Part shown: in pieces, positions 1 to 64,000 of the stretch | How positions within the stretch are numbered: position 1 is the first letter of the stretch | Layout of the letters: the number at the start of each line of letters is the position of its first letter | Assembly: GCA_030654015.1 (NCBI GenBank) | Contig: JAURYI010000123.1 | Coordinates: 1-64,000 of the forward strand | DNA from: Methylococcales bacterium | Lineage (GTDB): Bacteria; Pseudomonadota; Gammaproteobacteria; Methylococcales; Methylomonadaceae | Direction: 5' to 3' | DNA length: 64,000 bases | Notes under the pieces: model-generated | Database searches by the model: none | What the model saw: the letters and a program-made list of their open reading frames with translations, nothing else | Told to the model about the DNA's origin: nothing | Program-made: the position numbers and the translations under genes

Positions 1-3000
1 GATGCTGATAGACCGCACGCAACTCTTTCGCCATAAATTTTTCCGCGCTTTCCAATTTGGTTTTATTGGGATCTCGCATATTGGAGATGTACATTTGCGG
101 GGCTTTGCCGTCTAAGTGCTGGACGGCAAGCGAAATGCCGCCCATAAATTCAAACGGATGGTCAGTATCCAGTAAGCCGCGTAAATTAGACGAACGCGAG
201 AACACCACCGCGCTAGTGCCTTTCAGCTGCGCCGCGTAGGTATTGACCTCTTTTCCAGCTGCATCTTGCAGTTTTTTGCTCCAGTTAGCAGGATTAGGTC
301 CGTAGCTCCATGACATTCTGTCCAAATACAGGTTTGCCAGTTTGCCGTCGTCTTTTTCCCATTTATCAGAAGCCAGCGTTGCTTTGGGTAATTTAGTGCC
401 GTATTCACCGCTTTGTTCGCCGAAAATGCGCGTCAGGGCAAATTCTTCCGCCTTGTTTTCCTCAATGCCTTGTTTGATAAAATCGGCTTTAATACGCTGG
501 GTATTAGCACGCACAAAATTGACGTTATCGGCTTCGTCCAGTTTAGCCACCATGACGATGGCTTCATTAAAGCGTTCCATGACATTGGGGAACTGGTCTC
601 GATATAATCCGTTGATGGAAATAATGGTATCTATGCGCGGTCTGCCCAATTCGGCTTGGGGAATGACTTCAATTCCCGTAACGCGCCCGCCTGCATCCCA
701 GACAGGTTTTACGCCCATTGCCGCCATAATCTGCGCTTCCAGCATTCCCATGTGGCGCATGGTTTCTGAGCTGAACATGGTGAACGTCAGTTTTTCGGGC
801 AGTTGACCTGCATGAGCTTGTTTATAATTGACAATCAGGTCTTCAATGGATTTTTTACCTGCGTCATAAGCGGCACGAGTCGGCACACGCGAGGGATCAA
901 AGCCGTACATATTGCGCCCTGTCGGTAATGAGTCGGGGTTACGAATGGGATCGCCGCCATAAGAAGGATTTATCCAGCGTGACGCTAACACCGCGCTCAC
1001 GCCTTCTATTTCATGTTTGGCGTATAAATCAATCAGGTATTTGCGCCCCAGTTCCATTTGAGTGCGCAGTTTTTCATCACTGAGTTCGGTTAATGGTTTA
1101 TCGGAAAATACCCATTCTTCAACAAATTGATAGGGTTTGGATTGTTGCAGTTGTTTGTAATCGGCTTGAAAAGTGGCTTTGGCATCAATACCCAAGGCTG
1201 CATAGTAAGGTTGCCCCAGCATCTGCATCACGTTACTGATTAAATGCCCGCGTTCGGCATCTTTGCCCAAGGTATGCAAACCCAAAGGCTGCATGGCTGA
1301 ACCCAGTTCTTCCAGATAATTTTCAATATCGCGTAACGACTCTTCAAAGTTAGCCGCCAAATTTTCAGGCGTGATTTTTAAATCCTTGGCGATATTCATT
1401 TTAATCGCTTGGTCGATAATGGATTGCCGACTGCTGATTTTCACAGGGCCGTCATCCAACGCACGGTATTCACGAATGGTGTCGTTAATGTTGACAAACT
1501 CATCCGATAAACCTGCGGGTGCAAACGCAGGGGTTTGATAACTGACAATTACCCCGCGTCCACGGCGTTTAACGTGTATGGCTTCGCTGATATTGTCAAT
1601 GATGTACGGGTAGATAACAGGCACATTGCCGACCAGCAAATTGGGGTAGTCGAATGCCCATAAGCCGCGCTCTTTACCTTGTGACCATTCTTGTGAGCCA
1701 TGGGTACCAAAGTGGATAATGGCATTGGCGGCGAATTGTTCACGAATCCACAAATAACCCGCCAGATACGAATGATTAAGCGGTAATTTGGTGTCATGAA
1801 ACATTTTTTTCTCATCTTCATCGGTCGCCATTTCACCACGAGCAGGTTGCGGCATCATCACTAAATTACCCAATTTCATACGCGGGATGACAAAACCGCG
1901 CACACCGTCTTTATCGGCTAACCATTTCGCTTTTTCAGGTTCGCCAAAGGCTTTATTAACGTCCGCTTGCACCGATTCAGGCAAGGTGGCAAACCATTTT
2001 TTGTAAGTGTCCAGCGGCAAAAAATCCCAATGCGGGGTTTTCATCAGCGCGTCTATTTCGCCGCGTCGATAACGCGGTCTGAGCATGGTGGCAACAGCAT
2101 CAATAATTTGCTGTTCGTTAGCTTTATCAAAGACATAACCTTCCGCGCGCAGTTGGTCAATCAGGTATTCAATCGAGCGCGGGACGTTCATATTGGACGC
2201 GCCCTGATTTTTTTCACCCGGGGGATGATTCCAGAATAACAGCGCGACTTTTTTATCGACATTTTTTAGCGTTTGTAATTTGGCAAGATTCATCGCTTTG
2301 CCCGTCAACAGTGCCATTTGTTCAGGCATCGGCACCATTTCGCCGCCTTCGTTAGCGGCTAATACCACAGGGTCTTGCAGTCCGATGTATTCGGCATTGG
2401 TGAGTGTGAACGGCAGATAAAAACTGCTGACACCTGCTAAATCTTGGTAATAATCAGCGCGTGTGCCTGTGCGATACGACAGGATATTAATGACAGGAAT
2501 GCCCATTGCTTGATGCCACGCTTTGCGACCATCGGGATTCATGCCTAAAAAAGTATTGACCATCAACACGTTGGCGATAATTTTGCCATCCATTGTTAAT
2601 AACGGCTCATTAACAGCAACACTTTGCGCGGCTTTGGGATTCGGAAAACCCCTGTCTGTTGCTGTTGTCGGTGCGGATTCAGGGCGACCGCGTGGTCTTT
2701 CGCCGCTGGGTGCAGCTTGCGCGCTACCGGCTTCTGGACGATCACTGCTCGCTGGCGCAGTCGGTCTGCCGCCTACTTTTTCGGCTTCGTTTCGACCGAC
2801 GCGGGTGGCACGATAAAAAATCAACGGTACACCGCCTGCTTTTTCAATACTATCAATGGTTTCGTCAAGCATCCGCAATTGACCATCGGAAATATGGCTG
2901 GAAGAGGACTCCATGGCAATCACGGGATTATTCTGCCATTTTTTACCCGTTTGCGTTTCCCACCATGTCAAATAAGCGGGCAGATTATCAAAAATCAACT

Positions 3001-3538
3001 CGGCAAATTTTGGGTGATAAATCCCGCCATTCGGCAATTTCATCGGCTCAGCAATTTTGCTGACATCACCGCCTGTCAGCAGGGCGTTTAAATACTGAAA
3101 TAATCGTTCATGATTAATCGGCGTACCACCTGCGTAATAATCAAACAAGCGTTCCGCCACCGCCGCCTCAAGATTGACAGGCTTAAGCCGATTGGGCGGA
3201 TTCATCATGTTAATACTCAGCGTAGGTAATGCGTTGTTAGTCATCGCTCCTGCACTGACACGCTCAATCAGCGTTATATCTTCATTACGCGGCGCGTCAA
3301 TAATCACCATAGTGGCATTTTCCAGCACCCGCTTCACGCCCGCTTCACCGTCGCGGTCAACCTGTGTCCACGCCAGTGCAACACCTTGTTTTTTGGCGGC
3401 CTGCTCCATGAGCTTGAATTTTTGTTCCAGCACAAACTGCGTGGATAACAGACCGATTTTAACTTGCGCGGCGGCGGGCATTGCCGCCGACACCCAAAAA
3501 ATAAGCCATAACAGATTAATTGAATTAAATTGCTTCAT
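1..3538 (-). CDS. CobN-like cobaltochelatase / Mg-chelatase H family protein with N-terminal signal peptide (partial, runs off left edge)
   Basis: Not in the ORF track because it has no stop inside the window. Reverse-strand frame from ATG at 3538 (MKQFNSINLLWLIFWVSAAMPAAAQVKIGLLSTQFVLEQKF...) is in the same frame at position 4. CobN-type segments read: IIHFGTHGSQEWSQGKERGLWAFDYPNLLVGNVPVIYPYIIDNISEAIHVKRRGRGVIVSYQTP and SRSSNLRGLLDTDHPFEFMGGISLAVQHLDG. Confidence 0.85.
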   Translation of the reverse strand, partial: MKQFNSINLLWLIFWVSAAMPAAAQVKIGLLSTQFVLEQKFKLMEQAAKKQGVALAWTQVDRDGEAGVKRVLENATMVIIDAPRNEDITLIERVSAGAMTNNALPTLSINMMNPPNRLKPVNLEAAVAERLFDYYAGGTPINHERLFQYLNALLTGGDVSKIAEPMKLPNGGIYHPKFAELIFDNLPAYLTWWETQTGKKWQNNPVIAMESSSSHISDGQLRMLDETIDSIEKAGGVPLIFYRATRVGRNEAEKVGGRPTAPASSDRPEAGSAQAAPSGERPRGRPESAPTTATDRGFPNPKAAQSVAVNEPLLTMDGKIIANVLMVNTFLGMNPDGRKAWHQAMGIPVINILSYRTGTRADYYQDLAGVSSFYLPFTLTNAEYIGLQDPVVLAANEGGEMVPMPEQMALLTGKAMNLAKLQTLKNVDKKVALLFWNHPPGEKNQGASNMNVPRSIEYLIDQLRAEGYVFDKANEQQIIDAVATMLRPRYRRGEIDALMKTPHWDFLPLDTYKKWFATLPESVQADVNKAFGEPEKAKWLADKDGVRGFVIPRMKLGNLVMMPQPARGEMATDEDEKKMFHDTKLPLNHSYLAGYLWIREQFAANAIIHFGTHGSQEWSQGKERGLWAFDYPNLLVGNVPVIYPYIIDNISEAIHVKRRGRGVIVSYQTPAFAPAGLSDEFVNINDTIREYRALDDGPVKISSRQSIIDQAIKMNIAKDLKITPENLAANFEESLRDIENYLEELGSAMQPLGLHTLGKDAERGHLISNVMQMLGQPYYAALGIDAKATFQADYKQLQQSKPYQFVEEWVFSDKPLTELSDEKLRTQMELGRKYLIDLYAKHEIEGVSAVLASRWINPSYGGDPIRNPDSLPTGRNMYGFDPSRVPTRAAYDAGKKSIEDLIVNYKQAHAGQLPEKLTFTMFSSETMRHMGMLEAQIMAAMGVKPVWDAGGRVTGIEVIPQAELGRPRIDTIISINGLYRDQFPNVMERFNEAIVMVAKLDEADNVNFVRANTQRIKADFIKQGIEENKAEEFALTRIFGEQSGEYGTKLPKATLASDKWEKDDGKLANLYLDRMSWSYGPNPANWSKKLQDAAGKEVNTYAAQLKGTSAVVFSRSSNLRGLLDTDHPFEFMGGISLAVQHLDGKAPQMYISNMRDPNKTKLESAEKFMAKELRAVYQH

Positions 3539-3605
3539 AGCGATATTTTTATGTTGAATAATTTAGAAACAAAGTAGCTGCGGATTTATCGCATCGACCT
3601 GTGTT

Positions 3606-4349
3606 TTAAGCGTCTAAACGAGCCGCTGCCGTATTCCAATTAAGTAACTTATCAATCACTGCCTGTAAATAATCTTTGCGAAGATTTTGGTAATCCAGAT
3701 AATAGGCGTGTTCATAAATATCAATGGTCAGTAGCGGTTTTAAGCCGTGTATCTCAGGATTATCAAGGTTATTGAGCGTCATCATGTTAAGTTTACCCTT
3801 ATGTTCAACCAGCCAGAGATAGCCTGAACCCGTATGGGCAACGCCCAGATCACGAAACTTGGTTTTAAAGGTCGCGTAATCGCCAAAAGCAGTGTCTATC
3901 AAGGTGAGTAATTTTCCAGTCGGTTTCACCGCGTCGCCGCCATTCGGCATCATGCTGCCCCAATAAAAATCATGGTTGACCACAGACGCTGCACCGTTAA
4001 ACACTTTGTTCATGGCGGGTTTATTGGCGGTGGCACGCATGATTGCATTTATGCTTTTACCCATATACTGACTGTTTTCAGGCAGACGCAGCGCGTCATT
4101 GAGACTTTTTAACGCACCCAGCTGGTGTTTGTTGTAATGAAAGCCAACCGTTCTCGCGCTGATGATAGGTTCAAGAGCCGCTTCGGCATAAGGCAGTGGC
4201 GGGGCAGGGAAAACGGGTGCCGCCTCAGGGATAACAGCAGGTGCATCTGCTGCTATCACCAAACGAGAGCCGCCCAGTGCAATAGTCGCGACGGTCGCAC
4301 TGGCAATACTGGCAGCGGTTAAAAATTTTCTACGCGATATTTCGGTCAT
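3606..4349 (-). CDS. Tat-exported Fe/Mn superoxide dismutase-like protein with altered second-sphere residues
   Basis: N-terminal twin-arginine motif SRRKFLTAASIASATVATIALGG; SOD-fold motifs FHYNKHQ, VNHDFYWGSM, DIYEHAYYLDYQNLRKDYL. Confidence 0.85.
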   Translation of the reverse strand: MTEISRRKFLTAASIASATVATIALGGSRLVIAADAPAVIPEAAPVFPAPPLPYAEAALEPIISARTVGFHYNKHQLGALKSLNDALRLPENSQYMGKSINAIMRATANKPAMNKVFNGAASVVNHDFYWGSMMPNGGDAVKPTGKLLTLIDTAFGDYATFKTKFRDLGVAHTGSGYLWLVEHKGKLNMMTLNNLDNPEIHGLKPLLTIDIYEHAYYLDYQNLRKDYLQAVIDKLLNWNTAAARLDA

Positions 4350-4407
4350 TAAAGAATCCTTTTAGTGGGGTGTGTTTAAAGTGAAAGACAAACTTTATAA
4401 AACGTCA

Positions 4408-5682
4408 TTAAATGCTTTTTAAACGGGCATCATGAATACGTTTCGCTTTGCGTTTTTTCAGCCACTGAATAATGCCTGTTACCATCAACAGTAACGGCGC
4501 GAAACCTGTAATCAACACCATGATGCGTCCTGTAGTGCCGAGAATTTCGCCGTTGTGCAAGGGCAGTTGCAGGTTCACAAACGCAGTACCCGCATTAAAT
4601 TTAAACGGGTCGCGGACTTGCAGGAATTTACCGCTGTATTGATCCACCCAGATATTGGTCGCGCCTTTACTGCGAATTTCACCGACTTGCCGTCCAGTCA
4701 CGCGAATGCTGTCATCGGCTTTTTTCGCCAGCACTAAACGCTGAATGTCGATATTGGGATAAGCCGCTTCAACTGCCAGAACAATGGCTTCGGGCGATAG
4801 CGGTGCCGCCCCGTTAGCGGGTGCGGATTTTGTTCTTGCATTCATTTGCATCATCGCCGCCATGCCTGTCATGTTGTCCAGTGGCGAGAAATAATTCACA
4901 ACAGGCTTAAAAACTTCGGGCAGATTGAAATACACACCAGAAAATGCAACCACCATCAGAACAACAGCGGTATAAATCCCCACCGTTTTATGCAGGTCAA
5001 TGTTAAAGCGGGTAAAACTGGCATTTTTCTTAATGGTAAACGCTTGTTTGATTTTGCTTAATTTCGGCCACCACAAATAAATGCCCGTCATTGTCAGCAC
5101 CAAAGTCAGTAATGCTGTGATGCCCATAATCAATTTACCCGTATCATCGAGTAGCAGGTTGGCGTGCAGTAGCAATACGATGGTCATTAACGAATCATTT
5201 CTGACGCGGTCGCCTAACACCTGTCCTGTATACGGATTCACCATGACTTCGTGTAAGGGGGCGTGCATCATTTTATGTTCTTTACCGTCGTGTGCTTTGT
5301 GTTCCATCGGCACTTCGTAGCGAACAAGCAACACATCATCCGCGTCTTCGGGTAACTGCATATTAGTCGCAGGAGCTTTGATGGGCGATCCCTGATTGGC
5401 AGCCGCTATCAGCATTGACAAAGGCAGGTGTTGTTGCCCTGCTTCGACCTGCATGATGTCGGAATTAAGCCATTTGTCGATAGCGTGATCGTAAACCAGC
5501 AAGCTGCCTGTCAGACCTGCCATGACCAGAAATGCACCCAGCCAAAGGGTGATATAGAGATGCAGTTTTAACAGCACTTTGCGCAAGGTGATTTTTTTTA
5601 GTGCCGCTAGTATTTTTGCAGGATGTTTGCCTGTTACGCGAGCAGGCTCAGCGATAGGTGATAATGGATCAATGGTTGACAT
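4408..5682 (-). CDS. PepSY-associated TM helix family protein
   Basis: ORF 4408..5745; ATG at 5682 has a good upstream AGGAG (MSTIDPLSPIAEPARV...). PepSY-TM architecture: LHLYITLWLGAFLVMAGLTGSLLVYDHAIDKWLN, DLHKTVGIYTAVVLMVVAFSGVYFNLPEVF, C-terminal LPLHNGEILGTTGRIMVLITGFAPLLLMVTGIIQWLKKRKAKR. Confidence 0.85.
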   Translation of the reverse strand: MSTIDPLSPIAEPARVTGKHPAKILAALKKITLRKVLLKLHLYITLWLGAFLVMAGLTGSLLVYDHAIDKWLNSDIMQVEAGQQHLPLSMLIAAANQGSPIKAPATNMQLPEDADDVLLVRYEVPMEHKAHDGKEHKMMHAPLHEVMVNPYTGQVLGDRVRNDSLMTIVLLLHANLLLDDTGKLIMGITALLTLVLTMTGIYLWWPKLSKIKQAFTIKKNASFTRFNIDLHKTVGIYTAVVLMVVAFSGVYFNLPEVFKPVVNYFSPLDNMTGMAAMMQMNARTKSAPANGAAPLSPEAIVLAVEAAYPNIDIQRLVLAKKADDSIRVTGRQVGEIRSKGATNIWVDQYSGKFLQVRDPFKFNAGTAFVNLQLPLHNGEILGTTGRIMVLITGFAPLLLMVTGIIQWLKKRKAKRIHDARLKSI

Positions 5683-5766
5683 ATTCTTTACTCCTGAGTT
5701 GTTGCTTTTGAATAAATACTTAAAAATCCGTTCAAGCTGTGACACCTGAAAGGTCGTGGCAAAGCG

Positions 5767-8118
5767 TTAATAGTTGTATTCGACACCTGCGCGGATTTGG
5801 AACGGACTGTCGCTGATGCCCGCAATTCCTAAATAGGTTTGGGTGTTGTTGGCATTGGAGGTGACGCGCGAGCTGTATTTGGTGTTTAACAAATTGAGGG
5901 CTTGCAGTGATACTGTCCAGTTTTGGTATTGATAGCTGCTGCGTAAATTAAACAGCATGGGGCGTGAGTAGCTGTTGGTATTTTGGATGTTGGTTTGGTA
6001 ACGGCTTAGGTAGTCGGCTTCCAGTTCTACGCTTAAGTTTTTAACCGGATAAACGGTAACCCGTCCATTAACGTGATGTTTCGGTGCGCCGATCATGCTC
6101 ACGCCGCTTAATTTCACCGCACCTGCATTGAAGTTGTTCCAGAAGTTAAAGTTTAACGTATGTGCCACGTCAAACTTGATCATGTCATGCGGTTGGTAGG
6201 ATAGGCTGGTCTCAAAACCGCGTATGGTGACTTTACCGGGATTGCCTGAGTAAGAAGCGGTGGTTTTGGCGGCATTGGCGGTTCTAACACCGCGTGTCAC
6301 AATGGTATCAGGTAATCTCGACCATGCCGCACCGCACACCGAGGGGTTATCACTACACAATACGCTCGCGATGTAGTCATCTGTATTGGTTTCAAAGGCT
6401 GCTACGTCGTAGCTGAAGCCTTGGTCACGGAAAAAGCCGCGCAAGCCCAGTTGTTTGGTAATACTGGATTCAGGTTTTACGTTGTTATTAGGATAAATGG
6501 CAGTCACGTTGCTGCTCGCTCCCGGCACTAACCAGCCGTCAGCAACACCAAACCATAGCGTGTGGTCATGAACATATTCATAACTCAAGCCGCCTTTTTT
6601 AATCAGTTTGTTGTATTCCTGACGCTGGCTGCTCAGTGCGCCGCCTCTTGCATCGAAAGTTTGTGTGAAACGTTGTTGAATATCTTCGTAACGCAAGCCG
6701 AAGTTAAAACGTAAATTGTCCAGCGAAGATAAAAAGCCGCTGTTAAACAGACCGTTCATCGGTGAAAATTCGTACTGCATAAACGGCGCGATTTGCGTTT
6801 CGTTAAACAAACTGGCGGAGGCTTTATTGGTTGCCGCAAGACCGTTCGTCGTGCGATTCCAGATTTCAACATCCTGATAGCCGTTAAGTACGTCTACGCC
6901 GGTATAAACGCGCGATTTGATAAAATCAAAATCTTGGCGATACACGGTGTGCGCGTTGTTTTGTCCCGTATCAACGTGTTGTTCTGTTAAACCCGTAGCA
7001 CCGCCGCCGCCGCCCGGAAAAGCATCTGTGCCGCGTCTATCACGTTTGGAAAATGACACTTCTAATTCGCCGCCGTCACCGATTTGCCGTTTATAGGAGG
7101 CAAGCCCTGAGACGTATTTAAACTGTTGATATAAATTAGGTGTGGCAGGATTAACTTGTTCCCAGTTATCCACCCATTGTTGACGGCTAAGACTGCCCGC
7201 ATTTTCCTGATACCAGTCGGTGTAATCAAAGCGCAGGGTGAGTTTTGATACATCATCAGGGTGTAAAACAATTTTGCCCGTACCCGAAAGTCGTTCTGAT
7301 TTGCTGCGGTCGCGCCACGGATTGTATTTCAGCGCACTGACAGCGGCAAAATAGCCGATGTCATTGATAGCAGTGTCTTTGAGTGTGCCGCTGGCTGAAC
7401 CTTGGGTACGAAAATAATCATAAGAGCCGATTTCTTGTGATAGCGAATATTCTGGATGATCAGTGGGGTCTTTGGTGATGATATTAATCGTGCCGCCAAT
7501 CGCGTTGCTGGGGAATAACACCGAGGCAGGGCCGCGTATCACTTCCATTGCGGCAATTTCTTTGGGATTGATAGTATCAGTGTTGTTGGTGGTGTTGCCA
7601 TTAGAGGGCGAACCGACCATAAAACCATCCACTGCGCCATTGGTGTAAGATTTGCCGCCGTCGGCTATACGGATATTGCGCTGCATACTGACCCCTGGAA
7701 TACGTGCTAACTGCTCACGCAAAAGATCGACGTATTTCACTGTTTGCAGTTCCTGCTGATCAATAATGCTCCCTGCCAGCGGGGTGGTTTTAGTCAAACG
7801 TCCTAACTCGGTTCTTTTCTGCACGGGTATCGCATCGGTGTCTTCCGTCAGCCAGTTATCAATGTGCAATTGTTTATCAGAAACCGTCATTTCATTGAGT
7901 GCAGTAATCCGTTCTTCACTACTGGGTACATTCCGCGTTGCCGACGTTTTCGATTTTGCTGTTTTTGAATCTGATTTTTTAACCGTTTCAGCAGTCACTG
8001 GCGTTGTCATCGACAGAGCCAATGTAGGAACAGCTAACGCAATAACGGCAGCTTTAGTTAAATGATGTTTCGCGCTCTCTCTATTTAGTATGGAATGTTT
8101 ACAATTAATCACTAACAA
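5767..8118 (-). CDS. TonB-dependent receptor
   Basis: Plug motif (AAMEVIRGPASVLFPSNAIGGTINIITKDP), beta-barrel repeats, C-terminal aromatic end (FQIRAGVEYNY). Start codon ambiguous (TTG/GTG after AGGAG). Confidence 0.92.
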   Translation of the reverse strand: MLVINCKHSILNRESAKHHLTKAAVIALAVPTLALSMTTPVTAETVKKSDSKTAKSKTSATRNVPSSEERITALNEMTVSDKQLHIDNWLTEDTDAIPVQKRTELGRLTKTTPLAGSIIDQQELQTVKYVDLLREQLARIPGVSMQRNIRIADGGKSYTNGAVDGFMVGSPSNGNTTNNTDTINPKEIAAMEVIRGPASVLFPSNAIGGTINIITKDPTDHPEYSLSQEIGSYDYFRTQGSASGTLKDTAINDIGYFAAVSALKYNPWRDRSKSERLSGTGKIVLHPDDVSKLTLRFDYTDWYQENAGSLSRQQWVDNWEQVNPATPNLYQQFKYVSGLASYKRQIGDGGELEVSFSKRDRRGTDAFPGGGGGATGLTEQHVDTGQNNAHTVYRQDFDFIKSRVYTGVDVLNGYQDVEIWNRTTNGLAATNKASASLFNETQIAPFMQYEFSPMNGLFNSGFLSSLDNLRFNFGLRYEDIQQRFTQTFDARGGALSSQRQEYNKLIKKGGLSYEYVHDHTLWFGVADGWLVPGASSNVTAIYPNNNVKPESSITKQLGLRGFFRDQGFSYDVAAFETNTDDYIASVLCSDNPSVCGAAWSRLPDTIVTRGVRTANAAKTTASYSGNPGKVTIRGFETSLSYQPHDMIKFDVAHTLNFNFWNNFNAGAVKLSGVSMIGAPKHHVNGRVTVYPVKNLSVELEADYLSRYQTNIQNTNSYSRPMLFNLRSSYQYQNWTVSLQALNLLNTKYSSRVTSNANNTQTYLGIAGISDSPFQIRAGVEYNY

Positions 8119-8245
8119 CTCCTGTGTAACTTATTTTTATAATAGTTGAACAGCGTTAAAAGCAATTTATATACCATATAAAATTTTTATTAAATTCAAT
8201 GGCTTATTGTTTTAATTTTATAAAAGATAAGTTAATTAACACATT

Positions 8246-8265
8246 AACAGGTTAAATAACCTGTT
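8246..8265. promoter_or_regulatory. Perfect inverted repeat aacaggtta-aa-taacctgtt upstream of the TonB operon; candidate operator (or a weak terminator)
   Basis: 9-bp perfect arms around a 2-nt centre, in the divergent intergenic region 8119-8418. Confidence 0.35.
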
Positions 8266-8418
8266 TTTATACTGGAGAGATATACTTTGGCTTCATTCTT
8301 AGAAAACCAGTGTTTTAAGCGCAGGAATGATGAAAAATTGGACGACAATCCTATGGTCGAATTTATCAACTGATGGATTTTCAAGCTAAACTGTATAAAA
8401 ATTAATAGCGGTTTATTT

Positions 8419-9312
8419 ATGAACTGGAATACCATTACAGAACACATCTCAGCGGCAACGGGTCAGGCGTTTACTGCGCAATCAGTGCAAGCCCTGTCAG
8501 GTGGCGACATTAATGCGGCTTTTCGTCTGCAAGATACGCATAAGAGCTATTTTGTTAAACTTAACCGAGTTGAGCGGGTGGCAATGTTTGCCGCTGAATT
8601 TGCAGGACTACAAGCACTTGCACAAACGCAAACCTTACGAATGCCAGCCCCAGTAGTTTACGGACAAAGCAATAGCCATTCTTTTTTAGTATTGGAATAC
8701 CTTGAGTTAGGTCGCTCTCATCCTGCGTCTGATCGCTTATTAGGGCAACAGTTGGCGCGTTTGCATCAACAAGTCCAACCGTATTTTGGCTGGCATCGTG
8801 ATAATACAATTGGCAGCACCTTACAGCGCAATACACACACTGCCGACTGGCTGAGTTTTTGGCGTGAACATCGCTTAGGATTTCAATTGCAACTGGCTAT
8901 AAAAAATGGTTATGGCGGTCGTTTGCAAAATAAAGGCGAGCGGCTGTGCAGCGAATTAGGCGTATTTTTTACCAGCTATATGCCAACGCCTTCTTTGCTG
9001 CACGGTGATTTATGGGCAGGCAATGCCGCAACAGACAGGCAGGGGCAGCCTGTGGTTTTTGATCCCGCCTGTTATTACGGAGACCGAGAAGCAGACTTAG
9101 CCATGACCGAACTGTTTGGTGGCTTTAGTCAGGATTTTTATGCTGCTTATCAAGAAATTTGGGCATTAAATGAAGGCTATCGAGTCAGAAAATCGCTTTA
9201 CAACCTATATCATATTTTGAATCACCTTAATTTATTTGGTGATAATTATTTGCGGCAAGCTGAAAACGGCATAATTGCACTATTATCCGAAATAGGCGTT
9301 ACCCGCTCGTAA
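8419..9312 (+). CDS. Fructosamine kinase family protein
   Basis: LSGGDINAAFRL, FVKLN, LLHGDLWAGNA, FDPACYYGDREADLAMTELFGGF are hallmarks of fructosamine/ketosamine-3-kinases. Confidence 0.9.
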   Translation: MNWNTITEHISAATGQAFTAQSVQALSGGDINAAFRLQDTHKSYFVKLNRVERVAMFAAEFAGLQALAQTQTLRMPAPVVYGQSNSHSFLVLEYLELGRSHPASDRLLGQQLARLHQQVQPYFGWHRDNTIGSTLQRNTHTADWLSFWREHRLGFQLQLAIKNGYGGRLQNKGERLCSELGVFFTSYMPTPSLLHGDLWAGNAATDRQGQPVVFDPACYYGDREADLAMTELFGGFSQDFYAAYQEIWALNEGYRVRKSLYNLYHILNHLNLFGDNYLRQAENGIIALLSEIGVTRS

Positions 9313-9776
9313 TCGCTTTAACGAGTCAACAAACAGCACAATTTATCAACAATAATAACGTCCTGATTTTATATTTTCACAGCTCACACACCAGTACAGC
9401 ACTTGGCTCATTGAGCATTGGGCATTGACAGGTATCCCCTTTCTACTTTACAGTTACGCCCGAAAAACAAGTATTGTTTTCTTTTGTAAAAACAGCAGCG
9501 ATTTGTGGCAAAATCTCAAAACATTGCCTTAGTAAGAACATCGGCGTTGATAATGCTAACGTAGCGTTTATAATGCCAACACTTCTTTTCTTAGAAGAAG
9601 CATTGAGAGTTAGCAGTGCTATATGAACGTGAAGTAAATATCAGCCTGAAATGGACAACCCATCTCAGCAGTTTGCGTTAAAGCGTTTCGAGTCCCATAG
9701 AACGTCTTTCTATTACGACTCATAACTATGTAATTAAAAACAACTAAATATAATATAACCCTTCGGAGCATTTATC

Positions 9777-10418
9777 ATGGCAAGACCGTTAATACAAATG
9801 GCATTAGACTCATTAGATTTCGATGCAACAGTAAACCTTGCTACTCTAGTAGCACCACACGTTGATATTTTCGAGATCGGAACTCCATGTATCAAACACA
9901 ATGGCATCAACTTAGTTAAAGAATTAAGAGCAAGATTCCCTAATCACTTGTTATTGGTTGACTTAAAAACTATGGATGCTGGTGAATACGAAGCAACTCC
10001 TTTCTACGCAGCAGGTGCTGATATTTGTACAGTTTTAGGCGTATCTGGCCTTGCAACTTGTCAAGGTGTTATTAAAGCTGCAAACGCACACGGTGCAGAA
10101 GCTCAAATCGACTTAATCAATGTTGAAGACAAAGTCGCTTGCGCTCGTGCAACTGTTGAAGCGGGTGCTCAAATCATGGGTATTCACACAGGCTTAGACG
10201 CTCAAGCAGCAGGTCACACACCTTTCGCTGACTTAAACGCAATTGCTGAATTAGGCTTACCAGTCCGTATTTCAGTCGCTGGCGGCATCAAAGCATCTAC
10301 AGTTCAAGACGTAGTAAGAGCTGGCGCGAACATCATCGTTGTTGGCGCAGCAATTTACGGCGCACCTTGCCCTGCTACAGCAGCGCAAGAAATCCGTGAA
10401 TTGGTTGACGCTGTATAA
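9777..10418 (+). CDS. hxlA: 3-hexulose-6-phosphate synthase
   Basis: MARPLIQMALDSLDFDATVNLATLVAPHVDIFEIGTPCIKHNG...LLVDLKTMDAGEYEA...ISVAGGIKASTVQDVVRAGANIIVVGAAIYGA; followed directly by the isomerase. Confidence 0.97.
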   Translation: MARPLIQMALDSLDFDATVNLATLVAPHVDIFEIGTPCIKHNGINLVKELRARFPNHLLLVDLKTMDAGEYEATPFYAAGADICTVLGVSGLATCQGVIKAANAHGAEAQIDLINVEDKVACARATVEAGAQIMGIHTGLDAQAAGHTPFADLNAIAELGLPVRISVAGGIKASTVQDVVRAGANIIVVGAAIYGAPCPATAAQEIRELVDAV

Positions 10419-10437
10419 TTCATAGAGGCAGCAACTT

Positions 10438-10971
10438 ATGCATCAGCAACTTATATTAGATAAAATCACAGGTATTTTAACGGCTACAGACGATTCTTAT
10501 GATGAAAAGCTAGTTGAAATGCTTGATAAAGCCAAGCGCATTTTTATCGCAGGTGCTGGGCGTTCCAAGTTAGTTGGTAACTTTTTTGCTATGCGCTTGG
10601 TACACGGTGGTTACGATGTCAGCGTAGTTGGCGAAATTGTAACTCCGAGTATTAAAGCAGGTGATTTGTTAATCATTATCTCAGGTTCTGGAGAAACTGA
10701 GCAATTGATAGCATTCACCAAAAATGCCAAAAAAGTCGGTGCCAACATCGTGTTGATTTCTGCGAAAGCCAGTTCAACTATCGGCGATATGGCTGATGGT
10801 GTATTCCAAATTGGAAAAGAAGAACTGTATGGCAAGGTTGTGGGAATGCCAATGGGAACAGTGTTTGAATTATCAACACTGTGCTTTTTGGAAGCCCTAA
10901 TCTCACATATCATCTGGGAAAAAGGAATTCCTGAAGAAATCATGAGAGAAAGACACGCTAACTTAGAGTAA
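10438..10971 (+). CDS. hxlB: 6-phospho-3-hexuloisomerase
   Basis: SIS-domain protein: IFIAGAGRSKLVGNFFAMRLVHGGYDVSVVGEIVTP...LIIISGSGETEQLIAFTKNAKKVGA; adjacent to hexulose-phosphate synthase. Confidence 0.96.
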   Translation: MHQQLILDKITGILTATDDSYDEKLVEMLDKAKRIFIAGAGRSKLVGNFFAMRLVHGGYDVSVVGEIVTPSIKAGDLLIIISGSGETEQLIAFTKNAKKVGANIVLISAKASSTIGDMADGVFQIGKEELYGKVVGMPMGTVFELSTLCFLEALISHIIWEKGIPEEIMRERHANLE

Positions 10972-10982
10972 TTCGTTAGGAG

Positions 10983-11002
10983 CGAGTGGTGATAGCCACT
11001 CG
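10983..11002 (+). other. Intercistronic hairpin hxlB-tkt
   Basis: cgagtgg / ccactcg arms around a 6-nt loop; no T-tract. Confidence 0.45.
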
Positions 11003-11111
11003 TTCTCTAGCTCTGTTTAAGTCAAAGAATATAAAAGAACAACAACGTAACCACATCGACACATTAGATGAGAGTTACTCACTAGAATTCACTAACAAGT
11101 AGGAGAACAAT

Positions 11112-13097
11112 ATGACTTCGCGCCGAGAATTAGCGAACGCCATACGCGCTTTGAGCATGGATGCCGTACAAAAAGCCAACTCTGGACATCCAGGGGCACC
11201 TATGGGCATGGCGGACATCGCCGAAGTCCTGTGGAACGACTACATGAGTCACAATCCGACCAACCCAAACTGGTCAAATCGTGATCGTTTCGTTCTGTCT
11301 AACGGTCATGGGTCAATGCTGATTTATTCATTACTGCATTTGACTGGCTATGATTTACCGATGAGTGAATTGGCTACTTTCCGTCAGTTACATTCAAAAT
11401 GCCCAGGTCACCCTGAATACGGTTATGCGCCAGGTATTGAAACAACAACTGGCCCATTAGGACAAGGTATTACCAATGGCGTTGGTTTTGCAATGTCAGA
11501 AAAGTTACTTGCGCACCAATTCAACCGTCCAGACCATAATATTGTTGATCACCACACTTATGTATTTCTGGGTGACGGCTGTTTGATGGAAGGCGTTTCT
11601 CACGAAGCGTGTGCGTTAGCAGGTACTTGGGGCTTAGGCAAATTAATTGCATTCTGGGATGACAACGGTATTTCAATCGACGGTCATATCGAAGGCTGGT
11701 ACACCGATGACACCGTAAAACGCTTTGAAGCATACGGCTGGCATGTTTTATCTGTTGACGGACATAACCCTGAAGAAATTTCTAAAGCCATTAGCTTGGC
11801 AAAAGATATGACCAGTGCGCCAACACTAATTTGTTGCAAAACAACCATCGGTTTTGGTTCACCAAACAAAGCTGGTACACACGAATGTCACGGTGCGGCA
11901 TTAGGTCAACCTGAAATCAATCTAACTAAAGCAGCTTTAGGTTGGGATTACGAAGCCTTTATCATTCCAGAAAACGTTTATGCTGGCTGGGATGCGAAAG
12001 CTAAAGGCACTAAAGCAGAAGCAGAATGGAATGCTAAATTTGCCGCTTATAAAGCAGCATATCCTGAATTAGCGGCTGAATACGAACGCCGTATGGCAAA
12101 TGAATTGCCTGCTAACTGGAAAGAAGCGACCGATGCTTTAATTGCTGACGTTAATGCTAAAGCTGAAAATCTGGCTTCTCGTCAGGCATCACAAAAAGTG
12201 ATTGCTGGTCTTGCGCCTTTATTACCTGAATTCTTAGGTGGTTCTGCTGACTTGACTGGCTCTAACTTAACCAGTTGCGCCAGCTTTACTCATGTACACG
12301 CTAAAGAACCAGGCAATTACATCTCCTATGGTGTGCGTGAATTCGGTATGTTCGGCATCATGAACGGCATGGCGTTACACAGTGGTTTAATACCCTTCGG
12401 CGGCACATTCCATATGTTCTCTGACTATGCGAAAAGTGCATTGCGTATGGCAGCATTGATGAAAATCCGCACCATCGCTGTATTGACTCATGATTCTATT
12501 GGTCAAGGTGAAGATGGTCCGACACATCAACCGATTGAAAACACTTCAGCAATGCGCTTCATCCCTAATATGGATGTTTGGAGACCAGCAGATTCAACTG
12601 AAACTGCGGTTGCATGGGTAATGGCGGTAGAGCGTTTAACAGGCCCAACCAGCTTGGTATTAAGTCGTCAAGCCTTACCTTTCATAGCGCGTAATGATGA
12701 TCAAATAGCCGCTATTCGCAAAGGTGCTTACGTTATTTCTGAAGCCAAAGGCACTGCACAAATTATCTTGATTGCCACAGGTTCAGAAGTCGATTTAGCG
12801 TTAAAATCACAGGCCGCTTTGGCAGAAAAAGGTATTCAGGCGCGCGTTGTTTCCATGCCGTCAACCAATGTCTTCGATCGTCAAGATAAAGCATACAAAG
12901 ACAGCGTATTAACACCTGGTGTAAAACGTGTTGCTATTGAAGCTGGTGTAACTGACTACTGGCGTAAATACGTTGGTTTAGAAGGCGGCGTTGTGGGTAT
13001 TGACACTTTCGGAGAGTCAGCTCCTGCTGGCGCGTTGATGAAACACTTCGGTTTCACCGTTGAAAATGTTGTCAGTAACGTAGAAGCTGTACTTTAA
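11112..13097 (+). CDS. tkt: Transketolase
   Basis: Transketolase motifs: [70 protein letters not shown]. Confidence 0.97.
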
Positions 13098-13120
13098 TTT
13101 TTAAGATAACCTTGGAACGG

Positions 13121-13174
13121 GACACCTCTCACACATGATGCCATACGATTAGTTGGCATATTGTCGGAGGTGTC
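13121..13174 (+). other. Long-stem intercistronic hairpin downstream of tkt
   Basis: gacacctc (13121-13128) pairs with gaggtgtc (13167-13174); inner atgcca (13138-13143) pairs with tggcat (13154-13159); no T-tract. Confidence 0.5.
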
Positions 13175-13207
13175 ACGAACCACTTCTTCCGACTCATAGG
13201 TGATCGT

Positions 13208-13927
13208 GTGAACAAGAATAATTTAACGAAAGGTCTATTTACAGCGTTGTTGCTAGTCAGCAGCGTGGTAAGTGCAGACGAGAAATATCCAGCAGCAGAC
13301 TTCCAGCCCTCGGTTGTTTATCAAAGCGATGATGTCAAAAATGGCTCATCAGCTAAAGCAGCAGTCAAACCAGCAGCACCCGTTGCTGCCGAAGTAAAAA
13401 CTGAAGTCGATTCAAAATATCCAGCGGCAGACTTCCAGCCTAAAGTTGTTTACAGCGATGACAACTACAAACACAATAAAACATTACCTGCCAGTGCGTC
13501 TAAAAGTGCAAGCGTCTCTTCTGCTGCATCCGTTAAGGAAGAAGCTTCAGATGAAAGCGTTACTGCTACTGAGACCAAAAAAGAAGATTCCAGTGCAACT
13601 TATTTACTAGGCTTGGTAGGCTTGGCAGCAGTCGGTTTTTTCTTGTTCAGACAACAAGCAACGCCTGCTACCGCCAAAGCTAAAAAAGCTAGTGTTGCCC
13701 CTGCAAGCACCAAAACTGCTGCCACAACAGGTGTTGGTAAATACATCAACAAAGTATCTGGCACAGGCGTTTCTCGCTATGTAGACAATCAAGTTAAGAC
13801 TGCAAAATCTGCAACCAGTGTTGCTAGATATGTTGCACAGCAAACATTAGCTGATAAAGCAAGAGCGGCAGAAGAAGCAGAAAAGAAAGCTACAGGTGTT
13901 GAAAAATATATGCGCAATCGGGGATAA
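13208..13927 (+). CDS. Unknown membrane protein: signal peptide, two KYPAADFQP repeats, one TM helix, then four VxKY-type motifs
   Basis: GTG start. MNKNNLTKGLFTALLLVSSVVSADE(KYPAADFQPSVVYQ)...(KYPAADFQPKVVYS)...TYLLGLVGLAAVGFFLF...TGVGKYINK..TGVSRYVDNQ..TSVARYVAQQ..TGVEKYMRNRG. Confidence 0.85.
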   Translation: MNKNNLTKGLFTALLLVSSVVSADEKYPAADFQPSVVYQSDDVKNGSSAKAAVKPAAPVAAEVKTEVDSKYPAADFQPKVVYSDDNYKHNKTLPASASKSASVSSAASVKEEASDESVTATETKKEDSSATYLLGLVGLAAVGFFLFRQQATPATAKAKKASVAPASTKTAATTGVGKYINKVSGTGVSRYVDNQVKTAKSATSVARYVAQQTLADKARAAEEAEKKATGVEKYMRNRG

Positions 13928-13930
13928 GCA

Positions 13931-14725
13931 ATGAGCCAGAATCCATTGAACAGTTCATTTTTATCTGCTGTTGCAGCGTTTTTTTCGTTTGGAACTGAAG
14001 CAAAATCTCAAACAACTGAAAATATGTATCGTGTTTGTGCGGGCGACCCCGACGGACTTAGCGGCGTAGAGAAATATCTGCAAAGCCAAGAAGCGTTGTT
14101 AGCAAGACAAAAGGCTGAGCAATTGGAACAACTGGCAGCCCAAGCCTCAGCTAGCAGTGTTACAAAATACTTGGCAGGACAAGCACCGCTGACCAGTGTA
14201 GATCGTTACGCTCTCAGACAAGCACTTGCTGAAAAACAGACACATAAAAGCAACCTTGCAACTAGCGGCAAAACAGGTGTTGATAAGTATCTGAACGGTA
14301 TGAAATCAGCACCTGCATTAAGCGGTGTAGAAAAATACTTAAAACATCAAGAAAGCCTGCCCCAGCCCAGTAAAGTTGCTAAATACATGGCAAAACAAGC
14401 AGCTTTAGCTGCATTGCACGCTAAATCAGCACCAGCCGTGGCAACGCCTACAGGCGTTGCTAAATACTTACAGCATCAAGAAAGCCTGCCACAACCTAGC
14501 CGAGTGGCTAAATATCTGGCAAGACAGGCTTTGTTAGATGCACAACAGGCAAAACCAGCACCCGTAAAACGTGGCGAAACAGGTGTTGATAAATATGTCA
14601 AACACCAAGACGAGTTACCACAACCTAGCAGAGTAGCAAAATACTTAAACAGACAAGCATTAGCCGAACAACAAAAAGCAAATGCCGAAACTAGCGTTGA
14701 AAGATATATGCGTCATCAAGGTTAA
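13931..14725 (+). CDS. Unknown repetitive soluble protein with about 11 VxKYLxxQ motifs
   Basis: GVEKYLQSQ, SVTKYLAGQ, SVDRYALRQ, GVDKYLNGM, GVEKYLKHQ, KVAKYMAKQ, GVAKYLQHQ, RVAKYLARQ, GVDKYVKHQ, RVAKYLNRQ, SVERYMRHQ. Starts 3 nt after the previous stop. Confidence 0.88.
   Translation: MSQNPLNSSFLSAVAAFFSFGTEAKSQTTENMYRVCAGDPDGLSGVEKYLQSQEALLARQKAEQLEQLAAQASASSVTKYLAGQAPLTSVDRYALRQALAEKQTHKSNLATSGKTGVDKYLNGMKSAPALSGVEKYLKHQESLPQPSKVAKYMAKQAALAALHAKSAPAVATPTGVAKYLQHQESLPQPSRVAKYLARQALLDAQQAKPAPVKRGETGVDKYVKHQDELPQPSRVAKYLNRQALAEQQKANAETSVERYMRHQG
14321..14680 (+). repeat. Three degenerate tandem units of about 42 aa (about 126-129 bp) inside the repetitive CDS
   Basis: GVEKYLKHQESLPQPSKVAKYMAKQAAL / GVAKYLQHQESLPQPSRVAKYLARQALL / GVDKYVKHQDELPQPSRVAKYLNRQALA. 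Confidence 0.85.
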
Positions 14726-14824
14726 TTGATGCCATTAATGCTTTGCAGGTTTATGAGTTGCTCCATACAGATTCTGTTGTTGCAACTCTAATAGATTTTT
14801 TAAATACACATAAAGGTACTATTC

Positions 14825-15811
14825 ATGGCAAAAAACTTACTTGAACAACTGAAAGCAATGACAGTTGTGGTTGCTGACACAGGTGATATTGAAGCGATTG
14901 AAAAATTCACACCACGTGATGCAACAACAAACCCATCGCTGATTACAGCGGCGGCGCAAATGCCACAATACCAAGCGATTGTTGACGATACCTTAAAAGC
15001 AGCAAGAACAACTTTAGGTGCGGCAGCATCAGCCGCTGAAGTAGTTTCTTTAGCGTTTGATCGTTTAGCTGTTTCTTTCGGTTTAAAAATTCTGGAAATT
15101 ATTCCAGGTCGTGTATCAACTGAAGTTGATGCAAGACTGTCATTTAATACTGACGCAACTATTGCTAAAGGTCGTGATTTAATCGCCCAATACGAAGAAG
15201 CTGGCGTTTCAAAAGATCGCGTATTAATTAAAATTGCTGCAACATGGGAAGGTATCCAAGCCGCTGCTGTTTTAGAAAAAGAAGGCATTCACTGTAACCT
15301 GACTTTATTGTTCGGCTTACACCAAGCGATTGCTTGCGCAGAAAACGGTATTACACTGATTTCTCCTTTCGTTGGTCGTATTCTTGACTGGTACAAAAAA
15401 GATACTGGTCGTGATTCTTACGCGCCTGCTGAAGACCCAGGTGTGGTATCAGTGACTGAAATTTATAATTACTACAAAAAATTCGGTTATAAAACTGAAG
15501 TTATGGGCGCAAGTTTCCGTAATGTTGGTGAAATTACTGAATTAGCAGGTAGTGATTTATTAACTATCGCCCCTTCTTTATTGGCTGAATTACAAGCCAC
15601 CGAAGGCGAGTTACCACGCAAACTAGACCCAGAAAATGCGGCAACAATGGCTATTGAAAAATTATCAATAGACAAAGCAACATTTGAGAGTATGCACGCT
15701 GCAAACCCTATGGCGACTGATAAATTAGCCGAAGGTATTGACGGTTTTGCTAAAGCATTAGAAGCACTTGAAAAATTGCTGGCTGATCGTTTAGCGAGCT
15801 TAGAAGCTTAA
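14825..15811 (+). CDS. tal: Transaldolase
   Basis: [86 protein letters not shown]. Confidence 0.97.
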
Positions 15812-15820
15812 AAAATACAG

Positions 15821-15869
15821 AGCCTCCATGGTGTAGATGCAACTGCATCTACAATCTGGAGGCTTTTTT
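15821..15869 (+). terminator. Rho-independent terminator between tal and fba
   Basis: gcctcca (15822-15828) / tggaggc (15857-15863) with nested tgtagatgca/tgcatctaca stem, then TTTTTT. Confidence 0.9.
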
Positions 15870-15911
15870 GCTTTTGTACTTTTGTATTAGATAGAAACAG
15901 GATTCCTCTCC

Positions 15912-16991
15912 ATGTCACAAAAAATTTCCGATGTCGTTAAAGCTGGTGTTGTTACTGGTGAAGACGTACAAAAAGTCTTTGCTATTTGCAAAGCAAACCA
16001 ATTTGCTCTTCCTGCGGTAAACGTTATCAACACAGATTCAATCAATGCTGTATTAGAAGCGGCTGCGAAAGTTAAATCTCCTGTGGTTATTCAGTTCTCT
16101 AATGGTGGTGCTGCGTTTTTCTCAGGTAAAGGTGTAAAATTAGAAGGTCAACAACCTGCTATTCTAGGTGCTATTTCTGGCGCACAACACGTTCACTTAA
16201 TGGCAGAAGCCTATGGCGTACCTGTTATTCTGCACACTGACCACGCGGCAAAAAAATTATTGCCTTGGATTGATGGTTTGTTAGATGCAGGTGAAAAACA
16301 CTTTGCGGCAACAGGCAAACCGTTGTTCAGCTCGCATATGCTGGATTTGTCAGAAGAAAGCCTGAAAGAAAACATCGAAATCTGTGCGCAATATTTAACG
16401 CGTATGTCTAAAATGGGCATGACGCTGGAAATCGAATTAGGTTGCACTGGTGGCGAAGAAGACGGCGTAGACAATAGCGGCATGGATCATTCAGCCCTAT
16501 ACACTCAACCTGAAGACGTAGCTTATGCTTATGAAGAATTAAGCAAAATCAGCAACCGTTTCACCATCGCGGCTTCTTTCGGTAACGTACACGGTGTGTA
16601 TTCACCCGGCAATGTCAAATTGACTCCTACCATTTTGGCGGACTCACAAAAATTTGTCTCTGAAAAATTCGGTGTGCCACACAATACCTTAGACTTCGTA
16701 TTTCACGGTGGCTCAGGTTCTACGCCCGAAGAAATTAAAGAATCAATCAGCTATGGCGTTGTGAAAATGAACATTGATACCGATACCCAATGGGCAACTT
16801 GGGAAGGTATTATGAATTTTTACAAGAAAAATGAAGGCTATTTACAAGGTCAAATCGGCAACCCAGACGGTGCTGATAAACCTAATAAAAAATACTATGA
16901 TCCACGCGTCTGGCAACGTGAAGGCGAAGTCGGCATGGTAAAGCGTTTGGAACAGGCTTTCCAAGAATTGAATGCTGTTAATTCTTTATAA
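15912..16991 (+). CDS. fba: Class II fructose-bisphosphate aldolase
   Basis: VILHTDHAAKKLLPWIDGLLDAGEKHF, LEIELGCTGGEEDGVDNSG, FVFHGGSGSTPEEIKESISYGVVKMNIDTDTQWATW. Confidence 0.97.
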   Translation: MSQKISDVVKAGVVTGEDVQKVFAICKANQFALPAVNVINTDSINAVLEAAAKVKSPVVIQFSNGGAAFFSGKGVKLEGQQPAILGAISGAQHVHLMAEAYGVPVILHTDHAAKKLLPWIDGLLDAGEKHFAATGKPLFSSHMLDLSEESLKENIEICAQYLTRMSKMGMTLEIELGCTGGEEDGVDNSGMDHSALYTQPEDVAYAYEELSKISNRFTIAASFGNVHGVYSPGNVKLTPTILADSQKFVSEKFGVPHNTLDFVFHGGSGSTPEEIKESISYGVVKMNIDTDTQWATWEGIMNFYKKNEGYLQGQIGNPDGADKPNKKYYDPRVWQREGEVGMVKRLEQAFQELNAVNSL

Positions 16992-17013
16992 GCTATCGTT
17001 CTGAATAAGTTAT

Positions 17014-17048
17014 AAAAAAGCCGATGTGTTTTGCATCGGTTTTTTTTT
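17014..17048 (+). terminator. Rho-independent terminator after fba
   Basis: ccgatg-tgtttt-catcgg-like stem (17021-17039) followed by a long T-tract. Confidence 0.9.
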
Positions 17049-17142
17049 GTTTGAAGAAAATGTATTAATCAAATGGTTAATTTAAAATAGAAATCCTGTT
17101 TTCAATTTAAATATCAACATCTAACAATAATAAGGAATTACT

Positions 17143-17571
17143 ATGGAACGTCGTGATTTTATTCGCTTATCGGTAGCAGGTGCAGGTGCAAGTTTAATCG
17201 CTCCTGGTTTAACGCTTGCTGCCAGTGAACAACAGATAACTCAGACTAGCGATATTTATTATACAAAAGAATCTACAGGTCGTTGGGAAGGCAAAGCAGC
17301 GACCCATTTACCAGTTATTGAGGTGGCAAAAGCCGAGGGTAACGCTACCGTAAAAATCACTACGCCTCATGAAATGAAAGGTTACGAACATTACATTGTC
17401 AAGCATGTGCTGTTGGATAAAAACCATAAATTTCTCGATGAACATATGTTTGATCCAACTAAAGAAACTGTACCTGTTTCAACATTTACGCTTAAAAACT
17501 ACAGTGGTACTGTATATGCCTTAAGTCTGTGTAATAAGCACGACCTTTGGTTAAGTAGCGCGGAAGTATAG
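17143..17571 (+). CDS. Tat-exported desulfoferrodoxin / superoxide reductase-like protein
   Basis: MERRDFIRLSVAGAGASLIAPGLTLAA Tat-type signal; putative Fe ligands in THLPVIE, TPHEMKGYEHYIVKHVLLD and CNKHDLW match the class II SOR pattern. Confidence 0.75.
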   Translation: MERRDFIRLSVAGAGASLIAPGLTLAASEQQITQTSDIYYTKESTGRWEGKAATHLPVIEVAKAEGNATVKITTPHEMKGYEHYIVKHVLLDKNHKFLDEHMFDPTKETVPVSTFTLKNYSGTVYALSLCNKHDLWLSSAEV

Positions 17572-17908
17572 TTAATCCCAAGATAACAAGGATGTTATCA
17601 CTGAATAATAACCGAGATGCGAATTATCCAATCACTGTCATCCCCATCAGATTGCTAAAAAAAGACGGCATTCGACACTAAGTGCTAGATAACGACATAA
17701 AAAACTACCCATTAACCTACTAAAATAATAAACTGATACGGTTACTCTGACTTTTAACGCAATTTGCAAAAATTATTAAATATAAACTGGATATAAATTA
17801 TTAACACCTATTTATCTTATTGATTTCCAATAGTCGAGAGTAAACTAAATTTCGGGGCGTTAATGGCAATGTGACACATAATAAATATAAAAATAGAGGA
17901 GTAAATCA

Positions 17909-20602
17909 ATGAGAGATATTTTCCAGAGAATTATTAATAATATGATGGGGCAGTATGTGACGGTACTGTTGGTGTTAGGTGCTGTTAGTACCGTGACCTA
18001 TCTTATTCTTATTACTGATATTAGAGATCAGGAAGGCAATGCGCGACTCGTTAAAATGAGTACCGAACAGGGCTTGATGATTTCCGATATAAACATTGCG
18101 CTGACCCAGAAAACCTACCTTACCAACACTGCGGATCTGCATAAACTCAATGCGCGAGTTCTGTCTACGCAGCTGCAATTAACGCAAGACCACGAGGCTT
18201 TAAAATCAGGCTATCGCTTCGTTAAAGAAAAAGACCGCTTAATTCAAACGCGAGGTCAGTTATCACCAGAATTAAGAGCGTTGTATTTTGATGGCTCGAA
18301 CTCCATTGACCACTTAATGCACGCTTATCTGTCAATTGTTCGTGAGTTGCAACGAATGCCTGCTGATACGCTTAAGCTGGATAATGAAGCACTGAACAAA
18401 CTCCTGTTCACACTATCCCCTCCGTTATTAGATGCTCTGGACAGAGCCAGTTTATTACAGCAACGGCAAAGTGAATTTATGCTGGGTAGCACCGCTAACA
18501 AGCAAAATTTAATATTCACTATCTCGATAGGCACATTATTCCTCGTAGGTGCGTTGTTGCTACAGCCGATGGTGGCACGACTAAAAGACAGTGCGTTAAA
18601 AATGAAGCAGGAAAAAGCCTTTGCCGATAACGTTATTAACACCACCCAAGCCTTGATTATCGGTGTAGATCAACAAGGTAAAGTCGTTCTTTTTAACCAT
18701 TTCGCTGAAGAAAATAGCGGCTGGTCGGAAGAAGAAGTAAGGGGCAAAAACTTTTTTGAACAGTTTATTCCTGAAAAAGATCAAACAGAGCTGCTCAATT
18801 TATTTACCGACATGATGTCAGGGGCTGTTGAATATGCCGATGATATTGAAACGCAAATGCTGGTCAGTACCAACGACTTACTCAATATTATCTGGAGTCC
18901 GACGGTTATTAAGGAAGGAAAATCGGCAACACCAGTTATGTTTTTAGCCACTGGTCTGGATATTACCGATCGTAAAGAAGCCGAACAAAAAGTAACTAAA
19001 GCCAACGCTGAATTAGCCCAATTAACCAGCCGTTTACAAGGCGAGGTCAATTTGGCGGCAACCTTACAACGCTCTATTCTGCCCCCGCCACGCATTGATT
19101 TACCCGGTATGCAAGGTAAAGCGACCCTGCTCACTTCCAGTGAGGTAGGTGGTGATTATTACGATTATTATAAAGTCGCAGGACATCACAGTGTCTTGCT
19201 GATTGGTGATGTCAGTGGACATGGTGTGGCAGCGGGTACAATGGTGGGCGCGGCAAAAGCGGGTGTTTATCCGCTGATTCATGAAGGTATCACGTCCCCT
19301 ATCGAAATTCTTAATTCACTCAATGAAACCATGCGGGCAACCGCACAGCAATCGTTATTAATGACCATGGCGTGTTTAAGTCTGGATGCGCGGAACGGTA
19401 AACTAGTTTTTGCCAACGCGGGTCATGTACTGCCCTATTTACTCCGCCACAAAGCTAAACACTGGGAAATGTTAGAAGCCTCTGGTTTACCCTTAGGTAA
19501 AAGTATTGACTCCGATTACTCGGCAACCGCTATCGAACTCATGCTTGAAGTGGGCGACCGCTTATTTTTATACACAGATGGTCTGGCAGAAGAAGAATCA
19601 CCGACAGGTGAAGCATTTGGTTATGATCGTCTGGAAGCACTGCTGAATGCCAACGTAGATGCCGACCCTGAAACCTTGCACGACATCATCATGGATGCCC
19701 TGCGTATTCATTGCCGTGGCGCAGCGTATACCGATGACGTAACTATCGTTGTTGTGACTCACAGTGACCGCGTTATTCAAGCCGCCGCCACTAACGAAGT
19801 CAGCGATATTATCCGTATCTCCGAAAACTTTTATCGCCAAGGCGACCATCCTATTCCGCGTATATCCAAAGAATATGTGGTGTTTTTGGCAGAACACACT
19901 TATGCCGATTTACTGACCCGTTTCAGTCAGGACGGTATTTGCCGCATTTTACCCAGACACAATGATTTCTGTAAAAAACTGGGCTGGGAACATTTGCTCA
20001 ATCAGCATCATGAAACACCGAATGATGACTTATATGTACTGATTCCAGAAATGCCTGAATATCGTCAATTCCAATTGACGCATACGGAAGACAAAGTGTT
20101 CATTATGGAAGAGATACAATCATGGTTAAGGGATCATAAGCATTTACCCAGCGATCATATCGAAGCCTTGATGATTATTCTCGATGAAATGACGGAAAAC
20201 AGCTTATATGCAGCACCACGCGATGGTAAAGGTGTGGCTTACTATGTTAAAGGCGAATCTCGCACATTGTCCGAACACGAAGAAGTGCGCATTGATATTG
20301 CCGTGACTAAAGATATGCTGGGTTTGATGATTACTGATAACTGGGGAACACTCATGCCCAGCGTCTTCCTGAAAAACATTTCACACGCAATGAATGAAGG
20401 GGTTGAAGCAGGTATCGGTGGTGCGGGTTTATACATGATGTGGCGTTTATCGGACTACTTACAAATTCGCGTCCATCCCCAAAAACGCACCCAAGTGACT
20501 ACGCTATGGAATATCAACGGCGTTATTGATATGAACGTCGATTCAGGTATTCAATTTCTTTATCACAGCGAGTATGAAGCCGCTTATCAGAACAGAGCAT
20601 AA
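17909..20602 (+). CDS. Membrane PAS - PP2C (SpoIIE) phosphatase with C-terminal HATPase_c-like (anti-sigma kinase type) domain
   Basis: Two TM segments; PAS (FADNVINTTQALIIGVDQQGKVVLFNHFAEE); SpoIIE (SSEVGGDYYDYYKVAGHHSVLLIGDVSGHGVAAGTMVGAAKAG); HATPase N-box ILDEMTENSLYAAPRDG, LMITDNWG, AGIGGAGLYMMW. Confidence 0.88.
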   Translation: MRDIFQRIINNMMGQYVTVLLVLGAVSTVTYLILITDIRDQEGNARLVKMSTEQGLMISDINIALTQKTYLTNTADLHKLNARVLSTQLQLTQDHEALKSGYRFVKEKDRLIQTRGQLSPELRALYFDGSNSIDHLMHAYLSIVRELQRMPADTLKLDNEALNKLLFTLSPPLLDALDRASLLQQRQSEFMLGSTANKQNLIFTISIGTLFLVGALLLQPMVARLKDSALKMKQEKAFADNVINTTQALIIGVDQQGKVVLFNHFAEENSGWSEEEVRGKNFFEQFIPEKDQTELLNLFTDMMSGAVEYADDIETQMLVSTNDLLNIIWSPTVIKEGKSATPVMFLATGLDITDRKEAEQKVTKANAELAQLTSRLQGEVNLAATLQRSILPPPRIDLPGMQGKATLLTSSEVGGDYYDYYKVAGHHSVLLIGDVSGHGVAAGTMVGAAKAGVYPLIHEGITSPIEILNSLNETMRATAQQSLLMTMACLSLDARNGKLVFANAGHVLPYLLRHKAKHWEMLEASGLPLGKSIDSDYSATAIELMLEVGDRLFLYTDGLAEEESPTGEAFGYDRLEALLNANVDADPETLHDIIMDALRIHCRGAAYTDDVTIVVVTHSDRVIQAAATNEVSDIIRISENFYRQGDHPIPRISKEYVVFLAEHTYADLLTRFSQDGICRILPRHNDFCKKLGWEHLLNQHHETPNDDLYVLIPEMPEYRQFQLTHTEDKVFIMEEIQSWLRDHKHLPSDHIEALMIILDEMTENSLYAAPRDGKGVAYYVKGESRTLSEHEEVRIDIAVTKDMLGLMITDNWGTLMPSVFLKNISHAMNEGVEAGIGGAGLYMMWRLSDYLQIRVHPQKRTQVTTLWNINGVIDMNVDSGIQFLYHSEYEAAYQNRA

Positions 20603-20604
20603 CC

Positions 20605-21729
20605 ATGACAACTACTTTTACTATTCAACCGATTACTGGAAAAGACTACCACTACGACTTCATCGGCTCCATTGATGCCACCTGTGCCGAACAACTGGAA
20701 TCGTTATCCACAGTACCGCCCGAATCTCATGTATTGCTCGACTTCAGCCAAGTTGAACGAGTCAACTCCATGGGCTTATCCTTATTGCTGAAATTATTTG
20801 AACAATGGGAAGGCAAAAGTATCCGTGTCGAAGTGCAACATCTCAATCGCATGGTTAATATGTTGTTTAAAATTACAGGCTTAGGGCGTTTTGTACTCAC
20901 CGAAGGGCAAACGGGCGACGCGGTATCAGGCACATCAGCCGTTAATCCCGAACCCCCGCGCCACAGCGAACATGATGCACTGATACACGCTAAAACCACG
21001 ACCAGCGATAAACTGAATTTTGTTGCCAGTTTGCAATCAGGACAACAACTGACAGGCTGGTATTTATTAAACACCTACCTGCAACGCCGCTTGACCCGTG
21101 CGATTCATTTTGACCAGTCAGTTGACACCCCTGACCCCAGCAGCACCGACTTGTTATTTGCCAAACCGTTTGAAGCCTGTTTGATGATTAGAAAACACGG
21201 CTTTATCCCCGTGATGCGCCCTATCGCCGAAGTCGATGAAGTCGTTATCCTCACCCGCGCCGATGATGAACGTGAGCTAAAAGATTACGCAGGTGTAACA
21301 GTCGGCACAGCAACCGAAGGCAGTTTTGTGTATCTGCTCGGACGGTTTTTATGTGATGAAAACGGCTTGGATTCCTCTAAACTGACTTTTGAATTTTCGG
21401 GTAATGAAATCAAAGCCCTGCAATCGCTGATACGCAAAAAATGCGATGTATTGTTTATGCTGAAAAAAACCTACGAAGGTCTATCCTCATTCAGCCGTAG
21501 CAATGTGCGCAAACTGGATGAAAGCGTTACCGATTTTGCCTGTCATTTGTTTTGTGTCGCCCCGCATTTAAAAGCTGAAAGTCAGGCATTTATTGATGTC
21601 TTAATGGCAATGGAAAATGACGAACAAGGCAAAGAAATTCTAAAAGACATTCAAATTCAAGGCTGGACTAAACCAGAAGAAGGCGAATTAAAAATGTTAC
21701 AAATGGTTTATGACAAATACGTCAGCTAA
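20605..21729 (+). CDS. STAS domain fused to a PhnD-like / type 2 periplasmic-binding-fold domain, no signal peptide
   Basis: N-terminal STAS (SHVLLDFSQVERVNSMGLSLLLKLFEQWEGKSIRVEVQHLNRMVNMLFKITGLGRFV); C-terminal FVASLQSGQQLTGWYLLNTYLQRRL...TDLLFAKPFEACLMIRKHGFIPVMRPIAEVDEVVILTR...YAGVTVGTATEGSFVYLLGRFL. Confidence 0.75.
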   Translation: MTTTFTIQPITGKDYHYDFIGSIDATCAEQLESLSTVPPESHVLLDFSQVERVNSMGLSLLLKLFEQWEGKSIRVEVQHLNRMVNMLFKITGLGRFVLTEGQTGDAVSGTSAVNPEPPRHSEHDALIHAKTTTSDKLNFVASLQSGQQLTGWYLLNTYLQRRLTRAIHFDQSVDTPDPSSTDLLFAKPFEACLMIRKHGFIPVMRPIAEVDEVVILTRADDERELKDYAGVTVGTATEGSFVYLLGRFLCDENGLDSSKLTFEFSGNEIKALQSLIRKKCDVLFMLKKTYEGLSSFSRSNVRKLDESVTDFACHLFCVAPHLKAESQAFIDVLMAMENDEQGKEILKDIQIQGWTKPEEGELKMLQMVYDKYVS

Positions 21730-21833
21730 CTGATGTTTTACAGGAGTACAAACCCAAGTTTGTACTCCTAACCTGAGCCGCCACGCGGCTTTTTTCTAGT
21801 CAAATTTCCCGCTTTTCCCGCACAAATCAGCGC

Positions 21834-21920
21834 GTAGGATGTGCCGACGATAGAAGGCGCATCAATCCAAACAAACGATTGCTATGTGAATGATGCGCCT
21901 CGTGCCTCGGCACATCCTAC
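21834..21920. repeat. Nested palindromic intergenic element
   Basis: gtaggatgtgccga / tcggcacatcctac outer arms and aggcgcatca (21855-21864) / tgatgcgcct (21891-21900) inner arms. Confidence 0.8.
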
Positions 21921-21996
21921 ATTTGGCGCATCTTACGGGTTGTAATTACGAACAGTGATGGTAAGGTTGTCACTGTTATAAACGGAAAACGTTAAA

Positions 21997-22293
21997 ATGA
22001 ACGATTATGATTTGCGTCAATTGACTAAGATGCGCCAACAGATAGATTCATATCGTAGTGGGGGTATAGGTTTAAATGTTTTGATTGCGGATTTAATATT
22101 CTTACGCGATGCGTTAACCGCAGTAAATACGGAGTGGGAGCGTGGATTTACCAATTGTATTGTAAATTTTGAATCAGCTTACTCTTATGCAATTGAGAAA
22201 AACTCAGGTAAGCTGGATGAAATGACTCGAAAAATTGTAGATGATACAATTCCTATGTTATTGGATTTAACCCGTAAGATGGGTAGCTCGTAG
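21997..22293 (+). CDS. Hypothetical small protein
   Basis: 98 aa, plausible helical composition (MNDYDLRQLTKMRQQIDSYRSGGIGLNVLIADLIFLRDALTAVNTEW...); family not recognised. Confidence 0.6.
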   Translation: MNDYDLRQLTKMRQQIDSYRSGGIGLNVLIADLIFLRDALTAVNTEWERGFTNCIVNFESAYSYAIEKNSGKLDEMTRKIVDDTIPMLLDLTRKMGSS

Positions 22294-22377
22294 ATACCGT
22301 CTTGCTGACAAAAACGCAAGTAATAATTAAACGGTATAGTTTAGGTCAAAAGGTTGCCCTGATTTTAAGCGGCGTAG

Positions 22378-22407
22378 GTTGGGTTGCCGTCTTTTTGGCA
22401 ACCCAAC
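22378..22407. repeat. Hairpin repeat gttgggttgcc...ggcaacccaac
   Basis: 11-bp perfect arms; related arms recur at 22456-22481, 22603-22631 and 23338-23366. Confidence 0.75.
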
Positions 22408-22455
22408 ACAATCACGCACAATTATGATTGCAAACGTTATTTGTTCATCGTGTTT

Positions 22456-22595
22456 GTTGGGTTGCAAAAAGCCGCAACCCAAACTACCAGCTATAAATCC
22501 CAACATTTTGCACCACAAAAAAATCATCCACCCTGCGGCTTTTTCTGCACGAATAACCTCTAGCTCCACCAATTCTTGTTCCATCATCTCAGCAG
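22456..22595 (-). pseudogene. Duplicated 3' tail of rbgA plus downstream hairpin
   Basis: Near-identical to 23338-23507: gttgggttgcaaaaagccgcaac...ccagctataaatcccaacattttgcaccacaa...aatcatccaccctgcggctttttct...ttccatcatctcag. Encodes EMMEQELVELEVIRAEKAA out of context. Confidence 0.88.
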
Positions 22596-22640
22596 CCCGT
22601 AGGTTGGGTAGAGCGATAGGCGAAACCCAACAACACCTTT

Positions 22641-22970
22641 TCACTCAAATAATTCAGCATGAGTGCCAGCGCGTACAAAGATAATCCGCTCATCGGCACT
22701 GCTTTTTTCTACTTTGTAAATCAACAAAAAGTCGCCGCCAATGTGGCATTCTCTGTGTTTAGACCATTGCCCTGTGAGCGGGTGATCTAGCCATTGCTCA
22801 GGCAGTGGTTCAGCGTTCTCAATCAGTAGCAACATGACTTTTTTAAGCCGATTCATGTCATACCGCCCACTATGGCTGATGCGTTCCCAATCTTTGGTAA
22901 ATTCTTTGGTGCGGGTAAAGTCTCGCGGCGGATTAGTGTGTTTACTCTTTGCCGACTTTTTCGAGGTCAT
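22641..22970 (-). CDS. RelE/YafQ-type toxin
   Basis: RDFTRTKEFTKDWERISHSGRYDMNRLKKVMLLLIENAEPLPEQWLDHPLTGQWSKHRECHIGGDFLLIYKVEK...IIFVRAGTHAELFE; probable ATG at 22970 overlaps the antitoxin 3' end. Confidence 0.88.
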   Translation of the reverse strand: MTSKKSAKSKHTNPPRDFTRTKEFTKDWERISHSGRYDMNRLKKVMLLLIENAEPLPEQWLDHPLTGQWSKHRECHIGGDFLLIYKVEKSSADERIIFVRAGTHAELFE

Positions 22971-23232
22971 CAAATAATTCCTGAACGGTGGCAAAGTGTG
23001 GCAAAGAGCCTGAGTCAGCTTCTTGCATCGCAGCGCGTGTTACAGTATTAGGGGCTTTAACCGCAAACGGTAAGCCGTTTTGAGCGACAACCTGATGCAA
23101 AAATAAACGCACAGCTTCCGATACGTTAAGACCGCAAGACGCTAAAATTCGCGTGGCATTTTCTTTTAAGTCGGGTTCTATACGCGACCGTATTTCGGTC
23201 ACTTTAAGTGGGTGTGAAAGTGTGTTTGGCAT
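22942..23232 (-). CDS. RelB/DinJ-type antitoxin
   Basis: VTEIRSRIEPDLKENATRILASCGLNVSEAVRLFLHQVVAQNGLPFAV ribbon-helix-helix type; upstream of and overlapping the toxin. Confidence 0.9.
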   Translation of the reverse strand: MPNTLSHPLKVTEIRSRIEPDLKENATRILASCGLNVSEAVRLFLHQVVAQNGLPFAVKAPNTVTRAAMQEADSGSLPHFATVQELFDDLEKVGKE

Positions 23233-23407
23233 AATATTACTCCTATAATGTAGCTACAGTTTAACATGAGCTATTTGCGTAAGTTAATGGTTATTTTTAT
23301 TTGCCTCATTTACTCATTTGATTAAATGAGCTGGTAGGTTGGGTTGCAAAAAGCCGCAACCTAACCTACCAGCTATAAATCCCAACATTTTGCACCACAA
23401 CAAAAAA

Positions 23408-24325
23408 TCATCCACCCTGCGGCTTTTTCTTTCTCGCCAATTTCTTCGCGGCTTTTTCTGCTCGAATAACCTCTAACTCCACCAATTCTTGTTCCATCAT
23501 CTCAGGCGTTTCCAGCGTGATTCTGCCTAGCGTTCCCGCGCGGTATTCCGCTAATAAAATTTTCGCCGCTTTGTCCATTTCCACGCGCCCGCCTGAACGC
23601 AAACAGCCGCGTTGGGTGCCGATGATTTTGACCAGATCTTCTTCTTTTTCGGGCAAGGTGTCTAATTGAAAACGCGCTTTGAGTAAATCGGGATAATGGC
23701 GCAACAAAAAATCGGCGGCAAAATAGGCGATGTCGTCATGGTCTATCGCGGTGTCGCGAATCGCGCCTGTGGTCGCTAGACGATAACCGCTGTTACGGTT
23801 TTCGATATTGCCCCACAATAAACCCGGCATATCGAACAAAATAATGCCGTTACCCAAATCAATGCGCTGCTGCATTTTGGTAATCGCAGGTTCATTGCCT
23901 GTTTTGGCAATCATGCGCCCTGCAACGATGTTAATTAAGGTCGATTTACCGACATTGGGAATACCCATAATCAACGCGGTAATCTGTTTGCCGCTTTCTA
24001 CTTTTTCAGGCAGCATTTTGTGGCATAAATCGGACAGTTGGCGGATTTTTTCGGGGGTTTTACTGGTGACAGCCAAGGTTTTTACGCCTTGTTCCTGCTC
24101 TAAATACGTTTGCCAGATGTGCGTCATGTCAGGGTCGGCTAAATCGCTTTTACTGAGCACTTTAATATAAGGTTTGTCGCCGCGTAAGCGGGCAATCATC
24201 GGGTTTTGACTACTGAACGGAATACGCGCATCAAGGACTTCGATAATTAAATCGACCTGAGGCAAAATTTCTTTTACCTCTTTGCTCGCCTTGTGCATGT
24301 GACCGGGATACCACTGAATAAGCAT
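23408..24325 (-). CDS. ylqF: Ribosome biogenesis GTPase YlqF/RbgA
   Basis: Circularly permuted GTPase: WYPGHMHKASKEVKEILPQVDLIIEVLDARIPFSSQNP, KSDLAD, MGIPNVGKSTLIN, DMPGLLWG. Confidence 0.95.
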   Translation of the reverse strand: MLIQWYPGHMHKASKEVKEILPQVDLIIEVLDARIPFSSQNPMIARLRGDKPYIKVLSKSDLADPDMTHIWQTYLEQEQGVKTLAVTSKTPEKIRQLSDLCHKMLPEKVESGKQITALIMGIPNVGKSTLINIVAGRMIAKTGNEPAITKMQQRIDLGNGIILFDMPGLLWGNIENRNSGYRLATTGAIRDTAIDHDDIAYFAADFLLRHYPDLLKARFQLDTLPEKEEDLVKIIGTQRGCLRSGGRVEMDKAAKILLAEYRAGTLGRITLETPEMMEQELVELEVIRAEKAAKKLARKKKPQGG

Positions 24326-24385
24326 AATGTTTTTGAATAGATATGCGTAAAATACGCTGTAAAACTAACAAGATAACAGAAAATC

Positions 24386-24991
24386 ATGAAACCCATCACG
24401 CTAACAAGCAGTTTTTACGCCTATCTGTCACGATTACGCTGGATTAAACGCTGGGGACTCAAGCGCAATGCGCACGAAGAAAATGTGATGGAACACAGTT
24501 GGGAGGTGTCCGTGATTGCTCACACGCTGGCATTAATCAAAAATCGTTATTACGACGGCACGGTGGATGCCAATGCGGTGGCAACAGCGGCGTTATATCA
24601 CGACATCACCGAAGTCATCACAGGCGATTTACCGACACCGATTAAATACCATTCCGCCGAAATCAACGCCGCCTATAAACAAATCGAACAACGCGCCGAA
24701 GTTGAATTATTGGCGTTATTGCCTGAAAAATTACAAGATGATTTTCGCGCCCTGATTCAGCGTGAGCAAATCCCCGCCGCCCACGCCGAACTGATAAAAG
24801 CTGCCGATAAAATCTCTGCGTATTTAAAATGTCAGGCGGAATTAAAAGCAGGCAACCGTGAATTTGAAACCGCCGCCGAGCAATTGGCGTTAAAAATCGC
24901 CGAATCGGAACAACCCGAAGTGATTTTTTTTATGCAGGTGTTTGTCCCTAGCTGTAAATTGACGTTAGATGGATTAATGAAGACTTATTGA
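24386..24991 (+). CDS. yfbR: 5'-deoxynucleotidase (YfbR-like HD domain)
   Basis: SSFYAYLSRLRWIKRWGLKRNAHEENVMEHSWEVSVIAHTLALI...ALYHDITEVITGDLPTPIKY. Confidence 0.92.
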   Translation: MKPITLTSSFYAYLSRLRWIKRWGLKRNAHEENVMEHSWEVSVIAHTLALIKNRYYDGTVDANAVATAALYHDITEVITGDLPTPIKYHSAEINAAYKQIEQRAEVELLALLPEKLQDDFRALIQREQIPAAHAELIKAADKISAYLKCQAELKAGNREFETAAEQLALKIAESEQPEVIFFMQVFVPSCKLTLDGLMKTY

Positions 24992-25064
24992 GGGGCGAGG
25001 GTTACGCTATGCTAACTGGGACATACGAACGCCAACACCTGATGATTTTATGCACACCTAACTT

Positions 25065-25238
25065 ATGCACATAGATCCTTTCACCATTGTTATTTTCAAT
25101 ATTTTTGTGTCATTAATAATGTGTGTTTGCTTATTCGTAGTCTCACGAGGGCATTTAACCGATGTCAACGGGATTCGGCACTGGGCAATAGCGTTAGTCT
25201 TACAGTGCATCGGTTATATTTTATCAGGCAAAAGGTAA
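25065..25238 (+). pseudogene. Truncated N-terminus of a membrane GGDEF-type (diguanylate cyclase) protein
   Basis: Frame from 25065: MHIDPFTIVIFNIFVSLIMCVCLFVVSRGHLTDVNGIRHWAIALVLQCIGYILSGKR*, resembling the N-terminal TM region of GGDEF proteins; no catalytic domain follows before guaB. Confidence 0.5.
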
Positions 25239-25417
25239 CGGACGTAGCTGTTTTGCTTATTTTTCACCAACAGGCAACGAGCAGTAATCACGGTTATCAG
25301 CCAATAGTGATGCCGATAATAACGCTATTTACCTGCTTCATATCGCTTATACGCTTTTTTCATACAATAGACGCTAACACACCGTATAATGCACGGTTAT
25401 TTTACTGACTTGCCTAG

Positions 25418-26890
<1,473 letters not shown>

Positions 26891-26898
26891 AGCTGACA

Positions 26899-26940
26899 TA
26901 AAAAAGCCCTCTGCATGATGAATGCAGAGGGCTTTTTATT
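26899..26940. terminator. Bidirectional terminator between convergent guaB and sodB
   Basis: aaaaaagccctctgcat gatga atgcagagggctttttatt. Confidence 0.92.
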
Positions 26941-26974
26941 TAGCGGAAAAAACGTGTTTTTTACGCCTTGTGAT

Positions 26975-27556
26975 TTACGCTGCGTAATTGCTAGCGGCAA
27001 AATCCCAGTTAGCCAATACCCAGAACGCTTCCAGATATTTTGGACGCACGTTACGGAAATCAATGTAATAAGCGTGTTCCCAGACATCACAAGTCAATAA
27101 AGGTGTTTGACCTGCTGTTAATGGGCAGCCTGCGTTGCTGGTGCTGACTAAAGCTAAACTGCCGTCTGCATTTTTAACCAACCACGCCCAGCCTGAACCG
27201 AAGGTAGTCACTGCGCATTTAGTGAATTCTTCTTTGAATTGTTCAAAAGAACCGAATGTATCGTTGATAGCATCGGCTAACGCGCCAGTAGGTTGACCTG
27301 CACCCTTTGGTGTTAAGCTGTTCCAGTAGAACGTGTGATTCCAGATTTGTGCTGCATTATTAAAAATACCGCCAGACGATTTTAGAATAATATCTTCTAA
27401 TGATGCACTTTCAAACTCAGTTCCCGGCACTAAATTGTTCAGGTTGGTGACATAAGTTTGATGATGTTTACCATAATGAAACTCGATGGTTTCAGCAGAA
27501 ATATAAGGTGCTAATGCGTCGTTAGCATACGGTAAAGCAGGAAGTTCAAAAGCCAT
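26975..27556 (-). CDS. sodB: Superoxide dismutase [Fe] (canonical, cytoplasmic)
   Basis: [75 protein letters not shown]. Confidence 0.97.
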
Positions 27557-27807
27557 GAGTGTCTCCTAAAAGAAAAGTTAAGTGCAATCTTGCTAAGAAA
27601 ACTACCAGTAAAACAGAAATACCCAGTAATTTAATAGGTATAACTTTAGCATTGCTGGGCAATTAAATAAAGAGCGGCTTTGTGCAGGCAGAACAATCAC
27701 ACTAAAATGCTGTCATTAGTGTAACGGGTTAAGCAGGTGCTTTTTACCGTCGAGCATGATCTCGCAACCGATTTAAACCCCAGCCCATTCTACTTCATGT
27801 TAAAACG

Positions 27808-29412
27808 ATGCTGACCCGACTGATTATCTACTTTGCCTACATCCTGAAAAGATCGCCGCGTTATCGACAGACAAAGCGGTTTTTTTACGATTTACTGGAA
27901 AATCAGGACAGTTCGATTAAGCACTATTTTGATATGTTCATGATTGGTCTGGTGATGACCAGCGTGTTCTTGCTCATTTATGAAGTTAATAATGACTTTA
28001 ATCGAATAGATACAGTATTTGAATACATCATTATTGCGCTGTTTATTTTGGAATATCTGCTCAGGGTATGGCTATGCAATGACAGTCATACTATTTTTCT
28101 CGAGTATTATGAAAAAACGCGCTACCTGAACATTCCGTTTCGCTTGAGAGAAGCCCTGTGGCTGGTGTTTACGCAAAAATTGCGCTATATGCTCACGCCG
28201 TTGGCACTCATTGATTTATTGGCAATTGTGTCGATTTACCGACCGTTGCAAATACTGCGTATCTTTTTGATTTTTCGGCTATTAAAATTATTCCGTTACT
28301 TTAATAACATCAAATTATTTGCCGATGTGTTGGCGAGTAAACGTTTTGAACTCTATACGCTGGCTATTTTTCTGGGTTTTCTGATTTTTATCGGCACAAT
28401 CAGTATCTATTTATTAGAACACCGTGATAACAGCCAACAAATCAGCAGTTTATTCGACGCGCTGTATTTCACTATTGTCACGGTTGCCACCGTCGGTTTT
28501 GGCGATATATCACCACACACGGGGGGCGGGCGTTTAGTCGCGATTGCGATGATTTTCTCTGGTTTAGGGGTGTTGGCTTTTTTTACCTCGATTATTGTCG
28601 CGGCATTAAGCGAAAAAATACAAGAAGTACGCGACCAAAAAACCCACACCGAACTCAATCGCTATACCAATTTTGTGATTATTTGCGGTTTCGGGCGTAT
28701 CGGACAACACATTGCCACGCAACTGGAAAAAGATAAGCAACGCTTTGTTATTATTGATAATCAGGAAGACCGTATTGCCAAGGCAAAACGACGCGGTTAT
28801 CTGGCTATTCATGCTGATGCCAGTCGCAATAAGGTATTAACCAGCGCGGGGATTAACAAAAAAGCCACGACGGTCTTGTGTACCACGGGTGATGATGTCA
28901 TTAATGTCTATATCACACTGACCAGTCGGCATTTGAATCCTGATATTCGCATTATTTCGCGTGCCAATCATCGGGAAAATGTCAAAAAACTGTATCAGGC
29001 GGGCGCAAATGATGTGCTGCAACCGTTTGAAATAGCCAGTTTAGTGGTTGCGGAATACGTTGGGCAGCCTGTGGCGTTTGAGGCGATAGTCGGTATTATT
29101 AATGAAGAAAAAAACTTCGTCATGGAAACCTTGTGTATCCATTCAGGGTGTTTTATCGACGGTACACGGCTGGCTGATATTGATTTTGCCGAACGCAAAC
29201 TGATGTTGGTCGGTATTATCAGCACCCACGCACTGCACCACAAACATAAAAATCGCTATGCCATCAAAGACCAGCATTTCTATTTTAATCCCGCCGCCTC
29301 GTTTGAATTGCAGGCACAGGATTTATTGGTATTGCTGGGTAAAGAAGTCAGTATTGATTATTTTCGCTATCAAATTGAAAGCAGCCGCCCTAAACGCAGA
29401 CTCACACCATGA
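27808..29412 (+). CDS. Voltage-gated-like 6TM potassium channel with RCK/TrkA-N domain
   Basis: S4-like RPLQILRIFLIFRLLKLFRYF; selectivity filter TVATVGFGDISPHT; Rossmann IICGFGRIGQHIATQLEKDKQRFVIIDNQEDRIAKAKRRGYLAIHADASRNKVL. Confidence 0.92.
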   Translation: MLTRLIIYFAYILKRSPRYRQTKRFFYDLLENQDSSIKHYFDMFMIGLVMTSVFLLIYEVNNDFNRIDTVFEYIIIALFILEYLLRVWLCNDSHTIFLEYYEKTRYLNIPFRLREALWLVFTQKLRYMLTPLALIDLLAIVSIYRPLQILRIFLIFRLLKLFRYFNNIKLFADVLASKRFELYTLAIFLGFLIFIGTISIYLLEHRDNSQQISSLFDALYFTIVTVATVGFGDISPHTGGGRLVAIAMIFSGLGVLAFFTSIIVAALSEKIQEVRDQKTHTELNRYTNFVIICGFGRIGQHIATQLEKDKQRFVIIDNQEDRIAKAKRRGYLAIHADASRNKVLTSAGINKKATTVLCTTGDDVINVYITLTSRHLNPDIRIISRANHRENVKKLYQAGANDVLQPFEIASLVVAEYVGQPVAFEAIVGIINEEKNFVMETLCIHSGCFIDGTRLADIDFAERKLMLVGIISTHALHHKHKNRYAIKDQHFYFNPAASFELQAQDLLVLLGKEVSIDYFRYQIESSRPKRRLTP

Positions 29413-30116
29413 AACAGATTGTCGTATTCGGTTATAGCGTCATGTCGCTGGAAGTCATGAAACGCCTGAACTCAAAACAGCACACGCTGTTATTTGTCAG
29501 TGAAGACGAGGATGAAGCCGAACGCATTACCGAGCAGGGCTTTAACACCACGGTGATTGATTTTCGTAATGATGATGAACTCAAAGCCATTGGTATCGGC
29601 TCCAGTGTGGATATTATTTTCTGTTTTTATCCCACCGACTCGGACAATGTATTTTTAACTATTTCTGCTCGCGCTCTTGATAAAGAACTCACCATTATCG
29701 CCATTGTCGATGATCCTGAATCAGCGGAAAAATTATTAGCAGCTGGAGCAAATAAAATTATTGATCCCTATGAAATTTGCGCACGACGCACCCACAATAT
29801 GCTCACCAAGCCCGATGTGACCAATATGCTGGATAATACGGTGTTTGGGCAACATGATTTGAATATTGCGCAAATAGAAATTCCCAGTGGGTCTTATCTG
29901 GAAGATTCAAAAAGCAGTGATTTGGGACTGGCAGAAAAATACAATTTAATACTTATCGGCATTGTTGACCGAGAACTGGGCGACGCATTGCATTTTGCCA
30001 TCAGTGAAAAAAAACATATCCTGAATACAGGGGATGTTTTAGTAGTATTGGGCCCGTCACGGGAAATTAAACATTTTAAAGAAGCAGTCAATGGCGGTTA
30101 TATATGTTGGAATTAA
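29409..30116 (+). CDS. Stand-alone TrkA-N/TrkA-C (RCK) regulatory protein
   Basis: MKQIVVFGYSVMSLEVMKRLNSKQHTLLFVSEDEDEAERITEQGFNTTVIDFRNDDELKAIGIGSSVDIIFCF...C-terminal TrkA-C-like LIGIVDRELGDALHFAISEKKHILNTGDVLVVLGP; overlaps the channel gene by 4 nt. Confidence 0.8.
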   Translation: MKQIVVFGYSVMSLEVMKRLNSKQHTLLFVSEDEDEAERITEQGFNTTVIDFRNDDELKAIGIGSSVDIIFCFYPTDSDNVFLTISARALDKELTIIAIVDDPESAEKLLAAGANKIIDPYEICARRTHNMLTKPDVTNMLDNTVFGQHDLNIAQIEIPSGSYLEDSKSSDLGLAEKYNLILIGIVDRELGDALHFAISEKKHILNTGDVLVVLGPSREIKHFKEAVNGGYICWN

Positions 30117-30610
30117 TACGATTTAATTCAAGAATCTGGTTTATGTTAGGCTTTTTAGGTTGCGTGTTTTTGCTGGCAATGGGCGCGTATTTTCAATTTG
30201 TGCAAAAGTTAAACCCTTGCCCGTTGTGCATTTCGCAACGACTGGCGATTTTAGCCACAGGCATCGTGTTTTTAATCGCCGCACTGCATAATCCTGAACA
30301 ACAAGGCACAACCCGTTATGCCATTGCAGGTACGGTTACTGCCCTAATGGGTGCATCTATTTCCACGCGCCACGTCTGGTTACAACATTTACCCCCCGAA
30401 GAAGTGCCTGAATGCGGGCCTGATTTGGCGTATATGTTTGATAATTTTCCGTTATTCGACACCCTGAAATTCATGCTCAGCGGTACGGGTGATTGTGCCA
30501 AAGTGGATTGGACACTGTTGGGTTTCAGTATGCCTGTATGGACATTGCTCGCCTTTTTAATGCTGGCAACGCTCAGCCTGTTGCAAATCTGGAATTATAA
30601 AAAAGTGTAG
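30104..30610 (+). CDS. dsbB: Disulfide bond formation protein DsbB
   Basis: Four-TM protein with LNPCPLCISQRLAILATG and a second periplasmic Cys pair (EVPECGPDLAYMF... GDCAKVDWTLLGFSMPVWTL). Confidence 0.95.
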   Translation: MLELIRFNSRIWFMLGFLGCVFLLAMGAYFQFVQKLNPCPLCISQRLAILATGIVFLIAALHNPEQQGTTRYAIAGTVTALMGASISTRHVWLQHLPPEEVPECGPDLAYMFDNFPLFDTLKFMLSGTGDCAKVDWTLLGFSMPVWTLLAFLMLATLSLLQIWNYKKV

Positions 30611-30663
30611 CATCGTATAATAAAGGCTACACTTAATCCATTTAGCCGTATGCCGTTATACTG

Positions 30664-33387
30664 ATGTTCCGAATCATTCCTCGCGCTTTGCGCTTGCCCT
30701 ACGAGGCAAAACTACAACTTGAAATAGAGCAGAGAATACAGGCAGAGACTGCCTTGCGGCATTCGGAAGCGACTTTTCAGACACTTTATAACATCACCAG
30801 TGATGCGGTGATGTTTTTTGGTGAACAAGGCTTTTTTGACTGTAACCCAGCGTGCCTGAGTTTATTCGGGTGTACCGATAAAACTGAATTTTTAGCGAAA
30901 CACCCCGCAGACTTATCACCGCCGAAACAAGCCTGTGACAGCGATTCTTTAACACTTGCTAATCACTATATTGCGCAAACATCGGCAACAGGCAGTCAGC
31001 GTTTTGAGTGGCTGCACCAGCGCGTCGATACTCATGAGGTATTTCCTGTGGAAATTTTACTCAACGCGGTGGACATCAACGGGAAACAGGTTATTCAAGC
31101 GGTTATGCGCGATATTCGTGACCGTAAACAGGCAGAACACCGCCTCAAGCAAAGTGAAGCCCAGTTTCGTACCCTGATAGAAAATATACGGCTGGGTATT
31201 ACTCTGCATGACGGGCAGACTAAAATCGTACTGCATAATCCGCACGCACTGGAATTACTGGGACTTGAGAGCGAGCAACTGCTGGGCAGAACATCCTTTG
31301 ATCCCTGCTGGGACATTCTGCATGAAGATGGTCTGCCGTTTGCCGACTATACAATGCCCGTACCACAAGCCATTGCCACCCGCTTGCCTGTGCAGAATGT
31401 GGTCATGAGCGTGTTGCGACCATGTAAAAATGATCGGGTCTGGTTGCTGGTCAACGCGATGCCGCAATTGGATGATGATGGTTCGGTGTTACAAGTCATC
31501 TGTTCTTTTAACGACATTACGCGGCGCAAAGAAGCCGAACAACGCCTTAAACAAAGTGAAGTGCATTTTCGCAATACCTTTGAACACGCGCCTATCGGAG
31601 TTGCCACGATTTCCCTGAAAGGGCGGTTTTTAACGGTCAATCATACCTGTTGCGAGATGCTGGGCTATCGTCGTGAAGAACTGTTAAGAATGACTTTTGC
31701 ACCGTTGCTTCAAGTTGAAGACAAGGGTTTTTACCTTGCCTACATAGAGCAATTATTATCAGGTGATATTCCAGATTTCAGCGTGGTACAGCAATATGTC
31801 TGCAAAGATAAGCACCGTTTATGGGGCAGCTTATCGGTTAAATTGATTCACAACATGAATGGCACACCTGATTATTTTATTGCCACGCTGGAAAACATTG
31901 ATGAGCGTAAACAGGTGGAACAGGCAATGCTTGCTACGCGCAATCAGCTGCAAGCCACACTGAGTGCCATTCCCGACTTATTGTTTGAGCTGGGTTTGGA
32001 CGGGCATTGTTATGATATTCACGCCGCTCGCAGCGACCTGTTAGCCTATCCTGTAGAGCAGATTATCGGCAAAAACGTGTCTGATTTTCTCTCACCCGAA
32101 GCAAATGATGTTGTCTTGTCGGCATTACAGGAAGCTAATAATGTCGGCTATTCGCAAGGCAAGCAGTTCATGTTCACCCGTACAGAAGGTAATTTATGGA
32201 TTGAATTATCAGCAGCCATCAAAAAAGGCTCGGTTGATCAACCGCACTTTATTGTGCTGTCGCTGGATATTACCAAACGCAAACTGGCGGAACTGCAACT
32301 GCAAGAAAATGAAACCCGTCTTAATCTGAGTCAACAATACGGCGGTATCGGTTCGTGGGAATCCGACTTAATCAACGATCGGCAAATCTGGTCAAAAACG
32401 ACTTATCAATTAGTGGGATTTCCTGACATTTCCCAGCCGACATGGGATGATTTTTTAGTCAGAGTTCATCCTGATGATCGGCAAATGGTGATTGATGCCA
32501 ATCAGGAGCATCTGACACAAGGAGCGAAATACGATATTGAATACCGACTTTCAACTAGCAATGCACCAACGCGCTGGATGCGCTCGGTTGGGCAGGCTGA
32601 ATTTTTTCCTGACGGCACACCGATACGTTTTATCGGCATCGTACAGGACATCACCGACCGTAAATTAATGGAAGCCGAACTGAAACGCTCCAATGCCGAG
32701 TTAGAGCAGTTCGCTTATGCGGTGTCTCATGATATGCGTCAACCGTTACGCATGGTCACCAGCTATTTAACCCTGCTGAAAACGGCTTTGTCACAGCAGC
32801 TCAATGAAGAACAGCAACAATTTTTACAGTTTGCCGTTGATGGTGCGACACGCATGGATGCCATGATTTTATCGTTACTGGATTATTCGCGCGTCGGACA
32901 TAAAACCGCTGCGATTGCGTGTATTGACAGCCGCGCGGCATTGGATGAAGCACTGGGGTTTCTCACGCCCGAATTACAGGGCAGTGAGGGAACGCTCACC
33001 CTGATTGGCAACTGGCCGATAATAATGGCGAGTCACGATGAATTAACGCGGCTATTGCAGAACCTGATTGCCAATGCACTCAAATACCATCAAGAAAATC
33101 AGCCGCCACGCATAGAAGTATCCGCATCGACTACCGCAGCAACGTTTAAAGTGACGGTGCGTGATAACGGTATCGGTATCGACAACCACCAGTTTGACCG
33201 TTTATTTAAAGTGTTCTCGCGCCTGAATGCACACAGCCGTTTTGAAGGCACAGGCGTAGGTCTGGCATTATGCCGCAAAATTGTTGAACATCATGGCGGT
33301 AAAATCGGGGTCGAATCAGCAGGTGAAGGGCAGGGCAGTCTATTTTGGTTTGAATTACCGCTGCAACAGCCTGATAACGAGAGCTGA
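30664..33387 (+). CDS. Multi-PAS sensor histidine kinase
   Basis: Repeated PAS/PAC signatures; H-box FAYAVSHDMRQPLRMVTSYLTLL; HATPase ANALKYH, VRDNGIGIDNHQFDRLFKVFSRLN, GTGVGLALCRKIVEHHGGKIGVES. Confidence 0.95.
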   Translation: MFRIIPRALRLPYEAKLQLEIEQRIQAETALRHSEATFQTLYNITSDAVMFFGEQGFFDCNPACLSLFGCTDKTEFLAKHPADLSPPKQACDSDSLTLANHYIAQTSATGSQRFEWLHQRVDTHEVFPVEILLNAVDINGKQVIQAVMRDIRDRKQAEHRLKQSEAQFRTLIENIRLGITLHDGQTKIVLHNPHALELLGLESEQLLGRTSFDPCWDILHEDGLPFADYTMPVPQAIATRLPVQNVVMSVLRPCKNDRVWLLVNAMPQLDDDGSVLQVICSFNDITRRKEAEQRLKQSEVHFRNTFEHAPIGVATISLKGRFLTVNHTCCEMLGYRREELLRMTFAPLLQVEDKGFYLAYIEQLLSGDIPDFSVVQQYVCKDKHRLWGSLSVKLIHNMNGTPDYFIATLENIDERKQVEQAMLATRNQLQATLSAIPDLLFELGLDGHCYDIHAARSDLLAYPVEQIIGKNVSDFLSPEANDVVLSALQEANNVGYSQGKQFMFTRTEGNLWIELSAAIKKGSVDQPHFIVLSLDITKRKLAELQLQENETRLNLSQQYGGIGSWESDLINDRQIWSKTTYQLVGFPDISQPTWDDFLVRVHPDDRQMVIDANQEHLTQGAKYDIEYRLSTSNAPTRWMRSVGQAEFFPDGTPIRFIGIVQDITDRKLMEAELKRSNAELEQFAYAVSHDMRQPLRMVTSYLTLLKTALSQQLNEEQQQFLQFAVDGATRMDAMILSLLDYSRVGHKTAAIACIDSRAALDEALGFLTPELQGSEGTLTLIGNWPIIMASHDELTRLLQNLIANALKYHQENQPPRIEVSASTTAATFKVTVRDNGIGIDNHQFDRLFKVFSRLNAHSRFEGTGVGLALCRKIVEHHGGKIGVESAGEGQGSLFWFELPLQQPDNES

Positions 33388-33391
33388 TACT

Positions 33392-34963
33392 ATGAACCGC
33401 TTTATTAGCTCTACGCTACTGCTGTTATTATTGAGCATCAGCGCATTCAGTCATGCCGAGGATAAGCCGCTGGTGGTGGGCAGCGAGCAGAATTATCCGC
33501 CGTTTGCTCTGGGATCAACGGCGGCAACCGCCGACGGTTTTACCGTTGAATTATGGCAAGCAGTCGCCGCCGAAAGTCACCTGAATTCCAGTATTCGGGT
33601 ACTGCCCTTTCATGAAATTCTGCAAGAATTTAAAGCGGGCAACATTGATGTTCTCATTAATCTGGCGCAATCCGATGAACGTCGGCAATTTGCCGATTTT
33701 ACCGTACCGCACGTTATTGTTCATGGGGCTGTTTTTGTCCGTACAGGCGAAAGGCGCATTCATAGTGAAGCCGATTTAAACGACAAAAAAATTATTGTGC
33801 TGAATGCCGATTTAGCCCACGATTACGCAGTATCGCGGGGCTGGGGAAACCAGCTGGTGCTGGTAGATAATGCTGAAACAGGCTTTCAATTATTGGCAGC
33901 AGGTCAGCACGATGCCCTGTTGCTGAGTGAATTGACAGGTAAGCAGACACTGGAAAAACTACAACTGAATAACATTGACGCGCTGCCGATTAAAGCCAAT
34001 TTTGCGCAGAAATTTTCTTTTGCCGTGCATAAAGGCAATGCTGAATTACTGGCTAAAATCAACGAAGGCTTGGCATTAACCAAGGTCAGCGGCGTGTACG
34101 ACAAACTGTATGAAAAATGGTTCGGGGTTTACGAAGAAAAAGCATTACTGCCTTTTTTGCTCAAATACTTAACCCCCATTATCAGTTTTTTTCTGCTTGT
34201 CATGGCATTGATTTTTTACCACCGCAGCGTTGAACGCAAACAGGCAATGCAGATTCTCAAACAAAATCAGCGTGCCTTAGCCGCCGCCCACGCGGATTTA
34301 CTGCAATTCACCTACGTTGCCGCGCATCATTTACAAGAACCGACGCGCCGCGTGGTGACTTTCGTACAACACTTGCACACGCAACTGTCAGACAGTCCCG
34401 CGTTAAATGAAGAGATAACGAGTTCACTGGATTTTATCCAGCAAAGCGCGTTACGGCAACGCGCACTGGTGCGGGATATTCAACTTTATCTGTCTGCCAT
34501 CAAACCGCTGTCGCCACCAGAGCAGGTGTCAGTCAGAAACACCCTCGCTAAAATCCTGAAACACCACGCCCCGCTGATTCGCGAGACCCACGCGCGTATA
34601 GACTACGGCGATCTGCCGCCCGTATATATTGACCCGCCACGCTTATATGACATTTTCAATATTTTACTGGATAATGCTTTGCATTACCGCCATCCAGAGC
34701 GGGCATTACACATACATATCAGTGCTGAGCGCAAGGCCGGGCGTGTTTATTATCGGATTGCCGATAATGGCATCGGTATTCCCAGCGATTGTCATGAACG
34801 GGTTTTTCTGGTGTTTGAACGTTTGCAGGTCAATAGCGACCCAGAATCTACGGGTATCGGTCTGGCGATTGTGCAACGTATTATCAACAGCTGCGGCGGC
34901 ACAGTCAGTCTTAGTGAAACGCCTGATGGTGGTACAACCGTATCGTTTGATTTGCCTGAATAA
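33392..34963 (+). CDS. Extracellular solute-binding (type 3 PBP) domain sensor histidine kinase
   Basis: MNRFISSTLLLLLLSISAFSHAEDKPLVVGSEQNYPPFALGS... PBP domain, TM, H-box TYVAAHHLQEPTRRVV, HATPase DNALHYRH, IADNGIGIPSDCHERVFLVFERL, GIGLAIVQRI. Confidence 0.9.
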   Translation: MNRFISSTLLLLLLSISAFSHAEDKPLVVGSEQNYPPFALGSTAATADGFTVELWQAVAAESHLNSSIRVLPFHEILQEFKAGNIDVLINLAQSDERRQFADFTVPHVIVHGAVFVRTGERRIHSEADLNDKKIIVLNADLAHDYAVSRGWGNQLVLVDNAETGFQLLAAGQHDALLLSELTGKQTLEKLQLNNIDALPIKANFAQKFSFAVHKGNAELLAKINEGLALTKVSGVYDKLYEKWFGVYEEKALLPFLLKYLTPIISFFLLVMALIFYHRSVERKQAMQILKQNQRALAAAHADLLQFTYVAAHHLQEPTRRVVTFVQHLHTQLSDSPALNEEITSSLDFIQQSALRQRALVRDIQLYLSAIKPLSPPEQVSVRNTLAKILKHHAPLIRETHARIDYGDLPPVYIDPPRLYDIFNILLDNALHYRHPERALHIHISAERKAGRVYYRIADNGIGIPSDCHERVFLVFERLQVNSDPESTGIGLAIVQRIINSCGGTVSLSETPDGGTTVSFDLPE

Positions 34964-35029
34964 GGCATGAAATATTATCCAGATGTTGCAATGCAGCACT
35001 CCCCTACGGCACAGCAACGAGACCAAGCT

Positions 35030-35485
35030 ATGATAAAAAATCCGCAAACAATGGAAATTCTGCTACTAGAAGACGAAATGGCCGATGCGTATCTGATAAA
35101 AATCGCCTTAAAAGAAAATAATATATTAGCCCGTTTACATCATGTGCTGGATGGTCGCGAAGGCTTGGGGTTTTTGCAGAACAAAGGCAGCTATAGCAAT
35201 ATGCCGCGTCCAGACTTGATTTTGCTGGATTTAAATATGCCGCGTATGAACGGCTATGAATTTCTGACTGCCATTAAAAGTGATGATCGCTTTAAGGGCA
35301 TTCCCGTCGTGGTCTTTTCAACCTCCGATGTGGAAAGTGATGTCATCACCTCTTACCAGCTAGGTGCTGCCAGTTATGTGACCAAGCCCGTCGGCGTGGA
35401 GCAGTTTATCGCAACCATTAACGACATCAGTGACTATTGGATGACAGTCGTTCGCTTACCCCGCAGGTATCAGTATGAGTGTTAA
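35030..35485 (+). CDS. Response regulator (Rcp1-like receiver)
   Basis: MEILLLEDEMADAYLIKIALKENN..., DLILLDLNMPRMNGYEFL, VVVFSTSDVESDVITSYQLGAASYVTKPVG. The ORF opens at 34967; ATG at 35030 preferred. Confidence 0.9.
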   Translation: MIKNPQTMEILLLEDEMADAYLIKIALKENNILARLHHVLDGREGLGFLQNKGSYSNMPRPDLILLDLNMPRMNGYEFLTAIKSDDRFKGIPVVVFSTSDVESDVITSYQLGAASYVTKPVGVEQFIATINDISDYWMTVVRLPRRYQYEC

Positions 35486-36758
35486 TATGCCTATTCGGGT
35501 ATTACTGGTAGAAGATGAAGCAGGCGATGCGCAGCTGGTCAAAATGGATTTACAAAAAGCACAGGGCGAAACGTTTACCGTTGCGTGGGTCGAATCACTC
35601 GGTGCGATGCAACACTGTTTACAATCATCAACGTTTGACGTACTGCTGCTGGATTTATCACTGCCCGATTCAGATGGGCTAGAGACCATATATAAAGCAC
35701 GGTTACTGGTTGGTGACATCCCCATTATCGTGCTGACAGGACGCTGTGATACGGACTTTTCCTTGAAAGCACTGGAAGCGGGCGCGGCAGATTACGTCAT
35801 GAAAGGTAATTTCGGGTACGACGGTTTAGCCAGATCCATACGCTACGCCCTGTTTCGTGCCGAACTGGAAGCGCGTAATAATTTATTGGTTGCCGCTCTG
35901 GAAGCCGCCGCCAATGGCATTATGATTACTGACAAATCCGCCATCATCACATGGGTTAATACCGCATTTACCCGCCTCACAGGTTACAGTGCAGAAGAAG
36001 CCATAGGGCATAAGCCGACTGTGTTACTGAATTCAGGCGTACAGGATGAGAGTTTCTACCAAGCGATGTGGGACAATATCATGCAGGGTAGATACTGGCG
36101 TGGTGAGCTGATTAACAAGCGTAAAAACGGCAGTTTGTATCACGAAGAACTGAGCATTGCCCCCGTCAACAATAAAGCAGGCGATATTACCCATTTCATC
36201 GGCATCAAAGACGACATTACCGAACGCAAGCGACTTGAAGAGCAATTACAAAAATTAGCCAATACCGACCCGCTCACCCATTTATTTAACCGACGGGTCT
36301 TCTTGGAAAAATTAGCTCAGGAAATTGCCCGTTTAGCTCGCGTTACCTCTCAATCAGCCGCCTTATTGATGATAGATTTAGATCATTTCAAACGTATCAA
36401 CGATACTTACGGTCATGCCATGGGAGATGAAGTGTTATGTAGCTTCGCTCATATTGTCCGTAAATCATCACGAGCGATTGATATACCTGCCCGTTTGGGC
36501 GGTGAAGAATTCGCCATACTATTACCCAATACCACCCAGAATGAGGCGATGGTAATGGCAGAACGCCTGCGCAAACAAGTTGCCGACATCGCTATTCCCC
36601 ACGAAAAAGGCTTGGTGCGCATTACTATCAGCATTGGCGGTGTCGCTCTATCAATGGACGAGGTTGATAATGATGTGGTCTTAAGTCGTGCCGATACTGC
36701 CCTTTACGAAGCCAAGGATGCAGGACGTAATCAATGCCGCTGGTTTGCGGGAATTTAA
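35475..36758 (+). CDS. Response regulator - PAS - GGDEF diguanylate cyclase
   Basis: Receiver VLLVEDEAGDAQLVKMDL / VLLLDLSLPDSDGLET; PAS; GGDEF RAIDIPARLGGEEFAILLPNT with an RxxD I-site. Confidence 0.94.
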   Translation: MSVNMPIRVLLVEDEAGDAQLVKMDLQKAQGETFTVAWVESLGAMQHCLQSSTFDVLLLDLSLPDSDGLETIYKARLLVGDIPIIVLTGRCDTDFSLKALEAGAADYVMKGNFGYDGLARSIRYALFRAELEARNNLLVAALEAAANGIMITDKSAIITWVNTAFTRLTGYSAEEAIGHKPTVLLNSGVQDESFYQAMWDNIMQGRYWRGELINKRKNGSLYHEELSIAPVNNKAGDITHFIGIKDDITERKRLEEQLQKLANTDPLTHLFNRRVFLEKLAQEIARLARVTSQSAALLMIDLDHFKRINDTYGHAMGDEVLCSFAHIVRKSSRAIDIPARLGGEEFAILLPNTTQNEAMVMAERLRKQVADIAIPHEKGLVRITISIGGVALSMDEVDNDVVLSRADTALYEAKDAGRNQCRWFAGI

Positions 36759-36780
36759 CTCCATTATCCCTATAAATACC

Positions 36781-37584
36781 ATGAATAAAATTTTATTAAC
36801 GTTGTTACTGATAAGCTGTCCCTTAGCCATACACGCTGCCGACACATCGTCCTCTCTGAAACCCATTCTGGCGGGTAAACACCGTTCCAGCGAGCATAAA
36901 AACCGCGATCAGTATCGCCATCCACACCAAACCTTAGATTTCTTTGACGTAAAAGATAACATGACGGTAGTGGAAATCTGGCCGGGGGACGGTTGGTACA
37001 CCGAAATTCTCGCGCCTTATTTAAAAGAGCATGGCAAGCTCTATACCGCGCATTTTGCAGCCGATGCCAAAGAGCCGCGTTTTCAGAAAAGCCTGCAAGC
37101 CTTCACCAGCAAACTGCACGACCAACCAAAAATTTACGGCAATGTGGAATTAACCACCCTGCAACCACCCGACGCACTGCAAATCGCCCCCGATAGCTCT
37201 GCCGATAGAGTGTTGACCTTTCGTAATGTCCACAACTGGATGAAAGCCGACCAAGCCCCTGAGGTGTTTAAAGCCATGTTCCGTGCCTTAAAATCAGGCG
37301 GCATTTTGGGCGTGGTCGAACACCGCCATTCTTCGTTAAAACCACAAGACAGCCATGCGCTATCAGGTTATGTCAGTGAAGATTATGTGATTGCACTGGC
37401 AAGAAACGCAGGCTTTGAGTTTTTGGCAAAATCGGAAATCAATGCCAACAGCAAAGACACCAAAGACTACCCCGAAGGTGTATGGACACTGCCCCCAGCG
37501 TTGCGCCTGAAAGATAAAGACCGTAAAAAATACCTCGCCATCGGTGAAAGCGACCGCATGACGCTTAAATTTGTAAAGCCGTAG
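36781..37584 (+). CDS. Predicted class I SAM methyltransferase with signal peptide (COG4798-like)
   Basis: MNKILLTLLLISCPLAIHAADTSSS...; DNMTVVEIWPGDGWYTEILAPYLKEHGKLYTAHF; ADRVLTFRNVHNWM. Confidence 0.8.
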   Translation: MNKILLTLLLISCPLAIHAADTSSSLKPILAGKHRSSEHKNRDQYRHPHQTLDFFDVKDNMTVVEIWPGDGWYTEILAPYLKEHGKLYTAHFAADAKEPRFQKSLQAFTSKLHDQPKIYGNVELTTLQPPDALQIAPDSSADRVLTFRNVHNWMKADQAPEVFKAMFRALKSGGILGVVEHRHSSLKPQDSHALSGYVSEDYVIALARNAGFEFLAKSEINANSKDTKDYPEGVWTLPPALRLKDKDRKKYLAIGESDRMTLKFVKP

Positions 37585-37593
37585 CCAAAAAAG

Positions 37594-37769
37594 TTATCCA
37601 CACACATGACCGTGATAACGCATCGCCAACCCGTCTTAGACCGCCAGTAATCGTTGTCAAGTAACTTGTTGAAAATAAAATAAAAATTCTTGTTGACATC
37701 AAAATAATCAACGTAGAAAAATCATCCGTTCAGCCAGTTAAAAATAACTTTTCCACAAGGTTATCCACA
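37594..37769 (+). promoter_or_regulatory. DnaA-box-like cluster upstream of priA
   Basis: TTATCCACA at 37594-37602 and 37761-37769 (both match TTATNCACA), plus TTTTCCACA at 37749-37757, in an AT-rich intergenic region. Confidence 0.45.
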
Positions 37770-37842
37770 AATATAGATAACTAATAATGACTTAGCATGA
37801 CTTTATTACACCTAATTTAACTTTCATGGCTATCTGATACAC

Positions 37843-40050
37843 ATGATTTTCAAAATTGCCATTGCCAGTCCACTGTATCAACTATTTGATTATCTGCCGC
37901 CGCTGGAGGTCGAGGGTGCGTCCATTCAATTAGGCTCGCGCGTCGTTGTACCGTTTGGCAGAGGCGACCATAAAAAAATCGGCGTATTGCTTGCCATCAG
38001 CGACACCAGCGATTTTAAAATAAGCAAATTAAAGCGTGTTGAGCGCGTCATCGACACCTGCGCATTACTCTCGCCCCATGATTTAACACTACTGCGCTGG
38101 GTCAGTGATTATTATCACTATCCCATTGGTGACGTTATCAGTCTGGCGTTTCCTACCGCCTTACGGCAAGGCAAAGCCGCGTTGTTGGTGACAGAAAAAA
38201 GCTACGCCCTGACCGATGCTGGCGCGACAACCGACAGCCAGACCTTACAACGCGCACCCAAACAACAAGCCCTGCTGGAAAAATTTCAGCAACACGGCGC
38301 GAGTTTATCCGTCAGCGAACTGACATTATGGGATGACCACTGGCGAACAGCGGTCAAGCCCTTAATGACTAAACAATTGCTGCACCTCGACACGAAAACT
38401 ACGCCGTCAAAAACCACTGCATCCATAGTCAACCATCCCCCGTTAATCAGCAATCCCGCCCAGCAAACCGCCATAGATACCGTGTGTGCCAGTTTAGGAC
38501 AGTTTGCGGTTTTTTTACTGGAAGGCGTAACAGGCAGCGGCAAAACCGAAGTGTATTTACAAATTATTCACGAAGTGCTGAAACGCGGACAGCAAGTGCT
38601 GGTGCTAGTCCCTGAAATCAGTCTCACGCCGCAACTGGAAGCGCGATTTAAACACCGTTTTGCCGTCAATATCGCCGTTTCCCATTCTAAATTAACCGAT
38701 AATCAACGCCAAAGCGCGTGGCTAAAAGCACAACAAGGCAGCAGCCCGATTCTGCTCGGTACGCGCTCTGCGTTATTTACACCGTTTACTAATCTAGGCT
38801 TGATTATTCTCGATGAAGAACACGATGCTTCGTTTAAACAGCAAGAAGGCGTTCGTTTTTCGGCGCGGGATACCGCCATTGTGCGCGGCAAATTACTCAA
38901 CATTCCTGTATTGTTAGGCTCGGCAACGCCCTCCTTAGAAAGTCTGCATAATGTGGATAAACAACGCTATCAATGGCTACCGTTGCCAGAACGTGCAGGC
39001 TATTCAATAAAACCCACGTTACACTTATTGGATATTCGTAATAAAAAAATCAGCGAAGGCTTATCCGAAATCCTGCTCACCGAAATACGCGCCACACTGG
39101 CAAAAAATGAACAGGTTTTACTGTTTTTAAATCGGCGCGGCTTTGCACCGACCTTGATTTGTCATGGTTGCGGCTGGGTGGCGCGGTGTCTGCATTGTGA
39201 AGCCAATCTGGTGATTCATCATGATGAACATCTATTACGCTGTCATCATTGCGGTACGGAACACCGCCTGATTAAGGTTTGTCCTGCCTGCAAAACAGGC
39301 GAACTTACCCCGTTAGGTTTAGGCACGGAACGCGTCGAAAAAGTGCTGGGCAAACTGTTTGCCGATAAAACCATTTTGCGTTTAGACCGTGATTCCACGC
39401 GCCTGAAAGGGTCGCTGGAAGCGTATCTGGAGCAAATTAATCAGGGCGAAGTGGATATTATTTTAGGTACACAAATGCTGGCGAAAGGGCATCATTTCCC
39501 CAATGTCACGCTGGTCGCCATACTGGATGTGGACAGCGGCTTATTCAGCATTGATTTTCATACCGCTGAAAAACTCGCGCAACTCATCGTCCAAGTATCA
39601 GGACGCGCAGGACGTGCCGAAAAAGCAGGGCGCGTTATTATGCAAACCCGCCAACCCACACACCCATTATTAACCACGCTGATTGACCACGGTTATCAAC
39701 AATTTGCGGTCAGTGCGTTAGCCGAACGCCACGCCGCGCAACTCCCGCCGTTCAGCTATCAAGCCATGCTCAGCGCACAAGCACATGACGCGGAACTGCC
39801 GCCTATGTTTATACAAGCGGTCATCGACTTAGCAGGAAAAATCCCAGACCATAACGTACAACTACTGGGCCCTGTGACCGCGCCGATGGCAAAACGCGCA
39901 GGTCTGCATCGTTATCAATTACTGTTCCAAAGCCAACAACGCCGCGATTTACAAACCTTATTAACAACAATAATTCCGCAAGTTGCCAAACTTAAACTGA
40001 CCGCTAAAGTGCGCTGGTCGCTGGATGTTGATCCTGTGGATTTGTATTAA
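37843..40050 (+). CDS. priA: Primosomal protein N' (PriA helicase)
   Basis: FLLEGVTGSGKTEVYLQIIHEVLKRGQQVLVLVPEISLTPQ, LGTRSALFTPF, IILDEEHDASFKQQEG, zinc-binding CHGCGWVARCLHCEANLVIHHDEHLLRCHHCGTEH. Confidence 0.97.
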   Translation: MIFKIAIASPLYQLFDYLPPLEVEGASIQLGSRVVVPFGRGDHKKIGVLLAISDTSDFKISKLKRVERVIDTCALLSPHDLTLLRWVSDYYHYPIGDVISLAFPTALRQGKAALLVTEKSYALTDAGATTDSQTLQRAPKQQALLEKFQQHGASLSVSELTLWDDHWRTAVKPLMTKQLLHLDTKTTPSKTTASIVNHPPLISNPAQQTAIDTVCASLGQFAVFLLEGVTGSGKTEVYLQIIHEVLKRGQQVLVLVPEISLTPQLEARFKHRFAVNIAVSHSKLTDNQRQSAWLKAQQGSSPILLGTRSALFTPFTNLGLIILDEEHDASFKQQEGVRFSARDTAIVRGKLLNIPVLLGSATPSLESLHNVDKQRYQWLPLPERAGYSIKPTLHLLDIRNKKISEGLSEILLTEIRATLAKNEQVLLFLNRRGFAPTLICHGCGWVARCLHCEANLVIHHDEHLLRCHHCGTEHRLIKVCPACKTGELTPLGLGTERVEKVLGKLFADKTILRLDRDSTRLKGSLEAYLEQINQGEVDIILGTQMLAKGHHFPNVTLVAILDVDSGLFSIDFHTAEKLAQLIVQVSGRAGRAEKAGRVIMQTRQPTHPLLTTLIDHGYQQFAVSALAERHAAQLPPFSYQAMLSAQAHDAELPPMFIQAVIDLAGKIPDHNVQLLGPVTAPMAKRAGLHRYQLLFQSQQRRDLQTLLTTIIPQVAKLKLTAKVRWSLDVDPVDLY

Positions 40051-40101
40051 TGCGTTAGAATGCCAGATACCTTAAAATTTTTTTGCAAATGCGAGTAACC
40101 A

Positions 40102-40956
40102 ATGACCAGTGAATACGGCAAACTCTATGTGGTGGCAACACCAATCGGCAATCTCGCCGACCTGAGTTTCAGAGCAGTCGCCACGCTCAAAGAAGTCGAT
40201 TTAATTGCCGCCGAAGATACCCGTCATGTCGGGATGCTGTTACAACATTATGGCATTACCAACAAATTAACCGCGTTGCATCAGCATAACGAAGAAAAAG
40301 CCGCTGTGGGATTATTGGAAAAACTCCGCGAAGGCAAATCTATCGCGCTGGTGTCGGATGCAGGCACGCCATTATTAAGCGATCCAGGAATGCCGCTGGT
40401 TAAATTGGTCAAAGAAGCAGGGCTGGATGTTGTCCCTATTCCAGGTGCGTGTGCCTTAATTGCCGCGTTATCAGCGGCGGGTTTGCCGGTCACCCAGTTT
40501 ACTTTTTTCGGTTTTTTACCGCGCACGTCTTCCGCTCGCAAAAGTTTTTTCACTGAACAACTCAACTGCCCGACAACGTGGGTGTTTTATGAATCCAGTC
40601 ATCGTATTTTGGCTTCTTTAGAAGATATGGCGGACATTTTGCCGCTAAATCGGCAGATTGTCATTGCCAGAGAAATCACCAAACTGCATGAAACTATCGT
40701 CAAAACCAGCTTGACAGAGGCACTGGCATTAGTTGCCAGTAATGACAATATGCGCAAAGGCGAGTTTGTCGTCATCGTCGATGGTGCGGAAGCGGTCGAT
40801 AAAAGCGAGCAGCTATTAACCGATGAGCAGGACAGGGTGTTGCGCGTGTTATTAACCGAATGCTCCATTAAAACCGCCGTAGCATTAGCAGTAGAAATCA
40901 CAGGCGCACGCAAAAAAACCTTGTATCAAGCCGCATTAGCCATCGCGGGCGACTGA
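40102..40956 (+). CDS. rsmI: 16S rRNA (cytidine(1402)-2'-O)-methyltransferase
   Basis: GKLYVVATPIGNLADLSFRAVATLKEVDLIAAEDTRHVGMLLQHYGI...VSDAGTPLLSDPGMPLVKLV...FFGFLPR. Confidence 0.97.
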   Translation: MTSEYGKLYVVATPIGNLADLSFRAVATLKEVDLIAAEDTRHVGMLLQHYGITNKLTALHQHNEEKAAVGLLEKLREGKSIALVSDAGTPLLSDPGMPLVKLVKEAGLDVVPIPGACALIAALSAAGLPVTQFTFFGFLPRTSSARKSFFTEQLNCPTTWVFYESSHRILASLEDMADILPLNRQIVIAREITKLHETIVKTSLTEALALVASNDNMRKGEFVVIVDGAEAVDKSEQLLTDEQDRVLRVLLTECSIKTAVALAVEITGARKKTLYQAALAIAGD

Positions 40957-41660
40957 TGCGCTTAATTCCTGTGCTTGATTTAAAAGACGGCGTGGTGGTT
41001 CATGCGCAACGCGGACAACGTGAGAGCTATCAACCAATTCATTCCCCGTTATGCCCCAGTGCCGATGTGTACGCTGTTATCGACGCATTTTTACAACTGC
41101 ATGATTTTACTGTTATTTATATAGCCGATTTAAACGCAATTACTCAGCAAGGCGATAATCAGGCGTTGATTCATCAGGTCTTACTGCATTATCCAATGAT
41201 TACTTTTTGGCTGGATGCAGGTTATCAATCTCCTGATTTGGCGTTTGCAGATGTGGCTAATTATCGCCCCGTCTTAGGCAGCGAATGCTGTACTGCTGAA
41301 CAACTGGCAGCAACTAAAAACGCCCTACTATCATTAGATTTTTCCGCACATGATGAACCGTTAGGTGAGGCGCAGTTATTTTCTGACAGCACATTATGGT
41401 CTGAGCAAGTGATTATCATGACCTTGGCGCGGGTGGGTAGCGATATGGGTGCAGATAGCGACAAATTACGCCATTATCAACAACGTTATCCACAAACAGC
41501 GTTTATCGCCGCAGGCGGTGTGCGCAATATTGCCGATGTTCAACAGCTTCAAGCCATGGGCATCAATCATGTGTTAGTCGCCAGTGCGTTACACACAAAA
41601 GCAATCAGCAAAGCAGATATTGTTAATCTATCAGCAACTGTAAACGCCGTGTGCGATTGA
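40956..41660 (+). CDS. HisA/HisF-like TIM-barrel protein (methanopterin-gene-associated type)
   Basis: MRLIPVLDLKDGVVVHAQRGQRESYQPIHSPLCPSADVYAVIDAFLQLHDFTVIYIADLNAI...FIAAGGVRNIADVQQLQAMGINHVLVASALH. Confidence 0.75.
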   Translation: MRLIPVLDLKDGVVVHAQRGQRESYQPIHSPLCPSADVYAVIDAFLQLHDFTVIYIADLNAITQQGDNQALIHQVLLHYPMITFWLDAGYQSPDLAFADVANYRPVLGSECCTAEQLAATKNALLSLDFSAHDEPLGEAQLFSDSTLWSEQVIIMTLARVGSDMGADSDKLRHYQQRYPQTAFIAAGGVRNIADVQQLQAMGINHVLVASALHTKAISKADIVNLSATVNAVCD

Positions 41661-41698
41661 TTTGCAGAATTTATTCGCAGTGTATTAAACGTTGAGAT

Positions 41699-41731
41699 AT
41701 GACTGCCAGTTCTTCAAGGACTGGCAGTCAT
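41699..41731. repeat. Palindromic repeat copy 1 (atgactgccagt...actggcagtcat)
   Basis: 12-bp perfect arms between convergent genes; the same arms occur at 55626-55658. Confidence 0.85.
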
Positions 41732-41750
41732 TAGTATCGCCGTAACAAGT

Positions 41751-43160
41751 TTAACCTGTGATAGAGAACCCAGATTCCAGAGCCAGCTCTCTTTCATATT
41801 CGTCAGGCGACTCAATATGCAAGAGTTCCAGCCCCTTGTGGAAAATATCTATCACTGCCGCTTCGGCACTCTCTACCGCCAATTCGACCAATAACAGATA
41901 ATCTTCTTTGGGAACGGTTTCTATCAGCGATTTAACACCGATATTTTTAGCCACCAGTTTCAACATTAAAAACGCTTCTTCTTCGGTAATCGTTAAAGTA
42001 AACAGTTTTTCACACATCAAAGGCCCCGCTGCACCTAATTCACCGTTAGGATCAAATAATCGGATAAAGGCATTCAGATCATCGGCTGAGGCGAACGACA
42101 GAAAATGCGTGGCGATTTGATCCAGCAATACTTGATATTGTGAGCGTCTGGTTAATTGAATCAAGCCCGCCAAGTATTCCTTATCCAAATTATCTGCTTT
42201 AACGGCAGCACTCAATTGATGCGCATATTTTTTGTAATTGGCGATAATAAACGATGCGCCCCAGCCACAAGGGGAAGTCCAACACGCTGAACTGCCCACA
42301 AACGCAACGCGATTACGGGTTACTTTTTGTGAATCTTCATCACCTGACGGATACCAGCCGTGTTTCATTTCGGTAATGGTGACGTTATGAAAATCCGAAG
42401 TGCTGGGTTCGTTGCGCAAAATGTGTAAAAATTCGCTTTCCATATCGGCAAACGGTACACGGAACTGCCCCAGAAAAAAGATAAACACAAACGCGGAGTT
42501 TTCATCCAGCACTTCGTATTCCCACACGGGACGACCCTGACTTAACGAGGCATTTTCATCGGCATTGGTATCACGAAACGTTTGCCACAGTTGGTAATCA
42601 CCGACCTGCATCCCTTTGGGCAAACCGTCGGGAAAATTAACAATCGCGCCGCACACCGACCACCAATACCAGTTTTCTCTTAACGCATATTTGCCGCGAA
42701 TAGGCGATTGACCGCCTGAGGCATCAATCAATAATTTAGCGCAAAATTCGCCTCTTGAGGTGCTGATGACAACCCGTTCATCGGTAATAAAAGAATCTTG
42801 AAACCAGCAATTCAGCAGAATATCCGAACCGTTATCGGTGACTTTTTTGCCCCAATAAGTCAGTAGCTCATGTTCTTTTGCAAAATGATATTTATAATTT
42901 GCCTGCCACTGCACATCAACACCCTGAAAGGTATTGGCTAAAAAACGGGTTACGCCGTTTTTCATGAACGGCAAAATATCGTCTGCCCCGCCAATGCGCA
43001 GCGTCATATCAGGAATCAACCAGCTTTTGGTAGTTTCACTTATATCCGCCTTTCTGTCAAAAACCAATACATTCAAGTCTTTCGATAACTCCGAAGCTAT
43101 GGCTAACCCGGAAGGACCTGCTCCAAACACAATGACATCATACTGCTGCATATCGCTCAT
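41751..43160 (-). CDS. FAD-dependent oxidoreductase (lycopene cyclase / geranylgeranyl reductase-like)
   Basis: DVIVFGAGPSGLAIASELSKDLNVLVFDRK dinucleotide-binding motif; LLIDASGGQSPI; RVAFVGSSACWTSPCGWGASFIIANYKKYA. Confidence 0.7.
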   Translation of the reverse strand: MSDMQQYDVIVFGAGPSGLAIASELSKDLNVLVFDRKADISETTKSWLIPDMTLRIGGADDILPFMKNGVTRFLANTFQGVDVQWQANYKYHFAKEHELLTYWGKKVTDNGSDILLNCWFQDSFITDERVVISTSRGEFCAKLLIDASGGQSPIRGKYALRENWYWWSVCGAIVNFPDGLPKGMQVGDYQLWQTFRDTNADENASLSQGRPVWEYEVLDENSAFVFIFFLGQFRVPFADMESEFLHILRNEPSTSDFHNVTITEMKHGWYPSGDEDSQKVTRNRVAFVGSSACWTSPCGWGASFIIANYKKYAHQLSAAVKADNLDKEYLAGLIQLTRRSQYQVLLDQIATHFLSFASADDLNAFIRLFDPNGELGAAGPLMCEKLFTLTITEEEAFLMLKLVAKNIGVKSLIETVPKEDYLLLVELAVESAEAAVIDIFHKGLELLHIESPDEYERELALESGFSITG

Positions 43161-43215
43161 TTTGACCCCTATTTAGTTTAACGTTTATGAATTGTAAACC
43201 TGATGAAACCGCTGT

Positions 43216-43290
43216 CAGCCCATTCAACCTGTCGTCTGGCTTCGGCAGTCGGGCGATTTTATCAAGTATCCGAGTCAATTGATGGGGTTG
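43216..43290 (-). pseudogene. Remnant of a relA 3' end
   Basis: aacctgtcgtctggcttcg identical to the relA end at 48308+. Further upstream the reverse strand reads QLTRILDKIARLP versus relA QLSQVLDKITQLP, with a 10-nt deletion (AATATCATCG) just before EARRQV. Confidence 0.8.
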
Positions 43291-43791
43291 TTATAAATAA
43301 TTAACCGTCACAATAATCATATCGTTGTAACTGCCGACATAAGCATTTTGTCGGGCTGGAATACGTCCGTATATGGAATAATCTTTGATGACCGCACTTA
43401 AGCCCAGACCATAACCATCACTGATTTTTGCAGTTCCCGCGCTACCATCGCCCCACACTATCGAGCGGCTGTTATTGGTATATAAGTTGTAGCTGAGCAG
43501 GTGACCGCCGCTACTCATGGCTCTCGATGCGTAAGCACCGCCGCCTGTACTTATCAGTATGTCGTAGGCAACGCTAGAATTTTCAGTCAAGCCAGTACAG
43601 GTGACACTGATATTGCCTGTGGTGTCACTATCGCTGGAACTGAACACATCATAGGCACCAAAACTGACACCCGTACTGCTCACCGCGCAGCTTGCATCTG
43701 CATACGCAGTCCCAGTCAGTACACCGAAAAAGCATAGCGCGGCACACAGTAATCGAGTCAGTGTGCGTAAATAATAAATAAACGGTTTCAT
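43291..43791 (-). CDS. Spore coat U (SCPU) domain pilin-like protein
   Basis: Signal peptide; SCAVSSTGVSFGAYDVFSSSDSDTTGNISVTCTG...YGRIPARQNAYVGSYNDMIIVTVNYL. Confidence 0.88.
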   Translation of the reverse strand: MKPFIYYLRTLTRLLCAALCFFGVLTGTAYADASCAVSSTGVSFGAYDVFSSSDSDTTGNISVTCTGLTENSSVAYDILISTGGGAYASRAMSSGGHLLSYNLYTNNSRSIVWGDGSAGTAKISDGYGLGLSAVIKDYSIYGRIPARQNAYVGSYNDMIIVTVNYL

Positions 43792-46142
43792 GGTGATACT
43801 CCTAAACAGGTGAAAGTACCCAGATTCGGTAATGGCTCTTGCGTATCAGGAAACGCCATTACAAAGTCACAGGATTGTCCGCGCCAGCTCGCACGCAGAT
43901 GATTGTCATTTTGCAAATCGGTCATAAACACCTCGCCTCTCAACGCGACGGGAAATTCTTCTTTTCCGCCAATAACTTGTACCAGCGCACCCGAAGGTAG
44001 CGGTTTTCCATCACTCAGCAGCATAGTAAATACCGCACTACGCGAGCGTTTAATGGCAAAATTCAACTCATAGCCGCTACGAAAATAAGGCACCGCATCC
44101 ATCTCCAGATTATTAAACTGAGCATCAAAGGGCAAATCGGCTTGTTCAATGCGGATGGGATTGCGCTGATAAGGGCGCAAGCGTGGAATTAATACATCGC
44201 CATTGTCGTTAGTAATACCTGCCAGTTGGTTATCGGCATAGACGCGCACATTAGGCGTATTGGGCACATTCACCAACGCAAAGCTGTCGGTTAAGCGGCG
44301 GGAAAAATGCGGCAGTGTACCCATCATAGCCACCCCGCCACTCAAGCCGCCACGAAACGCGGTTTGCTCGCCAAAACGAGTAACTTCCGCGTTATAAAGT
44401 CCGACATCGTTCTGCACAGTAACGGTCGCGCCGAACTTTTTAGTCGCTCCCTCTGCAAGTCCATCAGACGCAAGCACCCGATAGCCGAAACCATTACCGC
44501 GCGGCAGATTGCGCTGGATTTGCAAGGTCGCCTGTTCATTTTGTTGTAGTGCAGTCGCACCAATACTGGCACTGGTACTTTCTCCTAACAGTTCGCCCAA
44601 GGAAAAAGTAAACGTAAGTGCGACCGTGTCATCAGGCAAGCCTTTCAAAGAGCGAAAATAACCGATGTTCAGCGTCCCGATATTACCTACCGAGACATTG
44701 TAACCCGCGTTTACTATCGCCCTGTCAGGCTTGTCCCTATTATCCTGCCGCAGATAGCCCACATTGACGCTACCGTAACTTCCAAAGCTAATACTGGTCG
44801 ATGCGTTGCTGATTTGGCGCGGGGCGAGGGTGTCAGGCTGAATACCGATTTGCGTAAAATGTCTGCCCGCAAGCCGTGTGTGTGCATTAACACTAAACCA
44901 TTTATTCTGGTGCTGAAATCCTGCTCCGACAAACGGACTAAAGCCGAAATCGCTGTGACTACCCGCCAGTGCCAGATTTAAAACCCCTATATCCGACCAC
45001 AAGTAACTGGCACTGCCGCCTAAAATTTGTTGCCGTTTCAAAAATTCGCCATGCGCTTCACCCGTCAACTCATCGGTGAAACCATAACGGTGCGTAGCGG
45101 TTGCAAATGCGCGTCCGTAGTCAAAACTCTGAATGCCGTAATTGTTACGGATTAGCCCTGTTTCATAAGAAAACTGCTGCGTACCCTTGCTTAGCAATTG
45201 TGGGCTGACGTAATAGGGCTGATTAATAATTTGCTCGCGTCCCAATAAATCCCTGACAACAATACGCGCATCACCCTGTCCTGTCATGATAGGCAGGTTA
45301 TTAATCGTAAACGGCCCAGCTGGAACATCGGTGTGCATCTGCAATAGATTATTGACATACACATCAACGGTGGAAGGTAATGCCGCTTCACCTGCAACCG
45401 CAGGCATGGGAAAGGCAATAAAACGTGATTGCGTGGCGAAATTAGTCGCCCATTGAATACCACCGAAACGCACCGCGCCGCCCCATTCACCCGATTGGCT
45501 GGATACATCACCAAACCGCAAGCTACTCATTGAGTCAGGCATATCGGTCACCCAAGTGCTGTCCAGTCGCTTGATACGCGCGGCTTCACTGAGATTCTGC
45601 CCCAAAAATGTTGTCGTACCAACGCCCCAGCTATTAAATACGCCTAACTCGGTCAGCGTATTCAAAGTCATTTGTTTTTGGCTATAACTAATCGCCGCAT
45701 CGTAATTGAGAAATCCACCTAAGGTAGAGGGAACAGCGGTGGGGGATTCAGTACGACCGCTGACAGAACTGGACATAAATTGATCGCCTGACACCTCGAT
45801 AGCGATAGATTGAGTCGCCTCATCCACACGGTAAGTGCCACCTAGGTCATCCAATGCGTAGAAGTCTTCATTTTGATGTGCCAGAGGCGGCACAGTGGGT
45901 AAACGTAATCGCCAGCGTTGCAAATCCTTAGCCGCCGCGAACACCTTGCCGCCCGTTTTACGGAGAAAAATAACAGTTTCATTTTGATTTTTGCCATTGA
46001 GGGCGACACTCCATAAGTTCTCCTCAATCCCTGTAACGGCAGCTGATGGAGCAGAACCAACGGGTTCTGCTCTGATGACGGGCAAATAAATAATGCCGAT
46101 TAACAAGGTAAGCACAAACAAAATACGCGGTATGTGGTTCAC
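43788..46142 (-). CDS. Fimbrial usher protein (Csu/SCPU-associated type)
   Basis: Usher features: YVNNLLQMHTDVPAGPFTINNLPIMTGQGDARIVVRDLLGREQIINQPYYVSPQLL; GGLSGGVAMMGTLPHFSRRLTDSFALVNVPNTPNVRVYADNQLAGITNDNGDVLIPRLRPYQRNPI. Confidence 0.93.
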   Translation of the reverse strand: MNHIPRILFVLTLLIGIIYLPVIRAEPVGSAPSAAVTGIEENLWSVALNGKNQNETVIFLRKTGGKVFAAAKDLQRWRLRLPTVPPLAHQNEDFYALDDLGGTYRVDEATQSIAIEVSGDQFMSSSVSGRTESPTAVPSTLGGFLNYDAAISYSQKQMTLNTLTELGVFNSWGVGTTTFLGQNLSEAARIKRLDSTWVTDMPDSMSSLRFGDVSSQSGEWGGAVRFGGIQWATNFATQSRFIAFPMPAVAGEAALPSTVDVYVNNLLQMHTDVPAGPFTINNLPIMTGQGDARIVVRDLLGREQIINQPYYVSPQLLSKGTQQFSYETGLIRNNYGIQSFDYGRAFATATHRYGFTDELTGEAHGEFLKRQQILGGSASYLWSDIGVLNLALAGSHSDFGFSPFVGAGFQHQNKWFSVNAHTRLAGRHFTQIGIQPDTLAPRQISNASTSISFGSYGSVNVGYLRQDNRDKPDRAIVNAGYNVSVGNIGTLNIGYFRSLKGLPDDTVALTFTFSLGELLGESTSASIGATALQQNEQATLQIQRNLPRGNGFGYRVLASDGLAEGATKKFGATVTVQNDVGLYNAEVTRFGEQTAFRGGLSGGVAMMGTLPHFSRRLTDSFALVNVPNTPNVRVYADNQLAGITNDNGDVLIPRLRPYQRNPIRIEQADLPFDAQFNNLEMDAVPYFRSGYELNFAIKRSRSAVFTMLLSDGKPLPSGALVQVIGGKEEFPVALRGEVFMTDLQNDNHLRASWRGQSCDFVMAFPDTQEPLPNLGTFTCLGVSP

Positions 46143-46316
46143 ATAACCCCCTTGTTTACACTTTTTTGATTGCTTGTTGTCCCGTGAGGTAAAAAATCGA
46201 GGATGTTATTCATCCATGATAACGGCTATCTCACCACAACACAGGGAATACAAAAATCATCCCTTCGCGTTTTTCATAGCGATGTTACAAACTGACTATA
46301 CACCATTGAATTAACG

Positions 46317-47132
46317 TTATTTGGATTCCACAGTAAGAACACCAGCATCTACTTCGCCGCCGTCAGTTTTGGCGAAAAGGTGCAACGTAGACACTGACGA
46401 AGGAACAGAAACATCTTTTACCTGCCAGCTATTACTCTGATTAGGTAGCACATATCCAGAAAGCTGCTGCTTACCCAACTCGCCACCATCAACACGAGCT
46501 AATCTGATGTTACTCACCTGAACATGGAGACCACCGTTATTCGTCAGATTTACTTCAATTTTTCCATCTCGTGTGCGGTAAACTTTCCAAGCTAAAGCAG
46601 GCTGTGGCACGGTTGTTGGTGTAACGAACACAGGTACTCCGATGCGCAGTGCTACCTGCAAACCTTTAAAGTCAGGCTTGGGTGGTGGTGGTACTTCCTG
46701 TAGAAACAATCGGTAAGTCAATTCGCGTTGTGCATCAGGTGTACGCCGCAAGCCGATGCGTAATATCTGCGAACCGCCAACGGGTATAGTAAAAATAGGT
46801 GGAGTGGCTAGAATTTCCTGAGTCGGGGTATAAATATCCTTGCCTTGTTGCTGAGACCACGTCATTACTTCCAATTGTATCACCGCTGGCGCGGTACCTG
46901 TATTACGCACAGTCATAGCACTTATAGGTTTACCAGAAGACAACGTTGCGCGTACAGGACTTACCTGAAATGAACCAGCACTCACGACGCTAGTTCCTAC
47001 AAGCAACACTAAACCATAAATAAGCTGTCTAGCGTGTTGCTGTAACTGCCGACATACACAGCCAATACCCATTATAAGTATTGAGATTAGTGAAAAACCT
47101 AATGTACGACTGCTAACTGTTTGAATTTTCAT
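46317..47132 (-). CDS. Fimbrial periplasmic chaperone (PapD-like)
   Basis: GSFQVSPVRATLSSGKPISAMTVRNTGTAPAVIQLEVMTWSQQQGKDIYTPTQEILATPPIFTIPVGGSQILRIGLRRTPDAQRELTYRLFLQEVPP. Confidence 0.92.
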   Translation of the reverse strand: MKIQTVSSRTLGFSLISILIMGIGCVCRQLQQHARQLIYGLVLLVGTSVVSAGSFQVSPVRATLSSGKPISAMTVRNTGTAPAVIQLEVMTWSQQQGKDIYTPTQEILATPPIFTIPVGGSQILRIGLRRTPDAQRELTYRLFLQEVPPPPKPDFKGLQVALRIGVPVFVTPTTVPQPALAWKVYRTRDGKIEVNLTNNGGLHVQVSNIRLARVDGGELGKQQLSGYVLPNQSNSWQVKDVSVPSSVSTLHLFAKTDGGEVDAGVLTVESK

Positions 47133-47402
47133 GTAATACCCCTAAACAGGAATTGGGAAAAGACCTTTATTTTTGGATTCAAGCGAGTAAATCATTGAAA
47201 GACGGTATAAGCGGAAATAGTTTCATCTACACTGCTATTACAACAAATTATCAGGGTATTTTTGCAGACAAGAAACACATGGCAAGCCGTATTTACTTGC
47301 AAGGAGCCGACATTTATTATGCCGACTCCCGTTATCAGAAACATCAAACGATAACGTATCTGTTGTATATTTTCGTTGTTACCCGAAGAAAAAATAAGCG
47401 AA

Positions 47403-47912
47403 CTACCAAGTAACCGTGGCGACTACCGTGTCAGTATAGCTACCCGCTGGTTTATTTTGACCCGCTGGTATCCGACCAAAAACAGTAAGAGTAGTATCCG
47501 CACCCGTACCAACAGCCGTTGCCTTGCCAGTGCTATCAGTATTTCCCCATTCTGTACCACCGCTGCTAACCGAAGAAAGAGAGTAAGCAAGCGTATCAGT
47601 ACCCGCATTTTTCATCAACCGCTGTGGTGCTGCATCCGTGCCAGCAACTTTATAGAGTCCTTGACCTAAGGTAACGTAGCCCGAATCAGTTCCGATGGTG
47701 CAATTCGTTTTTACAGTGCCTGTACCATCTACGAGTTCATTTGCGAAACCAGTAGTATATTCGCCGAATGCAATCGGCGTGGTTGTAATCGTACAAACTT
47801 CGGTAATTGTGGCAGAAACCTCCAAGTCAGTAAAAGTTGATACAGCATAGCTATTGATGCTAACACCTGCTAATACCACGGCTAACGCGGCGATGATTAT
47901 AGATTTTTTCAT
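47403..47912 (-). CDS. Spore coat U domain major subunit-like protein
   Basis: MKKSIIIAALAVVLAGVSINSYAVSTFTDLEVSATITEVCTITTTPIAFGEYTTG...VFGRIPAGQNKPAGSYTDTVVATVTW. Confidence 0.9.
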   Translation of the reverse strand: MKKSIIIAALAVVLAGVSINSYAVSTFTDLEVSATITEVCTITTTPIAFGEYTTGFANELVDGTGTVKTNCTIGTDSGYVTLGQGLYKVAGTDAAPQRLMKNAGTDTLAYSLSSVSSGGTEWGNTDSTGKATAVGTGADTTLTVFGRIPAGQNKPAGSYTDTVVATVTW

Positions 47913-48307
47913 GATACACCTCTAAATAATGTGGTGTATTGGATGGCGATACAGAGTTTTGATTCTTAATATCATGCTTTCATGGTAATAAAAAGGAAAT
48001 ACAGGATAGGGTCAGGCAATACAAAAATAAGATAAAAAGTTCTTGTCAATTGTTTAAGTGATTAAATGACTTTTAAAATCAATTAGTTAAGAACCTTTGA
48101 CAATTAATATGAAGCATAAGCAGTGCCAAGTTTTATATTTATTGCACATCCCGCGTAGCTCGTAGCCTACAGTATAATATTTAATGTTTTTATAATTTAA
48201 TACATTTCATCACTGGCAAAATAGTGACATTTTACTATAAATAAATTACTTTTTTTGTTTAAATTAACTTAATTTTGTCATTACGGGTAATTCATCCAAG
48301 CAACCCA

Positions 48308-50404
48308 TTAAACCTGTCGTCTGGCTTCGATGATATTCGGCAACTGGGTAATTTTGTCGAGTACCTGACTTAATTGCTGGGTGTTTTGAATTTGAATACT
48401 CATATTCAGTTCACCTGATAAATCGGGGTTGCTGGATAGCGTGGCACTGAAAATATGCACTTTCGCTTGCGCTAAAATGTGCGAAACATTATTCAATAAA
48501 TTTTGCGCATTATAGGCTTGAATGACAATCGGCACCGCGTGAGAGGTTTTTTCTACCGCCCACGAGACTGCTATCAACTGCACTTGTTTTTCGATACTTA
48601 ACTGAGTGATATTTTTGCAATTTTTACGGTGTACGGTGATGCCGTGATGATGGGAGATATAGCCGATAATGTCATCACCTAACACGGGCGAACAGCAATG
48701 TGCGAGCGAGGTTTGTACGTTATCAATCCCTGCAACTGAAATGACCGACTTAGCCGCCGCTTTTTTCTGTTTGACGTTGGTGAGCGTCTCTTCTAATTCG
48801 GGAACTTTTAAAAATGCGGCAAGTTGGCGGCTGTTAATCAGCCCTTTGCCGATGGCTTCTAAGAACGCATCGGTATCCGCTTGTTTAAAATGACTGATGG
48901 CATCGTTTAGATTGGGGTTTTTAATACCTAAACGGTGGCATTCTTTGTCTAAAATGGCTTTGCCTGCGGCAATTTTTTCGGTTTGTTTCTGATTGCCGAA
49001 CCAGCTTTTGACCCGACTGATGGCACGGTGTGATTTTAAATAACCTAAGTTAGGGTCTATCCAGTTATGATTGGGTGCGCCGTCTTTGGCGGTAAGAATT
49101 TCAACTTGTTCTCCTGATTTTAGGGCGTAAGTGAGTGGCACAATACGCCCGTTCACTTTTGCACCGCGACAGCGATGCCCTACTTCACTATGAATAGCGT
49201 AGGCAAAATCCAACGGGGTCGCGCCTTTGACCAAATCAATCAATTTACCCGCAGGTGTTAAGACATACACCCTATCGCCAAATAATTGATTCCGAAAATT
49301 TTCATCGTCGCTATCGGCTGGGTGTTTTTCTTCCAGCAATTTACGCAACGTGGCAACGCTTTGTTCCATTGCCGCCGTTTGTTTGCCGCCTTCTTTATAC
49401 GACCAATGCGCGGCAACGCCCAGCTCCGCGTAATCGTGCATATCCTGCGTGCGTATCTGCACTTCAATACGATTGCCATCGCTATCTAAAATAACGGTGT
49501 GCAGCGATTGATAGCCGTTTTCTTTAGGATTGGCAATGTAGTCATCAAATTCTTTGGGTAGGGTCTGCCATAAATTATGGACGATACCCAGCGCGGTATA
49601 GCAATGCGCCAAGTTATCGACAATCACGCGCACCGCTAATAAATCATACAACTCGTCTATCGACAGTTGTTTACGCTGCATTTTTTTCCAGATACTGTAA
49701 ATATGTTTGGGGCGACCATAACATTCACAGCTGACACCTTCTTCGGCTAAGGTGCTTTGCAATAAGTGAATAAAATTATTAACGCAGTTTTCCCGCTGGA
49801 CACGATTAACGGCAAGCGATTTGGCAATTTGCCGATAAGTAGCGGGTTCTAAATAGCGAAATGCCATGTCTTCCAGTTCCCATTTAAACTGGTGTATACC
49901 TAGACGGTTGGCAATCGGGGCGTAAATATCGAGGGTTTCCTGCGCGATAAAATGCCTGTCATCATAAGAAACGTGGGCTAAATTGCGCAACAATTGTATG
50001 CGGTAGGCTAATTTGACCAATACCGCGCGGACATCCTGTGTCATGGACAGTAACATTCGGCGCAGGGTTTCGGCTTGATGGGGTTTGTTCATCATTTCAG
50101 GCGAATACACTGCCAGTTTATTCAACCACACCACATCTTTAACCAAATTAGCAACGGTATCGCCGAACTGTTTTTTGATGTCAGTATCTACCAGACGCGG
50201 ATCACTTAAAATGGCTGCCAATACGGTGTTCAAATCCACATTAAAACCCATTAATATAGCCGCTACTTCAACGCCTTTGGGATAGTGATAATGCGGATCG
50301 TCAGGAATCGAGGCGACAATCGCTAACGCCTGTTCTATTTGCTGACGCTCAGATTCAGAAAACGCACTGAAAAGTGATGTTAAAGGTTCGCTATATGTTT
50401 GCAT
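48308..50404 (-). CDS. relA: RelA-type (p)ppGpp synthetase; hydrolase HD motif degenerate
   Basis: Synthetase motif KEFDDYIANPKENGYQSLHTVILDSDGNRIEVQIRTQDMHDYAELGVAAHWSYKEGG (acidic EFDD, RelA type); TVLAAILSDPRLVD in place of an LLHD..ED hydrolase motif; TGS and ACT domains. Confidence 0.94.
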   Translation of the reverse strand: MQTYSEPLTSLFSAFSESERQQIEQALAIVASIPDDPHYHYPKGVEVAAILMGFNVDLNTVLAAILSDPRLVDTDIKKQFGDTVANLVKDVVWLNKLAVYSPEMMNKPHQAETLRRMLLSMTQDVRAVLVKLAYRIQLLRNLAHVSYDDRHFIAQETLDIYAPIANRLGIHQFKWELEDMAFRYLEPATYRQIAKSLAVNRVQRENCVNNFIHLLQSTLAEEGVSCECYGRPKHIYSIWKKMQRKQLSIDELYDLLAVRVIVDNLAHCYTALGIVHNLWQTLPKEFDDYIANPKENGYQSLHTVILDSDGNRIEVQIRTQDMHDYAELGVAAHWSYKEGGKQTAAMEQSVATLRKLLEEKHPADSDDENFRNQLFGDRVYVLTPAGKLIDLVKGATPLDFAYAIHSEVGHRCRGAKVNGRIVPLTYALKSGEQVEILTAKDGAPNHNWIDPNLGYLKSHRAISRVKSWFGNQKQTEKIAAGKAILDKECHRLGIKNPNLNDAISHFKQADTDAFLEAIGKGLINSRQLAAFLKVPELEETLTNVKQKKAAAKSVISVAGIDNVQTSLAHCCSPVLGDDIIGYISHHHGITVHRKNCKNITQLSIEKQVQLIAVSWAVEKTSHAVPIVIQAYNAQNLLNNVSHILAQAKVHIFSATLSSNPDLSGELNMSIQIQNTQQLSQVLDKITQLPNIIEARRQV

Positions 50405-50563
50405 GAGGCGATTGTAAACGATTGAAAGAAATTAACGTGTAAGGTTCTTTATCATGATGAAACAGACTAGCAAGCAAACCTTATACCTACGTTAATAAAC
50501 ACGCTAAAAATAAACTCAGGTTTGCTACACTATGGATTCACACAACACACCGCAGAGACTATT

Positions 50564-51625
50564 ATGCCAATTACATTGAAAGAACTTGCTGATTTTTGTG
50601 ATGCTCACATTGAAGGCGGTAATCCGTCCAGCCTCATTGAATCCGCTGCTGATATTACCGCAGCTCAGGCAGGTCAAGTGACCCAGCTGACTAACAGTCG
50701 ATATACGCGCTATCTTAAAGACTCCAAGGCTTCCGCGTGTTTTATTGCCACTGATTTTGCCGTTGATAATAGTCCCGACACTATCGCGTTACTACGTTGC
50801 GCTGATCCTGAAATGGCGTTTATTAAAGCAGTGGGCTTGTTGCACCCTAATAGGGCTTATGGACAGCACATCGCACCACAAGCGGTACTGGGAAATAATG
50901 TCAACTTCGATGAAACTGTTCATATTGGTGCGTTTGCCGTCATTGGCGATGATGTCAATATCGGCGAAGGCAGCGTGGTATTGGCAGGTGCGTACATCGG
51001 TAATAATGTCAAAATCGGCAAGCACTGTCGCATTTATCCTTATGCTGTTATTTATGACGACGTGGTTCTGGGTGATAAGGTCATTATTCACTCTGGCGCG
51101 ATTATCGGTGCCGATGGGTTCGGTTACAAATTCAGAAATAATGCCCATGTCAAAGTGCCGCAAGTCGGTAATGTCGTGATTGCTGATAATGTCGAGATTG
51201 GTGCTAATACCTGTATTGACCGTGGCGCGTTAGGCAGCACAACAATAGGTGCGGGTAGTAAAATAGATAATTTAGTACAGGTCGGACACAATAATCAAGT
51301 CGGTAAACATGTGATTATGTGCGGCTTAACAGGCGTGTCGGGTTCTTGTACCATTGGTGATTACGCGATTCTAGCAGGTAGCTCAGGCATAGCGGATCAC
51401 GTCAATATCGGACAGGGCGCGGTGATTATGGCGCGGTCAGGTGTAGCAGGTGATGTAGCGGCTGGCACGCAAATGTTCGGCAGTCCTGCAAAAGAGAAAC
51501 GTATTGCTTATAAAGAACAAATCGCCATCAGCAAATTACCTGAATTATTGAAGACAGTAAAACAATTGGAAGAAAAGATTCAAGCGTTGGAAAAACAGGG
51601 GGATAATGATGTTCAGTGCGAGTAA
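50564..51625 (+). CDS. lpxD: UDP-3-O-(3-hydroxyacyl)glucosamine N-acyltransferase
   Basis: Hexapeptide repeats; [59 protein letters not shown] at 50564 preferred over upstream start 50522. Confidence 0.97.
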
Positions 51626-51644
51626 TCACTGAATTTCGGACATA

Positions 51645-51682
51645 AAAAACCCCCCGAAAAGGTCAATAAACGGGGGGTTAAT
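51645..51682. terminator. Terminator between convergent lpxD and a small ORF
   Basis: aaccccccg aaaaggtcaataaa cggggggtt with A-run upstream and T-rich flank. Confidence 0.85.
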
Positions 51683-51685
51683 ATC

Positions 51686-51895
51686 TTATTTGCCTGAGAT
51701 TTGCTCAGCAGATGCGTTGTTGCTAGTGTGTCTTTTTTCAATTTTGGTAAACACTTCTTTTTGTGATTCAGCAACTGCACCACTTTGTAAATGTTTAGTT
51801 TCGTCCGCTTTCAACATAACAACTAAGACGATAATCGCAGCAATACAAACACCGACGATCAACCACAGATTATCTTTTTCTTCTACTTCAGCCAT
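51686..51895 (-). CDS. Small single-TM protein of unknown function
   Basis: MAEVEEKDNLWLIVGVCIAAIIVLVVMLKADETKHLQSGAVAESQKEVFTKIEKRHTSNNASAEQISGK; AGAGGA upstream of ATG at 51895. Confidence 0.7.
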   Translation of the reverse strand: MAEVEEKDNLWLIVGVCIAAIIVLVVMLKADETKHLQSGAVAESQKEVFTKIEKRHTSNNASAEQISGK

Positions 51896-52341
51896 TTTAA
51901 AATCCTCTAAACTTATAGTTATGTGTATGATTTCTCTCTCCTCAAGAGAGCTACTCAAATATATTTTGAGCAGGTTGTCTGAATCTTTTTCTAAACAACG
52001 GGGTAATTTTTATCATGAGACATGGTGTCGTGTCAAAACTATAAATAAAAAACTGTTAAATAATTTTGTAACTGTTGATTTTATTCATTACCAAGCACTT
52101 GTGCCGTAACCTGTTAAGTCGATGATTATTAATACTATATTGTTTTTATCAGCCGCATTCAGGTAGTCATTTATGACTATATATAAATCGCTGCAACGTA
52201 TTCAAATAAATCTGCTGGACAGGTCTTCCTTAACGTTGGTAATTTTGAATTTTCCCACTCGTTCTTGCGCTAAAATAACACTGGCAGTCTCGCCATTGTT
52301 ATACAATGTTTGCCCTATTTTGCCGCTGAATACTTTCTTAC

Positions 52342-55300
52342 ATGAATACACCCAAAAAACTATCGCGCTCCGATATACAGTTCGGATGTACTGCCAACAC
52401 TTATGAACGTGGTATCGAGTATTATGCGAAAGGACGTGTACTTAATCTTGGCATTGTCAGTAAAGGCGCGCTTTTTGTGCAACTGAGCGCAACAGTTAAA
52501 GGCAATGATGTTATTCCCTACAAGCAGAATATTCGTATCACCTGGCGCGCAGATCATCGTTCTGCGGCTATTTCAGGGAACTGCTCCTGTCCTATCGGCT
52601 ACAATTGCAAACACGTTGTTGCCGCCTGCCTCATGTATCAATATTCCCTGCAAAGTGCCACCACGGATGCGAGCTGTCTGGACTGGCTGAATACGCTGGA
52701 TGAACCCGCAACGGAACCCGATAGCCATCAGGAGTTTATTGCTTACATACTCAATTCTGCCATTAACAGCCCGCATGAATTTACCGTCGAACTGCGCGTC
52801 ACCAAACTAAAAAAATCAGGGGGGCTGAACAAGGGACGCGGTCTGTCATTACAGCATATTCCTTTCCTGCGCCACGACTACAACTATTTGCAACCCGAAG
52901 ATCAGGACATTGTAAAACTGCTCACTGCCTTGGAGACCAATTATCATGGCAACAATCCACGTCTTGTCGGTAATATCGGTTTTCTTGTGCTAACCAAATT
53001 ATTACACACAGGGCGTTTATTCTGGCACGACAATACCCTTAAGGCATTACGCTCTGGAGCTAACCGAGATCTGGATTTTAACTGGCAACAATCCAGTCAG
53101 GGCGATTACCAATTATCCATCGCTGTTGAACCTGAAGCGCAATTGATGCTCACTAACCCGCCGCAATATCTCGACATCAATACAAACACGATTGGCGCGT
53201 TTAATCAGCAACTCAGTGATGAGCAATTAAAAAAATACTTCTCCGCACCGCGTATTCCTGCCGCTCATGCGGAGGAGTTCAGCAGACGGTTACTGGTCGA
53301 ACACAGCACACACCCACTCCCTGCGCCAAAAAAAATCCCCATCACAGAAGTGCGCGACTTAACACCTACGCCCAAACTACGCTTGTTCGGCGCACAACTG
53401 CCTGACCGACACAGCACACTGCATTTAATGGCGGTGAGTTTTCATTATGGGCAATGGCCAGTATCGGCAAAAAACCTTGAACCCTACAGTATTATCAAAA
53501 CCACCTCACCGCTGATTCGCATACAACGGCACACCGCCGCTGAACAGGCGGCTATTGCCCGACTCGCTGACTGGGGTTTTATGCCCCCTGTTGTTGACGT
53601 ACCCGATGAAAAAGCCCTGCTATTGACCAGCAACGCCAACGACGCGCAATGGGGCGATTTTCTGCAAAACGCACTGCCTGAACTGGAAAAAGACGGCTGG
53701 ATTATCGACACCGATGACAGCTTTAAACTGACATTTCAACAGGCAGAAAGCTGGGATGCCGACATCAGCGAAAGTAAAAATGACTGGTTTGAAATGCGCT
53801 TTACCGTTGACATTAACGGACAGCCCTACCCATTACTGCCGTTAATCATGCCCGTGCTGGAAAATTATTCACTGGACGCGCTCCCCGAACACCTCAACCT
53901 GCCGTTAGGCAATTATCAATACCTGAGCGTTCCCAGCGAAAAACTCAAGCCCATTCTCGCGGTATTGATGGAATTATTCAATGCCAGTTTGTTAGGCAAA
54001 GACGGCACACTCAAACTGTCCCGTTTTAACGCCGCCAGTCTGGCAAATCTGGAAACCCACAGCTACGGCTTATTTTCTCTCACAGGCGGGCAAAAACTGC
54101 GCGAATTAGGGCAAAAACTCAACAACTTTGCAGGCATTGAAAACGTTGCCCTGCCGACCAACTTTCACGCCGAACTGCGCCCATACCAACAACAAGGCTT
54201 AAACTGGCTGCAATTCTTGCGTGAATACAATTTTGCGGGCATTCTCGCCGATGACATGGGTTTGGGTAAAACCGTGCAAACCCTCGTGCATCTGCTGGTC
54301 GAAAAACAATCAGGACGCATGACCAATCCCTGCTTAATCATTGCCCCGACCAGCCTGATGAGCAACTGGCGGCGCGAAGCAGAACGCTTTACTCCAGACC
54401 TCAGTGTTTTGATTTTACAAGGCACAGACCGCAAACAACACTTCGACAAAATCAACGACTACGATTTAGTGCTGACCACCTACCCGCTACTGCCCAGAGA
54501 CGAAGACGTATTACTCAAACATCGTTATCATTATCTGGTGTTGGACGAAGCGCAAACCGTGAAAAACCCCACCGCCATTGCCGCCCAACTGGTGCGTAAA
54601 ATCACCACCAACCACCGTTTATGCCTGACAGGCACACCGATGGAAAATCACTTAGGCGAACTGTGGACACAATTTGATTTTTTAATGCCGCACTTCTTAG
54701 GCACTAGCACCACGTTTAAAAAACACTACCGCACTCCGATTGAAAACCTAGGCGATAGCGAACGTAAAGCCCAATTATCACGCCGCCTCGCGCCGTTTAT
54801 GCTCCGCCGCACCAAACAGGCAGTGGCGACCGAATTACCCGCTAAAACCGAAATTATTCGCAGCGTCCCCCTGCATCCCAAACAAGCCACACTCTACGAA
54901 AGCATCCGCCTGACCATGGAGAAAAAAGTGCGTGATGCCATTGCCGAACGCGGCTTATCACGCAGCCACATCACCATTCTGGACGCGCTATTGAAATTGC
55001 GGCAAACGTGTTGCGATCCGCGCACTTTATCGCTGAAAGAAGCACAAAAAATCACCGAATCCGCCAAACTGGATTTACTCATGGACATCCTGCCCGAACA
55101 ACTCGAAGAAGGGCGGCGCATTCTGGTATTTTCCCAATTCACCCGCATGATTGCGCTGATTGAAGCCGAACTAACCGCACGCGACATCGGCTACAGCAAA
55201 CTCACAGGGCAAACCAAAAGACGCGATGACGCGATTGAATTGTTTAAAAGCGGCGCGGTCAACGTGTTTTTAATCAGCTTAAAGGCAGGCGGAGTCGGCT

Positions 55301-55572
55301 TAAACCTGACCGAAGCCGACACCGTGATTATTTATGACCCGTGGTGGAATCCTGCCTCCGAAAGTCAGGCAGCCGACCGCGCCCACCGTATCGGACAAGA
55401 CAAACCCGTGTTTGTTTATAAGCTAATCACAGAAAACACCGTCGAAGAAAAAATTATCGCCATGCAGGAACGCAAACGCGCCCTAGCCGACAGCATCTAT
55501 ACCGACGGTGCAAAAGAAGAAAGCCTCGCACTAACCGCTGAAGATTTAACGGTATTGTTTGAGCCGTTGTGA
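52342..55572 (+). CDS. SNF2-family DEAD/DEAH helicase with N-terminal SWIM zinc finger
   Basis: SWIM CSCPIGYNCKHVVAACLMYQ; LADDMGLGKTVQTLVHLL, LDEAQTVKNP, LTGTPMENHLGELWTQFDFLMP, SLKAGGVGLNLTEADTVIIYDPWWNPASESQAADRAHRIGQ. Confidence 0.96.
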   Translation: MNTPKKLSRSDIQFGCTANTYERGIEYYAKGRVLNLGIVSKGALFVQLSATVKGNDVIPYKQNIRITWRADHRSAAISGNCSCPIGYNCKHVVAACLMYQYSLQSATTDASCLDWLNTLDEPATEPDSHQEFIAYILNSAINSPHEFTVELRVTKLKKSGGLNKGRGLSLQHIPFLRHDYNYLQPEDQDIVKLLTALETNYHGNNPRLVGNIGFLVLTKLLHTGRLFWHDNTLKALRSGANRDLDFNWQQSSQGDYQLSIAVEPEAQLMLTNPPQYLDINTNTIGAFNQQLSDEQLKKYFSAPRIPAAHAEEFSRRLLVEHSTHPLPAPKKIPITEVRDLTPTPKLRLFGAQLPDRHSTLHLMAVSFHYGQWPVSAKNLEPYSIIKTTSPLIRIQRHTAAEQAAIARLADWGFMPPVVDVPDEKALLLTSNANDAQWGDFLQNALPELEKDGWIIDTDDSFKLTFQQAESWDADISESKNDWFEMRFTVDINGQPYPLLPLIMPVLENYSLDALPEHLNLPLGNYQYLSVPSEKLKPILAVLMELFNASLLGKDGTLKLSRFNAASLANLETHSYGLFSLTGGQKLRELGQKLNNFAGIENVALPTNFHAELRPYQQQGLNWLQFLREYNFAGILADDMGLGKTVQTLVHLLVEKQSGRMTNPCLIIAPTSLMSNWRREAERFTPDLSVLILQGTDRKQHFDKINDYDLVLTTYPLLPRDEDVLLKHRYHYLVLDEAQTVKNPTAIAAQLVRKITTNHRLCLTGTPMENHLGELWTQFDFLMPHFLGTSTTFKKHYRTPIENLGDSERKAQLSRRLAPFMLRRTKQAVATELPAKTEIIRSVPLHPKQATLYESIRLTMEKKVRDAIAERGLSRSHITILDALLKLRQTCCDPRTLSLKEAQKITESAKLDLLMDILPEQLEEGRRILVFSQFTRMIALIEAELTARDIGYSKLTGQTKRRDDAIELFKSGAVNVFLISLKAGGVGLNLTEADTVIIYDPWWNPASESQAADRAHRIGQDKPVFVYKLITENTVEEKIIAMQERKRALADSIYTDGAKEESLALTAEDLTVLFEPL

Positions 55573-55625
55573 AAACACAGCTATTTTGAACTAAATGGCT
55601 GTTGTTTTTGCAGATACCGTTGAGC

Positions 55626-55658
55626 ATGACTGCCAGTCTTCAAAGCACTGGCAGTCAT
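55626..55658. repeat. Palindromic repeat copy 2 (atgactgccagt...actggcagtcat)
   Basis: Same 12-bp arms and a similar cttcaa-containing loop as 41699-41731; again between convergent genes. Confidence 0.85.
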
Positions 55659-55677
55659 TCATACTTTGCAATCGCTA

Positions 55678-55911
55678 TTATTTTTTGGGGTTTAAACCCT
55701 TATAAACAGTCTGATCGCTTTTGCCCACAGGGTCAGGCTCATGTATCTGTGATGGAGCGCGGGTGTCGCCCGATGATAGATAAGTAAACAGCATCGGTAG
55801 CAATACCAAAATAGCCATGACTACCGCCAGCCCTAAAACACCCAGCAAAAACGGTTTTAATGGCGAGACAATATTTTCCTCTTCGGCGGATGTTTCTTCT
55901 TCAGTTTTCAT
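55678..55911 (-). CDS. Small single-TM protein of unknown function
   Basis: MKTEEETSAEEENIVSPLKPFLLGVLGLAVVMAILVLLPMLFTYLSSGDTRAPSQIHEPDPVGKSDQTVYKGLNPKK; purine-rich aaggtaattact leader upstream. Confidence 0.65.
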   Translation of the reverse strand: MKTEEETSAEEENIVSPLKPFLLGVLGLAVVMAILVLLPMLFTYLSSGDTRAPSQIHEPDPVGKSDQTVYKGLNPKK

Positions 55912-56042
55912 AGTAATTACCTTTTATTGTTATATGGATGAAATACAATTCCTCGGAACCTAATGCGCGAGATAAAACCTTGATATTATTAATCTAATAT
56001 TGGCAGTACAACGCAAGTTTACTGTATGATAATTAGCTAATT

Positions 56043-59000
56043 ATGTACAGAGTAGAGACTATGCTTTCACACATTTCTGGCTACCGCATTACCGAAACGC
56101 TGCATTCATCGGCAAAGTCCATTGTCTATTTAGCGGCGCGTGACAGTGATGATGTGCCAGTCGTCATTAAAACCCTCAATGAGGCGTATCCCAATCATCA
56201 GCAAATCGCGCGCTTCCTGCACGAAGTTGATATTCATAAAAAACTCACTAACATACACGGCGTTGCCAGTGTCTATAACGTAGAAAATCATGGACATCAA
56301 CAGGCACTGGTACTGGAATATATTTCGGGCGGTGAGCTGGCAAAACAGCTGGATCACACTGCCGATCACTTTATCGGCTTATTTTTCAAGTCTGCCATAC
56401 AAATCGCCGACGCGCTGAGTGCCATTCATCAGCAGGGCATTATTCACAAAGACATCAAGCCCAAAAATATTTTATGGCAGCCGCACCTTGAAACCATAAA
56501 AATTATTGATTTCGGTATTGCCAGCGAATCGGTCAACGAAAAACAAAGCCAGAACAGCCTGTTTCTGACCGGTTCTCTGCCTTTTTTATCGCCTGAACAA
56601 ACAGGACGCATGAATCGTTCTGTTGATTATCGCTCCGATTTTTATTCGTTAGGCGTAACATTTTATAAGCTGTTATCGGGCGAATTACCGTTTGATGTCA
56701 GTGAAAATGATCCGATGGCATGGGTGCATTGTCATATTGCGCGTACCCCCAAACCGTTAATGATAAAAGAGTCTGCTATTGCCCCCGCGTTATCGGCGAT
56801 TATTAATAAGCTGATGGCAAAAAATGCCGAAGATCGTTATCAAAGTGCCTTGGGCTTAAAAAATGATTTGCAATACTGTTACAGCCAATGGCACAGCACG
56901 GGTGCTATCGGTGCGTTTGTCGCGGGGCAGCGGGATGTTATTGACCGTTTTGACATTCCGCAAAAACTCTATGGTCGTGAACAGGAACTCGCCTTGTTGT
57001 CGGAAGCGTTTGCCGAAGTTGCAAGAGGCGACTGCCAGTTATTTCTGGTGAACGGGTTTTCGGGGATTGGTAAATCGGTATTGATTAACGAAATACACAA
57101 ACCCATTGTGGCAAAAAACGGCTATTTTATCAGCGGTAAATTCGATCAGTTTCAGCGCAACATTCCTTACTCCGCCTTGGTACAGGCATTGCGCGGGCTA
57201 ATGCAGCAATTATTGACCGAATCCTCAGAACGCTTATATCAATGGCGCAATAAATTATTAGGCGCACTCGGCAGCAACGGGCGGGTGTTGATTGATTTTA
57301 TTCCTGAGCTGGAACAAATTATCGGCGAGCAACAACCCGTTCCCCATTTAGGCACCGAAGAAAATCAAAACCGTTTTAATTATGTAGCCCTGCAATTTTT
57401 GCAATTATTTGCGCGTAAAAAGCATCCTTTAGTGCTGTTTATTGATGATCTGCAATGGATGGATTCAGCCAGTTTACATTTAATTAAACTGTTTATGCTC
57501 AGTGAGCAGCTAAGTCATTTCTTATTATTAGGCGCGTATCGGGATAATGAAGTGGAGGCTTATCATCCATTGCCGCTGATGATTGCGGAGCTTAAAAAGG
57601 CACGGGTTAATGTTTTCGACTTAACATTAAAACCGCTGCAATTGCACTGCATTAATCAATTAGTCAGCGAGTCTATTTATACCGATGCAGAAAAAACCCT
57701 GCCGTTGGCACAAGCCATTTTGCATAAAACCGACGGTAATCCGTTTTTTATCAATCAATTTTTAAAACAGAGTGTTGATACGGGTTTATTAGCGTTTGAT
57801 GCGGCGCAAAAAAGTTGGCAATGGGATTTGGAGAGCATCAGTCAGCAGCCGAGTTGTGACAATGTGGTTGATTTAATGGTGGCAAAAATGGCGCGTTTAT
57901 CGCCCGTCACGCAAAATTTACTGCGCCTGAGTGCCTGTATCGGCAGTGTATTTGATTTGCATACGCTGGCGATTATCAGTGAAAAAAGCGTCCAGCAGGT
58001 CGCTGGTGAGTTATGGCCTGCCGTGACAGCAGGCTTATTAATTGCGCAGGGTGACGAACACGCTTTACTAAAAAGCATCAGCGAACACAGTTCCGTTGTT
58101 GAGCAGGATTTTCCTAATGCGGTGGATAAATTCCTGCATGATAGAGTGCAGCAAGCCGCCTATTCCCTGATTGCCGACAACGACAAACAACGGGTGCATT
58201 TAAAAATCGGGCGGTTATTATTACAAAATACCCCTGAAAGCGAACTGGACAACGTCTGTTTTGATATTGTCGAGCATTATAATAAAAGTATTGCCTTATT
58301 AACCGATGAGGCTGAACGCCATCGGTTAGCCGAACTTAATTTAATGGCAGGGCAGAAAGCCAAAGAAGCGACCGCTTATTACCCCGCATTACTGTATTTT
58401 AAAAACGCCACTGCCTGCTTGCCCAGTTCTGAAGCTGGAGCTTGGGAGCGAGCGCAAGCCTTACGTTTTGCGGTGCAGAAAGGGCAGATAGAATGTCATT
58501 TTTTGCTGAGTGAGATTGACGCAGGGCTGCAACAAGCCGATGCTTTATTGGAAGTGTGTCAAAACGTCACCGATAAAGTTGAACTGAATAACCTGCTGAT
58601 TTTGTATTACGGCGGCGCGGGGCAGATGGATAAAGCCATTGATATTGCGCTGGATTCATTGCGATTATTTGCAATGGATATTCCAAGAAGTCCCAATCAA
58701 GCGCAGTTATTATTGGAGTTGGCGCGTGCAAAACTCAAATTGGGGCGCAAAACAGCAGATGATTTAAGCGCGTTGCCGTTAATCGAAGATGAGGCGGTTC
58801 ATGCTGTTTTCAGCTTACTGAAAGAACTGATTGCGCCCACTTATCTGCAAGGTTTAAATCAGCTGTTGCCGTACATTATTTTGCGGATGTTCAATCTCAC
58901 GCTGACCCACGGTAACGGCCCCGTGTCGTCGTTCGCCTATTCGGGTTATGCGTTGCTGTGGTCGAAACTGGGTGATTTTGCGGAAGCACATCGTTTTGGT

Positions 59001-62000
59001 GTGTTGGCAATGGACTATAACAAACACGTCAATAATCCGCCGATGGAAGCGCGGTGTTATTTCATGAGTACCAGTTTTGCCTTGTACTGGGGGCAGGCAT
59101 TAGAAAATTCCCAGCAGCCGCGCAAAATCGGCTTACAAAAATTAATTGATACGGGGGAGTATTTTTGGGCTTCGTATATGTACCTGTTTGGTTTCTGGCA
59201 GGAAGTGGTGTTGTCACGCTCACTGAATGAGCTGATGGAATTGAGCAAAAAAGAACAGCAATTTGCCCATAAAGCCAAACAGATAGAACCCTATTATGTG
59301 CATACCCTGCATCACACACTATTCAAAAATCTGGCAGGTCACACCGATTATCCTGACTCGCTGGATAACCAGTCAGGTGAAGAAGCGGAAGCTCTCGCCT
59401 ATTTCGAGCAGAATGCGACCTCTACAATGGGGACGTTTTATCAGGTCGTGTGTCGTCTGGTGCTGCATTATTCCTATGAGCAGTACGAGCAGGCGTTTGC
59501 TATCGCGACCCAGCCGCATATTACCGATGAAGTCATTCGTGATGGCACCTACACACGGGTGGTTTATACGTTTTACAGTTGTCTGTCGATGTTGGCGATT
59601 ATAAAATCTAAAACACAATTCGGACTCCGCAAAGCGGAATATCACGCCGATTATGTAAAACATAAACGAACCATTAAAAAGTGGTACACCTTATGTCCCG
59701 AAAATTTCGCCGTTATGTGGACTTTGTTATGCGCAGAAGAAGCACGGATTGCTGGTAAAAATACCCGCGCCATTGATTATTACGATCAAGCTTTATCCGC
59801 CGCAAAAGCCAATAAATCACTGTGGTTTGAAAGTCTGGTCAATGAGTTAACCGCTAAATTCTGGCTGCAAAAAAATAAGCAGAAAATAGCCGCTGTGTTT
59901 ATGAGCGATGCCAGTTATCTGTATTACCGCTGGGGCGCATTGCGCAAAGTAGCGTTGCTGGAAAAAAATTACCCCGAATTATTAAGTCGGCAAAAATCAA
60001 ATACAGACCTCGAACAAGCCACTCTGGAGCATTACACGACCAACAGCACCAGTAGTGATTTTGCACTGGATATTCATACCCTGCTGAAAGCCTCGCAAAC
60101 CCTGTCGGGTGAAATTGTGATGGAAAAACTGTTACAGAAATTAATGCACTTTCTCATCGAAAATGCAGGTGCGCAACGCGGCGTATTGATTTTGAAAGAG
60201 CAGGACGGCTATGTGATTGAAGCGGAATGCAATATTGAACAAGATCAGGAAGTCATAACGCAACAGTCAATGGCGTTGTCAGAGGCGACTAATTTAGCGA
60301 CAACCATTATTCGTTATGTATTGCGTAGTAAAGAAACCGTGTTATTAGGCGATACGGTCAGCGATCAGCGTTTTATTAACGACAGTTATTTACAACAGGC
60401 ACAGGTCAAATCGTTGTTGTGTCTGCCCTTGCTGGATAAAGGGCTGTTAAGCGGCATTTTGTATCTGGAAAATAATATCGCCAACAATGCGTTTACACCC
60501 GACCGCGTGGAAATTTTACAGATATTGTCCGCTGAAATTGCCATTTCGTTAGAAAATGCCCGTCTGTATCGCCAATTGGCACAATACAATCAAACGTTAG
60601 AAGAGACGGTGCGAGAGCGCACCGCTGATTTACGCGCGGTGAATGAATCGTTACTGAATAAGAACAGTGAAATTCAGCAAGCCACGAAAATTATTGAAGA
60701 AAAAAATAATAACATCACCAAAAGTATTTTATACGCCCAGAAAATTCAAGCCGCTATGTTGCCGCAAGCGGAAAAAATAGCCGAAGATTTGCCTAACTAT
60801 TTTATTCTTTTCAGACCTAAGGAAATTGTATCAGGCGATTTTTATTGGTGTAATCGCCTTGAGGGCAAGTTATTTATTATCGTCGGTGATTGTACAGGTC
60901 ACGGTGTCCCTGGGGCTTTTTTATCGACCATAGGTCATATGCTGCTGAATAAAATCATTCTGGAAAAACGGGTTTTTAATCCCGCTTTAATATTGGCAGT
61001 GTTACATGAAGAAATAAAAATTGCGTTACGACAGCAAGGCAAAAGCAGGCAGGCAAATGATGGTATGGATATTGCGGTCTGCCAAATTGATGAGGAGACG
61101 CAATTAATCCTCTATGCAGGTGCGAGAAGACCTCTGTATCTGGTGAAAGCAAGCAATAATGAATTGATTAAAATAGCAGGCGACCGAAAATCCATCGGTG
61201 GCCGACAAAAGGAAGAAACACGCCATTTTGCCGATCATGCACTGACGTTTTCCTGTGGTGATATGTTGTATTTAACCAGTGACGGCTTGGCGGATCAGCA
61301 TAATCAGGACAATAAAAAATTCAGCTCCTTCCAGCTGGAAGTTACCTTACAGGCGATTGCCGATAAAGACATTGCGACACAACAACAAAGTTTGATTCAG
61401 GCACTGAACCAGCATCAGGGCAACGAACATCAACGAGATGATATGACGCTTTTTGCAACGCGCTTAGGTGCAGCGACTACGCATCATCACTTCAATAAGG
61501 AAAAAAACGTGCAATCATTTGATTTATTGAGTTTTCGCAAATTACTCATAGAAAATAACATCGTGCTTTCTTTTGAGGGTAAAATGTCGCAAGGTGTATT
61601 AATTGCTTTGGTAGAAACATTAAAAGAACGGTTGGCAACGAATACAGATGACGCAACCCAGCATATAGTCAGAAAAATTTATGGGGTTTTTGTTGAGCTT
61701 GCCCAAAATATTCAAAATCACTCTCTGGAAAAAGTCCTTGTCAATCAACAGGCAATAGGGATTGGTATCATTGTTATTCGAGAAGATGAACACAAGTTTG
61801 TCATTACTTCAGGCAATAAATTGTTAAATGTCGATGCAGAAAACCTGCGCAGCTATTGCGACGTGGTGAATGCCTTGGGTGAAGATGGTTTGAAAAAAAT
61901 GTATAAAGAAAAGCTACGCATGGCGCGTCAACAAGACGTAATCGGTGCAGGTATCGGTTTAATTGACATTATCCGCAAATCAAACCATCCCATTGTTTAT

Positions 62001-62072
62001 ACACTGCAAGCAGTTGATGAAATCACGCAATTTTTTACCTTATCGGTCACCCTATTCAAGATAATACCATGA
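56043..62072 (+). CDS. 2009-aa fusion: Ser/Thr protein kinase - AAA ATPase - TPR-like - GAF - PP2C (SiaA/SpoIIE type) - SiaB-like kinase
   Basis: Kinase IIHKDIKPKNILWQPHLETIKIIDFGIASE; Walker A GFSGIGKSVLINEI; GAF near aa 1350-1510; PP2C FRPKEIVSGDFYWCNRLEGKLFIIVGDCTGHGVPGAFLSTIGHMLLNKII; SiaB-like FVELAQNIQNHSLE...IVIREDEHKFVITSGN...EDGLKKMYKEKLR...GAGIGLIDIIRKSN. Alternative ATG at 56061. Confidence 0.93.
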   Translation: MYRVETMLSHISGYRITETLHSSAKSIVYLAARDSDDVPVVIKTLNEAYPNHQQIARFLHEVDIHKKLTNIHGVASVYNVENHGHQQALVLEYISGGELAKQLDHTADHFIGLFFKSAIQIADALSAIHQQGIIHKDIKPKNILWQPHLETIKIIDFGIASESVNEKQSQNSLFLTGSLPFLSPEQTGRMNRSVDYRSDFYSLGVTFYKLLSGELPFDVSENDPMAWVHCHIARTPKPLMIKESAIAPALSAIINKLMAKNAEDRYQSALGLKNDLQYCYSQWHSTGAIGAFVAGQRDVIDRFDIPQKLYGREQELALLSEAFAEVARGDCQLFLVNGFSGIGKSVLINEIHKPIVAKNGYFISGKFDQFQRNIPYSALVQALRGLMQQLLTESSERLYQWRNKLLGALGSNGRVLIDFIPELEQIIGEQQPVPHLGTEENQNRFNYVALQFLQLFARKKHPLVLFIDDLQWMDSASLHLIKLFMLSEQLSHFLLLGAYRDNEVEAYHPLPLMIAELKKARVNVFDLTLKPLQLHCINQLVSESIYTDAEKTLPLAQAILHKTDGNPFFINQFLKQSVDTGLLAFDAAQKSWQWDLESISQQPSCDNVVDLMVAKMARLSPVTQNLLRLSACIGSVFDLHTLAIISEKSVQQVAGELWPAVTAGLLIAQGDEHALLKSISEHSSVVEQDFPNAVDKFLHDRVQQAAYSLIADNDKQRVHLKIGRLLLQNTPESELDNVCFDIVEHYNKSIALLTDEAERHRLAELNLMAGQKAKEATAYYPALLYFKNATACLPSSEAGAWERAQALRFAVQKGQIECHFLLSEIDAGLQQADALLEVCQNVTDKVELNNLLILYYGGAGQMDKAIDIALDSLRLFAMDIPRSPNQAQLLLELARAKLKLGRKTADDLSALPLIEDEAVHAVFSLLKELIAPTYLQGLNQLLPYIILRMFNLTLTHGNGPVSSFAYSGYALLWSKLGDFAEAHRFGVLAMDYNKHVNNPPMEARCYFMSTSFALYWGQALENSQQPRKIGLQKLIDTGEYFWASYMYLFGFWQEVVLSRSLNELMELSKKEQQFAHKAKQIEPYYVHTLHHTLFKNLAGHTDYPDSLDNQSGEEAEALAYFEQNATSTMGTFYQVVCRLVLHYSYEQYEQAFAIATQPHITDEVIRDGTYTRVVYTFYSCLSMLAIIKSKTQFGLRKAEYHADYVKHKRTIKKWYTLCPENFAVMWTLLCAEEARIAGKNTRAIDYYDQALSAAKANKSLWFESLVNELTAKFWLQKNKQKIAAVFMSDASYLYYRWGALRKVALLEKNYPELLSRQKSNTDLEQATLEHYTTNSTSSDFALDIHTLLKASQTLSGEIVMEKLLQKLMHFLIENAGAQRGVLILKEQDGYVIEAECNIEQDQEVITQQSMALSEATNLATTIIRYVLRSKETVLLGDTVSDQRFINDSYLQQAQVKSLLCLPLLDKGLLSGILYLENNIANNAFTPDRVEILQILSAEIAISLENARLYRQLAQYNQTLEETVRERTADLRAVNESLLNKNSEIQQATKIIEEKNNNITKSILYAQKIQAAMLPQAEKIAEDLPNYFILFRPKEIVSGDFYWCNRLEGKLFIIVGDCTGHGVPGAFLSTIGHMLLNKIILEKRVFNPALILAVLHEEIKIALRQQGKSRQANDGMDIAVCQIDEETQLILYAGARRPLYLVKASNNELIKIAGDRKSIGGRQKEETRHFADHALTFSCGDMLYLTSDGLADQHNQDNKKFSSFQLEVTLQAIADKDIATQQQSLIQALNQHQGNEHQRDDMTLFATRLGAATTHHHFNKEKNVQSFDLLSFRKLLIENNIVLSFEGKMSQGVLIALVETLKERLATNTDDATQHIVRKIYGVFVELAQNIQNHSLEKVLVNQQAIGIGIIVIREDEHKFVITSGNKLLNVDAENLRSYCDVVNALGEDGLKKMYKEKLRMARQQDVIGAGIGLIDIIRKSNHPIVYTLQAVDEITQFFTLSVTLFKIIP

Positions 62073-62452
62073 ATAATTTAATCATAAATGCGGGCAAAGA
62101 CACACTGAATATCAGCTGTGATAGTGTAACGGGCATCATTGATATGCGGGGCATTTCCTATCCGCAGGATGCCGCTGATTTTTTCAATCCTGTGTTTGAC
62201 TGGCTAGAAAATTATATTAATAACGTTGCTGCTGACATAACGTTGAATCTGCACATTGATTATCTCAATACCAGTTCGACCAAATGCCTGTTTGATTTTA
62301 TTGACAGGCTGGAAGATTACTACAAACAGGGCAATACGGTTCAGGTGAACTGGTATCATGAAGCGCATGATGACGATATAAAAGAAACGGGTCTGGAGTT
62401 TCAAGAGGATCTGGAGTTGCCTTTTGTCGTGCTTGCCTACAGCAAGAGTTAG
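62069..62452 (+). CDS. SiaC-like regulatory phosphoprotein (DUF1987 family)
   Basis: GIIDMRGISYPQDAADFFNPVFDWLENYI...LNLHIDYLNTSSTKCLFDFIDRLEDYYKQGNTVQVNWYHEAHDDDIKETGLEFQEDLELPFVV; overlaps the fusion gene stop by 4 nt. Confidence 0.88.
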   Translation: MNNLIINAGKDTLNISCDSVTGIIDMRGISYPQDAADFFNPVFDWLENYINNVAADITLNLHIDYLNTSSTKCLFDFIDRLEDYYKQGNTVQVNWYHEAHDDDIKETGLEFQEDLELPFVVLAYSKS

Positions 62453-62477
62453 CCTGTTTGATGTTAATTGAGTATTT

Positions 62478-63233
62478 ATGAATGATGATATTGATCCGAC
62501 CATGAAAAAAGTATTCAAGCATGAGTTTCTGGCACTTAATAACTACCAGCTTATCGGTAAAGATTTGAATGTATCTGAAGATGAATTACGACAGCATTAC
62601 CAGCATCTGTTAGAGTCCTATCGGCTGTTGTTGCAAAATGCAACGAAAATCACCGCTATCGGTGACATTAATCAGAAAAAATTATTTGAAGCGTTTGAAG
62701 AGCTGGAACGGCAAAAAGCCATTTTGTATCAATCCTCCATTCTGGATTATTTAACCCAAGTGTATAACCGCAGCCACATCATGCAGCTGTTTGATGATGC
62801 GTTTGCACAAACCAAACGCTACCAGAATATCTTCAGCTGCATTTTGCTGGACATTGATGATTTTAAAGCCATTAATGATACGCATGGTCATCTGGCAGGC
62901 GATCTGGTTATCAAGGAAACCGCCAGACAAATATCGGGTCAGATTAGAGAAACCGATGCGTTCGGGCGTTATGGCGGCGAAGAGTTTTTAATCGTGTTGC
63001 CTAATACTAACGCGGAAGAAGCCAGACAAGTTGCCGAAAAAATCAGAATCACCGTGGCAGAAACGACTATTGGTGAGCAAAATCTGCGTGTTACCATCAG
63101 TCTGGGTATTTCCGATAGCCTGATTGATAAGCCGAAAACTCAGGATGAGATGCTTCATAAAGTGGATCTCGCGCTGTATAAAGCCAAAGAAACGGGTAAA
63201 AACCGCACCGTGACTTACACGCCATTCGACTAA
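62478..63233 (+). CDS. GGDEF diguanylate cyclase (SiaD-like)
   Basis: Coiled-coil N-terminus; YLTQVYNRSHIMQLFDDAFAQ; IRETDAFGRYGGEEFLIVLPNT (GGEEF plus RxxD I-site). Confidence 0.92.
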   Translation: MNDDIDPTMKKVFKHEFLALNNYQLIGKDLNVSEDELRQHYQHLLESYRLLLQNATKITAIGDINQKKLFEAFEELERQKAILYQSSILDYLTQVYNRSHIMQLFDDAFAQTKRYQNIFSCILLDIDDFKAINDTHGHLAGDLVIKETARQISGQIRETDAFGRYGGEEFLIVLPNTNAEEARQVAEKIRITVAETTIGEQNLRVTISLGISDSLIDKPKTQDEMLHKVDLALYKAKETGKNRTVTYTPFD

Positions 63234-63293
63234 GTTGTCAAACAATCTGCTATTATTGCGTCCTTTTTTATTCATCTTCACACAGGACACCTC

Positions 63294-63605
63294 ATGTCAG
63301 AATTTAATAATGTCTCCGTCGTTAAAAAAGCCAATGTTTACTTTGATGGCAATGTCAGTAGCCGCACCATCAAATTTGCCGACGGCACTCTAAAAACACT
63401 GGGTTTCATGTTGGCGGGCGAATACACTTTCAATACCGCCGATGCGGAATTAATGGAAATTATCGACGGCGAATTAGAGGTATTGTTACCCGAAAGCGAC
63501 TGGCAAGCCATTAAAGGCGGCGAGTCGTTCAATGTTCCTGCTAATGCAAAATTCACCGTAAAAGTGACTGCGCCTACCGATTACATCTGCTCATTTCTTA
63601 AATAA
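63294..63605 (+). CDS. ppnP: Pyrimidine/purine nucleoside phosphorylase
   Basis: DUF1255 type: FNNVSVVKKANVYFDGNVSSRTIKFADGTLKTLGFMLAGEYTFNTADAELMEIIDGELEVLLP...GESFNVPANAKFTVKV...YICSF. Confidence 0.93.
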   Translation: MSEFNNVSVVKKANVYFDGNVSSRTIKFADGTLKTLGFMLAGEYTFNTADAELMEIIDGELEVLLPESDWQAIKGGESFNVPANAKFTVKVTAPTDYICSFLK

Positions 63606-63609
63606 GCAC

Positions 63610-64000
63610 TTGGAAAAAGTCGCCATTTTTGTTGATGTGCAGAACATCTACTACACCACTCGGCAAGCCTACCAACGCCATTTTAATTACCAGCGATTTT
63701 GGTCACAGGCAACGGCTAACCGTCAAGTAGTGGCGGCAATCGCTTATGCCATCGACAAAGGCGACAGTAAACAACAGGGCTTTCAGCAAATCCTCAGACA
63801 CATCGGTTTTGAGGTCAAACTAAAGCCCTATATTCAGCGTACCGACGGCTCTGCCAAAGGCGACTGGGATGTCGGTATCACGCTGGATGTCATGGAATTA
63901 GCCGCGCAAGCGGATGTTATTATTTTATTGTCAGGTGACGGTGATTTTGATCTGCTGCTCGCTAAAGCCCATCAATGTTATGGCGTGACCACAGAAGTCT
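63610..64000 (+). CDS. NYN (LabA-like) domain protein, partial, runs off right edge
   Basis: Frame from TTG 63610: LEKVAIFVDVQNIYYTTRQAYQRHFNYQRFW...DGSAKGDWDVGITLDVMELAAQADVIILLSGDGDFDLLLAKAHQCYGVTTEV. Confidence 0.85.
   Translation, partial: MEKVAIFVDVQNIYYTTRQAYQRHFNYQRFWSQATANRQVVAAIAYAIDKGDSKQQGFQQILRHIGFEVKLKPYIQRTDGSAKGDWDVGITLDVMELAAQADVIILLSGDGDFDLLLAKAHQCYGVTTEV

Follow-up and report, generated by a model that had tools for sequence, protein, structure and literature searches.

A TonB receptor operon of a Methylococcales bacterium encoding an exported CobN/HmuS-superfamily protein with a possible role in periplasmic metal release

Among the closest described counterparts of the operon analyzed here is the hmuYRSTUV system of Bacteroidota, whose haem dechelatase HmuS, an enzyme of gut bacteria (B. 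thetaiotaomicron, PDB 9d26), is exported and membrane-anchored. HmuS needs NADH, and the reductase that supplies the electrons has not been identified (PMC12583661). Another related system is encoded by PA1922-PA1925 of P. aeruginosa, comprising a receptor, a CobN-like protein, a protein annotated as ExbD and a hypothetical protein; it is under Zur control and presumed to take up zinc (PMC4542158). The class I chelatases, cytoplasmic CobN and BchH/ChlH, carry neither signal nor anchor and use partner ATPases. A further point of comparison is PDB 7abw, which we take to be FoxB, a siderophore reductase of the PepSY-TM type.

The DNA studied (the window) is a stretch of 64,000 nucleotides from a methane-oxidizing Methylococcales bacterium, and positions 2-8112 are occupied by the minus-strand genes in Table 1. 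All four genes of the operon proposed in a preliminary description of this DNA, for a TonB-dependent receptor, a PepSY-TM protein, a Tat-exported SOD-fold protein and a CobN-like protein, are present and backed by Pfam, with scores far above the cut-off for CobN-Mg_chel (827 bits) and PepSY_TM (222 bits), as well as for Sod_Fe_N/C and for TonB_dep_Rec and Plug. The PepSY-TM gene starts at ATG 5682 and not at 5745, which gives a protein of the same length as in its relatives, and the most likely start of the receptor gene is GTG 8112, which has AGGAG six bases upstream and is common to relatives. The contig end truncates the cobN-like frame; the remaining ~210 residues were located on contig C112 (positions 3-644), a join that is backed by a syntenic genome. 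Next on that contig come a MotA/TolQ/ExbB gene (794-1285) and a DUF2149 gene (1288-1626). The suggestion to look beyond position 1 for ExbBD, MotA or ChlID genes was thus rewarded as far as the ExbB/MotA type is concerned, whereas a genome-wide partner search covering CobT and TIGR02442 returned no CobT and no ChlID-type match (TIGR02442) above the cut-off.

Table 1. Positions of operon features in the window
Feature	Position	Strand	Remarks
CobN/HmuS-superfamily protein, first 1179 residues	2..3538	-	continues on contig C112 (L004 3-644)
Signal peptide of the CobN-like protein, MKQFNSINLLWLIFWVSAAMPAAAQ	3464..3538	-	from sequence; hydrophobic N-terminus throughout the family
HFGTHG motif, residues 609-614	1697..1714	-	His613 aligns with HmuS His538
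DHPFE motif, residues 1126-1130	149..163	-	Asp1126/His1127/Glu1130 align with HmuS Asp1208/His1209/Glu1212
Tat-signal Fe/Mn-SOD-fold protein	3606..4349	-	metal ligands kept; equivalents of Tyr34, Gln69, Trp122, Trp158 replaced
PepSY-TM inner-membrane protein, 424 aa	4408..5682	-	relative of PDB 7abw
TonB-dependent receptor, plug and barrel	5767..8112	-	GTG start after AGGAG
Inverted repeat upstream of the operon, AACAGGTTAAATAACCTGTT	8246..8265	.	near-identical in same-genus genomes G002 and G006

Judged from its sequence, the CobN-like protein is both exported and anchored to the membrane. The clear signal peptide reported earlier is real, family-wide and paired with a C-terminal membrane segment, which in this protein lies beyond the window, on contig C112. 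An N-terminal hydrophobic segment was found in 44 of the 46 relatives that share its motif class compared with 1 of 19 cytoplasmic CobN proteins, and a C-terminal membrane anchor in 43 of the 46 compared with none of the 19. In the tree, a branch (99) sets HmuS and the exported proteins apart, and HmuS is also the best PDB sequence match. Superfamily and predicted fold are shared with cytoplasmic CobN and BchH/ChlH: the AlphaFold model (mean pLDDT of 78, pTM of 0.67) matched HmuS, CobN and ChlH about equally and therefore does not discriminate among them. The protein also matches the NCBIfam family NF004644, cobaltochelatase subunit CobN, at 1414 bits (cut-off 1248), as would be expected of a normal CobN from the aerobic cobalamin pathway whose start had been misread. 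However, the AU test rejected the joining of the exported proteins to cytoplasmic CobN (p-AU 0.005); a position inside that group together with a misannotated start was one of the contrary outcomes named in the preliminary description. Signal and anchor are family-wide, CobT is absent from the genome, and neither a cobalamin riboswitch nor adjacent B12 genes, which the preliminary description had considered as contrary evidence, are present at the operon; an Rfam scan of the window and its relatives gave no matches at all, and the sole cobalamin riboswitch of the genome is located on another contig, upstream of a BtuB-like receptor gene. Cytoplasmic CobN identity was rejected on these grounds, and we regard it as hardly credible.

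The relationship to HmuS was assessed at the level of individual residues. The catalytic His538 of HmuS, part of an HFG(T/A)HG motif, is present as His613, but its equivalent is conserved throughout the superfamily and is therefore not specific to HmuS. Within DTDHPFEFMGG (residues 1124-1134), the D, H and E of the HmuS motif LSLDHxxEFMGG are kept and the LSL part is lost. The DHxxE form is shared by the class of the window protein and HmuS, whereas the PA1923-like class and CobN have DDxxQ. The exported family also has a member in Nitrosomonas europaea. The CobN-like proteins of Pseudomonas fall inside the same exported family, but the sampled ones (PA1923 itself not among them) read DDPFQ in place of DHPFE. 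The axial haem site of HmuS, Met79/His254, is missing, with Pro83 and Leu331 at these positions, and so is its Met-rich insertion: the corresponding region has 70 residues with one Met as compared with 238 residues with 30 Met in Prevotella HmuS. HmuS proper was ruled out because both features are absent, and the two proteins occupy separate branches of the tree. By its residues the protein is thus HmuS-like but not HmuS. The earlier idea of an HmuS-like exported chelatase or dechelatase is partly supported, by export, placement outside cytoplasmic CobN, the absence of a cobalamin riboswitch and of adjacent B12 genes, the ExbB-type and DUF2149 genes, the HmuS-type architecture and the DHxxE half of the active site.

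These residues also bear on what the protein does. It might perform no chemistry and instead act with the ExbB-type and DUF2149 proteins as a periplasmic relay, binding a metal ion or an intact chelate on its way between the receptor and an importer in the inner membrane; PA1922-1925 could work in this way. The Zur control and presumed zinc import of that system, the His-rich insert in one DD-class member (L025) and the variation of neighbour genes with the metal are in line with such a relay, but the invariant His538 equivalent and the HmuS DHxxE set would be needless for it, and we consider it unlikely. CobN and ChlH, which belong to the same superfamily, are metal-inserting enzymes, and the protein could alternatively act in that direction, loading a scavenged tetrapyrrole with metal in the periplasm. 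This direction is very improbable: ATP-driven partner subunits would be out of reach there, the genome has no CobT and no ChlID-type match above the cut-off, and import linked to a receptor is better suited to release.

Clear similarities emerge between the gene neighbourhood of the operon and those of the known systems. Annotated hmu operons (hmuRS-UV) have the same core set of receptor, CobN-like, MotA/ExbB and DUF2149 genes, and PA1922-PA1925 represents the same operon type. In contrast to hmuYRSTUV, the haemophore HmuY and HmuT are absent between receptor and DUF2149, and PepSY-TM and SOD-fold genes are found instead. Among 85 related loci, the CobN-like gene is adjoined by a receptor gene in 80, by DUF2149 in 74 and by an ExbB-type gene in 65. 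A FoxB-like PepSY-TM gene accompanies it in the window and in Crenothrix sp. D3, and the combination of SOD and CobN was seen in the window alone among the loci compared. From this distribution, the SOD-like protein and PepSY-TM are taken to be lineage-specific additions and not core parts. Methylobacter-like relatives encode an HGD-D protein, a BadF-type ATPase, a membrane polyferredoxin and a DsbD-like protein alongside; no link of this module to exported CobN was found beyond the Methylococcales, the HGD-D protein being present in 4 of 369 Gammaproteobacteria, none of these 4 with an exported CobN. The metal hinted at by neighbour genes differs by lineage (Ni, Zn, Fe and Cu). Two independent systems might also share one transcript, with receptor, PepSY-TM and SOD taking up a ferric chelate through reduction of the FoxB type and CobN-ExbB-DUF2149 handling another substrate. 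In G002, CobN-ExbB-DUF2149 have been lost and receptor, CpxP-like, PepSY and SOD genes are retained, which, like the restriction of the SOD-CobN pairing to the window, is in accord with such a split. However, the frequent adjacency of receptor and CobN-like genes argues against it, as does G006, where a receptor 75% identical to that of the window is encoded directly beside CobN without PepSY and SOD; we therefore see it as rather doubtful.

The PepSY-TM protein is related to 7abw (E 2.8e-31, in two stretches over most of the protein) and, unlike it, is encoded next to a CobN-like gene. The SOD-fold protein carries SRRKFL, a motif of the Tat type, and retains the metal ligands His26, His73, Asp156 and His160 (E. 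coli SodB numbering), but its second sphere is altered: Tyr34 is replaced by Ala, Gln69 by Ser, and Leu stands at the place of Gln146. These changes also occur in G002, whereas other Tat-SODs in the order retain the residues. Comparison of the receptor with PDB and NCBIfam gave no substrate call. Unlike the Zur-controlled PA1922-PA1925, the operon is preceded by no Zur-box match above shuffles, with a crude consensus and not a PWM for this genus. When the regions upstream of about 85 receptor genes were scanned with consensus sequences for Fur, Zur and FNR sites, none turned up in the window and almost none in DH-class loci; the scattered Fur- and FNR-like sites were mostly in DD-class loci. 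The upstream inverted repeat, almost unchanged in G002 and G006 but not in Crenothrix sp. D3, is a candidate operator or terminator.

Taken together, we give an even chance to the reading that the operon serves TonB-dependent metal acquisition and that its CobN/HmuS-superfamily protein acts as a (de)chelatase in the periplasm, where it is anchored to the membrane. The cargo of the receptor would be a complexed metal, most likely held in a tetrapyrrole or in some other organic chelate, and the PepSY-TM protein would reduce this metal where the inner membrane faces the periplasm. The CobN-like protein may then accommodate the complex in its central cleft, releasing the metal via His613 and His1127/Glu1130, where HmuS uses His538 and His1209/Glu1212. 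The ExbB-type and DUF2149 proteins could assemble into a partner complex driven by protons, a role also suggested for HmuU/V, the freed metal would enter through a separate transporter, and the SOD-fold protein might conceivably bind metal or handle by-products. Leading candidates for the metal are haem iron and copper. This reading is favoured by the gene set shared with hmu operons and PA1922-1925, the recurrence of receptor, DUF2149 and ExbB-type genes in related loci, the family-wide signal and anchor, the tree and AU test, DHxxE, HmuS as best PDB match, the 7abw-like PepSY-TM and the lack of CobT and ChlID-type matches. It is weakened by the missing HmuS haem site and Met-rich insertion, the variation of metals by lineage, the non-conserved PepSY-TM and SOD partners, the loss of CobN-ExbB-DUF2149 in G002 and the non-separating structure model.

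A wider and speculative interpretation is that aerobic proteobacteria possess a second class of periplasmic dechelatases, in which reduction comes first and proton-assisted metal release second. The reducing partner would be encoded alongside and exchangeable, being a FoxB-like PepSY-TM in the window and Crenothrix sp. D3 and an ATP-driven low-potential chain, formed by the module described above, in Methylobacter-like relatives; in the lineage of the window, a former superoxide dismutase would have become a protein that handles metal in the periplasm. Methane oxidation needs copper, and the metal could be copper instead of haem iron. A literature search for work on CobN that involves Nitrosomonas, methanotrophs or PepSY gave nothing direct.

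For the electron source of periplasmic dechelatases, these loci provide concrete candidates beside the gene. The data furthermore suggest that many proteobacterial proteins carrying the annotation cobaltochelatase subunit CobN are exported and serve metal acquisition. The loci also offer a route to probe the supply of copper or iron in methanotrophs.

All four genes of the minus-strand operon claimed in the preliminary description are present, and cobN is incomplete in the window, which begins at one end of contig C81. Contig C112 of the same assembly opens with the last ~210 CobN residues, followed by genes for an ExbB/MotA-type protein and DUF2149, the former being of the kind sought beyond position 1. 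The two contigs probably join through cobN, because the protein is continuous with full-length relatives (1375-1380 aa) and synteny is seen in the same-genus genome G002. There, both flanks lie on a single contig, the left being the fructosamine kinase side and the right comprising cysteine synthase, glycogen phosphorylase, and polyphosphate kinase (genes read by eye). The same CobN-like protein occurs in locus L051 and in the same-genus genome G007. RuMP-type genes elsewhere in the window, also read by eye, are consistent with a gammaproteobacterial methanotroph.

Coordinates of the features discussed (L numbers, individual loci)
Feature	Location	Strand
TonB-dependent receptor, PepSY-TM, Tat-signal SOD-fold protein, CobN-family protein	window 2-8112	minus
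cobN remnant, G002	L165 6560-6880	
CpxP/LTXXQ-like proteins, same-genus genomes	L172 6665-7000 and 3252-3536; L173 6379-6693; L165 9335-9661	
Runella CobN-like/ExbB/DUF2149 cluster	L141 5104-9138	
Cys-rich protein, Methylotenera	L056 4849-5325	
EF-hand proteins	L174 9957-10619; L187 631-1308	
HGD-D module	L186 335-7548; L187 2666-9653; L188 5362-10221; L196 3581-10801; L084 3-5990; L195 3490-10853	

The G002 receptor, PepSY-TM, and SOD are 98%, 98%, and 97% identical to those of the window, and CobN-ExbB-DUF2149 is absent from its locus. A cobN remnant lies between SOD and cysteine synthase; its translation, MMNPPNRLKPVNPEAA, matches the window CobN from about residue 111, and the block was therefore lost in G002, not gained in the window. 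G002 also has a small CpxP-like protein; in same-genus genomes a small secreted protein of this CpxP/LTXXQ type follows the receptor, whereas its gene is missing from the window operon.

The signal peptide described earlier on the CobN-like protein is borne out by its relatives. A hydrophobic N-terminus was found in 44/46 relatives with a DHPFE-type motif (DH class, including the window protein) and 43/45 of the Pseudomonas/PA1923-like DDPFQ proteins (DD class), versus 1/19 cytoplasmic CobN and 0/5 BchH; the corresponding figures for a C-terminal membrane segment are 43/46, 43/45, 0/19, and 0/5. Both segments are present in 3/3 rows of HmuS, the periplasmic haem dechelatase of Bacteroidota. 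In two trees of 56 and 40 rows (quick searches, SH-aLRT support), a branch separates the exported proteins outside the HmuS group from all other rows (97 and 98), and another separates the exported proteins and HmuS jointly from the rest (99). The comparison with CobN proposed earlier set the family apart, since a constraint uniting it with cytoplasmic CobN was rejected (p-AU 0.005). Of the proteins in the genomes searched, only those of this exported family scored above the cut-off of NCBIfam NF004644, whose name, "cobaltochelatase subunit CobN," is therefore probably misleading for them. Operon architecture, family placement, and predicted export are established at the sequence level.

HmuS takes iron out of haem via His538 opposite His1209, the latter held by Glu1212, and its H538A variant lost turnover (PMC12583661). 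Alignment with HmuS gives His613 and Asp1126-His1127-..-Glu1130 as equivalents in the window protein. DHxFE is kept throughout the DH class, whereas Pseudomonas-type relatives have DDPFQ, cytoplasmic CobN has mostly DDYYQ or DDYLQ, and BchH may share the His, with Asp at the Glu position. The proposed likeness to HmuS holds in part: with these residues the window protein may work like HmuS, but the reading that it is HmuS fails, as Met79 and His254 are replaced by Pro83 and Leu331, the Met-rich insertion is missing, and several further cleft residues differ. Where HmuS carries this insertion, the DD-class protein of L025 has a His-rich insert, GQEFVDRAQSLEHHHSHSEGHHHTHAHNQESHQHITH, which may hint at zinc.

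Among 85 related loci, the gene adjoins a receptor in 80, DUF2149 in 74, and an ExbB-type gene in 65, the same set as in annotated hmu operons. Remaining neighbours vary with lineage, and an Azospirillum locus has an iron ABC transporter. In Runella, the cluster is surrounded by hypF, hypC, hypD, and hypE (hydrogenase maturation) and a urease-accessory-type protein, which suggests nickel. Counts of neighbours, many from related Burkholderiales loci and hence not independent, differ between classes: the haem-binding protein ChaN occurs in 7/40 DD and 0/49 DH loci (p 0.003), DUF2946, which we take to be weakly linked to copper, in 14/49 DH and 0/40 DD loci (p 0.0002), and the copper chaperone PCuAC in 7/49 DH and 1/40 DD loci (p 0.07, not significant). 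The DUF2946 and PCuAC counts make copper a realistic candidate in the DH class. The P. aeruginosa PA1922-1925 operon, with a receptor and a CobN-like gene, is under Zur control (PMC4542158). The window receptor does not point to a substrate: the top hits among protein families and PDB entries (PqqU/YncD, PhuR) are weak. Upstream of a Methylotenera CobN locus, a small Cys-rich protein with a signal, HEHHHQHGG, and many CxxxC motifs had no match in a Pfam search; by eye it looks like a copper-storage protein. EF-hand proteins, one with four EF hands (L174, Pfam) and one read by eye (L187), occur with sigma-factor-like genes near CobN or HGD-D loci and could have a calcium or lanthanide role.

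The window PepSY-TM matches PDB 7abw (E 2.8e-31), the siderophore reductase FoxB. Exported CobN also has PepSY-TM in its vicinity in Crenothrix sp. D3, in G009 and G043 (both also Methylococcales), and in L102, L067, and L069; PepSY-TM is, however, a frequent neighbour of receptors generally. In L052, L054, L057, and L084 (3/4 titled Methylococcales), the place of PepSY-TM beside cobN is taken by a module of a DUF4198-like protein, a membrane polyferredoxin, an HGD-D protein, a BadF-type ATPase, and a DsbD-like protein, which resembles an ATP-driven pathway for bringing low-potential electrons to the periplasm. Of 61 genomes (the window's and 60 relatives), four have HGD-D and five have exported CobN, with an overlap of three (Fisher p 0.001, uncorrected for kinship). 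In the window genome and in G007, HGD-D is absent and cobN is preceded by PepSY-TM, directly in G007 and with SOD in between in the window. Same-genus G006 shows the opposite pattern, and its module comes after a receptor that shares 77% identity with that of the window. This alternation, in three genomes only, suggests that PepSY-TM and the module are exchangeable reductants. The module also occurs without exported CobN and, with or without it, usually adjoins a TonB-dependent receptor; a literature search combining "double-cubane" and "TonB-dependent" found no paper.

The SOD-fold protein (nearest PDB match FeSOD 6jov) retains the metal ligands and carries Ala, Ser, Tyr, and Tyr at the equivalents of Tyr34, Gln69, Trp122, and Trp158, in an alignment with two E. 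coli sequences, with which the genome's own SodB and PDB alignments agree. Other Tat-SODs of the order retain Tyr34 and Gln69, and canonical SOD activity is doubtful. Only in the window does the SOD-fold protein accompany a CobN locus; in G002 it is present without CobN. The window system belongs with the HmuS/PA1923-type systems as a variant of its own and, we infer, would reduce and dechelate a substrate.

Follow-up and report, generated by a model that had tools for sequence, protein, structure and literature searches.

Introduction

CsoS2, the scaffold of the alpha-carboxysome, is a repetitive disordered chain encoded with the genes of its clients, and EPYC1, the linker of the algal pyrenoid, is likewise disordered, with short helical binding motifs at even intervals. 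For bacteria that eat methane or methanol, formaldehyde is both a carbon source and a poison. It is an old question how these cells hold down free formaldehyde on the way from the periplasmic source to the cytosolic enzyme HPS. An engineered Mdh-Hps-Phi assembly reportedly clusters formaldehyde-producing and formaldehyde-fixing enzymes for methanol use. PMC8879981 cites Price et al. 2016 for this assembly. In HPS-PHI fusion enzymes (NCBIfam NF041755) the first RuMP steps are coupled covalently, with no scaffold; some genomes of our motif survey have ORFs of ~390 aa with HPS at the start that are probably such fusions (L276, L288).

Here we describe two adjacent genes, A and B, in a window of 64,000 nucleotides, the whole stretch of Methylococcales DNA that was analysed. 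By a modest balance of probability, we judge their products to be membrane-tethered multivalent scaffold proteins for formaldehyde assimilation, and we put them forward as candidates for that role. As in CsoS2, each is a repetitive chain, predicted to be disordered and encoded beside candidate client genes. They differ from CsoS2 in their motif, in their predicted membrane anchors and in having no detectable sequence relation to it (PDB profile searches were empty, and neither Pfam, NCBIfam nor PDB gave a match to the CsoS2 family). By eye, no shell gene was recognised among window ORFs 5767–40050 or in the neighbourhoods of relatives. With EPYC1 they share a chain that is predicted to be disordered and to bear short helical motifs, but the sequences are unrelated, and A and B are bacterial, operon-encoded, predicted to be membrane-anchored and linked to a client that is a candidate only. 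The engineered Mdh-Hps-Phi assembly is synthetic, and A and B would be its native counterpart. Published accounts of the Methylococcus RuMP locus (PMC517821, PMC8527097), in the parts available, name only enzymes. Searches of open-licence PMC found no description of A- or B-type proteins, and a search there with the motif string returned nothing relevant.

Results

A and B lie within a RuMP operon and match no known family

The ORF list of the window gives the gene order hps-hpi-tkt-A-B-tal-fba, all on the + strand. The five context enzymes were identified via NCBIfam as HPS (3-hexulose-6-phosphate synthase, a candidate client; 9777–10418), HPI (6-phospho-3-hexuloisomerase; 10438–10971), transketolase (11112–13097), transaldolase (14825–15811) and class II fructose-bisphosphate aldolase (15912–16991). 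Gene A occupies 13208–13927 and gene B 13931–14725, with a 3-nt gap at 13928–13930. The sequence-only reading, which had placed such a pair between tkt and tal in a RuMP operon, was therefore correct in its coordinates as well as in its enzymes. A further conserved gene follows fba at 17143–17571 and is present also in L003–L007; its product has a twin-arginine-like start, resembles by eye a desulfoferrodoxin or a Sox-type small protein and has no NCBIfam match.

RNA folding and comparison of the tkt-A intergenic leader (13098–13207, + strand) revealed a strong hairpin (−37.7 kcal/mol, z −3.6) and, directly before the A start codon, a conserved CTTCTTCCGACTNNNAGG that is kept in several genera and can enter the alternative stems GAGAC/GTCTC and GTCGG/CCGAC. 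RNAalifold detected no compensatory changes in the leader stems and Rfam gave no match, even at E up to 5. The hairpin may control translation of A.

Profile searches of A and B against Pfam, NCBIfam and PDB returned no family above cut-off and no PDB match, in agreement with the earlier statement that no named family carries this motif. When relatives were included, the only matches were weak and short (DUF6292, U1snRNP70_N, tRNA-synt_His and, in one relative, DPC2) and we put them down to repeats or low complexity. DUF6292 (PF19809) scored 20.6 against window B, below its Pfam cut-off of 27.1 and over 24 residues only; among relatives its best E was 3e-7, the comparison with the cut-off being for window B.

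Both proteins carry a repeated motif and a predicted or possible membrane anchor

There are 4 copies of the loose motif core V-x-[KR]-Y-x in A and 11 in B, compared with means of 0.16 and 0.09 and maxima of 3 and 2 in 5000 shuffles. These counts bear out the roughly 15 copies reported earlier. A stricter form with terminal Q is found 2 and 9 times, respectively. A logo built from 355 instances in three families reads [ST]-[GS]-V-x-[KR]-Y-[LMVI]-x-x-[QKR], where the search itself fixed V, Y and the residue classes at +2 and +4 and left the remaining positions free. A strict DNA pattern gave four isolated matches elsewhere in the genome versus seven for the reversed control. The strict pattern also found no motif tag on the RuMP enzymes of this genome, and that idea was rejected.

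Protein A (239 aa; 13208–13927, + strand) was parsed from its ORF, motif scan, hydropathy and structural model. It has a predicted signal peptide at about residues 1–23 (13208–13276; hydropathy peak LTKGLFTALLLVSSVVSAD, conserved), two predicted periplasmic repeats recognised by sequence and conservation (YPAADFQPSVVY at 13286–13321 and YPAADFQPKVVY at 13418–13453; consensus YPAADFQPxVVY), a transmembrane segment at residues 129–147 (SATYLLGLVGLAAVGFFLF, 13592–13648; Kyte-Doolittle 1.96, model helix 128–150) and a predicted cytoplasmic tail (13727–13924) with four motifs, whose V residues are at positions 176, 188, 205 and 231. Since the signal peptide precedes the transmembrane segment, the YPAA part would lie in the periplasm and the motif tail in the cytoplasm. 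A is a predicted membrane protein, which corrects the sequence-only reading.

Protein B (264 aa; 13931–14725, + strand), delimited by ORF, motif scan and model, has a hydrophobic segment at residues 6–24 (13946–14002) that hydropathy marks as a possible membrane anchor, followed by an array of eleven motifs (14063–14716). Because the N-terminus is hydrophobic in B and in most relatives (Kyte-Doolittle maxima about 1.0–1.15, with LFFPAVAGLFFFM in several), B is probably membrane-associated; the earlier claim that it lacks both signal peptide and transmembrane segment holds in that there is no classical transmembrane segment but passes over this hydrophobic start. Sequence comparison upheld the three tandem units seen before (14321–14707, two motifs apiece), with a unit length of 43 aa and 20–27 of 43 residues identical. 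A second conserved element, LEGE[FY]IPA, is present in 9 of 69 distinct B-type ORFs, in long forms (L112, L113, L114, L224, L225 and other long B proteins).

AlphaFold2 modelled B with exactly eleven helices and no global fold (pTM 0.17, mean pLDDT 64), each helix beginning one residue ahead of the V of its motif, and likewise placed the four tail motifs of A at helix starts; pTM was 0.16–0.17 across the models and the linkers were of low confidence. The combination of one helix per motif and low pTM suggests that the motif chain consists of short helices in series and does not fold as a whole. That each motif may be a short helix, and that the whole set looks membrane-anchored, are additions to what had been proposed.

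Linkage to RuMP genes is conserved across the order

B has a relative in each of ten named Methylococcales/Methylococcaceae MAGs, and in all ten the gene directly upstream is A, or a fragment of A where a contig edge or a frameshift intervenes, with the RuMP gene order kept wherever the contig allows. Profile A1, for protein A, matched 266 of 301 genomes of the order, with part of the matches resting on the YPAA module alone, and profile A2, for protein B, matched 229 of 301. The regions read contain 108 distinct ORFs carrying two or more motifs, and 99 of these have hps, hpi, tkt, tal or fba no more than 3 kb away, a figure that describes the sample and is not an unbiased rate, because the roughly 100 regions were chosen around A, B or HPS matches. 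The commonest order in these regions is hps-hpi-tkt-M-M-tal-fba, where M is a motif gene, and synteny with hps, hpi, tkt, tal or fba is found in families f1, f3/f6 (one shared contig), f4 and f5. One f6 match lies on a short contig nearly identical to that of another family, and contamination is possible.

The copy number of motif genes tracks that of the enzymes. Duplicated hps-tkt modules each have their own motif gene (L152, L110, L123 and L126), the L152 genome having three hps-hpi-tkt modules, and genus g5 has a second operon of the form hps-tkt-short YPA-B. Small genomes of g24 (down to 1.5 Mb) keep a minimal A of 127–133 aa with two motifs between tkt and tal. Several genomes with hps have no motif gene near it (L278–L281 in f6; L284 and L285 in f4), the whole genomes being covered by profiles A1 and A2, and the proposed scaffold is therefore not obligatory for RuMP. 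L234 and L236 encode two motif proteins away from RuMP genes; that at L236:8442–9272 (f5) has a C-terminal Cys/His-rich stretch, CQAVTGKGTQC...CSQH.

HPS is absent from families f2, f7 and f8, and some members of f2 and f7 have YPAADFQP proteins in which the motif is absent. We therefore rejected these repeats as the RuMP-specific part; the YPAA-TM part resembles an older membrane module that either acquired the motif tail or lost it. Small secreted proteins that consist of two or three YPAADFQP repeats and have no motif are encoded in the genome of the window itself (L108:7876–8193, contig C132), there adjoining a gene for an ABC-transporter-like ATPase, and in L091, L135 and L154. Two motif-free YPAA-TM proteins of f6 (L133:8223–8867 and L141:9031–9654) lie beside mutS and have the basic tail NRQRA(H/N)KTKR(S/T)RRR.

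The motif recurs outside the order, beside hps and in chemosensory kinases

In a class-wide sample HPS (E below 1e-25) was found in 6 of 369 genomes. All six encode a motif protein beside hps or tal and none of the 363 others does. Profile A1 (E below 1e-4) matched five of the six and nothing else among the 369; in the sixth, G302, a protein with seven motifs between hps and tal was found on reading. The nominal p for this co-occurrence, 3e-13, is not to be taken at face value, since the six genomes fall in about two lineages. Three of them belong to a group outside Methylococcales, here f10, which from its gene content is probably Methylophagaceae and which weakens any function tied to methane oxidation. 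The phylum sample held no betaproteobacterial Methylophilaceae with a good HPS match, and the RuMP plasmids of Gram-positives gave only distant HPS matches.

The usual layout in f10 is hps-motif-tal-hps2-hpi. Its motif protein (91–204 aa) starts with the amphipathic MxEKGFFASICGFFKGLFSS and continues with copies of TGVERYIRNQ. A profile of the f10 motif matched 53 of 57 f10 genomes, some matches being a kinase and not the hps neighbour. A profile of the f10 motif proteins recovered A (E 1.4e-7) and B (6e-6) of the window genome; in 215 genomes it gave no convincing match besides these two, and a match in G329 showed no motif on reading. Loss of synteny with RuMP genes had been named beforehand as evidence against a scaffold; synteny is kept across the order and in f10.

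The same advance statement had named occurrence of the motif in a family of unrelated function, and this did occur. Many f10 genomes have 4–6 motif copies in the linker of a ChpA-like kinase of ~1830–2000 aa encoded away from RuMP genes (L212:5790–11804, L213:6719–12202, L214:6477–12176 and L215), with three HPt matches and HATPase, CheW and receiver domains, and by eye pil-chp genes adjoin it. ChpA is the Pil-Chp chemosensory kinase; A and B share the linker motif of the f10 version but have none of its domains, as Pfam and NCBIfam found no HPt, HATPase, CheW, kinase or receiver domain in either. The motif is thus not exclusive to RuMP, and an exclusive RuMP role is further countered by the HPS-bearing genomes without a motif gene; a scaffold role is not refuted.

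The kinase finding favours what we regard as the main rival, namely that the motif docks generally onto a hub, such as a polar or membrane-positioning factor of the FimV/HubP or ParA kind, so that the RuMP scaffolds and the f10 ChpA arrays share a destination and RuMP enzymes are not the direct partner. One partner would then explain both settings. We nonetheless think this unlikely, as no hub came to light, the arrays occur chiefly in RuMP operons, and none was found besides A and B in the genome of the window or in the non-RuMP genomes of the class sample.

It is less probable still that motif-motif contacts allow A and B to organise or stack intracytoplasmic membranes, with co-expression as the only reason for their place in the RuMP operon. 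Type I methanotrophs do have stacked intracytoplasmic membranes, and the transmembrane segment of A and the hydrophobic start of B would fit such a role. Against it, f10, whose members are probably non-methanotrophs without such membranes (judging from their presumed identity), keeps at its RuMP locus the motif part only, without the transmembrane and YPAA parts of A, and motif-free YPAA proteins exist in families without HPS.

The motif is under strong constraint

Simple one-step estimates of dN/dS for B against three relatives were 0.01–0.03 for motif-core codons and 0.20–0.25 elsewhere, and an alignment of 18 B proteins has 29 invariant columns, of which 26 belong to the motif core (Fisher p 7e-13, the columns being not fully independent). 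Chance is ruled out as the origin of the motif by the shuffles and by dN/dS. Recent repeat expansion without function was likewise rejected, because the motifs have kept their amino acids despite extensive change at synonymous sites. The idea that the helices self-associate into a coacervate, whether to concentrate metabolites or to protect against formaldehyde, with no specific enzyme client, draws on the presence of many short and nearly identical helices along a flexible chain rich in Lys, Gln and Ala and is the most improbable of the alternatives, since the near-fixed T/S, K/R and Q around V and Y, together with dN/dS of 0.01–0.03, suggest a specific pocket and not loose self-association.

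Discussion

Architecture, constraint, gene linkage and co-occurrence of A and B are matters of observation. The chain has the multivalency of CsoS2 and EPYC1, its 4 and 11 motif copies being predicted helical beads joined by linkers modelled at low confidence, and its genes are linked to those of a metabolic pathway. A reading as a multivalent chain linked to RuMP is supported by synteny that holds throughout the order and in one further group and by the lack of a known family, and is weakened, as far as an exclusive RuMP function goes, by the f10 kinases. Synteny can also be explained by co-regulation instead of physical binding.

Three kinds of apparent anchor recur: the transmembrane segment of A, the hydrophobic start of B and the amphipathic start of the f10 protein. 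Given a recurring membrane anchor and a multivalent cytoplasmic helix motif beside formaldehyde-fixation genes, a tether holding RuMP enzymes together at the membrane seems to us the most economical explanation; membrane attachment, binding, the identity of the client and any benefit are what we infer. In such a tether A would span the membrane, with its YPAADFQP repeats outside and four motifs inside, and B would attach through its hydrophobic N-terminus and present eleven motifs. The motifs would be short helices on a flexible chain, each making a weak contact with a cytosolic partner, in all likelihood one of the RuMP enzymes. HPS is our favoured, if weakly supported, guess, because hps is the RuMP gene common to the otherwise different hps-tkt-M and hps-M-tal operons. 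Numerous weak contacts of this sort would bring RuMP enzymes together at the membrane, the point of entry for formaldehyde from the periplasmic methanol dehydrogenase.

Disordered multivalent scaffolds are already known in CsoS2 and EPYC1, whereas a native membrane-anchored one for RuMP, from an unnamed family, would be new. We tentatively propose, as a possibility that falls a little short of an even chance, that gammaproteobacterial methanotrophs and related methylotrophs possess a native, so far undescribed membrane-tethered scaffold that builds a formaldehyde-capturing RuMP assembly, and that in f10 its motif is carried as well by a chemosensory kinase, through which C1 metabolism could be linked to behaviour. 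If true, a native enzyme-clustering part could serve synthetic methylotrophy, and a dedicated scaffold in most sampled genomes of the methanotroph family would make the question of how formaldehyde is kept low directly testable.
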